A DNA stretch of 64,000 bases from Gammaproteobacteria bacterium (lineage in GTDB: Bacteria; Pseudomonadota; Gammaproteobacteria; Nitrosococcales; Methylophagaceae): contig JAOUJZ010000007.1 in assembly GCA_029882915.1 (NCBI GenBank), positions 1 through 64,000 of the forward strand. The letters run 5' to 3'. Of this stretch, positions 1 to 64,000 are shown in pieces. The position numbers and the translations under genes were made by a program. Below the pieces are notes generated by a model. The model searched no databases, was not told where the DNA came from, and worked only from the letters and a program-made list of their open reading frames with translations. Position 1 is the first letter of the stretch. Each line of letters begins with the position of its first letter.

Positions 1-84
1 CTCAGCAGGCGCTAACTTCAATAATTCTTCCAGTGTTCTGACACCAGCCATCCCATTACCAATGAGCACTAGTTTTTCTTTCAT
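1..84 (-). CDS. nirB: Nitrite reductase large subunit, 5' end only (truncated by window edge)
   Basis: Reverse complement of 1-84 reads MKEKLVLIGNGMAGVRTLEELLKLAPAE, a typical NirB N-terminus with FAD-binding GxGxxG; not in ORF track because open at the edge. Confidence 0.8.
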   Translation of the reverse strand, partial: MKEKLVLIGNGMAGVRTLEELLKLAPAE

Positions 85-116
85 GTTTTTCTCCAGACTG
101 TAGTTATTACCGTTTG

Positions 117-131
117 GCAATGAACGTGCCA
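117..131 (-). promoter_or_regulatory. sigma54 (RpoN) -24/-12 promoter upstream of nirB
   Basis: Minus strand TGGCACGTTCATTGC, exact match to TGGCACG-N4-TTGC, 33 bp upstream of the nirB ATG. Confidence 0.8.
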
Positions 132-184
132 CAATCTAAGGTGCTGATAATAAAGGTAATACACTTGTGACGGGTGTGCTGGAC

Positions 185-233
185 TGCACTTTTATGGTGC
201 GAAAAAGGTGTATGTTTGCACCACCAAGTGACG
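185..233 (-). promoter_or_regulatory. Two NtrC-like enhancer dyads upstream of the nirB sigma54 promoter
   Basis: TGCACTTTTATGGTGCG (185-201) and weaker TGCACCACCAAGTGACG (217-233), starts 32 bp apart; compare NtrC consensus TGCACYnnnnTGGTGCA. Confidence 0.55.
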
Positions 234-270
234 GTAGTGATGAGTCTAAATATTTAAAGTGTTAGAAATA

Positions 271-306
271 AAAAGGGCGATCTCGAATTTTCAAGATCGC
301 CCTTTT
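271..306. terminator. Hairpin terminator downstream of amtB
   Basis: Perfect 13-bp arms AAAAGGGCGATCT / AGATCGCCCTTTT with 10-nt loop. Confidence 0.8.
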
Positions 307-328
307 GAGGGGGTGCTAAGTAAGGAGC

Positions 329-1600
329 TTATTTAGTGTTGCTAGTGAACTCTGGGTATGCTTCCATACCACATTCAATTAAATCAACACCCTCATATTC
401 TTCTTCATCAGTGACGCGAATACCCATCACTAATTTAAGTACATACCAGACAATGAAGCTGACAACAAATACCCATGTGAAGATGGTAGCTGCACCAATC
501 AATTGTGCTAAGAAGGTAGCATCACTGTTTGTTAAAGGCACTGCTAACAGGCCCCACAAACCAACAACACCATGTACTGAAATCGCACCCACTGGATCAT
601 CAATTTTAAACTTATCCATCGCGACGATTGAGAATACAACCAATGTACCACCAACAGCACCGATAACAGTTGCCATTAAAGGTGTTGGAGTATCTGGCCC
701 TGCTGTAATAGCGACCAGACCCGCTAAGGCGCCATTCAGGATCATGGTTAAATCAGCTTTACCAAACATTAATTTAGCAGCAAACAAAGCTGCGATAACA
801 CCACCAGCGGCAGCAGCATTAGTATTCAGGAATACCATCGCAACTGCGTTGGCACTAGCCATATCACCCAGTTTCAAAACAGAACCACCATTGAAACCGA
901 ACCAGCCCATCCACAAGATGAATGTACCTAATGTTGCTAAAGGCAGGTTTGCACCAGGAATAGGATGAACGGTACCGTTAGCACCATATTTACCTTTACG
1001 CGCACCGAGTAAGATAACGCCTGCAAGCGCTGCTGAAGCACCTGCCATATGGACGATACCTGAACCGGCAAAATCAAGGAACCCGAGGTCACCAAGAGAA
1101 TACATGCCAAATACGCTACCACCACCCCAGGTCCAGAAACCTTCCATAGGGTAGATGAACGCTGTCATGACAACAGCAAATGCAGCAAATGCCCACAGCT
1201 TCATGCGTTCTGCAACAGCACCTGAGACGATAGACATGGCAGTTGCAACAAACACAACCTGGAAGAAAAAGTCAGATGCGGCGGAGTAAACAGAGGCTCC
1301 TTCGAAGCCATTTTCAGCTGAAGCTGCCAATGCATCAGGAACCAAGTTATCACCGCCTGCGATACCATCTAGGAAGATGCCACCGCCATACATGATGTCA
1401 TAACCAACAACGAGATAGGCTGTACAGGCAATAGCGAACAGTAAAACGTTCTTGGTTAAGATTTCAGTGGTGTTTTTAGCTCGAACTAGGCCCGCTTCTA
1501 ACATTGAGAAGCCAGCCGCCATCCACATAACCAGGGCACCCATTACCAAAAAGTAAAAGGTATCCATGGCATATTGGAGTTGGAAGATTTGATTTTCCAT
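329..1600 (-). CDS. amtB: Ammonium transporter AmtB
   Basis: 423 aa Amt family sequence (AGFSMLEAGLVRAKN..., GGSVFGMYSLGDLGFLDFAGSGIVHMAGA), adjacent to PII gene. Confidence 0.95.
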   Translation of the reverse strand: MENQIFQLQYAMDTFYFLVMGALVMWMAAGFSMLEAGLVRAKNTTEILTKNVLLFAIACTAYLVVGYDIMYGGGIFLDGIAGGDNLVPDALAASAENGFEGASVYSAASDFFFQVVFVATAMSIVSGAVAERMKLWAFAAFAVVMTAFIYPMEGFWTWGGGSVFGMYSLGDLGFLDFAGSGIVHMAGASAALAGVILLGARKGKYGANGTVHPIPGANLPLATLGTFILWMGWFGFNGGSVLKLGDMASANAVAMVFLNTNAAAAGGVIAALFAAKLMFGKADLTMILNGALAGLVAITAGPDTPTPLMATVIGAVGGTLVVFSIVAMDKFKIDDPVGAISVHGVVGLWGLLAVPLTNSDATFLAQLIGAATIFTWVFVVSFIVWYVLKLVMGIRVTDEEEYEGVDLIECGMEAYPEFTSNTK

Positions 1601-1620
1601 TTTTGTTACTCCTCAAACGG

Positions 1621-1962
<342 letters not shown>

Positions 1963-1975
1963 TTATTCCTCTTTT

Positions 1976-2012
1976 AAAAAAGACCGCCCCGAGAGAAGAG
2001 GTTAGGGCGGCC
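1976..2012 (-). terminator. Rho-independent terminator-like hairpin between porin gene and glnK
   Basis: Minus strand GGCCGCCC ... GGGGCGGTC followed by TTTTTT. Confidence 0.7.
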
Positions 2013-2020
2013 AAGGAGCA

Positions 2021-2740
2021 TTACATTGATTTAGATATGGTAAATACAAAACGACTATCAGCAGCAGTATTGCCATACATTTCTTCACCATCACTGTCTA
2101 TGTCGTAATATGTTAGATCAAAGCCAAAACCTGCCATTTCTTTGGACAGGCCAATACGATAATCAACAGTGCTATTTGGTGCGTCTGCTCCGAAGGTCTG
2201 TTCAGCATAGGCTTCATCGTAGTCGTAGTAGCCTACTCCGGCGCTCAGTGCTAGCCCCATGGGCAGTTCGTAGTCGAAACCAGCAGAGTAGTAGGTAGCC
2301 TGTTCACTGGTAGAATAAACGTCATAACCATGGGTAATGCCGATATTAAAATAGCTGTAACTCAGAAAGGCATAAACTTCATCATAGTCATATTCCTCAC
2401 CGGGATACATATATCTCAGAAAGCCAACATCCCAACCAATGCCACTTTCGGTTTCTCCTGCATGACCAAAATAGAAATCAATTTCCAGAGGAGCATCATC
2501 AGCGTAGTCTATATTCGAAGCCCATGTGCCAGCATACAAACCACTGCTATGTGCGTAGTCAAAACCACCTTGCATTGAAAACTCATTATCAGTTTGAGAA
2601 TAACCACGCCACATATAATCAGTCGTTAGTGCGACATTGGCACTAGTTGAGTGATTGCCACTTTCCCATGCCATTGCAAATGATGATGCGGATAACAGAG
2701 ATCCAGCCAAGCATAGGGATGTTAGTTTTTTCATTTTCAT
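2021..2740 (-). CDS. TorF-family putative porin
   Basis: 239 aa with signal peptide, SANVALTTDYMWRGYSQTDNEFSMQGGFDYAHSSGLYAGTWASNIDY typical of TorF family; beta-strand-rich. Confidence 0.85.
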   Translation of the reverse strand: MKMKKLTSLCLAGSLLSASSFAMAWESGNHSTSANVALTTDYMWRGYSQTDNEFSMQGGFDYAHSSGLYAGTWASNIDYADDAPLEIDFYFGHAGETESGIGWDVGFLRYMYPGEEYDYDEVYAFLSYSYFNIGITHGYDVYSTSEQATYYSAGFDYELPMGLALSAGVGYYDYDEAYAEQTFGADAPNSTVDYRIGLSKEMAGFGFDLTYYDIDSDGEEMYGNTAADSRFVFTISKSM

Positions 2741-2824
2741 TATTTATTTCCTCGTAATAAAACCATTTGCTGTATGAATTGTGTAAATTTGGCTTCACAT
2801 TGCATTCAGACTGAACGGGTTATC

Positions 2825-2839
2825 GCAGGATGCGTGCCA
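2825..2839 (-). promoter_or_regulatory. sigma54 promoter upstream of porin-glnK-amtB
   Basis: Minus strand TGGCACGCATCCTGC, one mismatch to TGGCACG-N4-TTGC. Confidence 0.7.
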
Positions 2840-2901
2840 AGAATAAAAATACATATAAAACAGTTGGTTAAGGAAAGTTTGATTTTTACAGAGCCGCTTT
2901 T

Positions 2902-2949
2902 TGGATCATGATGGTGCAGAAAAAAAGCAATTTGCCCCTAAGATGTGCA
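2902..2949 (-). promoter_or_regulatory. Two NtrC-like dyads upstream of the porin promoter
   Basis: TGGATCATGATGGTGCA (2902-2918) and TGCCCCTAAGATGTGCA (2933-2949), starts 31 bp apart. Confidence 0.45.
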
Positions 2950-3024
2950 AGTGAATGACCATGGTGAATTATTTATTTTTAGATGGGCTTGGTATGATGA
3001 GTCGTCTTTTTAATTCATTCGGTA

Positions 3025-3807
3025 ATGAATATGGTTTATCCAGCAATTGATCCAGTGGCACTCTCTTTAGGGCCAGTACAAATCCATTGGTATGGATTGA
3101 TGTATTTATTGGGTTTCGTTGGTGCCTGGTGGTTGGGTCGTGTACGGGCTGAGCGTTATGGCTGGACAGTGACGGAAGTCGAAGATTTATTGTTTTATGG
3201 TGCGATAGGCGTGATTGTGGGTGGGCGTCTTGGCTATGCCTTGTTTTATGATTTACCTAACAATCTTGACAATCCTTTAAATGTATTAAAAGTCTGGCAA
3301 GGTGGCATGTCATTTCACGGTGGTTTATTAGGCGTGTTAATGGCCTTTTGGTTGTTTGCCAGAAAAACGGGTAAATCCTATTTCACCATCAGTGATTTTA
3401 TTGCGCCGATGGTACCGATAGGCTTATTAACTGGCAGGATAGGTAACTTTATTAATGGGGAGTTATGGGGCAAGGTGAGTGATGTGCCTTGGGCGATGGT
3501 GTTTCCAACTGGTGGACCGTTGCCACGTCATCCATCTCAATTGTACGAGGCAGGGCTGGAAGGCTTGGTCTTGTTTATTATCTTGTGGCTGTATTCTGCC
3601 AAGGCAAGACCGTTGGGTGCGGTTTCTGGTCTATTTTTATTAGGCTATGGCGTATTCAGGTTCATGATTGAATTTGTGCGTATCCCTGATCATCAATATG
3701 GATATCTGGCTTTGGACTGGTTAACCATGGGACAAATTTTGTCGTTACCGATGGTGTTATTAGGTGCTTTTTTTATTGTACGTGCCCATCGCAGAGAACA
3801 GTATTAG
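3025..3807 (+). CDS. lgt: Prolipoprotein diacylglyceryl transferase
   Basis: [29 protein letters not shown]..., [13 protein letters not shown] signature. Confidence 0.95.
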
Positions 3808-4643
3808 CCTGATAGGGATTGCATTAAATATTCAACAGTCAATGCATCCATTAATGGGCTACCCACGGATACTAAAGTATCAGCATTTTTACTGCGGAAT
3901 AAATCAAACACATCGCCTTTGATATCAGGATTAGTAAGTAGTGGTAAGTCACCTACGTTTTTTGCGTCTAGGCAATCTACATAGATATGGTTACGAGACT
4001 GTAAAAATGCGGGTGTGAGCTCATGGTTAAAGTCGGTATCTGCACCGACACTGACAATGAAATCAGCACTGCAATTGTCAGGGGTTAAAAAAGCCTCACG
4101 ACTGTCTGTGGCTGCAATAACAATTTTGGAGTTAAATATCACCTCTTCTTTATGCGTCGACTTATCATAGGTTTTAACCTGAGAAGATGGGTTTAGTTGA
4201 TTAAGCAAGTTTAAGATGTATTTTCCTACTTGGCCGGTACCTATTAAATAAATATCATCAAGGTCGAAACCAGCAAACTGGCAGCTAATAATGGCCATAG
4301 CCGCAGTTCTGATACTCGACATGGCCGGGGCATCAAAAATGGCGATGGGGTGATTTTCCTGATAATCAAGCAATATTGTTACCCCGACAGAAACGGATTG
4401 GTGTTTTTGTCGTATTGGATTAGTTGATATGATTTTCACTACTTTGACACGATCAGTAAAACAGGTCATTGGGCGAATATCACCAGAATCGGGATGAATG
4501 GGATCTTCATAGATTATTTTTGGTTTAATCCAGACTGGTTGGCCATCAGCAATTTCCTGGATCCGTTGTTTGAGATAATTAATATATTGAACGCCGTTCA
4601 AGAGCAGACCGTCAGCGACTTGGTCGTCTGAAATATGTTTCAT
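3804..4643 (-). CDS. Ornithine cyclodeaminase/mu-crystallin family protein
   Basis: Rossmann [32 protein letters not shown] resembles OCD/SbnB-like family; overlaps lgt 3' end by 4 bp tail-to-tail. Confidence 0.7.
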
Positions 4644-4711
4644 TAGAAGCGATTTTCCTATTATTGTTTTATTGAAGTGCTATTTGCCGCATCGCACAAA
4701 TACTATTAGGT

Positions 4712-5071
4712 TTAATTTTTGAGCAAAATCACTGCCCAGATGGCAATGGCAATCAGCATGCTGAGTAATACCGCAAATGAACCATAGTCTTTGGCACGGC
4801 CAGACAGGATATGGTGCTCAGTACTGACCCGATCAATGACAGACTCTATGGCAGAGTTCAGTATCTCAACAATCAGTATTAATACCAAACAGATGATCAT
4901 TGCGAGTCGTTCGTAAGCAGTGACATCAAGATAAAAGCTCAAGCCACCGAGTAAAATCAGAGCTATAAATTCTTGCAGAAAGGCGGTTTCATGAGTGAGT
5001 GCAGATCGAAAGCCTTGCCATGAATAAAGGCAGGCATAAAAAGGTCGCATAATTCCAGTATTTTTTTTCAT
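4712..5071 (-). CDS. dgkA: Diacylglycerol kinase
   Basis: 119 aa, EILNSAIESVIDR signature. Confidence 0.92.
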   Translation of the reverse strand: MKKNTGIMRPFYACLYSWQGFRSALTHETAFLQEFIALILLGGLSFYLDVTAYERLAMIICLVLILIVEILNSAIESVIDRVSTEHHILSGRAKDYGSFAVLLSMLIAIAIWAVILLKN

Positions 5072-5256
5072 GGATAATTTTGGGGTGAGGATGATTGGAT
5101 AAGACTATAGCATGGATTTTGATAATGAAAAATCGAGCTGAGTCAGTCAGTTATACCCCGACTAAAAATGAAGATAATGATCATTTTGGCTCAAAAAAAT
5201 TGTGTGCATGCTAAAATTACTGATTATTTTTAGCTTATGAGTATTTGAGCCATTTT

Positions 5257-7149
5257 ATGAGTTACCAGGATCATTACGATGTCATTGTTGTCGGTGGCGG
5301 CCATGCCGGTACGGAAGCTGCTTTGGCTTCTGCGCGCCAAGGCGTGAAAACCTTGCTGCTGACACAGAACATCGAAACACTGGGTCAGATGAGTTGTAAC
5401 CCTGCCATTGGTGGCATTGGTAAAGGCCATTTGGTCAAAGAGATCGACGCTTTGGGCGGTATCATGGCGCAGGCTGCGGATCGTGGCGGAATCCAGTTTC
5501 GTATTTTGAATGCCAGCAAAGGGCCGGCCGTAAGAGCAACTCGTGCTCAGGCAGATCGAGTGCGTTATAAAGCTGCAGTTCGTGGTTATCTGGAAACACA
5601 GCCAAATCTCTATTTATTTCAGCAAACCGTTGATGACCTAGTCGTTGAAAACGATAGAGTAGTTGGTGTGGTAACTCAGGCAGGTTTACGTTTTTCGGCT
5701 AAATCAGTGGTGTTGACGGTTGGTACTTTTCTTGGCGGTTTAATTCATATTGGTTTGCAGAATCACCAAGGCGGTCGTGCGGGCGATCCAGCGTCGATAG
5801 CACTGGCAAATCGACTGCGTTCTCTGCCTTTTAGAGTCGATCGCCTAAAAACCGGAACGCCACCACGGATTGCCACCAACAGTATTGATTTCTCTGATTT
5901 AACAGAGCAGCCGGGCGATACCCCAACACCGGTATTTTCATTTTTAGGTAAAGCCTCGGAGCATCCCGATCAGGTTTCCTGTTACATCACTCATACTAAT
6001 GAGCAGACGCATGATGTGATTCGAGCCAATCTAGATCGCTCACCGATGTATAGTGGTGAAATTGAAGGTATTGGGCCACGTTACTGTCCTTCGATTGAAG
6101 ACAAGGTGGTTCGTTTTGCCGATCGAATTTCCCATCAAATCTTCCTTGAACCGGAAGGTTTGAATTGTGGTGAAGTTTATCCAAATGGCATCTCGACCAG
6201 CTTACCGTTTGATGTGCAATATGAAATTGTGCGCTCAATGAAAGGTTTGGAAAATGCGCATATCACCCGTCCGGGTTATGCGATTGAATATGACTTTTTT
6301 GATCCACGTGATTTGCACCCGTGGTTAGAAACCAAACATATGGCGGGTTTGTTCTTTGCTGGCCAGATCAACGGCACTACCGGTTATGAAGAAGCAGGTG
6401 CTCAGGGTTTAATCGCGGGTTTGAATGCCGGTTTGCAGGCACGTGATCTGGACCCATGGTATCCACGTCGTGATGAAGCTTATATCGGCGTCATGATCGA
6501 CGATCTGATTACATCTGGAACCCGCGAACCTTATCGTATGTTTACCAGTCGGGCGGAATACCGTTTGTTATTACGTGAAGACAATGCCGATATGCGACTG
6601 ACACCAATTGGTCGTGAGTTGGGCATCGTTGATGATGAGCGTTGGGCAGTATTCAGCACCAAACAGGAAGCGGTTGCCAAAGAAACCAGTCGTTTGGAGG
6701 CATTAAAATTCAGTCCTGAAAAAACAGATCCAGTTTTGGCTGAAAAGGTGCTGGGTGAGCCTCTAAACAAAGTGGCTTCAGCACTGGATTTATTGCGTCG
6801 GCCTAATGTTGACTATGCTGGATTGTTAACGTTATTGGGTGAAGAAACTCAGGTGGCTGAAGACGTTTCTGAGCAAGTGGTGATTCGGACAAAATATGCG
6901 GGTTATATCAATCGCCAGCAAAATGAAATTGATCGACAGCAACGGCATGAAACGACTGTGTTGCCGGATGATATCAATTATAAAAATGTTCGTGGCTTAT
7001 CTAATGAAGTTCGGGAGAAGCTTGAACAGGCTAGACCCAATAGTTTAGGTCAGGCAGCGCGTATCTCCGGGGTGACACCTGCTGCGATTTCATTATTATT
7101 AGTTCACTTAAAGCGTGGAAACCAGGGTAGTGAACAGGTAAATGGTTGA
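5257..7149 (+). CDS. mnmG: tRNA U34 carboxymethylaminomethyl synthesis protein MnmG
   Basis: [22 protein letters not shown]..., [25 protein letters not shown] at 5257 preferred over the upstream TTG at 5245. Confidence 0.96.
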
Positions 7150-7774
7150 TAATTTACAAGAACAAATACAACAAGGTTGCAACGAATTAGGCCTGAGTTT
7201 TACTGAAGATCAGCTAGCGAAGTTGAGAGATTATGTTGAGTTATTAATCAAGTGGAACAAGGTTTATAACCTGACATCGGTGCGTGATCCACAAGAAATG
7301 GTGAGTCGACATTTATTAGATAGTCTGGCTATTTTGCCTCATTTAACCGGCAACAGCTTGCTGGATGTTGGTTCTGGTGCTGGATTGCCGGGTATTCCAG
7401 TGGCCATAGCAAGACCGGATCTGGCCGTGACTTTATTGGATAGTAATTCCAAAAAAACCCGATTTTTACAACAGGCTAAGGCGGAATTAGCGTTATCGAA
7501 TGTAACAGTGGTTCATGCCCGCATCGAGCAAGCAGATTTGCCTAAGTTCGCCATGGTAACGGCACGTGCTTTCTCAACAATTGATGACATTATTGATTTA
7601 GCTGGCCGACATTGCGATGATGCAGGTTGCTTGTTGCTGATGAAAGGTGTTTTTCCACAAGAAGAATTGGAGGCCATCAGCGGCGAATTTAGCGTGCAAG
7701 ATGTCGTGTCATTGGAAGTGCCGGACTGTTCGGGTCAGCGACATCTAGTACGATTGATTAAGGATAAAGGCTGA
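7142..7774 (+). CDS. rsmG: 16S rRNA (guanine527-N7)-methyltransferase
   Basis: [21 protein letters not shown] motif; overlaps mnmG 3' end. Confidence 0.95.
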
Positions 7775-7778
7775 GTAA

Positions 7779-8549
7779 ATGGGCAATATTTTCGCGGTTA
7801 CAAATCAAAAGGGCGGTGTAGGGAAAACAACGACGGCTGTTAATTTAGCGGCATCGCTGGCAGAGAGCGGCAAAAAAGTATTACTGATTGATCTTGATCC
7901 ACAGGGTAATGCTTCTACCGGTTGCGGTGTTGATAAATCGGCCATAACGACCAGTAGCTATGATGTCATTATGGCAGAAGCCAAAGCGATTGATGCCATA
8001 GTTAGGCCTGAAGAATTATCATTTGACGTGATGCCAACAAATACCGATCTGACAGCTGCTGAAGTACAGTTGCTGGATGTTAAATTACGGGAACACCGTT
8101 TGCGTATTGCATTGGAATCAACACGTGAAAAATATGATTTTATCTTGATTGATTGCCCACCATCATTGAGTATGTTGACGGTGAATGCACTGGTAGCATC
8201 AAAAGGGGTCATTATCCCCATTCAGTGTGAGTATTATGCTCTGGAAGGCTTGTCATCTTTATTGAAAACAATTGAACGGGTGAAGCAGCGAGCAAATCCG
8301 GCTTTAGAAGTTACAGGCTTGATACGAACTATGTTTGATGCCCGAAATAATTTGGCTAACCAAGTATCACGACAGCTTATTAATCATTTTGAGAAAAAGG
8401 TGTTTCACTCGATCATCCCTAGAAATGTGCGCCTAGCAGAATCACCAAGTCATGGCGTACCGGTGATAAGCTATGATCGAACATCTCGCGGTTCCGTCGC
8501 TTATATGGCGATGGCGAGTGAGTTTATGCGACGAGAGAAAAATAACTAA
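7779..8549 (+). CDS. parA: Chromosome partitioning ATPase ParA/Soj
   Basis: NQKGGVGKTTTAVNLAASLA deviant Walker A. Confidence 0.94.
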   Translation: MGNIFAVTNQKGGVGKTTTAVNLAASLAESGKKVLLIDLDPQGNASTGCGVDKSAITTSSYDVIMAEAKAIDAIVRPEELSFDVMPTNTDLTAAEVQLLDVKLREHRLRIALESTREKYDFILIDCPPSLSMLTVNALVASKGVIIPIQCEYYALEGLSSLLKTIERVKQRANPALEVTGLIRTMFDARNNLANQVSRQLINHFEKKVFHSIIPRNVRLAESPSHGVPVISYDRTSRGSVAYMAMASEFMRREKNN

Positions 8550-8579
8550 GTTACTGAAAATTAAGTAAGTGAGTAAAAG

Positions 8580-9437
8580 ATGGCGACCAAAAAAAGAGGA
8601 TTAGGTAGAGGTTTGGATGCATTGCTGGCGGATGCTGAGCATGAAAATGACAGCCTAGATAATAGTCTGCAACATTTCCCTCTGGATATGCTTCAGTCTG
8701 GTAAGTATCAGCCAAGGGTTGATATGTCAGAAGAATCATTGGATGATCTGGCGGATTCAATTCGCGCGCAAGGCCTCGTGCAACCCATAGTGGTGCGATC
8801 AATTGATGGTGGTCGTTATGAAATTATTGCTGGCGAGCGCCGCTGGCGAGCATCAAAAATAGCAGGCCTAGATGTCGTGCCAGTATTGGTGCGAGAAGTC
8901 TCAGATCGCAGTGCCATAGCGATGGCATTGATAGAAAATATTCAACGGGAAAACCTGAACCCGATGGAAGAAGCCAATGCTCTACAGCGCTTGTTAGAAG
9001 AGTTCTCGCTGACCCATCAGGAAGCAGCAGAAGCGGTAGGGCGTTCACGGGCTGCGGTCTCAAATCTTCTTCGCCTTCGTAACCTGAATGATGACGTAAA
9101 GCGTTTGGTTGAAAATGGCGATATTGAAATGGGCCATGCGCGAGCATTGTTAGCGTTGGAAGGTGTTGCCCAGTCAGATGCGGCGAGTAATATTGTCGAA
9201 AAAGGACTGTCAGTGCGTGAGACAGAGCAGTTAATTCGACGACTGTTACAGCCAGTCAAAGAGAAGCTGCACCAACCTGATGCACTGTTGGAAGAGATCG
9301 CAAAAATAGAATCATTTATAAGTGAAAAGTTTGGTGATCGTGTCGTCATTAAACATACGGCCAGCGGTAAAGGCAAACTGGTTATTGATTATTCAGATAT
9401 TGCCGATCTACAGAAAATAATAAAAAGAATAAAGTAA
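8580..9437 (+). CDS. parB: Chromosome partitioning protein ParB
   Basis: LQSGKYQPRVDMSEESLDDLADSI... AGERRWRASKIAGLD... HTH. Confidence 0.94.
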   Translation: MATKKRGLGRGLDALLADAEHENDSLDNSLQHFPLDMLQSGKYQPRVDMSEESLDDLADSIRAQGLVQPIVVRSIDGGRYEIIAGERRWRASKIAGLDVVPVLVREVSDRSAIAMALIENIQRENLNPMEEANALQRLLEEFSLTHQEAAEAVGRSRAAVSNLLRLRNLNDDVKRLVENGDIEMGHARALLALEGVAQSDAASNIVEKGLSVRETEQLIRRLLQPVKEKLHQPDALLEEIAKIESFISEKFGDRVVIKHTASGKGKLVIDYSDIADLQKIIKRIK

Positions 9438-9451
9438 ATCAACAATTTTCA

Positions 9452-9481
9452 TTGACCCAGCAATCGGCAGATCTATATAAT
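9452..9481 (+). promoter_or_regulatory. Probable sigma70 promoter of atp operon
   Basis: TTGACC (9452-9457), 18-bp spacer, TATAAT (9476-9481). Confidence 0.6.
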
Positions 9482-9524
9482 GCTACGGTTTGCTTAAGGC
9501 AAAATTAGAAATCCAGCGAGTTTT

Positions 9525-10777
<1,253 letters not shown>

Positions 10778-10827
10778 TTTTACGTTAGATTTAATTTTTA
10801 ATTTTCATTTAGTCTTTAATTAAGTAG

Positions 10828-11067
<240 letters not shown>

Positions 11068-11122
11068 ATAATAGCTCGTTTTTAACGACACATTATTTAG
11101 CAATAAAACAAGAGGTACAGAC

Positions 11123-11593
11123 ATGAATCTTAATGCAACAATAATTGGGCAAATGATAGCGTTCGCGCTGTTTGTTGCTTTTTGCATGAAGTATGTATGG
11201 CCGCCGATCATGGCTGCACTAGATGAGCGCAAAAAGAAAATTGCGGATGGTCTGGCAGCGGCAGAGCGCGGTCGACACGAGCAAGAATTAGCCGAAAAAC
11301 GTGCTCAACAAGTGATTCACGAGGCTAAAGAGCAAGCGAATGAAATTATTTCGCAAGCGCAACGTCGTGGTAACGAGATTGTTGATGAGTCAAAAGACAA
11401 TGCACGTGTTGAAGGCGACCGTATTTTGACTTCTGCGAAAGCAGAAATCGAACAAGAAGCGAATCGTGCAAAAGATGAACTTCGGTCACAAGTGGGCAGT
11501 GTTGCTTTGGCAGGCGCGGCAAAAATTCTTAGCCGTGAAATTGATGACAAGGCACATACTGATTTGTTAGAAGAATTGGTAAGCCGGATCTAG
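11123..11593 (+). CDS. atpF: F0F1 ATP synthase subunit b
   Basis: [29 protein letters not shown]... Confidence 0.96.
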
Positions 11594-11605
11594 AGGAAAT
11601 TTGGG

Positions 11606-12139
11606 ATGGCTGAAGCAATCACAATCGCTCGTCCTTATGCAAATGCAGTCTTTGCAATAGCACAAGAAAAAGGCGAGTTGAAAGCTTGGTCTGACTTACT
11701 TGCGGTATTAGCGCAATGTGTGGCAGATCCAGACATGCAATCCATAATTAGTAGCCCAGCAGTCAGTGATGAGCAGGTAGTCACTCTGTTAGCTGATATT
11801 TCTGGAGAGTTGATGAGTCAAGATGCTCGTAACTTTTTAGCATTATTGGCTGAAAATAATCGTTTGCAATTGTTAGCAGATATTGCCGTAATTTTTGAAG
11901 AATTACGTGCAGAAGCAGAGCAGACAATAGCGGCTGATGTAATCTCAGCACGGGCGTTGACATCTGAACAAGAAAACAAAATCTCAGCAGCGTTGAAAAC
12001 GCGGTTAGGCAGAGATGTGACATTGAATACCACTGTCGATGAAAGCTTGTTAGGTGGTGCGATTATTCGTGCAGGGGATCTGGTTATTGATGGATCTGCC
12101 TTGGGTAAACTAAACAGACTGGCCAACGCTATAAACTAG
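11606..12139 (+). CDS. atpH: F0F1 ATP synthase subunit delta
   Basis: ARPYANAVFAIAQEKG...; DESLLGGAIIRAGDLVIDGSALGKL. Confidence 0.95.
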   Translation: MAEAITIARPYANAVFAIAQEKGELKAWSDLLAVLAQCVADPDMQSIISSPAVSDEQVVTLLADISGELMSQDARNFLALLAENNRLQLLADIAVIFEELRAEAEQTIAADVISARALTSEQENKISAALKTRLGRDVTLNTTVDESLLGGAIIRAGDLVIDGSALGKLNRLANAIN

Positions 12140-12163
12140 CGGCCCGTTATAGAGGAAACAGAA

Positions 12164-13705
12164 ATGCAACTGAATTCAGCAGAAATCAGTGACCTAATTA
12201 AAAAGCGTATTGAAAGCTTTGATGGGGCAACTGAAGCTCGCACAGAAGGTACTGTTGTTGGTGTAACCGATGGTATCGTTCGTGTTCATGGTCTAGCCGA
12301 TGTTATGGCAGGGGAAATGCTTGAATTCCCAGGCAATACATACGGTATGGCATTAAACCTGGAACGTGACTCAGTCGGTGCGGTGGTATTAGGTTCATAC
12401 CAGCACATCACTGAAGGTGACAGTGTTAAATGTACAGGTCGTATTTTGGAAGTACCTGTCGGTGAAGGTCTATTGGGTCGTGTTGTCGATTCGTTAGGTA
12501 ACCCACTTGACGGTAAAGGTGACATCACCAGCCAAGGTACAGCACCAATTGAAAAAGTCGCGCCAGGCGTTATTTCACGCCAATCAGTCGACCAACCACT
12601 TCAAACTGGTTTGAAGTCTGTTGATGCGATGATTCCTGTTGGTCGTGGTCAACGTGAGTTGATTATCGGTGACCGTCAAACGGGTAAAACAGCGATTGCA
12701 ATTGATGCGATTATCAATCAAAAAGGTACAGGCGTTAAATGTATCTATGTTGCGATTGGTCAAAAAGCTTCATCGATTGCCAACGTGGTTCGTAAGTTAG
12801 AAGAACACGGCGCACTGGAATACACAACCGTTGTTGCGGCTGCTGCCTCTGATTCAGCTGCGTTGCAATTTATTGCACCATACGCTGGTTGTTCAATGGG
12901 TGAATACTTCCGTGATAAAGGCGAAGATGCACTGATTGTTTATGATGATTTGACTAAACAAGCGTGGGCTTATCGTCAGGTATCATTGTTGTTGCGTCGT
13001 CCACCTGGTCGTGAAGCGTATCCTGGTGACGTATTCTACATTCACTCACGTTTATTAGAGCGTGCATCACGTGTTAATGCTGATTATGTAGAAAAAATCA
13101 CTAACGGTGAAGTGAAAGGCAAAACAGGTTCATTGACTGCACTACCTATTATCGAAACCCAAGCGGGTGACGTATCTGCCTTCGTACCAACCAACGTAAT
13201 TTCGATTACAGATGGTCAGATTTTCCTTGAAACTGACTTGTTTAACTCTGGTATTCGTCCTGCGATTAATGCAGGTTTGTCAGTATCACGTGTGGGTGGT
13301 GCTGCTCAAACTAAAATCATTAAGAAACTGGGTGGTGGTACTCGTCTTGATTTGGCTCAGTACCGTGAATTGGCAGCGTTTGCTCAGTTTGCATCTGATC
13401 TTGATGAAGCGACACGTAACCAGATTCAACGTGGCCAACGCGTTACTGAATTAATGAAGCAACCACAGTATCAGCCATTATCAACTGCTGAAATGGCGAT
13501 GTCATTGTTCGCAGCTAATGAAGGTTTCATTGATGATGTCGACGTTGAGAAAGTAGGTTCTTTCGAAGCGGCATTGTTATCAAACATGAAGTCTAAACAC
13601 TCTGACTTGATGGCTAAAATTAACGAAAAAGGTGACTTTAATGATGATATCGCTGGCGAGATGCGTGCTGCGATTGAAAGCTTTAAAACCACCGGTAGTT
13701 GGTAA
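12164..13705 (+). CDS. atpA: F0F1 ATP synthase subunit alpha
   Basis: [18 protein letters not shown] Walker A. Confidence 0.98.
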
Positions 13706-13719
13706 TCGGAGCGTAAGCT

Positions 13720-14586
13720 ATGGCTAGCGGCAAAGAGATACGGACTCAGATAGCAAGCATCAAAAACACGCAGAAGATTACGCGTGCAATGGAGATGGTT
13801 GCTGCGAGTAAAATGCGTAAAGCTCAAGAACGTATGGCAGCAACACGTCCTTATTCAGATAAGATTCATAACGTAATTAAGCATTTGGCTTATGCGCATC
13901 CCGAATACAAACATGAGTATTTGCAGGATCGCGCTGAATCAAAACGCGTTGGTTACATTGTCGTTTCTTCTGATCGTGGATTATGTGGTGGATTGAACAA
14001 TAACCTGTTCAAGTCGGTACTGGTTGATTTTAAAGAAAAGACCGATAAAGGTCTCGAAATTGATGTTTGTACAATTGGTCAAAAAGCCGCAAGCTTTTTC
14101 AGCCGTCTACCAGTGAATCATGCTGGACAAGCAGTACAGCTGGGTGATGCACCGCATCCGCACGAGTTAGTGGGTGCAGTTAAAGTCATGCTGGATGCTT
14201 ACAGTGAAGGACGAATTGATAGTTTGTACCTTGTCTTTAATGAGTTTGTTAACACAATGACTCAAGAAAATAAGACAGTGAAACTATTGCCGGCCAAACC
14301 GGAAGCACCAAGCAAAGAATTGTCTCATCATTGGGACTATATCTATGAGCCAGATGCAAAAGATGTATTGGATAACCTGTTGGTTAGATATATCGAATCT
14401 CTAGTTTATCAAGGTGTGGTTGAAAACATAGCGTGTGAACAAGCATCACGTATGGTCGCTATGAAAAGTGCGTCAGATAACGCCGGTGACCTTATTGATG
14501 ACTTGCAATTGGTTTACAACAAAGCTCGGCAGGCGGCTATCACGCAAGAGATATCCGAAATTGTTGCCGGCGCCGCTGCAGTTTAA
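13720..14586 (+). CDS. atpG: F0F1 ATP synthase subunit gamma
   Basis: [32 protein letters not shown]. Confidence 0.97.
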
Positions 14587-14605
14587 AGTAAATAACAGGG
14601 TTTAA

Positions 14606-16012
<1,407 letters not shown>

Positions 16013-16030
16013 GATTTTAGGAGTTCAATC

Positions 16031-16456
16031 ATGGCAATGACTATACATGTTGATATCGTAAGTGCTGAAAATGAGATCTATTCAGGTCCTGTTGAAGCAG
16101 TATTTGCGTCAGCAGTAATGGGTGAGTTGGGTATTTATCCACGACACACACCATTGTTAACTCGTTTGAAGCCAGGCGAAGTTCGAGTATTGGTTAACGG
16201 AAAAGAAGAGCAGTTCTATGTTTCCGGTGGCATGCTTGAAGTTCAACCGCATGTAGTAACCGTGCTGGCTGATACAGCGATGCGAGCAACAGATGTCGAT
16301 GAAGCAGCTGCATTACAAGCGAAAACAGATGCAGAGCGTGCACTAAAAGATAGTGATGCCAAGATGGATTATGCAGAAGCACAAGTTAAATTGGCTGAAG
16401 CAATGGCGCAACTACGTAGTATTGAACGTCTGAGAAAAACAGGAATAAGCCATTAA
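16031..16456 (+). CDS. atpC: F0F1 ATP synthase subunit epsilon
   Basis: [44 protein letters not shown]. Confidence 0.96.
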
Positions 16457-16478
16457 AGTGGATAAAACCTGAACATAA

Positions 16479-16509
16479 AAAGGCTGTCACTTAAGACGGC
16501 CTTTTTTTT
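16479..16509 (+). terminator. Rho-independent terminator of atp operon
   Basis: AAAGGCTGTC-acttaa-GACGGCCTTT followed by T-tract. Confidence 0.85.
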
Positions 16510-16565
16510 ATCTGATATTTGTTAGAATTGCTAACATTGTATTACTGAAATGGAATGTTCCTAAT

Positions 16566-17933
16566 ATGTCGTTAAGCGTAATTATCCTTGCAGCCGGTAA
16601 AGGCACCCGCATGAAATCGAGCAAGCCCAAGGTGATGCACACTCTGGGTGGCAAATCATTGCTACAACATGTGATCGATACTGCCAGACAGCTTAACCCG
16701 TGTGAACTTGCAGTGGTCTGCGGTAATGGCGCCAGTGAAGTCGTGCCTTATCTGCAAGCGCAAGGCATCAATACGGTGATGCAACATGAACAGCATGGTA
16801 CCGGCCATGCAGTGGAGCAGGCCAAAGACTTCTTCCAGAAAAGTGATCAGGTACTGGTACTTTACGGTGATGTGCCGATGATTGAACTGGCGACGTTACA
16901 GGCTCTGATTAATGAAGGCGACAGCACTAGCCTGAAAGTCTTGACGGCCCTGCTGGATGATCCAACTGGTTATGGTCGTATCGTGCGCGATGTCGATGAC
17001 AAGATGCTATGTATTACCGAAGAAAAAGACGCCGACGAACAGACCAAACTGATTAATGAGGTCAATACCGGCATCATGTGTATCACCGCCAAATGGCTGG
17101 ATGACACATTAGCGAAACTAGATAACAACAATGCCCAGGGCGAATATTATCTGACCGATTTGATTGCCATGGCGGTTGAGCAGGGTATCGAAATTAATTC
17201 AGTTACCAGTGAAGATGAAATGGAAGTCGCCGGTGTGAATAACCGCGTGCAACTGGCTGAACTGGAAAGCTACTACCAGCAAAAACGGGCGACTGAACTG
17301 ATGATGGCAGGCGTCACTTTGCGTGATCCGGCTCGTGTTGATATCCGTGGCGATATGAACGTTGGGCAGGATATTACGGTTGATATCAATGTGATCTTTG
17401 AGGGTACGAACACCATTGGTGATAATGTAAAAATTGATGCCAATTGTATTATAAAAGACGCGATCATCAGCGAAGGTGCACACATCTTGCCAAATACCAT
17501 TATCGAATCATCTGAAATCGGTGCTAATGTGAGTGTTGGCCCGTTTGCTCGGTTGCGGCCCGGCACCGTGTTGTCAGCTAATGCCAAGGTAGGTAATTTT
17601 GTCGAAATCAAAAATGCGAATATTGGTGAAGGCTCAAAAGTAAATCACTTAAGCTATATTGGCGATACTGATATGGGTAGTGATGTGAATATCGGTGCTG
17701 GTGTGATTACCTGTAATTACGATGGTGCCAACAAGCATCGTACGACGATTGGTGACCATGTCTTTGTTGGCTCTGATAGTCAGCTAGTGGCACCGGTAAC
17801 AGTTGAGAATGGGGCAACGATTGGGGCTGGCACTACTTTACGCAAGAATGCACCTGAGGGCAGTCTAACACTAACAAAAAGTGAACAAAGAACAGTCACA
17901 GGCTGGAAACGACCAGTGAAAAACAAAAAATAA
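16566..17933 (+). CDS. glmU: UDP-N-acetylglucosamine pyrophosphorylase/glucosamine-1-P acetyltransferase
   Basis: IILAAGKGTRMKSSKPKVMHTLGGK; left-handed beta-helix C-term. Confidence 0.97.
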   Translation: MSLSVIILAAGKGTRMKSSKPKVMHTLGGKSLLQHVIDTARQLNPCELAVVCGNGASEVVPYLQAQGINTVMQHEQHGTGHAVEQAKDFFQKSDQVLVLYGDVPMIELATLQALINEGDSTSLKVLTALLDDPTGYGRIVRDVDDKMLCITEEKDADEQTKLINEVNTGIMCITAKWLDDTLAKLDNNNAQGEYYLTDLIAMAVEQGIEINSVTSEDEMEVAGVNNRVQLAELESYYQQKRATELMMAGVTLRDPARVDIRGDMNVGQDITVDINVIFEGTNTIGDNVKIDANCIIKDAIISEGAHILPNTIIESSEIGANVSVGPFARLRPGTVLSANAKVGNFVEIKNANIGEGSKVNHLSYIGDTDMGSDVNIGAGVITCNYDGANKHRTTIGDHVFVGSDSQLVAPVTVENGATIGAGTTLRKNAPEGSLTLTKSEQRTVTGWKRPVKNKK

Positions 17934-17950
17934 AACCAGCATGAAAATGA

Positions 17951-17980
17951 CGCTGTTTCAATATTAAGTGTGAAACAGCG
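17951..17980. terminator. Hairpin between convergent glmU and degQ-like gene
   Basis: Perfect 10-bp arms CGCTGTTTCA / TGAAACAGCG, 10-nt loop; no strong T-tract. Confidence 0.55.
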
Positions 17981-17992
17981 CTATCAGTTTTA

Positions 17993-19369
17993 TCAGCGCA
18001 ACAGCAAAAACATAGCCTGTTGATTACGGGTAATATTGAGCAATAGTGGCTCCCCGTTATGAGCCATGGGTTTGAAATCTTCCAGATTTTCGACGGCCTG
18101 TTTGTTGGCAGAGGTGATAATGTCTCCAGCTCGTAAGCCGGCATACCATGCTGGGCTTCCTCGCTTTACTGTATAAATCATCACCCCTTTTAGTTTTCCG
18201 TAATGAGGTGATGCTTCTTCAATATCACCAAACGTAGCGCCAGACAGTTTTGGATGAACTGGCCCTTGATGTACCTGTTTTTCGGTTTCTTTTACGGTGG
18301 CGGTCAGTGTTTTTGGTTTGCCATTACGTAAAATATCAATTTTAATGGTTTCCCCAACCATCAAGAGTCCAATGGTATTGCGGAGGCTATCCGCGTTGAT
18401 TAACTTATTGTTATCAACCGCAGTGATGACATCACCGACTTTTAGTCCGGCTTCATCGGCGGCAGAACCTGGTTGTACGCGAGTGACGACAGCGCCATGT
18501 GATGAGCTAATATCAAACGCTTTAGCAAGATCAGGGGTAATATCCTGCATCTGTACGCCGAGATGAGCTCGTCTTACTTCACCATGCTCGATCAATTGAT
18601 TGGTAATTTGCTTGACCATGTTGCTTGGAATGGCAAAGCCTATACCTATATTACCTGCTCCCTGGCTAGGTGAAAAAATAGCGGTGTTAATACCAACCAG
18701 TTCGCCACGTAGGTTAACCAGTGCACCACCTGAGTTACCAGGGTTAATAGAAGCGTCAGTCTGAATAAAATCTTCATAACCTTCAATGCCCAGACCACTA
18801 CGTCCAAGAGCGCTGACAATACCCGATGTAACAGTTTGACCAAGGCCAAATGGGTTCCCGATAGCCACCACAAAGTCACCAACACGTAATTTGTCAGAGT
18901 CAGCAAGCGGCAGTGCGGTCAATTGCTCTGTTGGAATTTTAATTAAAGCGACGTCAGTGGCGGGATCACTGCCGACCAGTTCGGCTTGAAACGTACGTCC
19001 ATCAGTGAGAGAGACGGTAATCTCATCCGCACGCTGAATCACATGGTTATTGGTGATGACCAGACCTTGTTTGGCATCAAAAATAACACCTGATCCTAGA
19101 CTTTGTTTTGTGCGATGACGGGGTTGTTGTTCAGGAATATCAAAAAAACGACGAAAGAAGGGGTCGTTTAGCAAAGGGTTATCCCGTATGGGAACCTGAC
19201 TACGGGTGGCGATATTGACCACAGCCGGTTTTGAGCGTTCTAGCATCGGTGCCAGAGTAGGCATTTCGCCATCGTCACTAGGCCAATTGAAGGGAAGCGC
19301 CGCGATTGCGATTTGAGCAACCAGAGTGATACCGGCCAACCATATGAGAGAAATTTTAAATGCTTTCAT
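17993..19369 (-). CDS. degQ: Do-family periplasmic serine endoprotease (DegQ-like)
   Basis: Trypsin-like (ITNNHVI, DATDVALIKI-like, INPGNSGGALVN) plus two PDZ domains. Confidence 0.9.
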   Translation of the reverse strand: MKAFKISLIWLAGITLVAQIAIAALPFNWPSDDGEMPTLAPMLERSKPAVVNIATRSQVPIRDNPLLNDPFFRRFFDIPEQQPRHRTKQSLGSGVIFDAKQGLVITNNHVIQRADEITVSLTDGRTFQAELVGSDPATDVALIKIPTEQLTALPLADSDKLRVGDFVVAIGNPFGLGQTVTSGIVSALGRSGLGIEGYEDFIQTDASINPGNSGGALVNLRGELVGINTAIFSPSQGAGNIGIGFAIPSNMVKQITNQLIEHGEVRRAHLGVQMQDITPDLAKAFDISSSHGAVVTRVQPGSAADEAGLKVGDVITAVDNNKLINADSLRNTIGLLMVGETIKIDILRNGKPKTLTATVKETEKQVHQGPVHPKLSGATFGDIEEASPHYGKLKGVMIYTVKRGSPAWYAGLRAGDIITSANKQAVENLEDFKPMAHNGEPLLLNITRNQQAMFLLLR

Positions 19370-19380
19370 ACTGAATGTCC

Positions 19381-20268
19381 TTACAATGCTTTTTCTATGG
19401 TTTCACGAGGGTTAAAGCTCAATTCCTCGGCCATTTTCTGGTAAAGTTTCTTTGCCTTGTCATTGTCAGCCGGCGGCACCATAATTTGCAGCACGACAAA
19501 TTGATCACCGGCATCGGTACCGGGCAAGCCACGACCTTTCAGACGCATTTTTTGACCACTTTTTGCACCGGCGGGAATCGTCAGGTTAATTTTTCCTGCC
19601 AAAGTAGGCACGGTGACTTTGGCACCTAGTGCTGCTTCCCATGGTGCAATGGGAAGGTCAAGAAAGATATCTTTGCCTTCCAACCGGTAATGAGCATGGG
19701 GCGCTATAGCGATCTCTAGAAATAAGTCTCCAGCCTGGCCACCCATGCCAGCGGTGCCTTGACCAGCAAGACGGATTTTTTTACCTGAAGTAATACCTGC
19801 AGGCACTTTTACGCTAATGGTGCCGCTTTGTTTTGATCCACTGGGCCGACGAATTTCTTTTTTAGCACCATGAAACGCATCATTCAGTGAGATAGTAATT
19901 TTGGCATTGACGTCTTCACCTTGGGAAAAGAAGCGATCACCGCCCATGCCACCACCGCCACCAAACATACTTTCAAAAAAGCTGCTGAAATTACCCTGGC
20001 CACCACCACCTTGTCCCCAGCCCGGAGGTGGGGTAAACGATTGGCCATTTTGGAAGCCACTACCAAACTGGTCATACTGAGCACGTTTTTCAGGATCTTT
20101 TAATGCCTCATAAGCTTCGCCGACCTCTTTGAATTTGGATTCAGCATTGGGTTCTTTACTGACATCAGGATGATATTTACGTGCCAGCTTGCGATAGGCT
20201 TTTTTAAGATCCTCTGCTGAAACATCACGAGGGACGCCGAGAATTTTGTAATAGTCTTTGTATTCCAT
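19381..20268 (-). CDS. cbpA: DnaJ C-terminal domain co-chaperone (CbpA-like)
   Basis: MEYKDYYKILGVPRDVSAEDLKKAYRKLARKYHPDVSKEP; no zinc-finger Cys repeats. Confidence 0.85.
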   Translation of the reverse strand: MEYKDYYKILGVPRDVSAEDLKKAYRKLARKYHPDVSKEPNAESKFKEVGEAYEALKDPEKRAQYDQFGSGFQNGQSFTPPPGWGQGGGGQGNFSSFFESMFGGGGGMGGDRFFSQGEDVNAKITISLNDAFHGAKKEIRRPSGSKQSGTISVKVPAGITSGKKIRLAGQGTAGMGGQAGDLFLEIAIAPHAHYRLEGKDIFLDLPIAPWEAALGAKVTVPTLAGKINLTIPAGAKSGQKMRLKGRGLPGTDAGDQFVVLQIMVPPADNDKAKKLYQKMAEELSFNPRETIEKAL

Positions 20269-20471
20269 AGAAGTGGGCTTCATTCACCTGATATTGAGTT
20301 GGAGAATAAATGGGGACGATAGCATGAAAATTCAACAGTATTTCAGGATAATTACTGAATTGGCACGAACCGTAACGCAGATAAACTGTTTGTGTTATAG
20401 AAGCTGGCAATGGTGAAAAACAGAGTATGTTTTATTTTCCCTGTGTTCCATATCCTGAATACAAGCATAAT

Positions 20472-21956
20472 TTATCGTCTGCCAGCTTTTTGCGCATCAA
20501 GGCGGCGTAGAAACTCACGCATAATGTCATCATAAAGGGCGACACCAAGATAGGCATCTTCAACACCGCTATCAATGCTCGGATTGTCATTAATTTCTAT
20601 CAAGACAACCCGGTCACCACTTTGTTTAATGTCGAGTCCATATAGGCCATTTCCAACGAGTCTGGCAGCTTTAGTGGCTATTTTTAATACTTTATCCGGT
20701 ACTTCGCTGATAGGAATAGCCGCTGATTTGCCACTATCGGTTCCTTTGTTGCCGTCGTGGTTATAGATTTGCCAATGGCCTTTACTCATAAAGTACTGAC
20801 AGGCAAAGATGGGTTTTTTGTTAAAAACACCAATACGCCAGTCGTAGTCGGTGTACATGTATTCCTGTAGTAGAACAATAGCGGATTTTTGAAAAAACTG
20901 GATAGCATGATGGCGGAGTTCTTCTTCGGAATTCACTTTGATAATACCCCGGGAAAATGCGCCATCAGGAATTTTCATTACCAGTGGAAAGGAAATATCA
21001 TTGCAGATTCGATTCAAGCCGGCCTTGTCGTTACGATAAAGCAGATAAGAGTCTGGCATTGGTAAGTTGTTGGCAGCGAGCAATTCTTTAAGATAGATTT
21101 TATTGGTGCAACGAAGAATAGACGTTGGATCATCAATAACCACCAGGCCTTCGCTTTCTGCTCTGCGCGCGAATTTGTATGTGTGATTATTGGTCGCGGT
21201 CGTTTCACGAATAAATAAGGCATCGTATTCGGCCAGCCGAATGTAGTCTTTAGGTGTGATGAGTTCAACATCAATCCCAATACGGCGCCCACTTTTGATG
21301 AAATTATTAAGTGCAGTACTATCGCTGGGGGGGATTTTTTCATCTGGATTATGCAAGATCGCCATGTCATATCGAAAACTGCGTTTCTTAGATGGTTTTC
21401 GCCACAATTTACGATCAAAGTGATCCAGCGCATTGGCAAAAGAGTCTTGTTCATTTTCAGTCAATTTATTAATCGCACCGGCTCCGATACGACGAATTTG
21501 CCAATGTTCTTTATAACTAAATTCAATTTCTATGATCGGACACGCAAATTGATCATAAATCTGGCGGGCAAGCTTTTGCAGACTAGGAATTTCACAGTGA
21601 CCAAAAAAGACTTTAACGACGAAACCGAGTTGTTCCGCATTGTTTGTTGCCGAAATTAATTTGTCTAATTGAAATGCGAGTTCGGAAATATCATAGGCAT
21701 AAAGACTTTTACGGGATAAATCATTGATAGTACGTAGACTAGGGACAACCTTATGGCCACGTGCTTCAGAAACCATCGAGCAGTAATAGCCAGGGCTGAG
21801 GTAGTCCAGACTGTGGCAAAGATTAATAATTTGCGCTCGCCCTCTATCCATCTGCGACGGATTTTGCAGGTAATCGTCTACAGTGACAACCTGGACGCTA
21901 GGGAAATAGGGTGCCCAGTCTTCTTTATTCTCTATTACTATCAGACGGTTAGACAT
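20472..21956 (-). CDS. RimK-type ATP-grasp ligase with N-terminal RLAN domain
   Basis: C-terminal half: CTNKIYLKELLAANNLPMPDS, FPLVMKIPDGAFSRGI, VVLIEINDNPSIDSGVED (ATP-grasp). N-terminal half MSNRLIVIENKEDWAPYFPSVQVVTVDDYL... resembles RLAN. Confidence 0.85.
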   Translation of the reverse strand: MSNRLIVIENKEDWAPYFPSVQVVTVDDYLQNPSQMDRGRAQIINLCHSLDYLSPGYYCSMVSEARGHKVVPSLRTINDLSRKSLYAYDISELAFQLDKLISATNNAEQLGFVVKVFFGHCEIPSLQKLARQIYDQFACPIIEIEFSYKEHWQIRRIGAGAINKLTENEQDSFANALDHFDRKLWRKPSKKRSFRYDMAILHNPDEKIPPSDSTALNNFIKSGRRIGIDVELITPKDYIRLAEYDALFIRETTATNNHTYKFARRAESEGLVVIDDPTSILRCTNKIYLKELLAANNLPMPDSYLLYRNDKAGLNRICNDISFPLVMKIPDGAFSRGIIKVNSEEELRHHAIQFFQKSAIVLLQEYMYTDYDWRIGVFNKKPIFACQYFMSKGHWQIYNHDGNKGTDSGKSAAIPISEVPDKVLKIATKAARLVGNGLYGLDIKQSGDRVVLIEINDNPSIDSGVEDAYLGVALYDDIMREFLRRLDAQKAGRR

Positions 21957-22123
21957 TTTCTTGGTAAAACCCTTTTATATAATCGGTTGCTTAAAATGCG
22001 AATAGTAAAGATATTATTAGCTTGAGGTGAGATTTATTTTCACGAAAGGTTTTTAGGGACTAGCTTAATGTTGAAAACTCACATATCCTTCGCGGAAAAT
22101 CGTTCCTTAGGAGAGCGTGTGTT

Positions 22124-23194
22124 ATGTATGCCAGCGCTATTTTAGATGTTTTTTCACAACGTTATCTCGATGCACGCAATCAGTTTATTGGTGCTGCAGA
22201 AACCAGCCCGATAGTGGCAAAGCTAAATGGATTTCAACATCCCCTGAAAGGACCAAAAGGAGAAAAGCTGTGTTGTGATGTTGCATGGTTGGGGGACCTT
22301 CAGGCAAAACAGGTTGTGATTCTGGTTTCAGGATTGCATGGTGTTGAAGGCGGTGTCGGATCGGCGATACAGACGGACTTTATTAATCGATATCGTCGTT
22401 TACCGCAGGATGTGTGTGTAATAGTTGTGCATGCGCTTAACCCTTGGGGGTTCGCATCTGCCTGTCGCAATGACCATGAAGGCATTGATATTAACCGTAA
22501 CTTTGTCGATTTTTCAGCATCGTTACCCGAATTCAGGGCAGAGGATCTTTGGCAGAAACTAGCCAGTAGTGAACTTGATATTGAGATAGTCGCTCAAGAT
22601 CGTGAGCAGTTTGATGTATTGAGTGAGGGGCAGTATTCTGAATCAAAAGCGCTTTACTACGGTGGTCAGCAACCCAGTTGGTCACGGCAATGCATAGAAC
22701 AGTTAGCAGGTCAGCTTAAACCGGAAACACGAGACAGTATTATAGTGATTGATATTCATAGTGGTCTCGGCCCGTATGGTTATGGCGAGCTCATTAGTGA
22801 TCATCCGATGGATAGTCCAGCAAGAGATATTGCACTGAATGTTTTTGGTGCCACGGTGACTGAACCGGTTCTGGGAACATCCAGTTCAGGAGAGAAGCGG
22901 GGCTTACATGATTACTTCTGGCATGCTCTCGGCGATCATGTCTGCTTCGTAACACTGGAGTTTGGGACTTTTGGGTATCAGGAAATGTTACGCGTCTTAT
23001 TGGCGGATCAAAAGCTACAGCAGCAAGTGACAGATTGGCAGGACGATGAAACATTGGAAGTGAAACATGCCATGCAGGACTTTTTCTGTCCCGATGAAAA
23101 ACAATGGCAAGAGCTGGTTTTATTCCGAGGGCGGCAGGTGATTGAAATGGCATTAGCCAGTTTAACGGGATCAGGTAACCACGTCGGTGAGTAA
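22124..23194 (+). CDS. DUF2817 / M14-like metallopeptidase family protein
   Basis: VILVSGLHGVEGGVGSAIQ (HxxE-like), NPWGFASACRNDHEGIDINRNFVDF, VIDIHSGLGPYGYGE. Confidence 0.8.
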   Translation: MYASAILDVFSQRYLDARNQFIGAAETSPIVAKLNGFQHPLKGPKGEKLCCDVAWLGDLQAKQVVILVSGLHGVEGGVGSAIQTDFINRYRRLPQDVCVIVVHALNPWGFASACRNDHEGIDINRNFVDFSASLPEFRAEDLWQKLASSELDIEIVAQDREQFDVLSEGQYSESKALYYGGQQPSWSRQCIEQLAGQLKPETRDSIIVIDIHSGLGPYGYGELISDHPMDSPARDIALNVFGATVTEPVLGTSSSGEKRGLHDYFWHALGDHVCFVTLEFGTFGYQEMLRVLLADQKLQQQVTDWQDDETLEVKHAMQDFFCPDEKQWQELVLFRGRQVIEMALASLTGSGNHVGE

Positions 23195-24308
23195 TAGCGA
23201 TATTCAATTCAGACCAGCGATAGCGGCAGATGTGGCACAACTGGTAGCGCTAGAAAATCAGTGTTTTGATAGCGATCAATTATCTAGACGAAGTTTCAAA
23301 TGGATGATCAATAGGGCCAACGCTTTATTGCTGGTGGCAGAAGAGCAAACTAATATTGTGGGCTACATTTTGCTGCTTTATCACCAAGGCACTTCCTTGG
23401 GGCGTGTTTATTCTCTGGCGATAGCCGAACAGTTTCGTAATCGTGGTCTGGCTCGGCAATTAATGCAAATAGCAGAACGCGAAGCATTGAATAACGGCCG
23501 CAGCTTTTTACGACTTGAAGTCAGGCCTGATAATGCGGGTGCTATCAGACTGTATGAGAGTCTGGGCTATAAAACATTCGAGATAGTAAGTGATTACTAT
23601 GATGATCACACTGACGCTGTAAGAATGATGAAAGTGTTGCATCATCAACCTGAGCTGGTACATCCACATGTTGCTCATTATTCACAAACCACCGATTTCA
23701 CCTGTGGTCCCGCCTCATTGATGATGGTGATGAAAACGTTAAGACCCAGTATTGAATTGAGCCGAAGTCTGGAGTTGCAGATATGGCGAGAAGCCACCAC
23801 TATTTTTATGACATCGGGTCATGGTGGTTGCAGTCCACAAGGCCTGACTCTGGCCGCTAACAAAAGAAATTTTGTGACAACATTAATAACAAATAGCATA
23901 GATACACCATTTATTAATAGTGTGCGTAGTGAAGAAAAAAAATCAGTTGTTGAGCTGGTTCATCAGGACTTTCAGACTGAAATTGAACAAACTGATATTA
24001 AGGTAGAAATTGGTAATATTGATGTTGAAGTATTGCGGCCTATGGTTGAGAAAGGTGCTTTGGCCGTTTTACTGATAAGCTCTTATCGGCTGAATAAAAG
24101 TAAATCGCCCCACTGGGTAGTCCTGGTATCGATATCTGATACTTTTGTGTATTTTCATGATCCTGATATTGATTGGGATGAAAATAAAAGTGTCACAGAT
24201 TGTCTGTATATACCGGTGACGCACAAGGAGTTCAACCAAATATTAGGCTATGGACAGCCTCGCTATCAGGCTGCAGTTATTTTACAACCGGATAGCGAGC
24301 GCTTTTAA
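23187..24308 (+). CDS. Fused GNAT N-acetyltransferase / C39-like cysteine peptidase
   Basis: GNAT motif SLAIAEQFRNRGLARQLM; peptidase YSQTTDFTCGPASLMM, SPHWVVLVSI, FHDPDI; GTG start overlapping the upstream ORF by 8 bp. Confidence 0.85.
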   Translation: MSNSDIQFRPAIAADVAQLVALENQCFDSDQLSRRSFKWMINRANALLLVAEEQTNIVGYILLLYHQGTSLGRVYSLAIAEQFRNRGLARQLMQIAEREALNNGRSFLRLEVRPDNAGAIRLYESLGYKTFEIVSDYYDDHTDAVRMMKVLHHQPELVHPHVAHYSQTTDFTCGPASLMMVMKTLRPSIELSRSLELQIWREATTIFMTSGHGGCSPQGLTLAANKRNFVTTLITNSIDTPFINSVRSEEKKSVVELVHQDFQTEIEQTDIKVEIGNIDVEVLRPMVEKGALAVLLISSYRLNKSKSPHWVVLVSISDTFVYFHDPDIDWDENKSVTDCLYIPVTHKEFNQILGYGQPRYQAAVILQPDSERF

Positions 24309-24315
24309 TTTCTCA

Positions 24316-25743
24316 TTAAGATTTTCGCTGGCTACGTGCAAATTGGATAGCCGCTCTGACTTGATTTGGGGCGGTGCCACCTAAATGATCACGCGCGGCT
24401 ACCGATCCTTCGAGGGTTAATATTTCAAAAACATCATCACTGATTTGATCTGAGAACATTTGCAGTTCTTGTAAGCTCAGTTCAGACAGATCTTTTTGGT
24501 GTTTAATACCATAGGCAACAGATAGGCCAACGACTTCATGTGCATCACGAAACGGCACACCTTTACGCACTAGGTAATCAGCCAAGTCAGTAGCAGTGGC
24601 ATAGCCACGAAGAGCAGCATTACGCATATTATCGGCTTTAACAGTGATGACAGACATCATGTCGGCATAAACACGTAACGAACCGAGCAAGGTGTCAATG
24701 GTATCGAATAGTGGTTCCTTGTCTTCCTGATTGTCTTTGTTATAAGCCAGAGGCTGATTTTTCATCAAGGTGAACAAGTTGAACAAGTTGCCGTAAACGC
24801 GGCTAGTTTTACCACGAATCAGCTCGGGCACATCGGGATTTTTTTTCTGCGGCATGATGGATGAGCCGGTGCAGAAGGCATCCCCCAAATCGACAAAATC
24901 AAATTGTGCCGAGGACCAGATGATAAGTTCTTCTGAGAACCGCGACAGATGCATCATTAAGAGAGATGCGAAGCTGTTAAATTCAATCGCAAAGTCACGA
25001 TCACTCACAGCATCCAGAGAATTGAGGCAAATACGATCAAAGCCAAGTAATTTGGCAGTCAGTTCACGATCAATTGGGAAAGTAGTGCCCGCTAAAGCCG
25101 CTGCGCCTAACGGCAGAGAGTTAACCCGTTTTTCACAGTCGTCAAGACGTTCTGCATCACGGCATAGCATTTCATACCATGCCATCATGTGATGGCCAAA
25201 GGTGACGGGTTGAGCCGTCTGTAGATGAGTAAATCCAGGCAAAATCGTGTCAGCCTCACGCTCGGCAACGGCAAGCAACGCTTCCTGCAGTCGGAATAAT
25301 TCAGACCGAATGGGTTCAATCATGTCGCGCAAATACAATCTGACATCGGTGGCAACCTGATCATTACGAGAGCGGCCGGTATGGAGTTTTTTACCTACTT
25401 CACCGATCAATGCTATCAGTCTCGCCTCTATATTCATGTGCACATCTTCTTGTGCAATGGACCATTCAAATTCGCCGTTGTCAATTTCCGTAGCAATGGT
25501 TTCCAGACCAAGGGTAATTTTCTGGCATTCATCTTTGGTTAACACACCAACACTGGCCAGCATAGTGGCATGCGCAATAGAGCCTTTAATGTCCTGTTTA
25601 TACATACGGTGGTCGAATTGAACGGATGCAGTGAACTCTTCCACAAAGGCATTGGTGGGTTGGGTCAGTCGGGCTGACGATAATTTTTTGCTGGTTGTGG
25701 TCATGGCATTAAGTCTTTTAGACGATAAAAACAAAGTACTCAT
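24316..25743 (-). CDS. argH: Argininosuccinate lyase
   Basis: [20 protein letters not shown] signature. Confidence 0.97.
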
Positions 25744-25849
25744 TATAACGCGGTTATTCGTTAATCAAGGTGGAAATGCTAGAATCCAGCTTTAATATAG
25801 TGATTATTAAGCTTTAAGCCCACATTCAAGCTAAGAGATGAGCAGATAA

Positions 25850-26779
25850 ATGACCAACAGAATTGTAAAAATCGCCACCCGTAAAAGCCCCCTCGCGATA
25901 TGGCAGGCAGAGTATGTACGTGATGCTTTGATTGAATTGCATCCTGGATTACAGGTGGAACTGGTGAGAATGAGTACTCAAGGCGATAAAATTCTGGATG
26001 TGCCGCTGGCAAAAGTAGGTGGTAAAGGTCTGTTTGTGAAAGAGCTGGAGCAAGGTATGTTGGCAGGTGATGCTGATATTGCAGTTCATTCAATGAAAGA
26101 TGTGCCGGTAGAATTTCCACAAGGATTGCACTTGCCGGTGATTTGTCGACGTGAAGATCCTTATGATGCCTTTGTCTCAAATAACTATCCGTCACTAGAA
26201 GCACTGCCGCAGGGAGCTCGAGTCGGCACATCAAGTTTGCGTCGGGAATGCCAGGTGCGCACCGCACGCCCCGATCTGGAGGTGTTACCTTTACGTGGCA
26301 ATGTGAATACTCGTCTGGCAAAACTGGACGCAGGCGGTTATGACGCAATTATTTTAGCGTCGGCTGGTTTAAAACGTTTGGGCCTTGACGATCGGATTCG
26401 CTCTACCTTAACAGCAGAACAAAGTTTGCCAGCAATTGGGCAGGGTGCGGTTGGTATTGAAACCCGGGTTGATGACGATGAAATTAACGCCTTAATTGCG
26501 CCACTGCTTTGCCCAGAAACCTGGACTGTGGTCAGTGCTGAGCGTGCACTAAACCAACGTCTAGCGGGTGGGTGTCAGGTGCCAATTGGCGGATATGCTA
26601 TTTTGGATGATGGTGAAGTCTGGTTGCGCGGACTGGTTGGGCGACCAGATGGTAGTGAAATGTTGCGCGCTGAAACCAGAGGCAAGGCCGAAGATGCGCA
26701 AGCACTTGGAATCCAGTTAGCGGAGGAGTTACTTTCACAAGGTGCAGATAAGATTTTGGCCGATGTGTATGGTGACTAA
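25850..26779 (+). CDS. hemC: Hydroxymethylbilane synthase
   Basis: [36 protein letters not shown]. Confidence 0.97.
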
Positions 26780-27527
26780 TGTGTCACTTCAGGGAAAAAA
26801 AGTATTAATTACCCGCCCTGAGCAACAGGCAAAAACAGTCTGTGAACTTGTAGAGAAAGCGGGAGGACAAGCGATTACTTTTCCAGTCATCGACATTGTG
26901 CCTATCCCACCTGAAAAGTGGTCACAACACGCATTATCCGAACAAAATATGATTATTTTTATCAGCCGTAATGCGGTGATGCATTTTGTAAGTGAATTAA
27001 CGCAGCCTTTGCCCGAAAAAACACTGTTAGCCGCTGTGGGTGCAGGTACTGCTGACAGTATGCGTGAAAAAGGGTTACGTGTGGATATACAGCCGCCGCA
27101 GTCAACAGGAAGCGAAGGTTTGTTGGCAATGCCAGAGTTGCAACTGCTTGATGACCAAAATGTGCTTATTGTCCGTGGAAAAGGTGGGCGTGAGTTATTG
27201 GCAGAGTCCTTACATGCAAGAGGGGCTAACATTCGGTATATTGAAGTATATGAGCGCTCATTGCCATCACCGAGCGCTGCAGAATATCAATTAGCACTGA
27301 CTGCTAATTATGTGGTCTGTACCAGTGTGGCGGGAGTAGAAAATCTGCTCCGGCTATTGCAGGATGATGTGAAGGCTTTATTGACAAAGCCACTGGTGGT
27401 AATGAGCGAAAGAATTAAACAGTATGCGTTAACACAAGGATTTCATTGTGTTGAAGTGGCAGATGAATCTAGTGACAGTGCTGTGATTCAGCGATTGATT
27501 GAAATGGAAAATAGCTATGGAAAATAA
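26769..27527 (+). CDS. hemD: Uroporphyrinogen-III synthase
   Basis: [35 protein letters not shown]; overlaps hemC. Confidence 0.88.
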
Positions 27528-28572
27528 AACCGAGCAACAGGAAGTCAATGACACTATTCAGGATGTTGAACAGGACAACAGTGCCAAAACCACTGAGAAT
27601 AAGGCCAATAGCTTGGCGATCTGGTTAATTGTGCTGGCATTGATATGCTTGAATGGGGGCTTATATTGGTTGTGGTCTCAGCATAAAATGGCTACTGAAG
27701 GATTGACACAACAGCTGATTGAGGCTCAAAAATACTCTGAGCAAGTGATGCAGTTAGAACACACTTTGCAGCAGGATAGAGATAAAGTACAACAACAGTT
27801 AGATTTACTGCAGACAGGACAAAGTGAATTTTCTGAAAAATTAAAAGCATTACAGGATCGTCAACAATTAACTAACGGTGACGTACAGCACTATTGGGCA
27901 CTGTCGGAAGTTGAATACCTGTTGAACGCAGCCAATCAAAGAGTCTTATTGGCGGCAGATGTGGCAGGAGCACAAGTTGCACTTTCATTAGCGGATGAGC
28001 GTATTAAGGCATTGTCAGATTATCGTTTGCATCCACTTAGAGCTTTGCTGGCAGAAGAGCAGTTAGCTTTGGCATCTGTTACCAAAGTGGATATTGACGG
28101 CATGGCGGTGCAATTACAAAGCGCTCTGGATAAGGTAGATAGCATCCAGATATTGATGGCGCCAGAGCATGCTTCTAAACAGGAAGACAGTCCAGAAGCA
28201 GTATCGTCCATAGCAAGTAATTGGAAGACGGCATTATCAAAGGCATGGCAACAAGTTCGGTCGTTGGTGGTTATTCGACATCAGCAGGAAGGTGCTGCGG
28301 CAGTATTGGTGCCAGAGCAGCGGTATTTTTTGTATCAAAATCTTCGATTGAAATTGGAAACAGCACGTTTGGCATTATTGTCGGGCAGAGAAGCTGTTTT
28401 TCATGCCAGTCTGCTGTCTGCTGAGCAATGGTTACAGCAATATTTTGTTGGTGGTGAGCGTGATGCGCTTTTGGAATTGGTGAAATCATTGCAACTTGAA
28501 AAAATAACTGTAGCGTTGCCAGATATTTCAACCTCTTTGGTCTGGTTGCAGCAACAAGGCGCAGAACAATGA
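27517..28572 (+). CDS. hemX: HemX-like (uroporphyrinogen-III C-methyltransferase family) membrane protein
   Basis: Single TM, coiled coil, HYWALSEVEYLLNAANQRVLLAADVAGA; position in hemCDXY. Confidence 0.87.
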   Translation: MENKTEQQEVNDTIQDVEQDNSAKTTENKANSLAIWLIVLALICLNGGLYWLWSQHKMATEGLTQQLIEAQKYSEQVMQLEHTLQQDRDKVQQQLDLLQTGQSEFSEKLKALQDRQQLTNGDVQHYWALSEVEYLLNAANQRVLLAADVAGAQVALSLADERIKALSDYRLHPLRALLAEEQLALASVTKVDIDGMAVQLQSALDKVDSIQILMAPEHASKQEDSPEAVSSIASNWKTALSKAWQQVRSLVVIRHQQEGAAAVLVPEQRYFLYQNLRLKLETARLALLSGREAVFHASLLSAEQWLQQYFVGGERDALLELVKSLQLEKITVALPDISTSLVWLQQQGAEQ

Positions 28573-29771
28573 AAACCCTAATCATCATTGCGGTGGGATT
28601 GATGGTTGGTGGCGGCCTTATATGGCTGGCAGACTTTGAACCAGGTTTTGTCTTATTGCAATATGGTAGCTGGAGCCTTGAAACCTCATTGGTTGTTTTT
28701 TTGGCGGCTTTTCTATTGTTGGTGATAGCAACTTATATGACATTAAGAAGTATGGTGCTCGTACAACAGGCGCCAAAGAAACTCGCAGCCTGGCAACAAT
28801 CTCGACGCCAGTATCGAGCGGGACAGGCTCTGACCCGTGGTTTGATTACCTTGGAAGAAGGTCGTTGGGCTGAGGCAGAAGGTATCTTGGCGCGTCACGC
28901 TGGAAACAGTGAGACACCGTTGTTGCACTATTTGGCAGCAGCGCGTGCGGCACAAAAACAACATGCGGCTGAACGTCGAGATAATTATTTACGACTAGCA
29001 CATGAAACCACTGCGGGTTCAGATGTTGCTGTCGGTGTCGTGCAGGCTGAACTGCAATTATCTGCGGGACAAAAAGAACAGGCCTTAGCGACGTTACAGC
29101 ATTTACGTGAAGTGGCACCAAAACATCCCTATGTATTGCAGTTATTACAGCAGCTATATTCGGATATGAATCAATGGCAGCGAGTGCAAGAAGTATTGCC
29201 TGATTTGCGCAAACGCCATGTATTGGAATCATCAGCAGTCAAAGCTTTATCAACTGATGCCGCTGTTGGGCAAATGCAAGCAGCTTTAGTGCGCCACGAT
29301 TGGGATGCAATGGATAGTATCTGGAACCAGGCCTCAGCTAAAATCCGACAAACTGAAGCCCTACTGACAAGATATGTAGCAGGCCTGTTGAAACAGAATA
29401 AATCACCGCAGGCCATAACTCTGATCGAAGCTTATTTACGTAAGCAATGGAGCGATGCTTTAATCTATCAGTATGGACTGATCGTACAAACAGACTCGTT
29501 ATCACAATTGTCAAAAGCTGAAAAATGGTTAAAAGAAAAGCAAAACAATCCTTGGTTGTTATTAACATTGGGACGGTTGGCGAGCTGTAATAAACTGTGG
29601 GCAAAAGCCGAAGAGTATTTGCGAGCCAGTATCGATCATGGGGCAAGAGGAGAGACATATAAGGTGTTGGCTGAAGTGCTGGCAGCCCAAGGTAAAGATT
29701 TACAGGTAGCCGAGGCCTATCAGAAAGGCCTAAGTTTGATGTTGACACAAGATGAGACTTTCGTTTCATAG
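28569..29771 (+). CDS. hemY: HemY heme biosynthesis-associated TPR protein
   Basis: Two N-terminal TMs, TPR-rich, overlaps hemX. Confidence 0.87.
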   Translation: MKTLIIIAVGLMVGGGLIWLADFEPGFVLLQYGSWSLETSLVVFLAAFLLLVIATYMTLRSMVLVQQAPKKLAAWQQSRRQYRAGQALTRGLITLEEGRWAEAEGILARHAGNSETPLLHYLAAARAAQKQHAAERRDNYLRLAHETTAGSDVAVGVVQAELQLSAGQKEQALATLQHLREVAPKHPYVLQLLQQLYSDMNQWQRVQEVLPDLRKRHVLESSAVKALSTDAAVGQMQAALVRHDWDAMDSIWNQASAKIRQTEALLTRYVAGLLKQNKSPQAITLIEAYLRKQWSDALIYQYGLIVQTDSLSQLSKAEKWLKEKQNNPWLLLTLGRLASCNKLWAKAEEYLRASIDHGARGETYKVLAEVLAAQGKDLQVAEAYQKGLSLMLTQDETFVS

Positions 29772-29790
29772 TCTAATGGATAGTTAATAT

Positions 29791-31524
29791 ATGATAGACG
29801 CAAGTACTCACTACCTTATGGATGTGTTGGCATTATTGCTGGCCACAGTTATTGTAATTCCATTATTTCATGCCATTCGATTAGGTGCCATTCTGGGTTA
29901 TCTGGCTGCAGGCGCTATTCTTGGGCCTTGGGGGTTAGGACTTATTACCGAGGTTGAACAAGTTCGCCATTTAGGCGAATTTGGCGTCATATTTCTGTTG
30001 TTTATTCTGGGTATAGAACTAAAACCTGAAAAGTTATGGCAAATGAGGCACATGGTGGTTGGCTTGGGTTTGGCTCAGTTACTGGTGACAGCAGCAGTAC
30101 TGTACGGCATCGCAGTGTGGTTTGGGCTGACACAAAAGGCTGCAATTATTGTTGGTTTTGGTCTGGCGCTTTCTTCCACCGCATTTTGTTTGCAGTTACT
30201 TGCCAAGCGAGGCGGGATTTCCACCACTATGGGGAGAATGACTTTATCTATTCTGTTATTGCAGGATATTGCTGTTGTGCCGTTATTGGCACTGGTATCA
30301 ATGCTGGCTGGTGCTGATGCCAGTAGTTCTGAATCAAGTTTCAACTTTCTTTACGCCGTGTTGGCCATCATCGCACTCTTGTTTGCAGGCCGTTATTTAC
30401 TCAACCCTGTTCTGGGAAGAATAGTCGCGAGTCAGGATCCAGAAGTATTTATTGCTGTTGCCGTATTGTTAGTGCTGGGTGTGGCATGGATTATGGAATC
30501 GGTCGGTTTGTCGATGGCATTAGGCGCCTTTCTGGCAGGTCTGATGCTGGCAGAGTCACATTACCGGCATCAAATTGAGGCCGATATCCTACCGTTTAGA
30601 GGGATTCTGCTTGGTTTGTTTTTCATGACAGTTGGGATGGGTATCAATTTTGAATTGTTGTGGAATGAGCTGGCAACCATTATCAGTTTGACTATCGGTC
30701 TGATGGCAATTAAAGCACTGGTGGTGTATTTGTTAGCAAGAATTAGTGGCACCCGCCATGATATTTCTCTTCAAACAGCCGTATTACTTTCACAAAGTGG
30801 AGAGTTTGGTTTTGTCATGTTTGGTTTTGCTGCGGCGTCAGGGGTACTGGACACACAATTGAGTCATATGATGACTTTAATTATAGCGTTGACCATGGTT
30901 GCAACGCCTCTGGCGGTAAAAGTAATTAATGTAGTGTTATTAAAGTTTTATACGCCTAAAACGACAGAAACGAGTAGTATTGTTGAGTTTGTTGATGACG
31001 CAGAAGAACACATTATTTTGGCTGGATTTGGTCGTGTTGGGGCTAGGATTGGCGCCTTGTTAGCAGCAGCAGGTGTGCCTTATATTGCGTTAGAGCTGAA
31101 ACAGGAGCGAGTGAAGTCAGCTCGTACACAAGGATTTCCGGTCTTTTTTGGTGATGCAAGCAATGTCAAAGTATTGCAGGCAGCAGGGGCAGATCGTGCC
31201 AAAATGATCGTGGTGTCGTTAGAGGATCCTGAAAACGTTGACCGCCTCGTTTCATCTGTCAGGCAGTATTATTCCGACATGCCCATTCATGCACGCGCCA
31301 GAGATAGACGCCACTGTGCTGAACTCATCAATATGGGTGCGACAACAACAGTGTCAGAAACGCTTGAAACCAGTTTGAGATTAACGGAAGAAGTTTTGTT
31401 AGGCAGTGGAGTCAGTGATGATGATGTAAAAAAAGTCATCAACGAGTTTCGGGATGAGTATTATTCGGATGTAGTGAAGAAAGTGACCGAGCAAAAAGTG
31501 GTAATGGGCGAATTAAGGCATTAA
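29791..31524 (+). CDS. Monovalent cation:proton antiporter-2 (KefB/YbaL type) with TrkA-N domain
   Basis: Multi-TM CPA2 plus HIILAGFGRVGARIGALLAAAGVPYIALE. Confidence 0.9.
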   Translation: MIDASTHYLMDVLALLLATVIVIPLFHAIRLGAILGYLAAGAILGPWGLGLITEVEQVRHLGEFGVIFLLFILGIELKPEKLWQMRHMVVGLGLAQLLVTAAVLYGIAVWFGLTQKAAIIVGFGLALSSTAFCLQLLAKRGGISTTMGRMTLSILLLQDIAVVPLLALVSMLAGADASSSESSFNFLYAVLAIIALLFAGRYLLNPVLGRIVASQDPEVFIAVAVLLVLGVAWIMESVGLSMALGAFLAGLMLAESHYRHQIEADILPFRGILLGLFFMTVGMGINFELLWNELATIISLTIGLMAIKALVVYLLARISGTRHDISLQTAVLLSQSGEFGFVMFGFAAASGVLDTQLSHMMTLIIALTMVATPLAVKVINVVLLKFYTPKTTETSSIVEFVDDAEEHIILAGFGRVGARIGALLAAAGVPYIALELKQERVKSARTQGFPVFFGDASNVKVLQAAGADRAKMIVVSLEDPENVDRLVSSVRQYYSDMPIHARARDRRHCAELINMGATTTVSETLETSLRLTEEVLLGSGVSDDDVKKVINEFRDEYYSDVVKKVTEQKVVMGELRH

Positions 31525-31530
31525 TTCGCC
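31507..31530. terminator. Hairpin at convergent antiporter/dnaN ends
   Basis: Perfect 10-bp stem GGCGAATTAA-ggca-TTAATTCGCC spanning the antiporter stop codon. Confidence 0.5.
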
Positions 31531-31542
31531 ACTACTCAGGGG

Positions 31543-32652
31543 TTACAGACGCATCGGCATCACTACATATTGCCGTTCAAATTGTTCATTGGCAGGTGTT
31601 ATTAAAACGCTGCTGTTATCATCACTGAATACCATTTTTACCTTATCATCCGGCATGGCATTAAGTAAGTCCAGCAAATAAGCATTGTTAAAAGCGATTT
31701 CCAGCGATGGGCCTTGATACTCAACACTGATTTCCTCTTCGGCAGATTCTTGTTCCTGATTGATTACAGTAGCTTTGAACAAGTTGGGCTCAAGATTAAT
31801 GCGAACACTACGGTGTTTATCACTGGATAAGATGGCTGCACGAGACAATGCCTGTTTTAATTGATCACGTTCAGCGATGACTATTTTGTCACCACCGAGT
31901 GGCAGCACGCGTTCATAGTTCGGAAATTGCCCATCAATCAGTTTGGAAGTAAAGTGCAAATCAGGCAGTTCAACCTTGATTTGTTGATTACTAAAAGCGA
32001 TGGTGGCATTGTCATCACTGTCACTCAATAAGCGACCCAATTCAAGAATGGCTTTACGAGGCACAATGATGCTATTTTTTTCAGTCACGGTGGCGGCTGT
32101 TGCCAGACTGCCCAGCGCTAAACGGTGACCATCAGTAGCAACAGCGCGCAGGGTGTTTTCTTCACGCTCCAGTAGCAAACCATTGAGATAATAGCGGACA
32201 TCCTGGCTTGCCATTGCAAAACTGGTTTCATCAAGTAACGACTTAAGTGCAGATTGTGGCACGCTGATTTCATCAACGTAATTTGCACCTTCACTATCAG
32301 GGAAATCTTCACTGGGCAGTGTTGATAGCGAAAAACGGCTTTTTCCCGCACGAACCACCGCTTTATTTTCCTCTGCCTGAAAACTAATCGTTGCATTACT
32401 GGGAAGAGCGCGACAAATATCAAGAAACTTACGGGCTGAAACCGTGGTTTTGCCTTCTTGTTCTACGCTGACCGGCAGGGTTGCAATCATTTCCAGTTCC
32501 ATATCGGTACTGGTCATTGACAATTGGTTGCCGTGAGCACGCAGTAAGATGGTTGATAGAATTGGCAAGGTAGCACGTCGTTCAACGATGCTGCAGACCA
32601 ACTGTAATGGGCGGACAATCAATTCTTGGCTAACAGTAAATTGCATGGTCAT
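31543..32652 (-). CDS. dnaN: DNA polymerase III beta subunit
   Basis: MQFTVSQELIVRPLQLVCSIVERRATLPILSTILL ... YVVMPMRL. Confidence 0.97.
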   Translation of the reverse strand: MTMQFTVSQELIVRPLQLVCSIVERRATLPILSTILLRAHGNQLSMTSTDMELEMIATLPVSVEQEGKTTVSARKFLDICRALPSNATISFQAEENKAVVRAGKSRFSLSTLPSEDFPDSEGANYVDEISVPQSALKSLLDETSFAMASQDVRYYLNGLLLEREENTLRAVATDGHRLALGSLATAATVTEKNSIIVPRKAILELGRLLSDSDDNATIAFSNQQIKVELPDLHFTSKLIDGQFPNYERVLPLGGDKIVIAERDQLKQALSRAAILSSDKHRSVRINLEPNLFKATVINQEQESAEEEISVEYQGPSLEIAFNNAYLLDLLNAMPDDKVKMVFSDDNSSVLITPANEQFERQYVVMPMRL

Positions 32653-32660
32653 TCTCTTGA

Positions 32661-34004
32661 TTAACTGGATAAAGTTCGGAATAGATTACGATAATCCTCG
32701 GCAATACGGCTATCAGTTTCTTTGAGCTCTGCCACCTTGCGACAGGCATGTAGTACCGTGGTATGGTCACGACCGCCAAATGCCTCACCGATTTCGGGCA
32801 AACTATGGTTGGTTAGTTCTTTGGCCAATGCCATAGCTATCTGGCGAGGGCGAGCGATTGAGCGGGTGCGTTTTTTAGATAATAGATCGGAAACGCGAAT
32901 TTTAAAATATTCAGCAACTGTTTTTTGAATGCTTTCCAGCGTGACCAGCTTTTGATGTAAGGCCAGTAGATCCTTGAGGGCTTCCTGAGCCATGTCAATC
33001 GAAAGTGGTTGATTGGTGAAGCGGGAGAAAGCGAGTATTCGTTGTAAAGCCCCTTCAAGATCACGTACGTTTGAGCGGATGCGTTTAGCGATAAAAAAGG
33101 CGACATCTTCTGGTAAGACGATCAAATGTTGCTGGGCTTTTTTAATCAAAATAGCGACGCGCGTTTCCAGTTCAGGCGGTTCGAGGGCGACAGTAAGTCC
33201 CCAGCCTAGACGTGATTGCAAACGTTCATCCATGTTTTCAACTTCTTTTGGGAAGCGGTCACATGTCAGGATGATTTGACGCTGGCCTTCTAATAAATTG
33301 TTAAAGGTGTAAAAAAATTCTTCTTGAGAACGTTCTTTTTTGGCAAAAAATTGGATGTCGTCAATAAGTAGTGCGTCGGCACTACGATAATGCGCCTTGA
33401 ACTGATCAATAACATTATTACGCAATGAGGTGATCATATCTTGCACAAAACGTTCTGAAGATAGATAAATAACCCGAGCTTTAGGATTGTTTTTTTTGAT
33501 TTGATTGCCAACAGCAAGCATTAGGTGAGTCTTACCTAGTCCTGTACCACCATATAGGAATAAGGGATTGTATCCACTGGTGCCAGGTGCCTCGGCAACA
33601 TGTAATGATGCGGCTCGCGCAATCTGGTTGGATTTTCCTTCAACGAAAGAGTCAAAGTTAAATAACGGATTGATAGGACTGCCAATGGCTGGTTCAGCAG
33701 CATTGCTAGTGTTATTTGATGATCTTGGGGCCGTTTTGTTTTTTGGCGAAGACTCTGTTGGCTTGGTTCCTACCTCAATTTGCACGGCACTGATTTTGCC
33801 TTGGCTTAAAGTGTGAACAAGATCGTTAATTTTTTGTTCAAGTTGTTCCTGTACCCATGTTTGCACGTAAGAGTTTGGTGCTAACAAACGCAAGCTATTG
33901 TCAGTATGGATGACTTGTAACGGGCGCAACCAAGTGTTCAGCTGTTGGGCTGAGAGCTCACCTTCGAGATGGGACAGGCATTTTTCCCATAAGGGTGATG
34001 ACAC
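32661..34004 (-). CDS. dnaA: Chromosomal replication initiator DnaA
   Basis: [23 protein letters not shown]-term [15 protein letters not shown]. Confidence 0.98.
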
Positions 34005-34264
34005 AGGAACTCCTTGGTTTTCAATATGATCGGAATGATGTTTAGTCGTTCAAACAGGACTTTAATTTGTTATAGTATAACGCCGACAACAAGTCCGCTA
34101 AAGTTATCTTCAATGACTAATTTTAGCAAGTATAAACTTATCAGTGCAGGCCAGAAGCAAAGTTTGACTTACTGTGGGCTAACGCACTATAATTTCAGCC
34201 CTTTTGCCCCGGTAGGATTTTCTCGGCTCGGCGAAAAACATATTATTTTAGTGGAGTTGGTGAA

Positions 34265-34399
34265 ATGAAAAGAACTTTTCAGCCTAGTAATTTAAAGCGT
34301 AAGCGTACACATGGTTTCCGTGCCCGCATGAAGACTGTTGGTGGTCGTCGCATTATCAATGCTCGACGCGCAAAAGGCCGTGCAAGCCTGACAGTGTAA
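34265..34399 (+). CDS. rpmH: 50S ribosomal protein L34
   Basis: [44 protein letters not shown], 44 aa, below ORF-track size limit. Confidence 0.98.
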
Positions 34400-34430
34400 C
34401 TATATCTCTAGTATTTTAGGGAGACATGAC

Positions 34431-34784
34431 TTGGCAAGATTAAGCCGGGCCATGAGAATGAACAACCCGAGAGATTTTTCTCGGGTATTTCGTCAAGCAA
34501 AGCGCACTAGTGGTGGTGGTTTGACGATATTAACGGTTGAGAACTCAGTAGGGCATCCTCGTCTGGGGCTTGCGATAGCTAAGAAACATCTAAAGCTGGC
34601 ATCGCGGCGCAACCGATTGAAGCGGATTATTCGTGAGTCATTTCGACAGCATCAATCTGCTTTTGCCAATATAGATATTGTGGTGTTGTCCCGTGCCGAT
34701 ATTGCTCAGAGACAAACATTGCAAATAAGGGCAGCATTGGAGCGGCATTGGGAAACGGTGATAGCGCAATGGAAAAAATCTTGA
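34431..34784 (+). CDS. rnpA: Ribonuclease P protein component
   Basis: TTG start; [13 protein letters not shown] signature. Confidence 0.95.
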
Positions 34785-35005
34785 TAGGCCTTGTTCGAGG
34801 TTACCAGTTAATCATCAGTCCACTGTTAGGAGCAAATTGTCGCTTTCAGCCCACTTGTTCACATTACATGATAGAAGCCATTAGCCGTTTCGGCCCATTT
34901 CGCGGTGTCTGGTTTGGTTTTCGCAGACTTTTACGTTGCCACCCATGGCATGCTGGTGGTTTAGATCCTGTTCCTGAATTAAAGACAAAAAAACACAATG
35001 GATAA
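34769..35005 (+). CDS. yidD: Membrane protein insertion efficiency factor YidD
   Basis: [38 protein letters not shown]. Confidence 0.95.
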
Positions 35006-36638
35006 TTTCAAAACCTTTCTTATTTTTGGCTTGCTGATAGTTTCATTACTATTATGGGATGCTTGGCAAAAGGACTATGTGCGTCCCCAGCAGGCAGCGC
35101 AAGTAGCTGAAACAGTGAATGAATCGATTCCTGATACTGTGACTAAGCAAGACATACCGGACATGCCAGTAGTCAAATCACTAGATAGCTTGCCTGACAT
35201 TGAGCAAAGTGTAAAAGCGTCGCTTACTAACAAAATTCATATCAAAACAGATGTAATGGATCTGCATATTGACACTCAGGGTGGTGATATTCGGGATCTT
35301 GCATTGTTAAAATATGCAGTTGAATCCAGCACACCAGACGTTCCTGTACAGTTTCTGAATGATACCGCTTCACAGTTCTTCGTGGTTCAATCTGGACTGC
35401 GCTCAGATGTGTCCGCGCCCACCCATTATGACCAATACATATCGGAAAAAAATCAATATGAATTGATCGATGGTCAGGATACAGTGACAGTGCCTTTACA
35501 TTGGCAATCTGAAGAGGGGTTAAAAGTTACTAAAACTTATCGCTTCCACCGCGATAGTTATGTGGTCGATGTTGATTTTCAAATTGAAAATAATAGTGGC
35601 GAACAGTTTTCTGCCTATCCCTACGCCCAATTTAACCGAAAGCGTCCACAGGATGATTCAGGTTTTATTTATACCTATACCGGTGCGGTGTTCTCAAGCG
35701 AAGCTAATAACTATGAAAAAGTTAAGTTTGATGATCTGGATGATGCCAGCTTTAGCAATTCAGGCATGGGTGGTTGGGCTGCGATGATTCAACATTATTT
35801 TGTAGCGGCCCTTATTCCTGCCAAAAATGACAAAGAGAATGGGTTTTACGGTAAATCAATTAATGAGAAGAACTATACTGCTGGTGTAAAACTGCCGACA
35901 ATGGATGTGGCCGACGGAGAAAATTCACAAGCAAAATTTCGTATGTATTTGGGTCCTAAAGAGCACCAACGCTTAGAGTTGGTCGCTGATAATCTGGATT
36001 TAACGGTTGACTATGGCATATTGACCATTATCTCTCAGCCCTTGTTTACAGTTATGGAATGGATACACCGTCTGACTAATAACTGGGGCTGGTCCATTGT
36101 TTTCCTCACGATTTTAATTAAATTAGCATTTTATCGCCTGTCTGCCGCGAGTTACCGCTCAATGGCTTCAATGCGAAAATTAACACCAAAATTAGCCAGT
36201 TTGAAAGAACGCTTTGGTGATGATAAACAAAAATTTAATCAGGCGATGATGGAGTTATATCGTACTGAAAAGATCAATCCACTCGGTGGTTGTTTGCCAA
36301 TACTGGTACAAATGCCCGTATTTCTGGCATTTTACTGGGTGCTAGTAGAAAGCATTGAATTGCGTCAGGCAGACTTTATTTGGTGGTTAAATGATTTAAC
36401 GGCGATGGATCCATACTTTATTTTGCCGGTGTTATTTGGCCTTAGCATGTTTTTCCAGCAAAAATTAAATCCGGCACCACAAGATCCTGCACAAGCGATG
36501 ATGATGAAAGCATTTCCGGTAGTGTTTACAGTATTTTTTGCCTTTTTCCCATCGGGTCTAGTGCTGTACTGGGTGGTCAACAATATCTTATCGATTGCTC
36601 AACAGTGGCACATTACGCGTAAATTAGGCGCATTATAA
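34998..36638 (+). CDS. yidC: Membrane protein insertase YidC
   Basis: [27 protein letters not shown]...; [23 protein letters not shown]. Confidence 0.97.
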
Positions 36639-36657
36639 AGGGCTCCCTGACCTGGTC

Positions 36658-37998
36658 ATGGACACGATTGTTGCAATTGCCACTGCTCCAGGGCGTGGTG
36701 GAGTCGGTGTAGTTAGATTATCCGGCGTTAAAAGTGCAGATATCGCTAAAAAAATCTGCGGTAAGTTACCACAGCCACGTTTCGCTCAATTTGGTCATTT
36801 TAAAGATCAAGATGGTGAGATCATTGATAGTGGAATTACGCTTTTTTTTCCTAATCCAGCCTCTTTTACTGGTGAAGATGTCATTGAGCTGCATGGGCAT
36901 GGCAATCCTTTGGTGCTCGATAGATTATGTCAGAGAGCCATCAGTCTAGGCGCAAGAATGGCGCGCCCAGGCGAATTCTCAGAACGAGCCTTTCTCAACA
37001 ACAAAATGGATCTGGCACAAGCTGAAGCGGTTGCCGATTTGATTGACAGTTCCACTGAGCAAGCAGCACGAAGCGCAATGCGTTCACTGCAAGGGGTGTT
37101 TTCTGATCGTGTTAACCAGCTGTTAAGCCAACTGACAGAGTTACGGATGTATGTCGAGGCAGCGATTGATTTTAGTGATGAAGAGATTGATTTTCTAGCT
37201 GAGGCTGCAGTAGATGAACAACTTCAAGGCTTGTTAATAACAGTCGACTCAATAAGCAATAGTGCCCAGCAAGGACGACTTTTACGTGATGGTATGAGTG
37301 TGGTACTTGCCGGCCAACCTAATGCTGGAAAATCGAGCCTTCACAACCAATTAGCGGGACATGATGCAGCCATAGTGACGGATGTGGCTGGTACTACCCG
37401 TGACATTTTACGAGAACAAATTCACCTTGGCGGTTTGCCCTTACGAATTTCTGATACTGCGGGTTTGCATGATTCGACGGATGTGGTGGAACAGGAAGGC
37501 ATTCGCCGTACTCAAAATGAAATTGCACAGGCCGATCATATTTTATTGATTGTAGATGATGAGCATGGCATGACGAAAAAAGATGAACAGATCCGTGCCG
37601 AACTGCCACAACATATCCCACTAACCATCATTCGTAACAAAGTAGATAAAACGGGTCATCCTATTGAGCTAGTGACAGAACAGCAGCAGATTACGATCTA
37701 TCTATCTGCAAAAACGGGTGAAGGGATGGCAATATTAGAAAAACATTTATGTGACTCTGTCGGCTATCATCCGCTAGATGAAGGCGTGTTTATTGCTCGA
37801 AGAAGGCATCTTGATGCACTAGACCGAGCTCGTTCAGCGATAGAAGCCGGCTATAATTGCCTTGAAGGATTGGGGGCTGGTGAGTTATTGGCAGAGGAAC
37901 TTCGCCAAGCACAACATGCTCTTGGCGAAATTACCGGCACATTTACCAATGAGGATTTGCTAGATAAGATTTTTTCCAGCTTTTGTATTGGTAAATAG
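36658..37998 (+). CDS. mnmE: tRNA modification GTPase MnmE
   Basis: DTIVAIATAPGRGGVGVVRLSG; AGQPNAGKSSLHNQLAG; C-term FCIGK. Confidence 0.97.
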   Translation: MDTIVAIATAPGRGGVGVVRLSGVKSADIAKKICGKLPQPRFAQFGHFKDQDGEIIDSGITLFFPNPASFTGEDVIELHGHGNPLVLDRLCQRAISLGARMARPGEFSERAFLNNKMDLAQAEAVADLIDSSTEQAARSAMRSLQGVFSDRVNQLLSQLTELRMYVEAAIDFSDEEIDFLAEAAVDEQLQGLLITVDSISNSAQQGRLLRDGMSVVLAGQPNAGKSSLHNQLAGHDAAIVTDVAGTTRDILREQIHLGGLPLRISDTAGLHDSTDVVEQEGIRRTQNEIAQADHILLIVDDEHGMTKKDEQIRAELPQHIPLTIIRNKVDKTGHPIELVTEQQQITIYLSAKTGEGMAILEKHLCDSVGYHPLDEGVFIARRRHLDALDRARSAIEAGYNCLEGLGAGELLAEELRQAQHALGEITGTFTNEDLLDKIFSSFCIGK

Positions 37999-38010
37999 AA
38001 GAGTTCAAAA

Positions 38011-38355
38011 TTAAGGCGAGAATGAAGAACCGCAACCACAAGTTGTAGTTGCATTAGGATTGCGGATCACAAACTGTGAGCCTTCAACACTGTCTGCATA
38101 ATCGATTTCAGCACCGACCAGATATTGATAGCTGGTAGGATCAATCAATAAAGTGACACCACCATTTTCAACCTGAGTATCACCTTCACTGACTTCTTCT
38201 TCAAAAGTGAAACCGTATTGAAAGCCTGAACACCCACCACCAGTGATGAATACACGTAACTTAAGACGATCATCACCCTCTTCTTTAATCAGCGCGCTCA
38301 CCTTGCTGGCAGCAGCATCGGTGAAATTAACTGGACTAGGCATTTCACTACTCAT
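38011..38355 (-). CDS. erpA: Iron-sulfur cluster insertion protein ErpA
   Basis: A-type carrier with C-x(n)-[15 protein letters not shown] ... TTCGCGSSF. Confidence 0.93.
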
Positions 38356-38700
38356 AGTGGGAACTCCAAAAGTGTAAGTATATAATCTGTGTATTATCCA
38401 ATGCTGAGTAATTTAGTCAACATTGGTTTTTTGTTATTGCTGAAATGTGTTGCTATCAATAGCGTGGTGAGTAAGAGGTAGTTTTAGTCGAGGGTAAACG
38501 GAGATTATTTGCGAACGATCAACATCTTATTAGTAATTGTAAGACTATGATGTTGGTGATATTAACCATTAAATTAGTGTTGGTTTCGCTTTATTGATAG
38601 TTCTCTGGTATGATCGCCGGTTCCAAAATAGTTCCAAAATATAGTCTTTTTCAAGTAAATTTAGGCTTGGGAAAAGAGGCAGTAACTTAAGCGAGAGCCT

Positions 38701-39258
38701 ATGGTTAGTTTAGAAACCCCAGTATGTGATTTTGGCTTGCAGGCACATGATTTTTCATTGCCTGGTACAGATGGCAAAATATGGACACTAGATGATTGTT
38801 GCGGTGAAAATGGCTTATTGGTCATGTTTATCTGTAACCATTGCCCTTATGTCCAAGCCATATTAGATCGTTTGGTTCGTGACACCAATGAGTTAAAGCA
38901 GCTTGGTGTGAACACGGTGGCAATCATGGCCAATGACGTGGCCGACTATCCAGAAGATTCTTTTGACAACATGCAACGTGTTGCACAAGAACAAGGTTTT
39001 TCCTTCCCTTATTTGTATGATGAAACACAGCAAACTGCCCAAGCTTATGGTGCAGTGTGTACTCCCGATTTCTTTGGTTATAACAAAGATCTTCAATTGC
39101 AGTATCGCGGTCGCTTGGACGCAAGTCGAAAACAAGCTGCTGCACCGGATGCACGACGAGATTTATTTGAGGCAATGAAACAGGTTGCTGAGACGGGTCG
39201 TGGTCCACAACAACAAATACCTGGTATGGGTTGTTCGATCAAATGGCGAGCAGCTTAA
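38701..39258 (+). CDS. Thioredoxin-family / AhpC-TSA-like protein
   Basis: VMFICNHCPYVQAI motif, peroxiredoxin-like fold. Confidence 0.85.
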   Translation: MVSLETPVCDFGLQAHDFSLPGTDGKIWTLDDCCGENGLLVMFICNHCPYVQAILDRLVRDTNELKQLGVNTVAIMANDVADYPEDSFDNMQRVAQEQGFSFPYLYDETQQTAQAYGAVCTPDFFGYNKDLQLQYRGRLDASRKQAAAPDARRDLFEAMKQVAETGRGPQQQIPGMGCSIKWRAA

Positions 39259-39281
39259 ATTTTTTTAATAGGAGAATGTAG

Positions 39282-41267
39282 ATGGCTACACGTAGACATT
39301 TAGCTAACGCAATCCGTGCTTTAAGTATGGATGCAGTACAAAAGGCAAACTCTGGTCACCCAGGTGCGCCAATGGGTATGGCAGATATCGCCGAAGTGTT
39401 GTGGAATGACCACATGAAACATAACCCGACTAATCCAGAATGGGCAGATCGTGATCGTTTCATTTTGTCTAATGGTCATGGTTCTATGTTGATCTATTCA
39501 TTGTTGCATTTGTCAGGTTATGACCTGCCAATGGATTCAATTAAAACATTCCGCCAATTGCATTCGCAATGTGCGGGTCACCCTGAGTATGGATATGCGC
39601 CAGGCGTTGAAACAACTACAGGCCCTCTAGGTCAAGGTATTACCAACGGTGTTGGTTTTGCGATGGCTGAAAAATTGATGGCGGATCAATTTAATCGTCC
39701 AGGCCACGATATTGTTGACCACAACACTTATGTGTTCATGGGCGACGGCTGTTTGATGGAAGGTGTTTCTCATGAAGCGTGTTCATTAGCGGGTACATGG
39801 GGTCTGGGTAACTTGATCGCATTCTGGGATGACAATAATATCTCTATCGATGGTCACATTGATGGTTGGTATACAGATGATACAGTTAAGCGTTTTGAAG
39901 CATACGGCTGGCATGTACAATCTGTTGATGGCCATGATTCTGATGCAATCAACGCAGCGATCACAGCAGCCAAGGCAGTTAAAGACAAACCTTCACTCAT
40001 CTGCTGTAAAACAATCATCGGCTTTGGATCTCCTAACAAGAGTGGCAGTCATGACTGCCATGGTGCTGCATTAGGTGAGGAAGAGGTTGCATTAACACGT
40101 AAAGAGTTAGGTTGGGACTATGCACCATTTGAAATTCCTGCCGACGTTTACGAAGGTTGGGATGCTAAATCTGCTGGTGCAGCTGCTGAAGCAGCTTGGA
40201 ATGCTAAATTTGATGCTTATGCAGCTGAATTCCCAGAATTGGCAGCTGAATTCAAACGTCGCATGGCAGGCGAGCTACCAGCTAACTGGAAACAAGCAAC
40301 AGATGCATTTATCGCTGAAACGAATGAAGCTGCGGCAAGCCTAGCTTCTCGTCAAGCATCACAAAAATCGATTGCTGCATTAGCTCCGGTATTACCTGAA
40401 TTCTTAGGTGGTTCTGCTGATTTGACTGGTTCTAACTTGACTAGTTGCCCAAGCTTTAAACACGTCAGTGGTAAAGAGCCTGGAAACTACATCTCTTACG
40501 GTGTACGTGAATTTGGTATGTACGCAATCATGAATGGTATGGCATTACACGGTGGTTTAATTCCATTCGGTGGTACTTTCCACATGTTCTCTGACTATGC
40601 GAAAAGCGCATTGCGTATGGCTGCATTGATGAAACAACGTACTATTGCTGTGTTAACACATGACTCTATTGGTCAAGGTGAAGACGGCCCGACTCATCAG
40701 CCTATCGAAAACACATCAGCAATGCGTTACATCCCAAATATGGATGTATGGCGCCCAGCTGATTCAGTTGAGGTTGCTGTTGCGTGGACTTGTTCAGTTG
40801 AACGTGCCGACGGCCCATCTAGTTTGGTACTAAGTCGTCAAGGTATTCCAGGTCGTAAGCATGCTGCTGCTGATTTTGATTTAATGCGCAAAGGTGCTTA
40901 TGTATTATCAGAAGCGAACGGTAATGCCGATGTTATCCTGATTGCAACGGGTTCTGAAGTTGATTTGGCTGCAAAAGCACAAGACGCTTTGGCCGCTGAT
41001 GGAATCAATGCTCGTGTTGTTTCTATGCCATCAACCAATGTGTTTGATCGTCAAGATCAAGCGTATAAAGACAGCGTTTTAACGCCCGGTGTTAAACGTG
41101 TTGCGATTGAAGCGGGTGTCACTGACTTCTGGCGCAAATACGTTGGCCTTGAAGGTGGTGTTGTTGGTATTGATACCTTCGGTGAATCAGCACCGGGTGG
41201 CGTATTGATGGAACACTTCGGCTTCACAGTTGATAACGTTGTTAAAACTGTAAAAGAAGTATTGTGA
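39282..41267 (+). CDS. tkt: Transketolase
   Basis: [37 protein letters not shown]. Confidence 0.97.
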
Positions 41268-41303
41268 AAATAGCTAACACTTTTAGCTTGTTACAGTAGG
41301 TCT

Positions 41304-41340
41304 AAGATGACCAGTGGGTGAGAATCCACTGGTCATTCTT
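41304..41340 (+). terminator. Hairpin between tkt and gap
   Basis: ATGACCAGTGG...CCACTGGTCAT stem, short T-rich tail. Confidence 0.65.
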
Positions 41341-41402
41341 ACTTTTACTGATCATGAAATTCCTTTAAAAACTATAGGTTGAATGTTCACTAAACTGATT
41401 AG

Positions 41403-42440
<1,038 letters not shown>

Positions 42441-42583
42441 CATAAATACGTCCTGCTTTAATTTAAGAAAAATAGTCGATAGAAACCAGTTGCTTCTTAA
42501 ATGAAGAGAGTAAACTTTGGTTGTTCTGTAGCTGCCCATCAGGCGGCTATAATCAGTATTCAGTTACGAGGTAATATAATCAC

Positions 42584-43765
42584 ATGTCTGTAATCAAGAT
42601 GGCCGACCTGAACTTACGCGGCAAACGAGTATTAATTCGTCAGGACTTAAATGTGCCATTGAAGGCAGGCGTGGTGGCCGATGGAACACGAATACATGCG
42701 TCGTTGGCGACAATCAAAATGGCTGTTGAAGCTGGTGCCAAGGTGATGATTATGTCGCACCTAGGCAGACCTACTGAGGGCGAGTTTGAGCCAAAATATT
42801 CTTTGGCACCAGTAGCAAACTATTTGTCGGCATTACTGGATCAACCTGTTCGTTTAGAACAGAATTGGCTAGAGCCAGATTTCATTCCGGTGGCTGAAGG
42901 TGAAGTGGTGCTGTGTGAAAATGTCCGCTTTAATGTCGGTGAAGAAGCCAATGATGAACATTTGTCACGTCGAATGGCGACATTATGTGATATCTACGTG
43001 AACGATGCTTTTGGAACGGCTCATCGTGCGCATGCCTCAACGCATGGCGTTGCAAAATATGCACCTATAGCTTGTGCAGGCCCTTTGTTAGCAGGAGAGC
43101 TGGATGCATTAGGTAAAGCATTAAAAGAACCTGCGCGACCAATGATAGCGATTGTAGGTGGTTCAAAAGTATCTACCAAGTTAACGGTATTGGAATCATT
43201 GTCAAAAGTGGTGGATCAACTGATCGTGGGTGGAGGTATCGCTAACACCTTTATTGCTGCTGCAGGTCATAATGTTGGAAAGTCACTTTACGAGCCAGAT
43301 CTGATTGATACTTGCAATAAACTCACTGCAGATGCGCGAGCGCGCGGAGGAGACATTCCCGTGCCTGTTGATGTCGTGTGTGGAAAAGAGTTCTCTGAGA
43401 CAGCAGAAGCAACATTAAAGGCCACTAAGGATGTACAGGATGACGATATGATTTTTGATATCGGCCCACAATCTGCTCAAACATTGGCAGACATCCTTAA
43501 AAATGCGGGTACTATTGTGTGGAATGGCCCTGTGGGTGTCTTTGAATTTAACCAGTTTGGCGAAGGAACAAAAGAAATCGCAATGGCGATTGCAGAATCT
43601 AAAGCTTTTTCCATTGCTGGTGGAGGTGATACCTTGGCAGCAGTTTCAAAATACAAAGTTTGTGAAGACATTTCTTATATATCGACAGGCGGCGGTGCTT
43701 TTCTAGAATTTCTGGAAGGTAAACAATTGCCTGCAGTTGCAGTATTGGAGTCACGCGCTAATTAA
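42584..43765 (+). CDS. pgk: Phosphoglycerate kinase
   Basis: [14 protein letters not shown]. Confidence 0.97.
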
Positions 43766-43782
43766 TCACGAGGGATAGAATT

Positions 43783-45243
43783 TTGACAGCTAAAAGAAGA
43801 ACCAAGATTGTTGCGACGTTGGGACCAGCATCCAACACACCGGAAGTATTGGATGAATTAATCGAAGCTGGAATGGATGTTGTTCGGTTGAATTTTTCGC
43901 ATGGAGATGCAAAAGATCACCTTGAATTAGCTGAAACAGTCCGCAACAGAGCTCGAGCGTATGGTCATCAGGTGGGTGTGCTAGCCGATCTACAAGGCCC
44001 TAAAATTCGTATTTCCCGCTTTAAAGCGGGAAAAATAATTCTGGAAGAAGGAGCACAATTTATTCTGGATGCAGCGCTTGATTCTGATGCTGGCGATGAC
44101 AATCAGGTCGGCGTGGATTACAAGCAATTACCACAGGATGTTCATCGCGGTGATACATTATTGCTGGATGATGGCCGTGTGATTTTATGGGTTGACCATG
44201 TTGACGGCCAGCGAGTTATCTGTAAAGTCGTGATTGGTGGTGAGCTGTCCAATAATAAAGGCATCAATCGGGAAGGTGGTGGATTGTCTGCTGAAGCACT
44301 GACTGATAAAGATAAAGCGGACATTATTACTGCTGCTGAAATGCAAGCTGATTATGTGGCGGTCTCATTTCCAAGGTCGGCAGAAGATATTCACCGTGCT
44401 CGAAAATTACTACGTGATGCGGGTGGTCAAGGAGGCATAGTAGCTAAAATTGAACGTGCGGAAGCACTGGATGTGTTGGATGAAATAATTGTAGCTTCCG
44501 ATGCAGTTATGGTTGCTCGTGGCGATTTGGGTGTTGAAATTGGTGATGCGGCATTACCACCTGTACAAAAACATATTATTCAACGTGCTCGGCATTTGAA
44601 TCGAGTGGTAATTACTGCGACCCAGATGATGGAGTCGATGATTATGAATGCAATTCCAACTCGGGCAGAAGTATTTGATGTTGCAAATGCGGTTCTGGAT
44701 GGTACTGATGCGGTCATGTTGTCGGGTGAAACAGCAATGGGTCGTAATCCAGTTAAAGTGATTGAGGCTATGGATCGAATTTGTCTGAAAGCGGAACAAC
44801 AGCGTGAAATTCGAGTATCAGGGCATAGAATAGATAGTCGGTTTGAGCGTATGGATGAGGCCATTGCCATGGCCGCAATGTATATGGCTAACCACCTTGA
44901 AGTAAAGGCAATAGCCGCTTTAACAGAGTCAGGCTCAACGCCATTATGGATGTCACGTATCAGTTCTGGCATCCCGATTTTTGCTTTAACACCACATGTT
45001 GCAACTCGTCGGAAAGTGACTTTATATCGTGGTGTATATCCAGTAAGTTTTACGGTTGATCATAATGACCACGCAACGTTGAACAAAGAGGCAATTGAAG
45101 AATTGCAGCGACGTGGCGTGGTGCGGGATGGTGATATTGTGATTATCACCAAAGGCGATCTTGAAGCTCCTGGTAGTACCAATGCACTCAAACTGGTACG
45201 AGTTGGTGATATGGTTGAGCCCAAGGCGTCAGGTAAAAACTGA
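43783..45243 (+). CDS. pyk: Pyruvate kinase
   Basis: RRTKIVATLGPASNTPEVLDELIEAGMDVVRLNFSHG; TTG start. Confidence 0.96.
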   Translation: MTAKRRTKIVATLGPASNTPEVLDELIEAGMDVVRLNFSHGDAKDHLELAETVRNRARAYGHQVGVLADLQGPKIRISRFKAGKIILEEGAQFILDAALDSDAGDDNQVGVDYKQLPQDVHRGDTLLLDDGRVILWVDHVDGQRVICKVVIGGELSNNKGINREGGGLSAEALTDKDKADIITAAEMQADYVAVSFPRSAEDIHRARKLLRDAGGQGGIVAKIERAEALDVLDEIIVASDAVMVARGDLGVEIGDAALPPVQKHIIQRARHLNRVVITATQMMESMIMNAIPTRAEVFDVANAVLDGTDAVMLSGETAMGRNPVKVIEAMDRICLKAEQQREIRVSGHRIDSRFERMDEAIAMAAMYMANHLEVKAIAALTESGSTPLWMSRISSGIPIFALTPHVATRRKVTLYRGVYPVSFTVDHNDHATLNKEAIEELQRRGVVRDGDIVIITKGDLEAPGSTNALKLVRVGDMVEPKASGKN

Positions 45244-45281
45244 CAGTAAAACCGATAACGTTATATTAAAGGAGTGGTCAA

Positions 45282-46352
45282 ATGGCACTCGTTTCATTGA
45301 GACAATTATTAGATTATGCGGCTGAACAGAACTTTGCTATACCAGCATTTAACGTCAGCAATATGGAACAGGTTCATGCCATTATGCAGGCAGCTGATGC
45401 TGTTGATAGCCCCGTTATCATGCAAGGTTCAGCAGGTGCGCGGAAGTATGCGGGAGAACCCTTTCTTAGACATTTAATTCTGGCAGCAATAGAGGAGTAC
45501 CCACATATTCCTGTTGTCATGCATCAGGATCATGGTGCATCACCACCTATCTGTGCTCGTTCTATACAGTCGGGTTTTAGTTCGGTGATGATGGATGGTT
45601 CCTTGATGGAAGATATGAAAACGCCTTCGAGCTTTGAATACAATGCCGGAGTTACTCGAACTGTGGTCGATATGGCACATGCCTGTGGTGTGTCAGTTGA
45701 GGGTGAATTAGGTTGTTTAGGATCTTTAGAAACCGGAATGATGGGTGAAGAAGATGGTCATGGTGCGGTAGAAAAATTAGATCACAGTCAACTATTGACG
45801 GATCCTGATGAGGCGGTTGAGTTTGTAAAGCAAACCAAGGTCGATGCGTTGGCTGTCGCTATTGGAACAAGCCATGGCGCCTATAAATTCACCAAACCAC
45901 CAACAGGTGATGTATTGGCTATTAGCCATTTGAAAACATTACAAAAAAAATTACCAAACACTCATTTTGTGATGCATGGTTCCAGCTCTGTACCACAAGA
46001 GTGGTTAAAAATTATTAATACTTATGGTGGCGATATTGGTCAGGCATATGGTGTACCTGTCGATGAAATCGTAGAAGGCATTAAATACGGTGTACGTAAG
46101 GTCAATATTGATACGGATTTAAGAATGGCATCGACAGGATCAATCCGACAGTTTCTAGCACAAGAAAAGAATGCGGGAGTGTTTGACCCACGTAAATTCT
46201 TGCAGGTATCAACAGCAGCAATGCAGGCTATTTGTCAGGCACGTTATGAAGCGTTTGGGAGCGCGGGCCATGCGGGTAAAATTACAGCTATTTCGTTAAG
46301 CAAGATGGCAGAGCGGTATGCCAGTGGCGAACTCGATCCGGAATTAAGTTGA
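45282..46352 (+). CDS. fba: Class II fructose-bisphosphate aldolase
   Basis: [37 protein letters not shown] zinc site. Confidence 0.95.
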
Positions 46353-46481
46353 TGGCTCAGGGTGACTCTGAAGTTAAAGGCGATGTAAAACGCACCTTTT
46401 TTATCAGTACGATAATCGGTTATTAGCTCATGCATTTAATAAGGTAAACTATATGCCCTTTAACATGACAGAGACAGTACA

Positions 46482-46852
46482 GTGCAACAGTTATTAGCAA
46501 TAGCTGGTGGTGGTGCAATTGGCGCGGTGTTGCGATTTACCCTTTCAGCAAACATAGACCGTTGGTTTGATCGAGGTTATCCATTAGGGACTTTATTGGT
46601 TAATATTATCGGTTCGTTAATGGTTGGCTTATTATTTTCATTAATAATAGAACGTGGCATTTTGCCAGTCGAATGGCGTGCAGCGCTGATGATTGGCTTT
46701 CTAGGTGCATTTACCACGTTTTCTACTTTTTCAATGGAAACGATGATTTTATTAGAAGGTGGAGAACTGCTGAAGGGGATGTTGAATGTTGTGCTAAGTG
46801 TCGTGTTATGTCTTGGAGCAACGTGGTTTGGGTTGCTGATAGGGCGACAACT

Positions 46853-46856
<4 letters not shown>
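46482..46856 (+). CDS. crcB: Fluoride channel CrcB
   Basis: GGGAIGAVLRF, GTLLVNIIGS, GFLGAFTTFSTFSMET; GTG start. Confidence 0.94.
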
Positions 46857-48969
<2,113 letters not shown>

Positions 48970-49005
48970 ACAGCTTTTGCTGATGACAGGAATTAGGAGA
49001 ACACA

Positions 49006-50223
49006 TTGGATACGGTAGCATTGCAGTCCCGTCGTATAGTTTCAGGTATGCGTCCTACAGGGCAGCTTCATCTGGGACATTATCATGGGGTATTAAAAAA
49101 CTGGATTAAACTGCAGCATGAATTTGATTGTTTCTTTTTCGTGGCAGACTGGCATGCGTTAACTACGCACTATGAAGACAGTCGTGTCATTGAGGACAGC
49201 GTTTGGGAAATGGTTATTGACTGGATCGCCGCTGGTATTGAACCTTCAGCAGTATCATTGTTTTTGCAGTCAAAAGTCCCCGAACATGCTGAGTTACATT
49301 TGTTATTATCAATGATTACACCTATTTCCTGGCTTGAACGGGTGCCAACCTATAAAGATCAACAGGAAAAGCTTAAGGAAAAAGATTTATCAACCTATGG
49401 ATTTTTAGGCTATCCATTACTGCAAAGTGCCGATATCCTTATTTATCGTGCGGGTCAGGTACCTGTTGGTGAAGATCAGGTAGTGCATGTTGAGCTTACT
49501 CGTGAAGTGGCTCGTCGCTTCAATCACATTTATGGTCGTGAGAGTGACTTTGAAGAAAAAGCCGAAGCAGCGATTAAGAAGATGGGTAAAAAGAATGCTA
49601 AATTGTATTCGAATTTGAGAAAAGCCTATACAGAACAAGGTGATGCAGAGGCGTTGGAGACCGCGCGGGCTTTATTAAAAAGCCAGCAAAACTTGGCATT
49701 GGGAGATAGCGAGCGTTTATTTGGTTATCTGGAAGGTGGCGGTAAGGTTATCTTACCTGAACCCAAAGCGTTATTAACACCAGCAGCGAAAATGCCAGGT
49801 TTGGATGGACAGAAAATGTCTAAATCGTATGGCAATACCATTGCTTTACGTGAACCCGATGATTCTTTGGCGGAGAAAATCAAGAAGATGCCGACCGATA
49901 CCAATCGGGTTCGTCGTGATGATCCTGGTGATCCTGATAGATGCCCAGTTTGGCAGTTACATGAAGTGTATGCCGATGAGGATCAAAAGCAATGGGTGCA
50001 GGAAGGGTGTCGTAGTGCCGGTATTGGCTGTCTGGACTGCAAAGGCCCATTGATTGATGCGATTTCGGCAGAGTTAAAACCAATCCGTGAACGGGCTGAA
50101 GATTTGAGTCAACATCCTGAAGATGTTCGTCGAATTATTGAAGATGGTAATGAGTCTGCTCGTGAAGTTGCACGAGATACTTTGGATGAAGTGCGTACAG
50201 CAATGGGTTTAAGTTATAAATAA
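49006..50223 (+). CDS. trpS: Tryptophanyl-tRNA synthetase
   Basis: SGMRPTGQLHLGHYHGVLKNW; KMSKSYGNTI. Confidence 0.96.
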   Translation: MDTVALQSRRIVSGMRPTGQLHLGHYHGVLKNWIKLQHEFDCFFFVADWHALTTHYEDSRVIEDSVWEMVIDWIAAGIEPSAVSLFLQSKVPEHAELHLLLSMITPISWLERVPTYKDQQEKLKEKDLSTYGFLGYPLLQSADILIYRAGQVPVGEDQVVHVELTREVARRFNHIYGRESDFEEKAEAAIKKMGKKNAKLYSNLRKAYTEQGDAEALETARALLKSQQNLALGDSERLFGYLEGGGKVILPEPKALLTPAAKMPGLDGQKMSKSYGNTIALREPDDSLAEKIKKMPTDTNRVRRDDPGDPDRCPVWQLHEVYADEDQKQWVQEGCRSAGIGCLDCKGPLIDAISAELKPIRERAEDLSQHPEDVRRIIEDGNESAREVARDTLDEVRTAMGLSYK

Positions 50224-50269
50224 GAGATATTTTCCTTATCTCAAATAATCATGTCGGGAGACAACATAA

Positions 50270-51151
50270 ATGTCAGAAAGAATTCAAAAAGTGCTAGCAA
50301 GGGCGGGTTATGGTTCACGTCGTCAAATTGAGACATGGATCAAAGAAGGTAAGGTCAGCGTAAATGGTGATGTGGCCAAATTGGGTGATCAGGTTGAAAT
50401 GGGAGATACCATGCGACTTGATAATAAACCTTTGTCGGCTAAACGGTTATGGCAGCAGCCTCAACAAGTATTGCTTTATAACAAGCCAGTAGGTGAAGTC
50501 TGTACCCGCAAAGATCCTGAAGGTCGCAGAACAATCTTCCAATCCTTACCTACACCTGAACAAGGCCGATGGGTGAGTGTCGGACGCTTGGATATCAATA
50601 CCAGTGGTTTAATTATTCTTACCACTGACGGTGAGTTGGCAAATCGTTTAATGCATCCATCCAATGAAATGGATCGTGAATATGCGGTTCGGGTGTTAGG
50701 TGAAGTGACACCAGAAATGATGCAAACTTTGCGAGATGGCGTAGAACTAGAAGATGGCAAAGCCTATTTTTCTGATATTCAGCCAGCCGGTGGTGAAGGC
50801 GCTAATCGTTGGTTCCATGTGGTGATTCAGGAAGGCCGAAACCGTGAGGTTCGACGATTGTGGGAAAGTCAAGGAGTTCAGGTTAGTCGTTTGATGCGAG
50901 TACGTTATGGACCTGTCATTATTCCTAATCAGCTTAAGATGGGGCGCTGGATGATGCTACAGGGCGCTGATCTGGAAAGATTGTTTGAAGAGGTGGATTT
51001 GAAGCCACAAGCGGTTGAGAAAACTGGGCGTGCCCAGCGTGAAAAGATGTTGCGGCCGCTGAAGAATACCACGGCCAAGCCACGCCCAAGATCAACCAAC
51101 AAAGAAACTAAACCAAAAGTGAAGCGTTCTCCACGGATACGTGGTCATTAA
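50270..51151 (+). CDS. rluB: 23S rRNA pseudouridine synthase RluB
   Basis: S4 domain, VGRLDINTSGLIILTTDGELANRLMHPS, basic C-terminal tail. Confidence 0.92.
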   Translation: MSERIQKVLARAGYGSRRQIETWIKEGKVSVNGDVAKLGDQVEMGDTMRLDNKPLSAKRLWQQPQQVLLYNKPVGEVCTRKDPEGRRTIFQSLPTPEQGRWVSVGRLDINTSGLIILTTDGELANRLMHPSNEMDREYAVRVLGEVTPEMMQTLRDGVELEDGKAYFSDIQPAGGEGANRWFHVVIQEGRNREVRRLWESQGVQVSRLMRVRYGPVIIPNQLKMGRWMMLQGADLERLFEEVDLKPQAVEKTGRAQREKMLRPLKNTTAKPRPRSTNKETKPKVKRSPRIRGH

Positions 51152-51175
51152 TAAAGTAACGAATTTACTGTTCAG

Positions 51176-51208
51176 AAAAAAGGGCTTTGATTTTAAAGCC
51201 CTTTTTTT
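51176..51208. terminator. Rho-independent bidirectional terminator
   Basis: AAAAAGGGCTTT-gatttt-AAAGCCCTTTTTTT. Confidence 0.88.
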
Positions 51209-51215
51209 CAGGAAT

Positions 51216-52160
51216 TTAGTGTTCTTTACTGATCGGTCTATCTGCACATACGGTTTGATTTCGCCCACTTTTTTTCGCGAGATATAGGGCCTGATCGGCA
51301 CGATCAAATAGGGTTGCTGCTTTTTCTGCTTGATTAAGCTGTGCGATACCCAGGCTCACAGTAAAACCAAAAGTCCGATTGCCATCAGAACAAGTTATTT
51401 GTGATGCGGCGGTACGGATACGCTCTGCAACCAACTGTGCAGACTCTATATCAGTGTTACTTAGAATTAATGTGAACTCTTCACCGCCGTAACGAAAAGC
51501 AATATCACTAAGACGCAAGGTGTCTGTAATTGATTGAGCGAGTGCTTGTAAAGCCAGATCACCACTACTATGGCCATAATTGTCGTTGACGGCTTTAAAG
51601 TGATCGATATCCAGAACGATTAGTGACATAGGTATACGCTGACGATGTGCCAGATCGATTTCACGAGCTAGGCTTGAATCAAAGGATCCACGGTTACCTA
51701 GACCAGTTAATTTATCCTGCAAAGCCGCTGTTTGAGCCTGACGAAATAATAAGCAATTACGTATTGGATAAATCAGTTTACATAATAGATCTTCAAGTAG
51801 TTGAGTATCATCGTCACTAAATTTTTTACGGCGAGTTAAGGTGATTTCCCCCAACCACACATTATTCATTTCAAGACGATAGTTACAGGAGTGATGACTA
51901 CGGCTGCCGGTATTAATTTCATAATGCATAGCCTGATGTAGATAGTGCAGGCTGTCGTATGGCAAGACTTTACTTATTTCCTTATGAAATAAATTGATAA
52001 CTTCATCTAACTCTAGTGATGTTTGAAGTACAGCAGGTAAACGCAGCGCTACTTCTTCAGCGGTTTCGATAGCATGTTTAGGTTCGTTAAAATCAATGGC
52101 ATGATTGTGTTTGCTAACCAGTGATAATTTTGCTATTTCTGGATGAAGTTGGTTTTCCAT
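51216..52160 (-). CDS. GGDEF diguanylate cyclase
   Basis: RYGGEEF active site with RLSD I-site five residues upstream. Confidence 0.93.
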   Translation of the reverse strand: MENQLHPEIAKLSLVSKHNHAIDFNEPKHAIETAEEVALRLPAVLQTSLELDEVINLFHKEISKVLPYDSLHYLHQAMHYEINTGSRSHHSCNYRLEMNNVWLGEITLTRRKKFSDDDTQLLEDLLCKLIYPIRNCLLFRQAQTAALQDKLTGLGNRGSFDSSLAREIDLAHRQRIPMSLIVLDIDHFKAVNDNYGHSSGDLALQALAQSITDTLRLSDIAFRYGGEEFTLILSNTDIESAQLVAERIRTAASQITCSDGNRTFGFTVSLGIAQLNQAEKAATLFDRADQALYLAKKSGRNQTVCADRPISKEH

Positions 52161-52281
52161 ATTGCAGGTCCTTAATATCTAGTATTCATTTTGACTAGAT
52201 ATATGCTAGAACTATGCCATGGTTAAAATATGCATTCAATACAACATGTTACAGTGTGTCGTCAGTTATTTGACAGTGTTT

Positions 52282-53016
52282 TTATTGGGCTGAAATGAGT
52301 TCACCATTTATTTTCAGACTGTCCTTACCCATTAGATATAAATATACTGCTACAACATCATCAGGCTTGGGTAATGGCGTTGGATCAATGGCTGGGAATG
52401 CCCGAGTATGTAATTCTGTTTGTACGGTACCTGGATCGATACAGTTGACGCGAACCCGTCCATCACACTCAAGTTCATCAGCCAGTTGCTTGCTGAATGA
52501 TTCAATACCAGCCTTGCTGATTCCATAGCCTGACCAATATGCCTTATCCTTATGGTTATCAGTGGTGAAGATAATGGAAGCGTGTTCATACTTTTGCATT
52601 AAGGGTAAACATGCATGAGTTAGCAGGTAAGGTGCTGCCAGATTGATGTGTACCGTTTCCAGCCAGATTTTTGGATCTTGATGTTGTACAGGGGCTAATT
52701 GACCGAGAGTAGCAGCACAATGCACTAATCCATCTAGACGTCCAAAGTTTTTATGGATGTTTTCAGCTAAGTCACGGTAGTCTGAAACAGCAGCACCTTT
52801 TAAATCTAAGGGATAAATGGCAGGTGTTACGGCGACGCCATCTACAGTAATATCATCGTAGACTTGCTCAAGAGCAGGTACATTTTTATCCAGTAATATA
52901 ACGGATGCCCCGTGGCGCGCATAACTTTTTGCTACGGAAGCACCTATACCATTTCCTGCACCAGTAACAAGAATGACATTATTGTTAAGTAGATCAGGTG
53001 CCGCGCTGTAATTCAT
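52282..53016 (-). CDS. SDR family oxidoreductase (YciK-like)
   Basis: ILVTGAGNGIGASVAKSYARHG; YGISKAG. Confidence 0.88.
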   Translation of the reverse strand: MNYSAAPDLLNNNVILVTGAGNGIGASVAKSYARHGASVILLDKNVPALEQVYDDITVDGVAVTPAIYPLDLKGAAVSDYRDLAENIHKNFGRLDGLVHCAATLGQLAPVQHQDPKIWLETVHINLAAPYLLTHACLPLMQKYEHASIIFTTDNHKDKAYWSGYGISKAGIESFSKQLADELECDGRVRVNCIDPGTVQTELHTRAFPAIDPTPLPKPDDVVAVYLYLMGKDSLKINGELISAQ

Positions 53017-53291
53017 CTGTCTTGGTCTTGTGGGGCAACAAATTGACTGTATTGGGCTTTACCATTATGGAATTGCACACTGAGAGTGCCCGTTTTATCG
53101 GTCCACTCGTTGTGAGTATATGTTAACTCACCCAGTGTTCGAGTTTGCGAGTAATCAGGCTTACCTAATAAATCAACAACTGCTTTTTCAGTCATATTAG
53201 TTTCAATGCTGACTTCATTTACTTTTTTACCACAGGCAACAAGAGCAACGCTAATGAAAAGTAAGGCTAGGATCGTACGAACATGTGTCAT
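53013..53291 (-). CDS. Small putative lipoprotein (SmpA/OmlA-like fold possible)
   Basis: Signal peptide with lipobox LVAC; start overlaps SDR gene. Confidence 0.65.
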   Translation of the reverse strand: MTHVRTILALLFISVALVACGKKVNEVSIETNMTEKAVVDLLGKPDYSQTRTLGELTYTHNEWTDKTGTLSVQFHNGKAQYSQFVAPQDQDR

Positions 53292-53373
53292 TATTTATGG
53301 TCCTTTTTGAAGTTGATGATTTATCTAATGATAAATTGTCGAGCAGTATAACAAGCTATGACAGCAATTTCGA

Positions 53374-54660
53374 CTACAGGCACAGATCGGTATTTAGAAG
53401 CTTGTGGGCACAGATTTTACCATTATGTATCGCACCTTCTATGGTTGCAGGGAAAGCGTTTGCTATAAAATCTCCCGTTAACCACAGACCTTGAATATCT
53501 GTTTGGCAGTGAGGACGCTTTTGCTCAATATTTACTGTGCAGGCAAAGGTGGCACGTTTTTCGCGAATAACGAAACTATGTACTGCCTGAGTGGGCAGTG
53601 AGGGTATATTTTGATGAATTTCTTTGCAGACTTGTTGAACCAGATCCTGTTTTGACATTTTTTCATGATTGCCGGGAGCGCTGATAACAACAGCCATCAA
53701 TCCAGGGGACTGTTCGCTGCGGTCGAATATCCATTGGCTTAATGTTCCAGTCATACCAAGCATTGGTGTTGGTAAACGAACATTGTCTGGATATTGTAAA
53801 AAGACGGTGCAAATAGGATATTCGTCAGGTTTAGTCAATTTGATGTGCGGTGCAAGCAGATCAGCACACTGTGAAGGACTGGTTGCGACAATTATATTGT
53901 TAGCAGCAATAATGCTGTTATTACCCATCATGATCCCTTGAACCTTTCCTTGTCGAATCAGAATTTCTTTTGCCCGGATTTGTAGACTAATTTCGCCACC
54001 ATGTTGTTTAATATATTTAGCGGCTGCCTTAGGAAACACATCACCAAGTGGTCGAGCAGGAATAAGTAAATCGGCAGCTTTTTTACCTTTGCCTAGACTT
54101 TCCTGTAATACCTTCGCCATTACATGGGCAGAAGCCTGGTGGATAGGGGTGTTTAGAGTTGCTAAACACAAAGGCTCCCATAATTGCTTTATAAGACGTT
54201 CAGATTGTTTAGAGGAAAGTAGCCAGTCACTTACTGTTATATCATTGCTTGCCAATAGATCTGGTATTTGTAGTTGTAGTCGAACTACTTGTTGTAATCC
54301 AGATAAACCCGTGCTGGAAATAAAATTCCAGGCTAAGGATAGCGGCCAGGGCAACCAACCCTTTGAGGACAAATGCAAAGGTGGATATTGAGAATCATAG
54401 ATAGTGAGATCTAGGGCAAGGCGGTGAAATACCGAGGTCTGCTCAATACCTATTAATTGAAGTATTTCTAACATATGGTGGTAAGCACCGATCATCAGAT
54501 GCTGGCCATTGTCTATTGTTTGATTGTGCCATTTTACATTACGTGCTCGACCGCCCAGTTGTTTAGCTGATTCTATTAAATGTACGGGGTGGCCCTGCTG
54601 AGTGAGAGTGACAGCGGCAGCAAGACCACTCCACCCCCCCCCTATTATCAATGTCGTCAT
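53374..54660 (-). CDS. hpnE: Hydroxysqualene dehydroxylase HpnE
   Basis: MTTLIIGGGWSGLAAAVTLTQQGHPVHLIESAKQLGGRAR; start overlaps hpnD stop. Confidence 0.88.
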   Translation of the reverse strand: MTTLIIGGGWSGLAAAVTLTQQGHPVHLIESAKQLGGRARNVKWHNQTIDNGQHLMIGAYHHMLEILQLIGIEQTSVFHRLALDLTIYDSQYPPLHLSSKGWLPWPLSLAWNFISSTGLSGLQQVVRLQLQIPDLLASNDITVSDWLLSSKQSERLIKQLWEPLCLATLNTPIHQASAHVMAKVLQESLGKGKKAADLLIPARPLGDVFPKAAAKYIKQHGGEISLQIRAKEILIRQGKVQGIMMGNNSIIAANNIIVATSPSQCADLLAPHIKLTKPDEYPICTVFLQYPDNVRLPTPMLGMTGTLSQWIFDRSEQSPGLMAVVISAPGNHEKMSKQDLVQQVCKEIHQNIPSLPTQAVHSFVIREKRATFACTVNIEQKRPHCQTDIQGLWLTGDFIANAFPATIEGAIHNGKICAHKLLNTDLCL

Positions 54661-55511
54661 TGGCATTGGCGCAGGCGCTTTTCTCGACGAGTAGTGCGCC
54701 AGGCAATCCATAACTTTCTAAGCGGTGTTAGTGAAACACGATGTCGCATAACCTGAAAACCATCCTGTTCGATTTCATCCAGAGTGGCCTCATAGATAGC
54801 GGCCATAATTAGACCAGTACGTTGTGAGTAACGATCTTCATCGGGCAAGGCTTGCATGGCTTTTTGGTAATAGTGTCGTGCTCGGGCAGTCTGAAATTTA
54901 AGCAGTTCAATCAATTCAGGACTTGATTTGAGTGCAAGTACATCATCTGTATTAACATTAAATTGCTGCAGTTCATCTTGAGGTAAATAAATTCGACCAC
55001 GTTCAGCATCTTCTCGCACATCCCGAATGATATTGGTCAGTTGCAGAGCCATCCCCAGATTTTCAGCGTAGTTCAGCGTTTTACGATTGCGATAACCAAA
55101 GATCTCAACGGAAAGTAAGCCCACCACGCTAGCAGCACGATGGCAATACAACGCCAGTTGTTTGAACTCTAGATAGGTAAACTGATCTAAATCCATGGCC
55201 ATGCCATCAATAATTTCCATGAAATATTCTTGATGCAAGTCAAACTGCTGTAGGGCTGTTTGCAATGCCTTGCCAACAGGGTGCGAAGCTTTGTTATTGA
55301 ATGTATTCTGGATTTCTTGACGCCACCACTCGAGCTTGCTTCGAGCAACGTTTGGATCAGTTGCTTCATCAACAGTATCATCAACTTCACGGCAAAATGC
55401 GTAGAGCCCCATGATCGCTTGTCGTTGCTGTTCGGGAAGAAATAGAAAGCTATAGTAAAAACTGGAGCCGCTTTTGGCCGTTTTGTCACGGCAATATTCA
55501 TCAGGTGTCAT
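54657..55511 (-). CDS. hpnD: Presqualene diphosphate synthase HpnD
   Basis: SSFYYSFLFLPEQQRQAIMGLYAFCREVDDTVDE; LTNIIRDVREDAERGRIYLP. Confidence 0.9.
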   Translation of the reverse strand: MTPDEYCRDKTAKSGSSFYYSFLFLPEQQRQAIMGLYAFCREVDDTVDEATDPNVARSKLEWWRQEIQNTFNNKASHPVGKALQTALQQFDLHQEYFMEIIDGMAMDLDQFTYLEFKQLALYCHRAASVVGLLSVEIFGYRNRKTLNYAENLGMALQLTNIIRDVREDAERGRIYLPQDELQQFNVNTDDVLALKSSPELIELLKFQTARARHYYQKAMQALPDEDRYSQRTGLIMAAIYEATLDEIEQDGFQVMRHRVSLTPLRKLWIAWRTTRREKRLRQCQ

Positions 55512-55810
55512 TGTTGCAGTCTTTCCACAATCCGGCCGTTTTGCAGATGAGATGAGATGATTTCGTCAATATCATTTTTAGTGTGATATTGATACCACAC
55601 CCCTTCGGGATAGACTACCAACATAGGGCCTAATGCACAGCGATTTAGACAACCGGCATTGTTAACCCGCACTTTTTTTAAATTTAGTTCATGAACTCGC
55701 TGTTTAGCATAGTCTCGCAATGATTGAGCGTTATGCTGCTGACAATAAGCTCTGCCATCATTACGCTCATGTGTGCAAAAGAATAAGTGATATTGATAGA
55801 TTTCAGTCAT
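55508..55810 (-). CDS. (2Fe-2S) thioredoxin-like ferredoxin domain protein
   Basis: CTHERNDGRAYC ... NNAGCLNRCALGPMLVVYPEG. Confidence 0.88.
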   Translation of the reverse strand: MTEIYQYHLFFCTHERNDGRAYCQQHNAQSLRDYAKQRVHELNLKKVRVNNAGCLNRCALGPMLVVYPEGVWYQYHTKNDIDEIISSHLQNGRIVERLQQ

Positions 55811-56111
55811 AGTAGTAAAGAATAACGGACTTGGCGAAAACTACAAAGTATTACAGACTTTTCTCAGTCAGTGCTCTGATTTTAATTAAAGCAGTAAAGT
55901 TAAGGTGAGATCTTTTAAATATCCTCCTCTCTGGCTTCTTTAAACAGACATTCCCATGACACAGTCAAGCTGTTGATAATTAGACAATCTATCTGTATGA
56001 AAGAATAATGCGAAGGATGTTACTAATCCATTGTATTGTAGTAGATTGGTTTCCATATCAATAACCTATACAATTGAACTTCTTAATGACCGGGCGACTA
56101 ACTAGTAAATT

Positions 56112-57584
56112 ATGAAAGTCTTAATCATTGATAATTCATCTTTGTTTCATGAAATGTTAGAGGATATTTTTTCGGCATCAGATGCGACAGCACTTATTTG
56201 TGATACTGCGGGGCAAGGCATGGAAAAACTGAAGTCACAGCATTTCGATTTTATCTGTGTGTCGATGTATCTGGAAGATGGTGACGGCATTTCGCTCACT
56301 AAAACGATCCGAAACACGACTGCTTACAAACATATACCGATAATTTTATTTACCTCAGAAGAATCAGATGATTTATATGTTGACGCTTTATCTTCTGGTG
56401 TAACCGAAGTTTTCCACAAAAAAGATGTGCAGCAGCTGATTAATTTCATTAATCACTTTGCCTTGCAACAGCAACCCATATCAGGGCGAGTATTATATGT
56501 TGAGGATGTATCCTCACAACGGCAATTGATCACAGAGCTCTTCACTAAACGAGGTCTTGTGGTTGATGCATTTGCTGCGGCTGAACAAGCATGGCAATCG
56601 TATTTACAACACGATTATGATTTGGTAGTGACAGATATTGTTCTGGAAGGAAGTATGACCGGAATGGCACTTACTAATCGTATCCGTCGTCTGGATAATG
56701 AAAAAGGTGATGTTCCCATTCTAGCGATTACAGGCTTTGATGATATCTCTCGCCGAATTGAACTGTTTTACCTTGGTGTGAGTGATTATGTGATTAAACC
56801 CTTGATTGAAGAAGAGTTAATTGCCAGAGTACGCAATCTGATTCAGGCCAAACAGTTTTATATGGAATCTGTTAGGCAAAGACAACGAGCCGAGGCGGCA
56901 GATAATGCCAAATCAGAATTCCTGTCTCGAATGAGTCATGAGTTGAGGACTCCTTTAAATGCCATTCTTGGATTTTCACAACTAATAATGACTGATCCTG
57001 AGTATCCGTTAGCTCCTATTCAGCAGGATAGCATGACTAGCATCAGGCAGGCAGGCAGTCATTTGCTAAACTTAATTAATGACATTCTGGATATATCAAA
57101 AATAGAGGCAGGAGAAGTTACTTTTGATATTAAAGAAGCAAGGTTAGATGATATTGTCGATAATGCTGTGAAGCAAGTGATGCCAACAATCGAAGAGCAT
57201 GATATTGAGTTTCTGGCCTATTCGATACCTTCTGAATTGAAGGTAAAAGTCGATGTAACTCGGTTGCACCAAGTGATGCTGAATTTGTTATCCAACGCTA
57301 TTAAATATAATAGTGAACACGGAAAAATACAGATTTTGTGCAAGCCTCTAGATGATAAGTTTGTTCTGGTTGGTATAAAAGATACCGGTTTTGGTTTAAC
57401 AGAACAGCAACAAGCTCAGTTATTCACGCCTTTTAGTCGTGTTGGCCAAAATGCTGGTATCGAAGGAACGGGATTAGGTTTGGTGATTTGCCGTCAATTG
57501 ATGAATGCGATGGGTGGTCAAATTGATTTGAAAAGTAAACAGGATCAAGGATCAGTTTTCTGGCTTAAAATTCCTAAGGCATAA
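56112..57584 (+). CDS. Cytoplasmic REC-REC-HisKA-HATPase sensor kinase
   Basis: Two N-terminal receiver domains, KSEFLSRMSHELRTPLNAILGFSQ, GTGLGLVICRQL. Confidence 0.92.
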   Translation: MKVLIIDNSSLFHEMLEDIFSASDATALICDTAGQGMEKLKSQHFDFICVSMYLEDGDGISLTKTIRNTTAYKHIPIILFTSEESDDLYVDALSSGVTEVFHKKDVQQLINFINHFALQQQPISGRVLYVEDVSSQRQLITELFTKRGLVVDAFAAAEQAWQSYLQHDYDLVVTDIVLEGSMTGMALTNRIRRLDNEKGDVPILAITGFDDISRRIELFYLGVSDYVIKPLIEEELIARVRNLIQAKQFYMESVRQRQRAEAADNAKSEFLSRMSHELRTPLNAILGFSQLIMTDPEYPLAPIQQDSMTSIRQAGSHLLNLINDILDISKIEAGEVTFDIKEARLDDIVDNAVKQVMPTIEEHDIEFLAYSIPSELKVKVDVTRLHQVMLNLLSNAIKYNSEHGKIQILCKPLDDKFVLVGIKDTGFGLTEQQQAQLFTPFSRVGQNAGIEGTGLGLVICRQLMNAMGGQIDLKSKQDQGSVFWLKIPKA

Positions 57585-57667
57585 CGCCTAGTCAAACTGT
57601 TTACATAGGCAGTCAGCCTACTTTTACCCAATGAGATTTTCAGTAAAATAGTAACAAAGCACGTAAG

Positions 57668-58822
57668 CTAGCCACAATAAACAGAGATTAGCGAGATGTC
57701 GTCTTGCCCATGATCGTCATTAAGATGACACAAAACAGCTTGTTTTATATGTTCGACGCGCTGTTTTGTAGGAGTGGCCTTAACAATGTTAAGAAGCCGT
57801 TTCTCGCCAAAAAATACACCTTCTGGACTGGTGGCTTCTGTTAGCCCATCGCTATATGCAATCAGTTCTATAGGTTCTTCCCATTGCCATTTTTCTATTG
57901 AATCATTAAATGTTTCAGAAGTTAAAATGCCGATCGCAAGGTGCTGAGATTTAAAGTCATGAACAAGGTTGCCACTTTGATTGATGAGTAATGTTTTGGG
58001 GATACCACCACACCAGGCTTCAATAGTTTTGAGTTTGAAATCAATTCTAAATACATTAGTGGCAACGAAGCGGTCAATGGGCAGCAACCTTTTAGCTGAT
58101 GTGTTCATTTCAGTAACAATGCTAGGTAACGGAAGCGCTTTTTTTGCCATGGCGTGGAACGTACGGGCGATTGTCAGTGTTGGTAGTGCGGCACTAAGAC
58201 CATGTCCCGTTGCGTCAGCAAGCATGACATAAAGAGTGTCATCAATAGATTGTGCAGCAGCGATAAGATCACCACTAAAATACCTGTTGGGTTGTAACCA
58301 GTATTCAATATTGGGGTGATCAAGAGCGCCATGCCCTAAAATTTTGTCACCAACTTTTTTGGCTAATAGTTGTTCTTCTTCTAGTTCTTCGTAGAGAGCT
58401 TTTAAAATATGCTGATTGGCAAGATTAGTCTTTTGAAGAGTGACCAAACGCTGCATGGCCTCAATCTTGGCGTTTAGCACCTCAAGTTTGATAGGTTTTG
58501 GCAGGTAATCGTCTGCACCAGATTTCAAGCCAGCAATGATGTCTTGATCTTGTTCGGATGCACTCAGGATCAGGATGGGAACCCAAAAATCATCAAGTTG
58601 CTGAAGCCTGATCGTTTTGATTGCTTCCAGACCGTTCATAGTAGGCATGTTAATATCGGTGAGAATAATGTCAGGCTTGTGTTGCTGATAAAGCTCAACT
58701 GCCTGTGCACCATTGTTTGCCATATAGACAGTGTGACCAGATCGTGTCAGGAAACGCTGTAATAACGTCTGTGTTGCTATGTCGTCTTCTGCGACCAGAA
58801 TAGTGAGTGATGTGTCAGCCAT
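57668..58822 (-). CDS. Response regulator with PP2C/SpoIIE-type phosphatase output
   Basis: REC ILTDINMPTMNGLEAIK; YFSGDLIAAAQ, LADATGHGLSAALPTL, AYSDGLTEA. Confidence 0.92.
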   Translation of the reverse strand: MADTSLTILVAEDDIATQTLLQRFLTRSGHTVYMANNGAQAVELYQQHKPDIILTDINMPTMNGLEAIKTIRLQQLDDFWVPILILSASEQDQDIIAGLKSGADDYLPKPIKLEVLNAKIEAMQRLVTLQKTNLANQHILKALYEELEEEQLLAKKVGDKILGHGALDHPNIEYWLQPNRYFSGDLIAAAQSIDDTLYVMLADATGHGLSAALPTLTIARTFHAMAKKALPLPSIVTEMNTSAKRLLPIDRFVATNVFRIDFKLKTIEAWCGGIPKTLLINQSGNLVHDFKSQHLAIGILTSETFNDSIEKWQWEEPIELIAYSDGLTEATSPEGVFFGEKRLLNIVKATPTKQRVEHIKQAVLCHLNDDHGQDDISLISVYCG

Positions 58823-59904
58823 TATAAACTGCTATCCGTAATTGTATCCATATGCTTAGAGCGACATTCGAGTACATCTGCAAGGATAGTTTCGAAATGT
58901 GCAACCAAAGAGGGATCAAACTGTTTACCGCTTTCTGAACGGATTAATTCCATGGCTTTTTCTACTGACCATGCTTCTTTGTATGGACGCTCTGAAGTCA
59001 AGGCATCAAACACATCACAGATGGCACAAATTCTACCTTCAATGGGGATATCTTCACCGGACAGGCCATTGGGATAGCCGTTACCATCCCATCGCTCATG
59101 GTGGGTAAGAGCAATATTCTTTGCCATTTTCATTAATGGTACTTCATCACAACCTGACAGTAGATCTGCACCTATTTGTACATGGGTTTGCATGATTTTC
59201 CATTCATCCGGGTCCAGTTTGCCTGGTTTGAGTAACACATTGTCAGGAATACCAATTTTTCCAATATCATGCATGGGTGCTGCAAGCAAAATAAGGTCAG
59301 AATCGCTTTCAGACATGCCAGCGGTTTTCGCTAGTAATCGTGCATAGTGACTCATCCTCAAAACATGGTTGCCGGTTTCATTGTCTTTAAATTCAGCAGC
59401 CTTACCGAGACGTTCTATAACCTCATAACGGCTTCGTTCGAGTTCTTCAGTGCGTTTTTTAACTTCGACTTCCAGTGTTTTATTATAATCTTTGAGGTGG
59501 GTGTGTAATAAACGCACTTCCAGAATATTGTGGATGCGCTGGAGTACTTCTAATTGATCAAAAGGTTTGGTCAAAAAGTCTTTGGCACCGCCACTGAGTG
59601 CTTTGGCACGTGTTTCAGTGGTTGGCTCAGCAGTAAGAACCAGAATGGGTAAATAGTCATCCTTGATAACCTCATTAAGCTGCTCCATAACTTCAAAGCC
59701 ATTGAGGTGTGGCATACGGATATCCAGTAGCAGAATATCAATATTATGTTTGATAAATAGGGGGAGAGCTTGGCGAGCATCGGTTGTGGAATAAATATTT
59801 TGGTAATTGGCCTGTTTGAGGATTTTTTCCAATAACTTTACGTTTAGCTCTTGGTCATCAACGATCAAAATGTTAGCTGAGTGCGTATCTATTGTTGTGT
59901 CCAT
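58822..59904 (-). CDS. Response regulator with HD-GYP domain (putative c-di-GMP phosphodiesterase)
   Basis: REC LLLDIRMPHLNGFEVMEQ; HDIGKIGIPD; HHERWDGNGYPNGLSGEDIP. Confidence 0.94.
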   Translation of the reverse strand: MDTTIDTHSANILIVDDQELNVKLLEKILKQANYQNIYSTTDARQALPLFIKHNIDILLLDIRMPHLNGFEVMEQLNEVIKDDYLPILVLTAEPTTETRAKALSGGAKDFLTKPFDQLEVLQRIHNILEVRLLHTHLKDYNKTLEVEVKKRTEELERSRYEVIERLGKAAEFKDNETGNHVLRMSHYARLLAKTAGMSESDSDLILLAAPMHDIGKIGIPDNVLLKPGKLDPDEWKIMQTHVQIGADLLSGCDEVPLMKMAKNIALTHHERWDGNGYPNGLSGEDIPIEGRICAICDVFDALTSERPYKEAWSVEKAMELIRSESGKQFDPSLVAHFETILADVLECRSKHMDTITDSSL

Positions 59905-59992
59905 AACGTTAATACCTTGTCATGATGTTTCATGGTTGCTCATATCATGTCAGTGTTGTGATGCTAGTACTCTAACACAAATATTTAATGTA

Positions 59993-60961
59993 TTAATAAC
60001 TGCGCTCGATTGAAAAGTCAGCGAGCGAAATGAGTGCTTGTTTGTAGCGTGAGTCAGCCAGAATGGATAAAGCTGCTTTAGCTTGCCTGACTTCTTTTTG
60101 TGCGGCTTGTGAAGTGTATTCAATAGCGCCAGTTTGTTGAATAATGGTAATGATGTCATTAATTTTATCGCGCTGACCTTGTTCAATGGCTTCACGAATG
60201 ATGCTGGCCTCCTGTTCGTTGCCATGATGCATGGCATAGATCAAAGGTAGAGTCGGTTTGCCCTCGGCAAGATCATCGCCTATATTTTTTCCTATAGTGT
60301 CACTGGATGAGCTGTAATCCAGTAAATCATCAACTAATTGAAAGGCGCTACCGAGGTGCATGGCATAAGTCGCCATAGCCTCCTCAATATCTGGATTCGC
60401 CTGACTGATGACAGCACCCAGTTGCCCTGCAGCCTCAAATAGCTTGGCTGTTTTATGATGAATGACTTCAAGATAGCGTGTTTCAGTGGTATCAGCATCA
60501 TGACAATTAAGAAGCTGTAATACCTCACCCTCGGCAATCACATTGGTAGTGTGTGACAGTATGTGCATCAGGCGCATGGAATCCATTTCTACCATCATTT
60601 CAAATGAACGGGTGTATAAAAAATCGCCAACTAGAACGCTGGCTTCATTACCCCATAAATTATTGGCAGTTTCACGACCGCGCCGCAGATCAGAGCTATC
60701 GACCACATCATCATGAAGTAAGGTCGCGGTATGGATAAACTCAATAATGGTGGCAAGGTTGATGTGATGCTTGCCTTTATAACCACAGGCGCGAGCGCAC
60801 AAAATAGCGAGGGCTGGACGCAAACGCTTGCCGCCACTATTAATAATATAATGACCAAGTTGATTGATTAAGACGACATCGGACTGTAATCGAGACTGAA
60901 TCATCGAGTTAACATCGGTCATGTCTTCTTCTATCAATGAGTAGATAGATTGAATATCCAC
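59993..60961 (-). CDS. ispB: Octaprenyl diphosphate synthase
   Basis: LLHDDVVDSSDLRRG; LVDDLLDY; divergent to rplU. Confidence 0.95.
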   Translation of the reverse strand: MDIQSIYSLIEEDMTDVNSMIQSRLQSDVVLINQLGHYIINSGGKRLRPALAILCARACGYKGKHHINLATIIEFIHTATLLHDDVVDSSDLRRGRETANNLWGNEASVLVGDFLYTRSFEMMVEMDSMRLMHILSHTTNVIAEGEVLQLLNCHDADTTETRYLEVIHHKTAKLFEAAGQLGAVISQANPDIEEAMATYAMHLGSAFQLVDDLLDYSSSSDTIGKNIGDDLAEGKPTLPLIYAMHHGNEQEASIIREAIEQGQRDKINDIITIIQQTGAIEYTSQAAQKEVRQAKAALSILADSRYKQALISLADFSIERSY

Positions 60962-61133
60962 GGAGCTTAAATCTGCCTATAATGTTACTTATTAAAAAAG
61001 CGTACTTTCTCATGCAGTGACACTGATCGCAAATATTTAAATCAGTATTTGATCTCTTAAGCGAAAGGGGCTAAAATTGCCGGTCTTTTGTTGGATTGCC
61101 AGCAATAACACATATTTATTTTTGGAGACAGCG

Positions 61134-61445
61134 ATGTACGCTATTGTCGCGACTGGTGGTAAACAGTACCGAGTTAAAGAGGGTGAAACCCTCCGTGTAG
61201 AGAAGTTATCAGCTGAAGCCGGTGATACGGTTGAACTAGATAAAGTTCTTCTGGTTGGTGAGGGTGCTGATGTAAAAGTAGGTGCGCCTTATCTTGATGG
61301 TGCGAAAGTAACTGCAAAAGTTGCGGCTAATGGCCGTGGCGATAAAGTTAAGATCATCAAGTTCCGTCGCCGTAAGCATCACCGTAAGCAGATGGGTCAC
61401 CGTCAGTCTTACACTGAAATCGAAATTACTGGCATCACAGCCTAA
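61134..61445 (+). CDS. rplU: 50S ribosomal protein L21
   Basis: [28 protein letters not shown] at 61134. Confidence 0.98.
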
Positions 61446-61474
61446 GATTACAGGATACAAGAGGATTTATAGAG

Positions 61475-61732
61475 ATGGCTCATAAGAAAGCGGGTGGTAG
61501 TACTAGAAACGGACGTGATTCGGAATCGAAACGACTTGGCGTAAAACGCTACGGCGGTGAAGCGGTTCTAGGCGGTAATATTCTTATTCGCCAACGTGGT
61601 ACACGTTACCATGCAGGTCGCAATGTCGGTATCGGTAAAGATCACACTTTATTTGCAACCGCTTCAGGTAAGGTTCTTTTTGAGACTAAAGGTCCTAAAA
61701 ACCGCACCTTTGTTAGCGTAGTTGCTGATTAA
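61475..61732 (+). CDS. rpmA: 50S ribosomal protein L27
   Basis: [28 protein letters not shown]. Confidence 0.98.
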
Positions 61733-61772
61733 AAAATAGTGTGTTGGCCCGTTTGGGGGCAAACAGCTAAAG

Positions 61773-61797
61773 AGCCCCGCTGATGCGGGGCTTTTTT
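61773..61797 (+). terminator. Rho-independent terminator after rpmA
   Basis: AGCCCCGC-tgat-GCGGGGCT followed by TTTTT. Confidence 0.92.
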
Positions 61798-61812
61798 GTT
61801 TCTGGGCATTAA

Positions 61813-62898
<1,086 letters not shown>

Positions 62899-62901
62899 AG
62901 C

Positions 62902-64000
62902 GTGACTACGCCACACCAACAACTCGTTTCTACTAAACGCTGGGTCATTAAGATAGGCAGTGCTTTATTGACGCGTCTAGGTGAAGGCCTCAATCATGAG
63001 CGCATTGCTTGGTTGAGTGCTGAAATTGCACAATTGAGAGTCCAGGGAAAAGAAGTTGTTCTCGTGACATCCGGTTCAGTCGCGGCAGGAATGCAGCAAT
63101 TAGGGTGGACACAACGGCCAAAAGCGTTACATAAACTGCAGGCTGCAGCCAGTATCGGTCAGATGGGCTTAATTCAGGCATATGCATCAGAATGTAGAAA
63201 ACATGACATTCATACAGCGCAAATTCTGCTGACACATTCAGATTTATCTGATCGTGGTCGCTATCTTAATGCTCGTAGTGCATTACATAGTCTATTAGAG
63301 TTGGGCGTGTTGCCTGTGGTTAATGAAAATGACACCATTGCCACTGAAGAGATCCGCTTTGGTGATAATGATACTCTGGCAGCGATGACAGCGAATCTGG
63401 TTGAAGCTGATGTGTTGGTGATTCTGACCGATCAGGACGGTTTATTTGATTCTGACCCACGCGCTAATCCCAACGCTCGAATGATAGCTGCTTCAGCTGC
63501 AAGCAACCCGGCTTTGGATGCGATGGCGAGTGGCGGAAGTGGCGCGTTAGGTCGCGGCGGGATGGCAACCAAACTACAAGCAGCTCGTCGCGCAGCTCAA
63601 TCAGGTGCCGCAACCGTTATCCTGTCAGGCATGGTGCCTGAAAATTTACGTTATCTGGCTGCCGGAGAAGGTGTGGGAACATTATTGTGGCCAGACAATG
63701 AACCGATGACGGCGCGACAGCAGTGGTTAGCGGGACATTTAATTCCAAAAGGGCGGATTACGCTTGATGACGGTGCTGTAAATGTCGTTCGTCAACAAGG
63801 ACGAAGCATACTTCCTATTGGTGTTAAAGGAATAGAGGGTGACTTTACTCGTGGCGAGTTGGTAATTTGTTGTGATATGGCAGGCAGAGAAGTGGCACGT
63901 GGCTTAGTGAACTACAATGCTGATGAAGCAAGTCGTATCATGGGGCATCCAAGTAATGAGATTGAGATCCTGCTGGGTTATATAGACGAACCGGAACTGG
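62902..64000 (+). CDS. proB: Glutamate 5-kinase (3' end beyond window)
   Basis: GTG start; [27 protein letters not shown]... [10 protein letters not shown]; open at edge so absent from ORF track. Confidence 0.93.

Follow-up and report, generated by a model that had tools for sequence, protein, structure and literature searches.

What might a RimK-type ATP-grasp ligase, an M14-like metallopeptidase and an acetyltransferase fused to a cysteine-peptidase-like domain accomplish together in a single bacterial locus? We addressed this question for three genes at positions 20472 to 24308 of the window (the whole stretch of DNA that was analysed, 64,000 nucleotides), which belongs to an assembly of 1.94 Mb in 94 contigs that is 90% complete. 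Judged by their intact active sites and their co-travel in many bacteria, the three genes are very probably parts of a single uncharacterised pathway in which a peptide or protein tail is built up and trimmed.

Domain content and active sites of the three genes

All three open reading frames lie where the earlier note had placed them, with the 167-bp gap that it gave, and a Pfam profile search agreed with its parts list, every part (RLAN/ATP-grasp, DUF2817, GNAT and C39-like) scoring above its cut-off. The 494-aa ligase is encoded on the minus strand (20472..21956) and comprises an RLAN domain (residues 27-176; PF14401, 167 bits, cut-off 25) and a RimK-type ATP-grasp domain (residues about 200-470; 35.8 bits, cut-off 21). 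It scored 87.4 against the RimK-family model TIGR00768, under the cut-off of 143.4, and 28.4 bits against the S6-glutamate-ligase equivalog NF007764, below the cut-off of 331. The conserved ATP and Mg residues of the ATP-grasp fold were present, and K286, K328, Q364, D372, R374, D442, K444, E454, N456 and N458 were invariant in 122/122 orthologues. The RLAN domain has a conserved block of its own, in which N45, Y58, R66 and P72 are invariant. An AlphaFold2 model of the ligase (mean pLDDT 89.9) had ArgX, RimK, LysX and D-Ala ligase as its nearest folds, over about 300 aligned columns of the 494 residues. No functional paper on RLAN ligases or on DUF2817 was found in the open-access literature searched; glutamate as the ligated residue, and a 'deglutamylase' role for the M14-like enzyme, would be analogies.

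The ligase gene is separated from the divergently transcribed M14-like gene by an intergenic region of 167 bp (21957..22123), where both promoters are presumed to lie from the gene layout; consensus promoter matches in this gap were at chance level, as judged by shuffled sequences, and so was the terminator signal. The DUF2817 gene (22124..23194, plus strand) encodes a predicted M14-like metallopeptidase of 356 aa, which scored 260.9 bits against DUF2817 (PF10994, cut-off 23) and 11.5 against Peptidase M14 (PF00246), below the cut-off of 21.6. Its HxxE motif (H72, E75), carboxylate-binding NR motif (R125, within NRNF), third His ligand (H212) and catalytic-type Glu (E279) were invariant in 93/93 relatives, and the solved M14-like protein Rep34 (4oko) gave a weak match. 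The gene shares 8 bp with the GNAT-C39 gene, an overlap consistent with translational coupling.

The GNAT-DUF3335 (C39-like) fusion gene (23187..24308, plus strand) begins with a GTG at 23187 and encodes 373 aa. The N-terminal half (23187..23651) is a GNAT domain (Pfam score 65.8, cut-off 20.7) closest to N-alpha-acetyltransferases of the RimI/Ard1 type: it reached 79 bits against the RimI model TIGR01575, under the cut-off of 86.4, and in the AlphaFold2 model of the fusion (mean pLDDT 92.6) it was this domain that gave the matches to RimI and Ard1, with GNAT matches filling the fold list. Against the N-acetylglutaminylglutamine synthetase model TIGR03103, the GNAT scored 21.7 bits, below the cut-off of 569. 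The C-terminal domain (23652..24308) is a papain-fold domain of the family PF11814 (DUF3335, 'Peptidase_C39 like'; 275.2, cut-off 25) and contains the motifs TDFTCGPAS, SPHWVV and HDPD that had been quoted for it. Its earlier description as a C39-like peptidase holds at the level of this family but not of Peptidase_C39 proper (PF03412; 13.6, cut-off 22); Peptidase_C39_2 was also below its cut-off (21.6 against 24). The domain has the Cys, His, Asp and oxyanion Gln of papain-like cysteine peptidases: Gln, Cys and His (Q167, C173 and H309 in protein numbering) were kept in 101/101 orthologues, and the Asp of HDPD was Asp in 92 and Glu in 9. Searched against the PDB, the DUF3335 profile gave marginal matches, to BtrH-N-containing proteins (E about 0.01) and to a C39 leader peptidase (0.015).

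These residue counts were taken from deduplicated alignments of relatives picked by similarity, and they therefore demonstrate conservation among recognisable orthologues. Because catalytic residues were kept in 93-122 orthologues, degenerate or lost active sites were rejected. The claim in the earlier note that the active sites are intact was upheld for all three enzymes, and the loss of ATP-grasp or C39 catalytic residues across orthologues, which it had named as grounds for abandoning its proposal, was not seen. PADLOC defence models gave zero matches to the locus at E <= 0.01, and an anti-phage defence system was rejected on this basis.

Genomic linkage and partner genes

We assessed linkage in a genus sample of 25 genomes. 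RLAN, DUF3335 and full-length DUF2817 were found in 6 genomes, always adjacent, and none of the three was found in the other 19; the nominal Fisher p of 6e-6 for this all-or-none pattern comes from related genomes, and the pattern may represent only a few events. When the best 80 DUF2817 relatives in GTDB genomes were mapped for partner genes, trio loci were detected in Methylophaga (M. aminisulfidivorans included), Marinospirillum, Litorivivens, Hydrogenovibrio, Thiomicrorhabdus, Alcanivoracaceae, Ketobacter, Methylomicrobium, Methyloprofundus and gamma proteobacterium HdN1, among others, and outside Gammaproteobacteria in Mariprofundaceae (L099) and one alphaproteobacterial MAG (L117). Chance juxtaposition was rejected because the linkage holds within the genus and across families. 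The DUF2817 adjacency is hence not unique to this genome (uniqueness would have spoken against the original proposal), and it recurs in several gene orders.

In most linked loci, the ligase ran divergently from DUF2817-GNAT-C39 (35 loci lacking DUF155, of about 90 deduplicated DUF2817 loci). Elsewhere the whole trio was codirectional with the ligase first, or codirectional with DUF2817 last, or GNAT-C39 was followed by the ligase with a convergent DUF2817. A last layout was DUF2817-GNAT-C39 with no ligase adjacent; for five such loci, RLAN was present elsewhere in the genome in 5/5. RLAN was absent from two genomes with a lone DUF2817, and in 24 loci, the majority of them from Alphaproteobacteria and with 36-45% identity, DUF2817 stood alone.

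The survey centred on RLAN covered 73 loci from class and phylum samples; RLAN itself occurred in 34/143 gammaproteobacterial genomes (about a quarter), nearly all of different genera. GNAT was found near RLAN in 60 of the 73 loci, stand-alone C39_2 in 9 and DUF2817 in 10, which makes RLAN and GNAT the core and the hydrolase variable. The GNAT/papain-like neighbourhood that had been ascribed to RLAN ligases was thus confirmed, and DUF2817 proved a real recurrent partner, linked in several lineages. Seven of the ten DUF2817-bearing RLAN loci came from one family, so they represent fewer independent lineages. The view of the M14-like enzyme as the usual accessory peptidase did not survive these counts; other lineages have other hydrolases nearby. 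A classical M14 carboxypeptidase adjoins GNAT-C39 in three RLAN loci, and ten RLAN/GNAT-C39 loci adjoin argE (ArgE-like M20), some with argA too; argE and argA may be nothing more than conserved neighbours. A further arrangement, which we term type B, combines stand-alone C39_2, RLAN, GCS2 and an N-formylglutamate amidohydrolase (FGase). The type B C39 is homologous to DUF3335 (hhalign probability 96%, E 4e-9). Common profile ancestry of DUF2817 with its FGase, M14 and M20 counterparts was rejected for want of usable hhalign support, so the 'same slot' that these enzymes occupy is a matter of position and not of homology. Nor was the complete ligase, GNAT, C39 and M14-like set general, as 13 of the 73 loci had GNAT but no detected C39. 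Together with the absence of DUF2817 from most RLAN loci, this indicates either that the pathway can sometimes dispense with the peptidase steps or that enzymes encoded elsewhere provide them.

The neighbourhoods also contained a linked component that the earlier note did not mention. A family of about 264 aa that recurs beside RLAN-associated genes was identified as DUF155 (RMND1/Sif2-Sif3/Mrx10 family), and its sequences have a hydrophobic C-terminus. It was present in 18 fetched loci (17 distinct, L099 and L180 being apparently one contig), in several orientations and in both locus types. Among 143 gammaproteobacterial genomes, nearly all of different genera, DUF155 (above its cut-off in 22 genomes) and RLAN (34 genomes) co-occurred in 13 compared to 5.2 expected (p = 1e-4), a link that is a correlation; in the genus sample, DUF155 was found in 5/6 trio genomes and 0/19 others. 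The host copy of DUF155 lies on another contig. RMND1 is among mitochondrial translation genes (PMC5203842). By analogy with ribosomal modification by RimK and RimI, the RLAN ligase, GNAT-C39, DUF2817 and DUF155 could act together as a single reversible pathway that tags proteins and is coupled to translation at the membrane, which we consider improbable. If true, it would supply a biochemical context for the bacterial relatives of mitochondrial RMND1. The DUF155 link would also place the bacterial relatives of human RMND1 in a functional context. With the partner set fixed, namely GNAT in nearly every case, C39 as a rule, a metallo-hydrolase in several lineages and frequently DUF155 in the vicinity, the pathway becomes open to experimental test.

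A proposed pathway and competing explanations

The reading that we favour, with a probability of roughly 0.4, is a single pathway for the synthesis and turnover of an amide-linked, N-acylated peptide tail on a polypeptide encoded elsewhere. The RLAN/ATP-grasp enzyme would activate a carboxylate at the expense of ATP and ligate one or more amino acids, as RimK, ArgX and LysX do at a protein C-terminus. The GNAT domain would acylate a free amine, the C39-like domain would act on the product as a cysteine peptidase or transpeptidase, and DUF2817, as a zinc carboxypeptidase-type hydrolase, would remove residues from the free C-terminus; this order of reactions is inferred. The acceptor would most likely be a polypeptide whose gene lies elsewhere in the genome, given the lack of a conserved precursor gene at the locus: among the trio loci, no small ORF showed conservation above noise level, and a RiPP-like precursor peptide in the vicinity was rejected for this reason. 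A polypeptide is preferred over a metabolite as the substrate both on this ground and because the nearest solved or named relatives of each domain act on polypeptides (ArgX with LysW, RimK with RpsF, and LysX; RimI and Ard1/Naa10; C39 leader peptidase; the M14-like Rep34). RimK, ArgX, LysX and M14 enzymes work on C-termini, RimI and Ard1 on N-termini and C39 on leader peptides. Counted against this reading were the RLAN loci in which C39 or DUF2817 is missing, the GCS2 of the type B operons, a ligase from a family known for small gamma-glutamyl compounds, and the occurrence of DUF2817 without RLAN in Alphaproteobacteria.

The main rival is a small-metabolite pathway, in which the ligase and GNAT (GCS2 in type B) would make an N-acylated di- or oligopeptide (an osmolyte, a thiol or a signal, for instance) that the hydrolases would recycle; the N-acetylglutaminylglutamine amide and glutathione/phytochelatin pathways provide models. 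We regard it as quite possible, if short of even odds. The type B operons can be read as two amide-forming enzymes (RLAN and GCS2) with two hydrolases (C39_2 and FGase), the argE and argA genes beside RLAN/GNAT-C39 loci encode N-acetyl amino acid enzymes, and a gene for a protein target was not found nearby. However, the GNAT has protein N-alpha-acetyltransferases as its closest relatives and falls far below the TIGR03103 cut-off, and the ligase is closest to the protein-modifying RimK, ArgX and LysX. The host also retains a glutathione synthetase, so glutathione is not replaced, and a glutathione-replacement role was rejected.

Combinable with either substrate model is the suggestion that the C39-like domain works not as a peptidase but as a BtrH-like or phytochelatin-synthase-like transferase of acyl or aminoacyl groups, which would turn the fusion into a double transferase and leave DUF2817 as the sole hydrolase. 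BtrH-N proteins were the best PDB matches of the DUF3335 profile, and PMC10318531 places acyltransferases and phytochelatin synthase among the papain-like folds; since the BtrH-N and C39 sequence matches are both marginal, and the fold search with the whole fusion was dominated by the GNAT, we judge this rather unlikely. Shared history without a common pathway would explain the neighbourhood differently, in that the divergent order of most linked loci could be inherited and the genus pattern could have arisen through a gain or loss that happened only once or twice. It is very improbable in our view, because the link is kept in several distinct gene orders, RLAN is retained when separated from DUF2817-GNAT-C39, and the linkage spans Gammaproteobacteria, Mariprofundaceae and one alphaproteobacterial MAG.

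Relation to known systems

The ligase has the same ATP-grasp core as RimK, LysX and ArgX, with catalytic residues kept (Foldseek TMt about 0.73-0.84), but differs in its extra RLAN domain (about 150 aa) and its neighbours, and it falls below both the family and the equivalog cut-offs of RimK, the S6 glutamate ligase. RimI and Ard1 (Naa10) are the closest enzymes to the GNAT domain in sequence and fold, whereas the GNAT here is fused to a C39-like domain and remains under the RimI cut-off. The type B operons share a homologous RLAN ligase, a C39 domain and a metal-type hydrolase with the trio, and have GCS2 in place of the GNAT and FGase in place of DUF2817. The N-acetylglutaminylglutamine amide operon consists of a GNAT-ATP-grasp fusion, an amidotransferase and a peptidase. 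Acetyltransferase, ATP-grasp ligase and peptidase are thus a toolkit common to both, but the trio has no TIGR03103 match and no amidotransferase gene.

Closest in gene context are the RLAN-ATP-grasp/GNAT-papain-like neighbourhoods that Iyer et al. in 2009 reportedly predicted to be amidoligase systems. They have the same GNAT-papain-like (DUF3335) fusion in a predicted peptide-ligase context, whereas the present locus type further has a conserved gene for the M14-like DUF2817 and a linked homologue of DUF155/RMND1. DUF3335-GNAT fusions as possible peptide ligases or acetylases have likewise been published, as PMC10318531, citing Iyer 2009, states. The GNAT-papain fusion context was therefore predicted before, whereas the links to DUF2817 and DUF155 appear new within the open-access literature searched.

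Genes adjoining the RLAN ligase and GNAT-C39

Across many different families, argE adjoined the pair formed by the RLAN ATP-grasp ligase and the GNAT-C39 fusion (fetched loci L039, L043, L045, L047, L053, L060, L061, L065, L171 and L177), and in some of them argA did too. At three loci without DUF2817, GNAT-C39 was divergent from a classical M14 carboxypeptidase (PF00246; L040:9347-11041, L046:9297-11066 and L055).

DUF155/RMND1 homologues

A DUF155/RMND1 homologue was a repeated neighbour at RLAN loci (L046, L058, L068, L099, L103, L110, L122, L129, L131, L134, L149, L169, L172, L173, L175, L180 and L194), and the two also co-occurred across the sampled genomes. The host copy lies on a contig other than the window's (G000:C49:22595-23098; L213:7452-8252). 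At L102:6997-7791, DUF155 adjoined DUF2817, with both RLAN and GNAT-C39 absent from the fetched stretch.

Separated RLAN and Type B operons

The separated RLAN gene of genome G462 was followed by a 529-aa ORF (L208:3848-5437), whose N-terminus resembles a different, putative GNAT. Type B RLAN operons combined a stand-alone C39_2 with the RLAN ligase, a GCS2 ligase and an N-formylglutamate amidohydrolase (L051, L052, L054, L057, L058, L063 and L069), the GCS2 standing in place of GNAT and the amidohydrolase in place of DUF2817.
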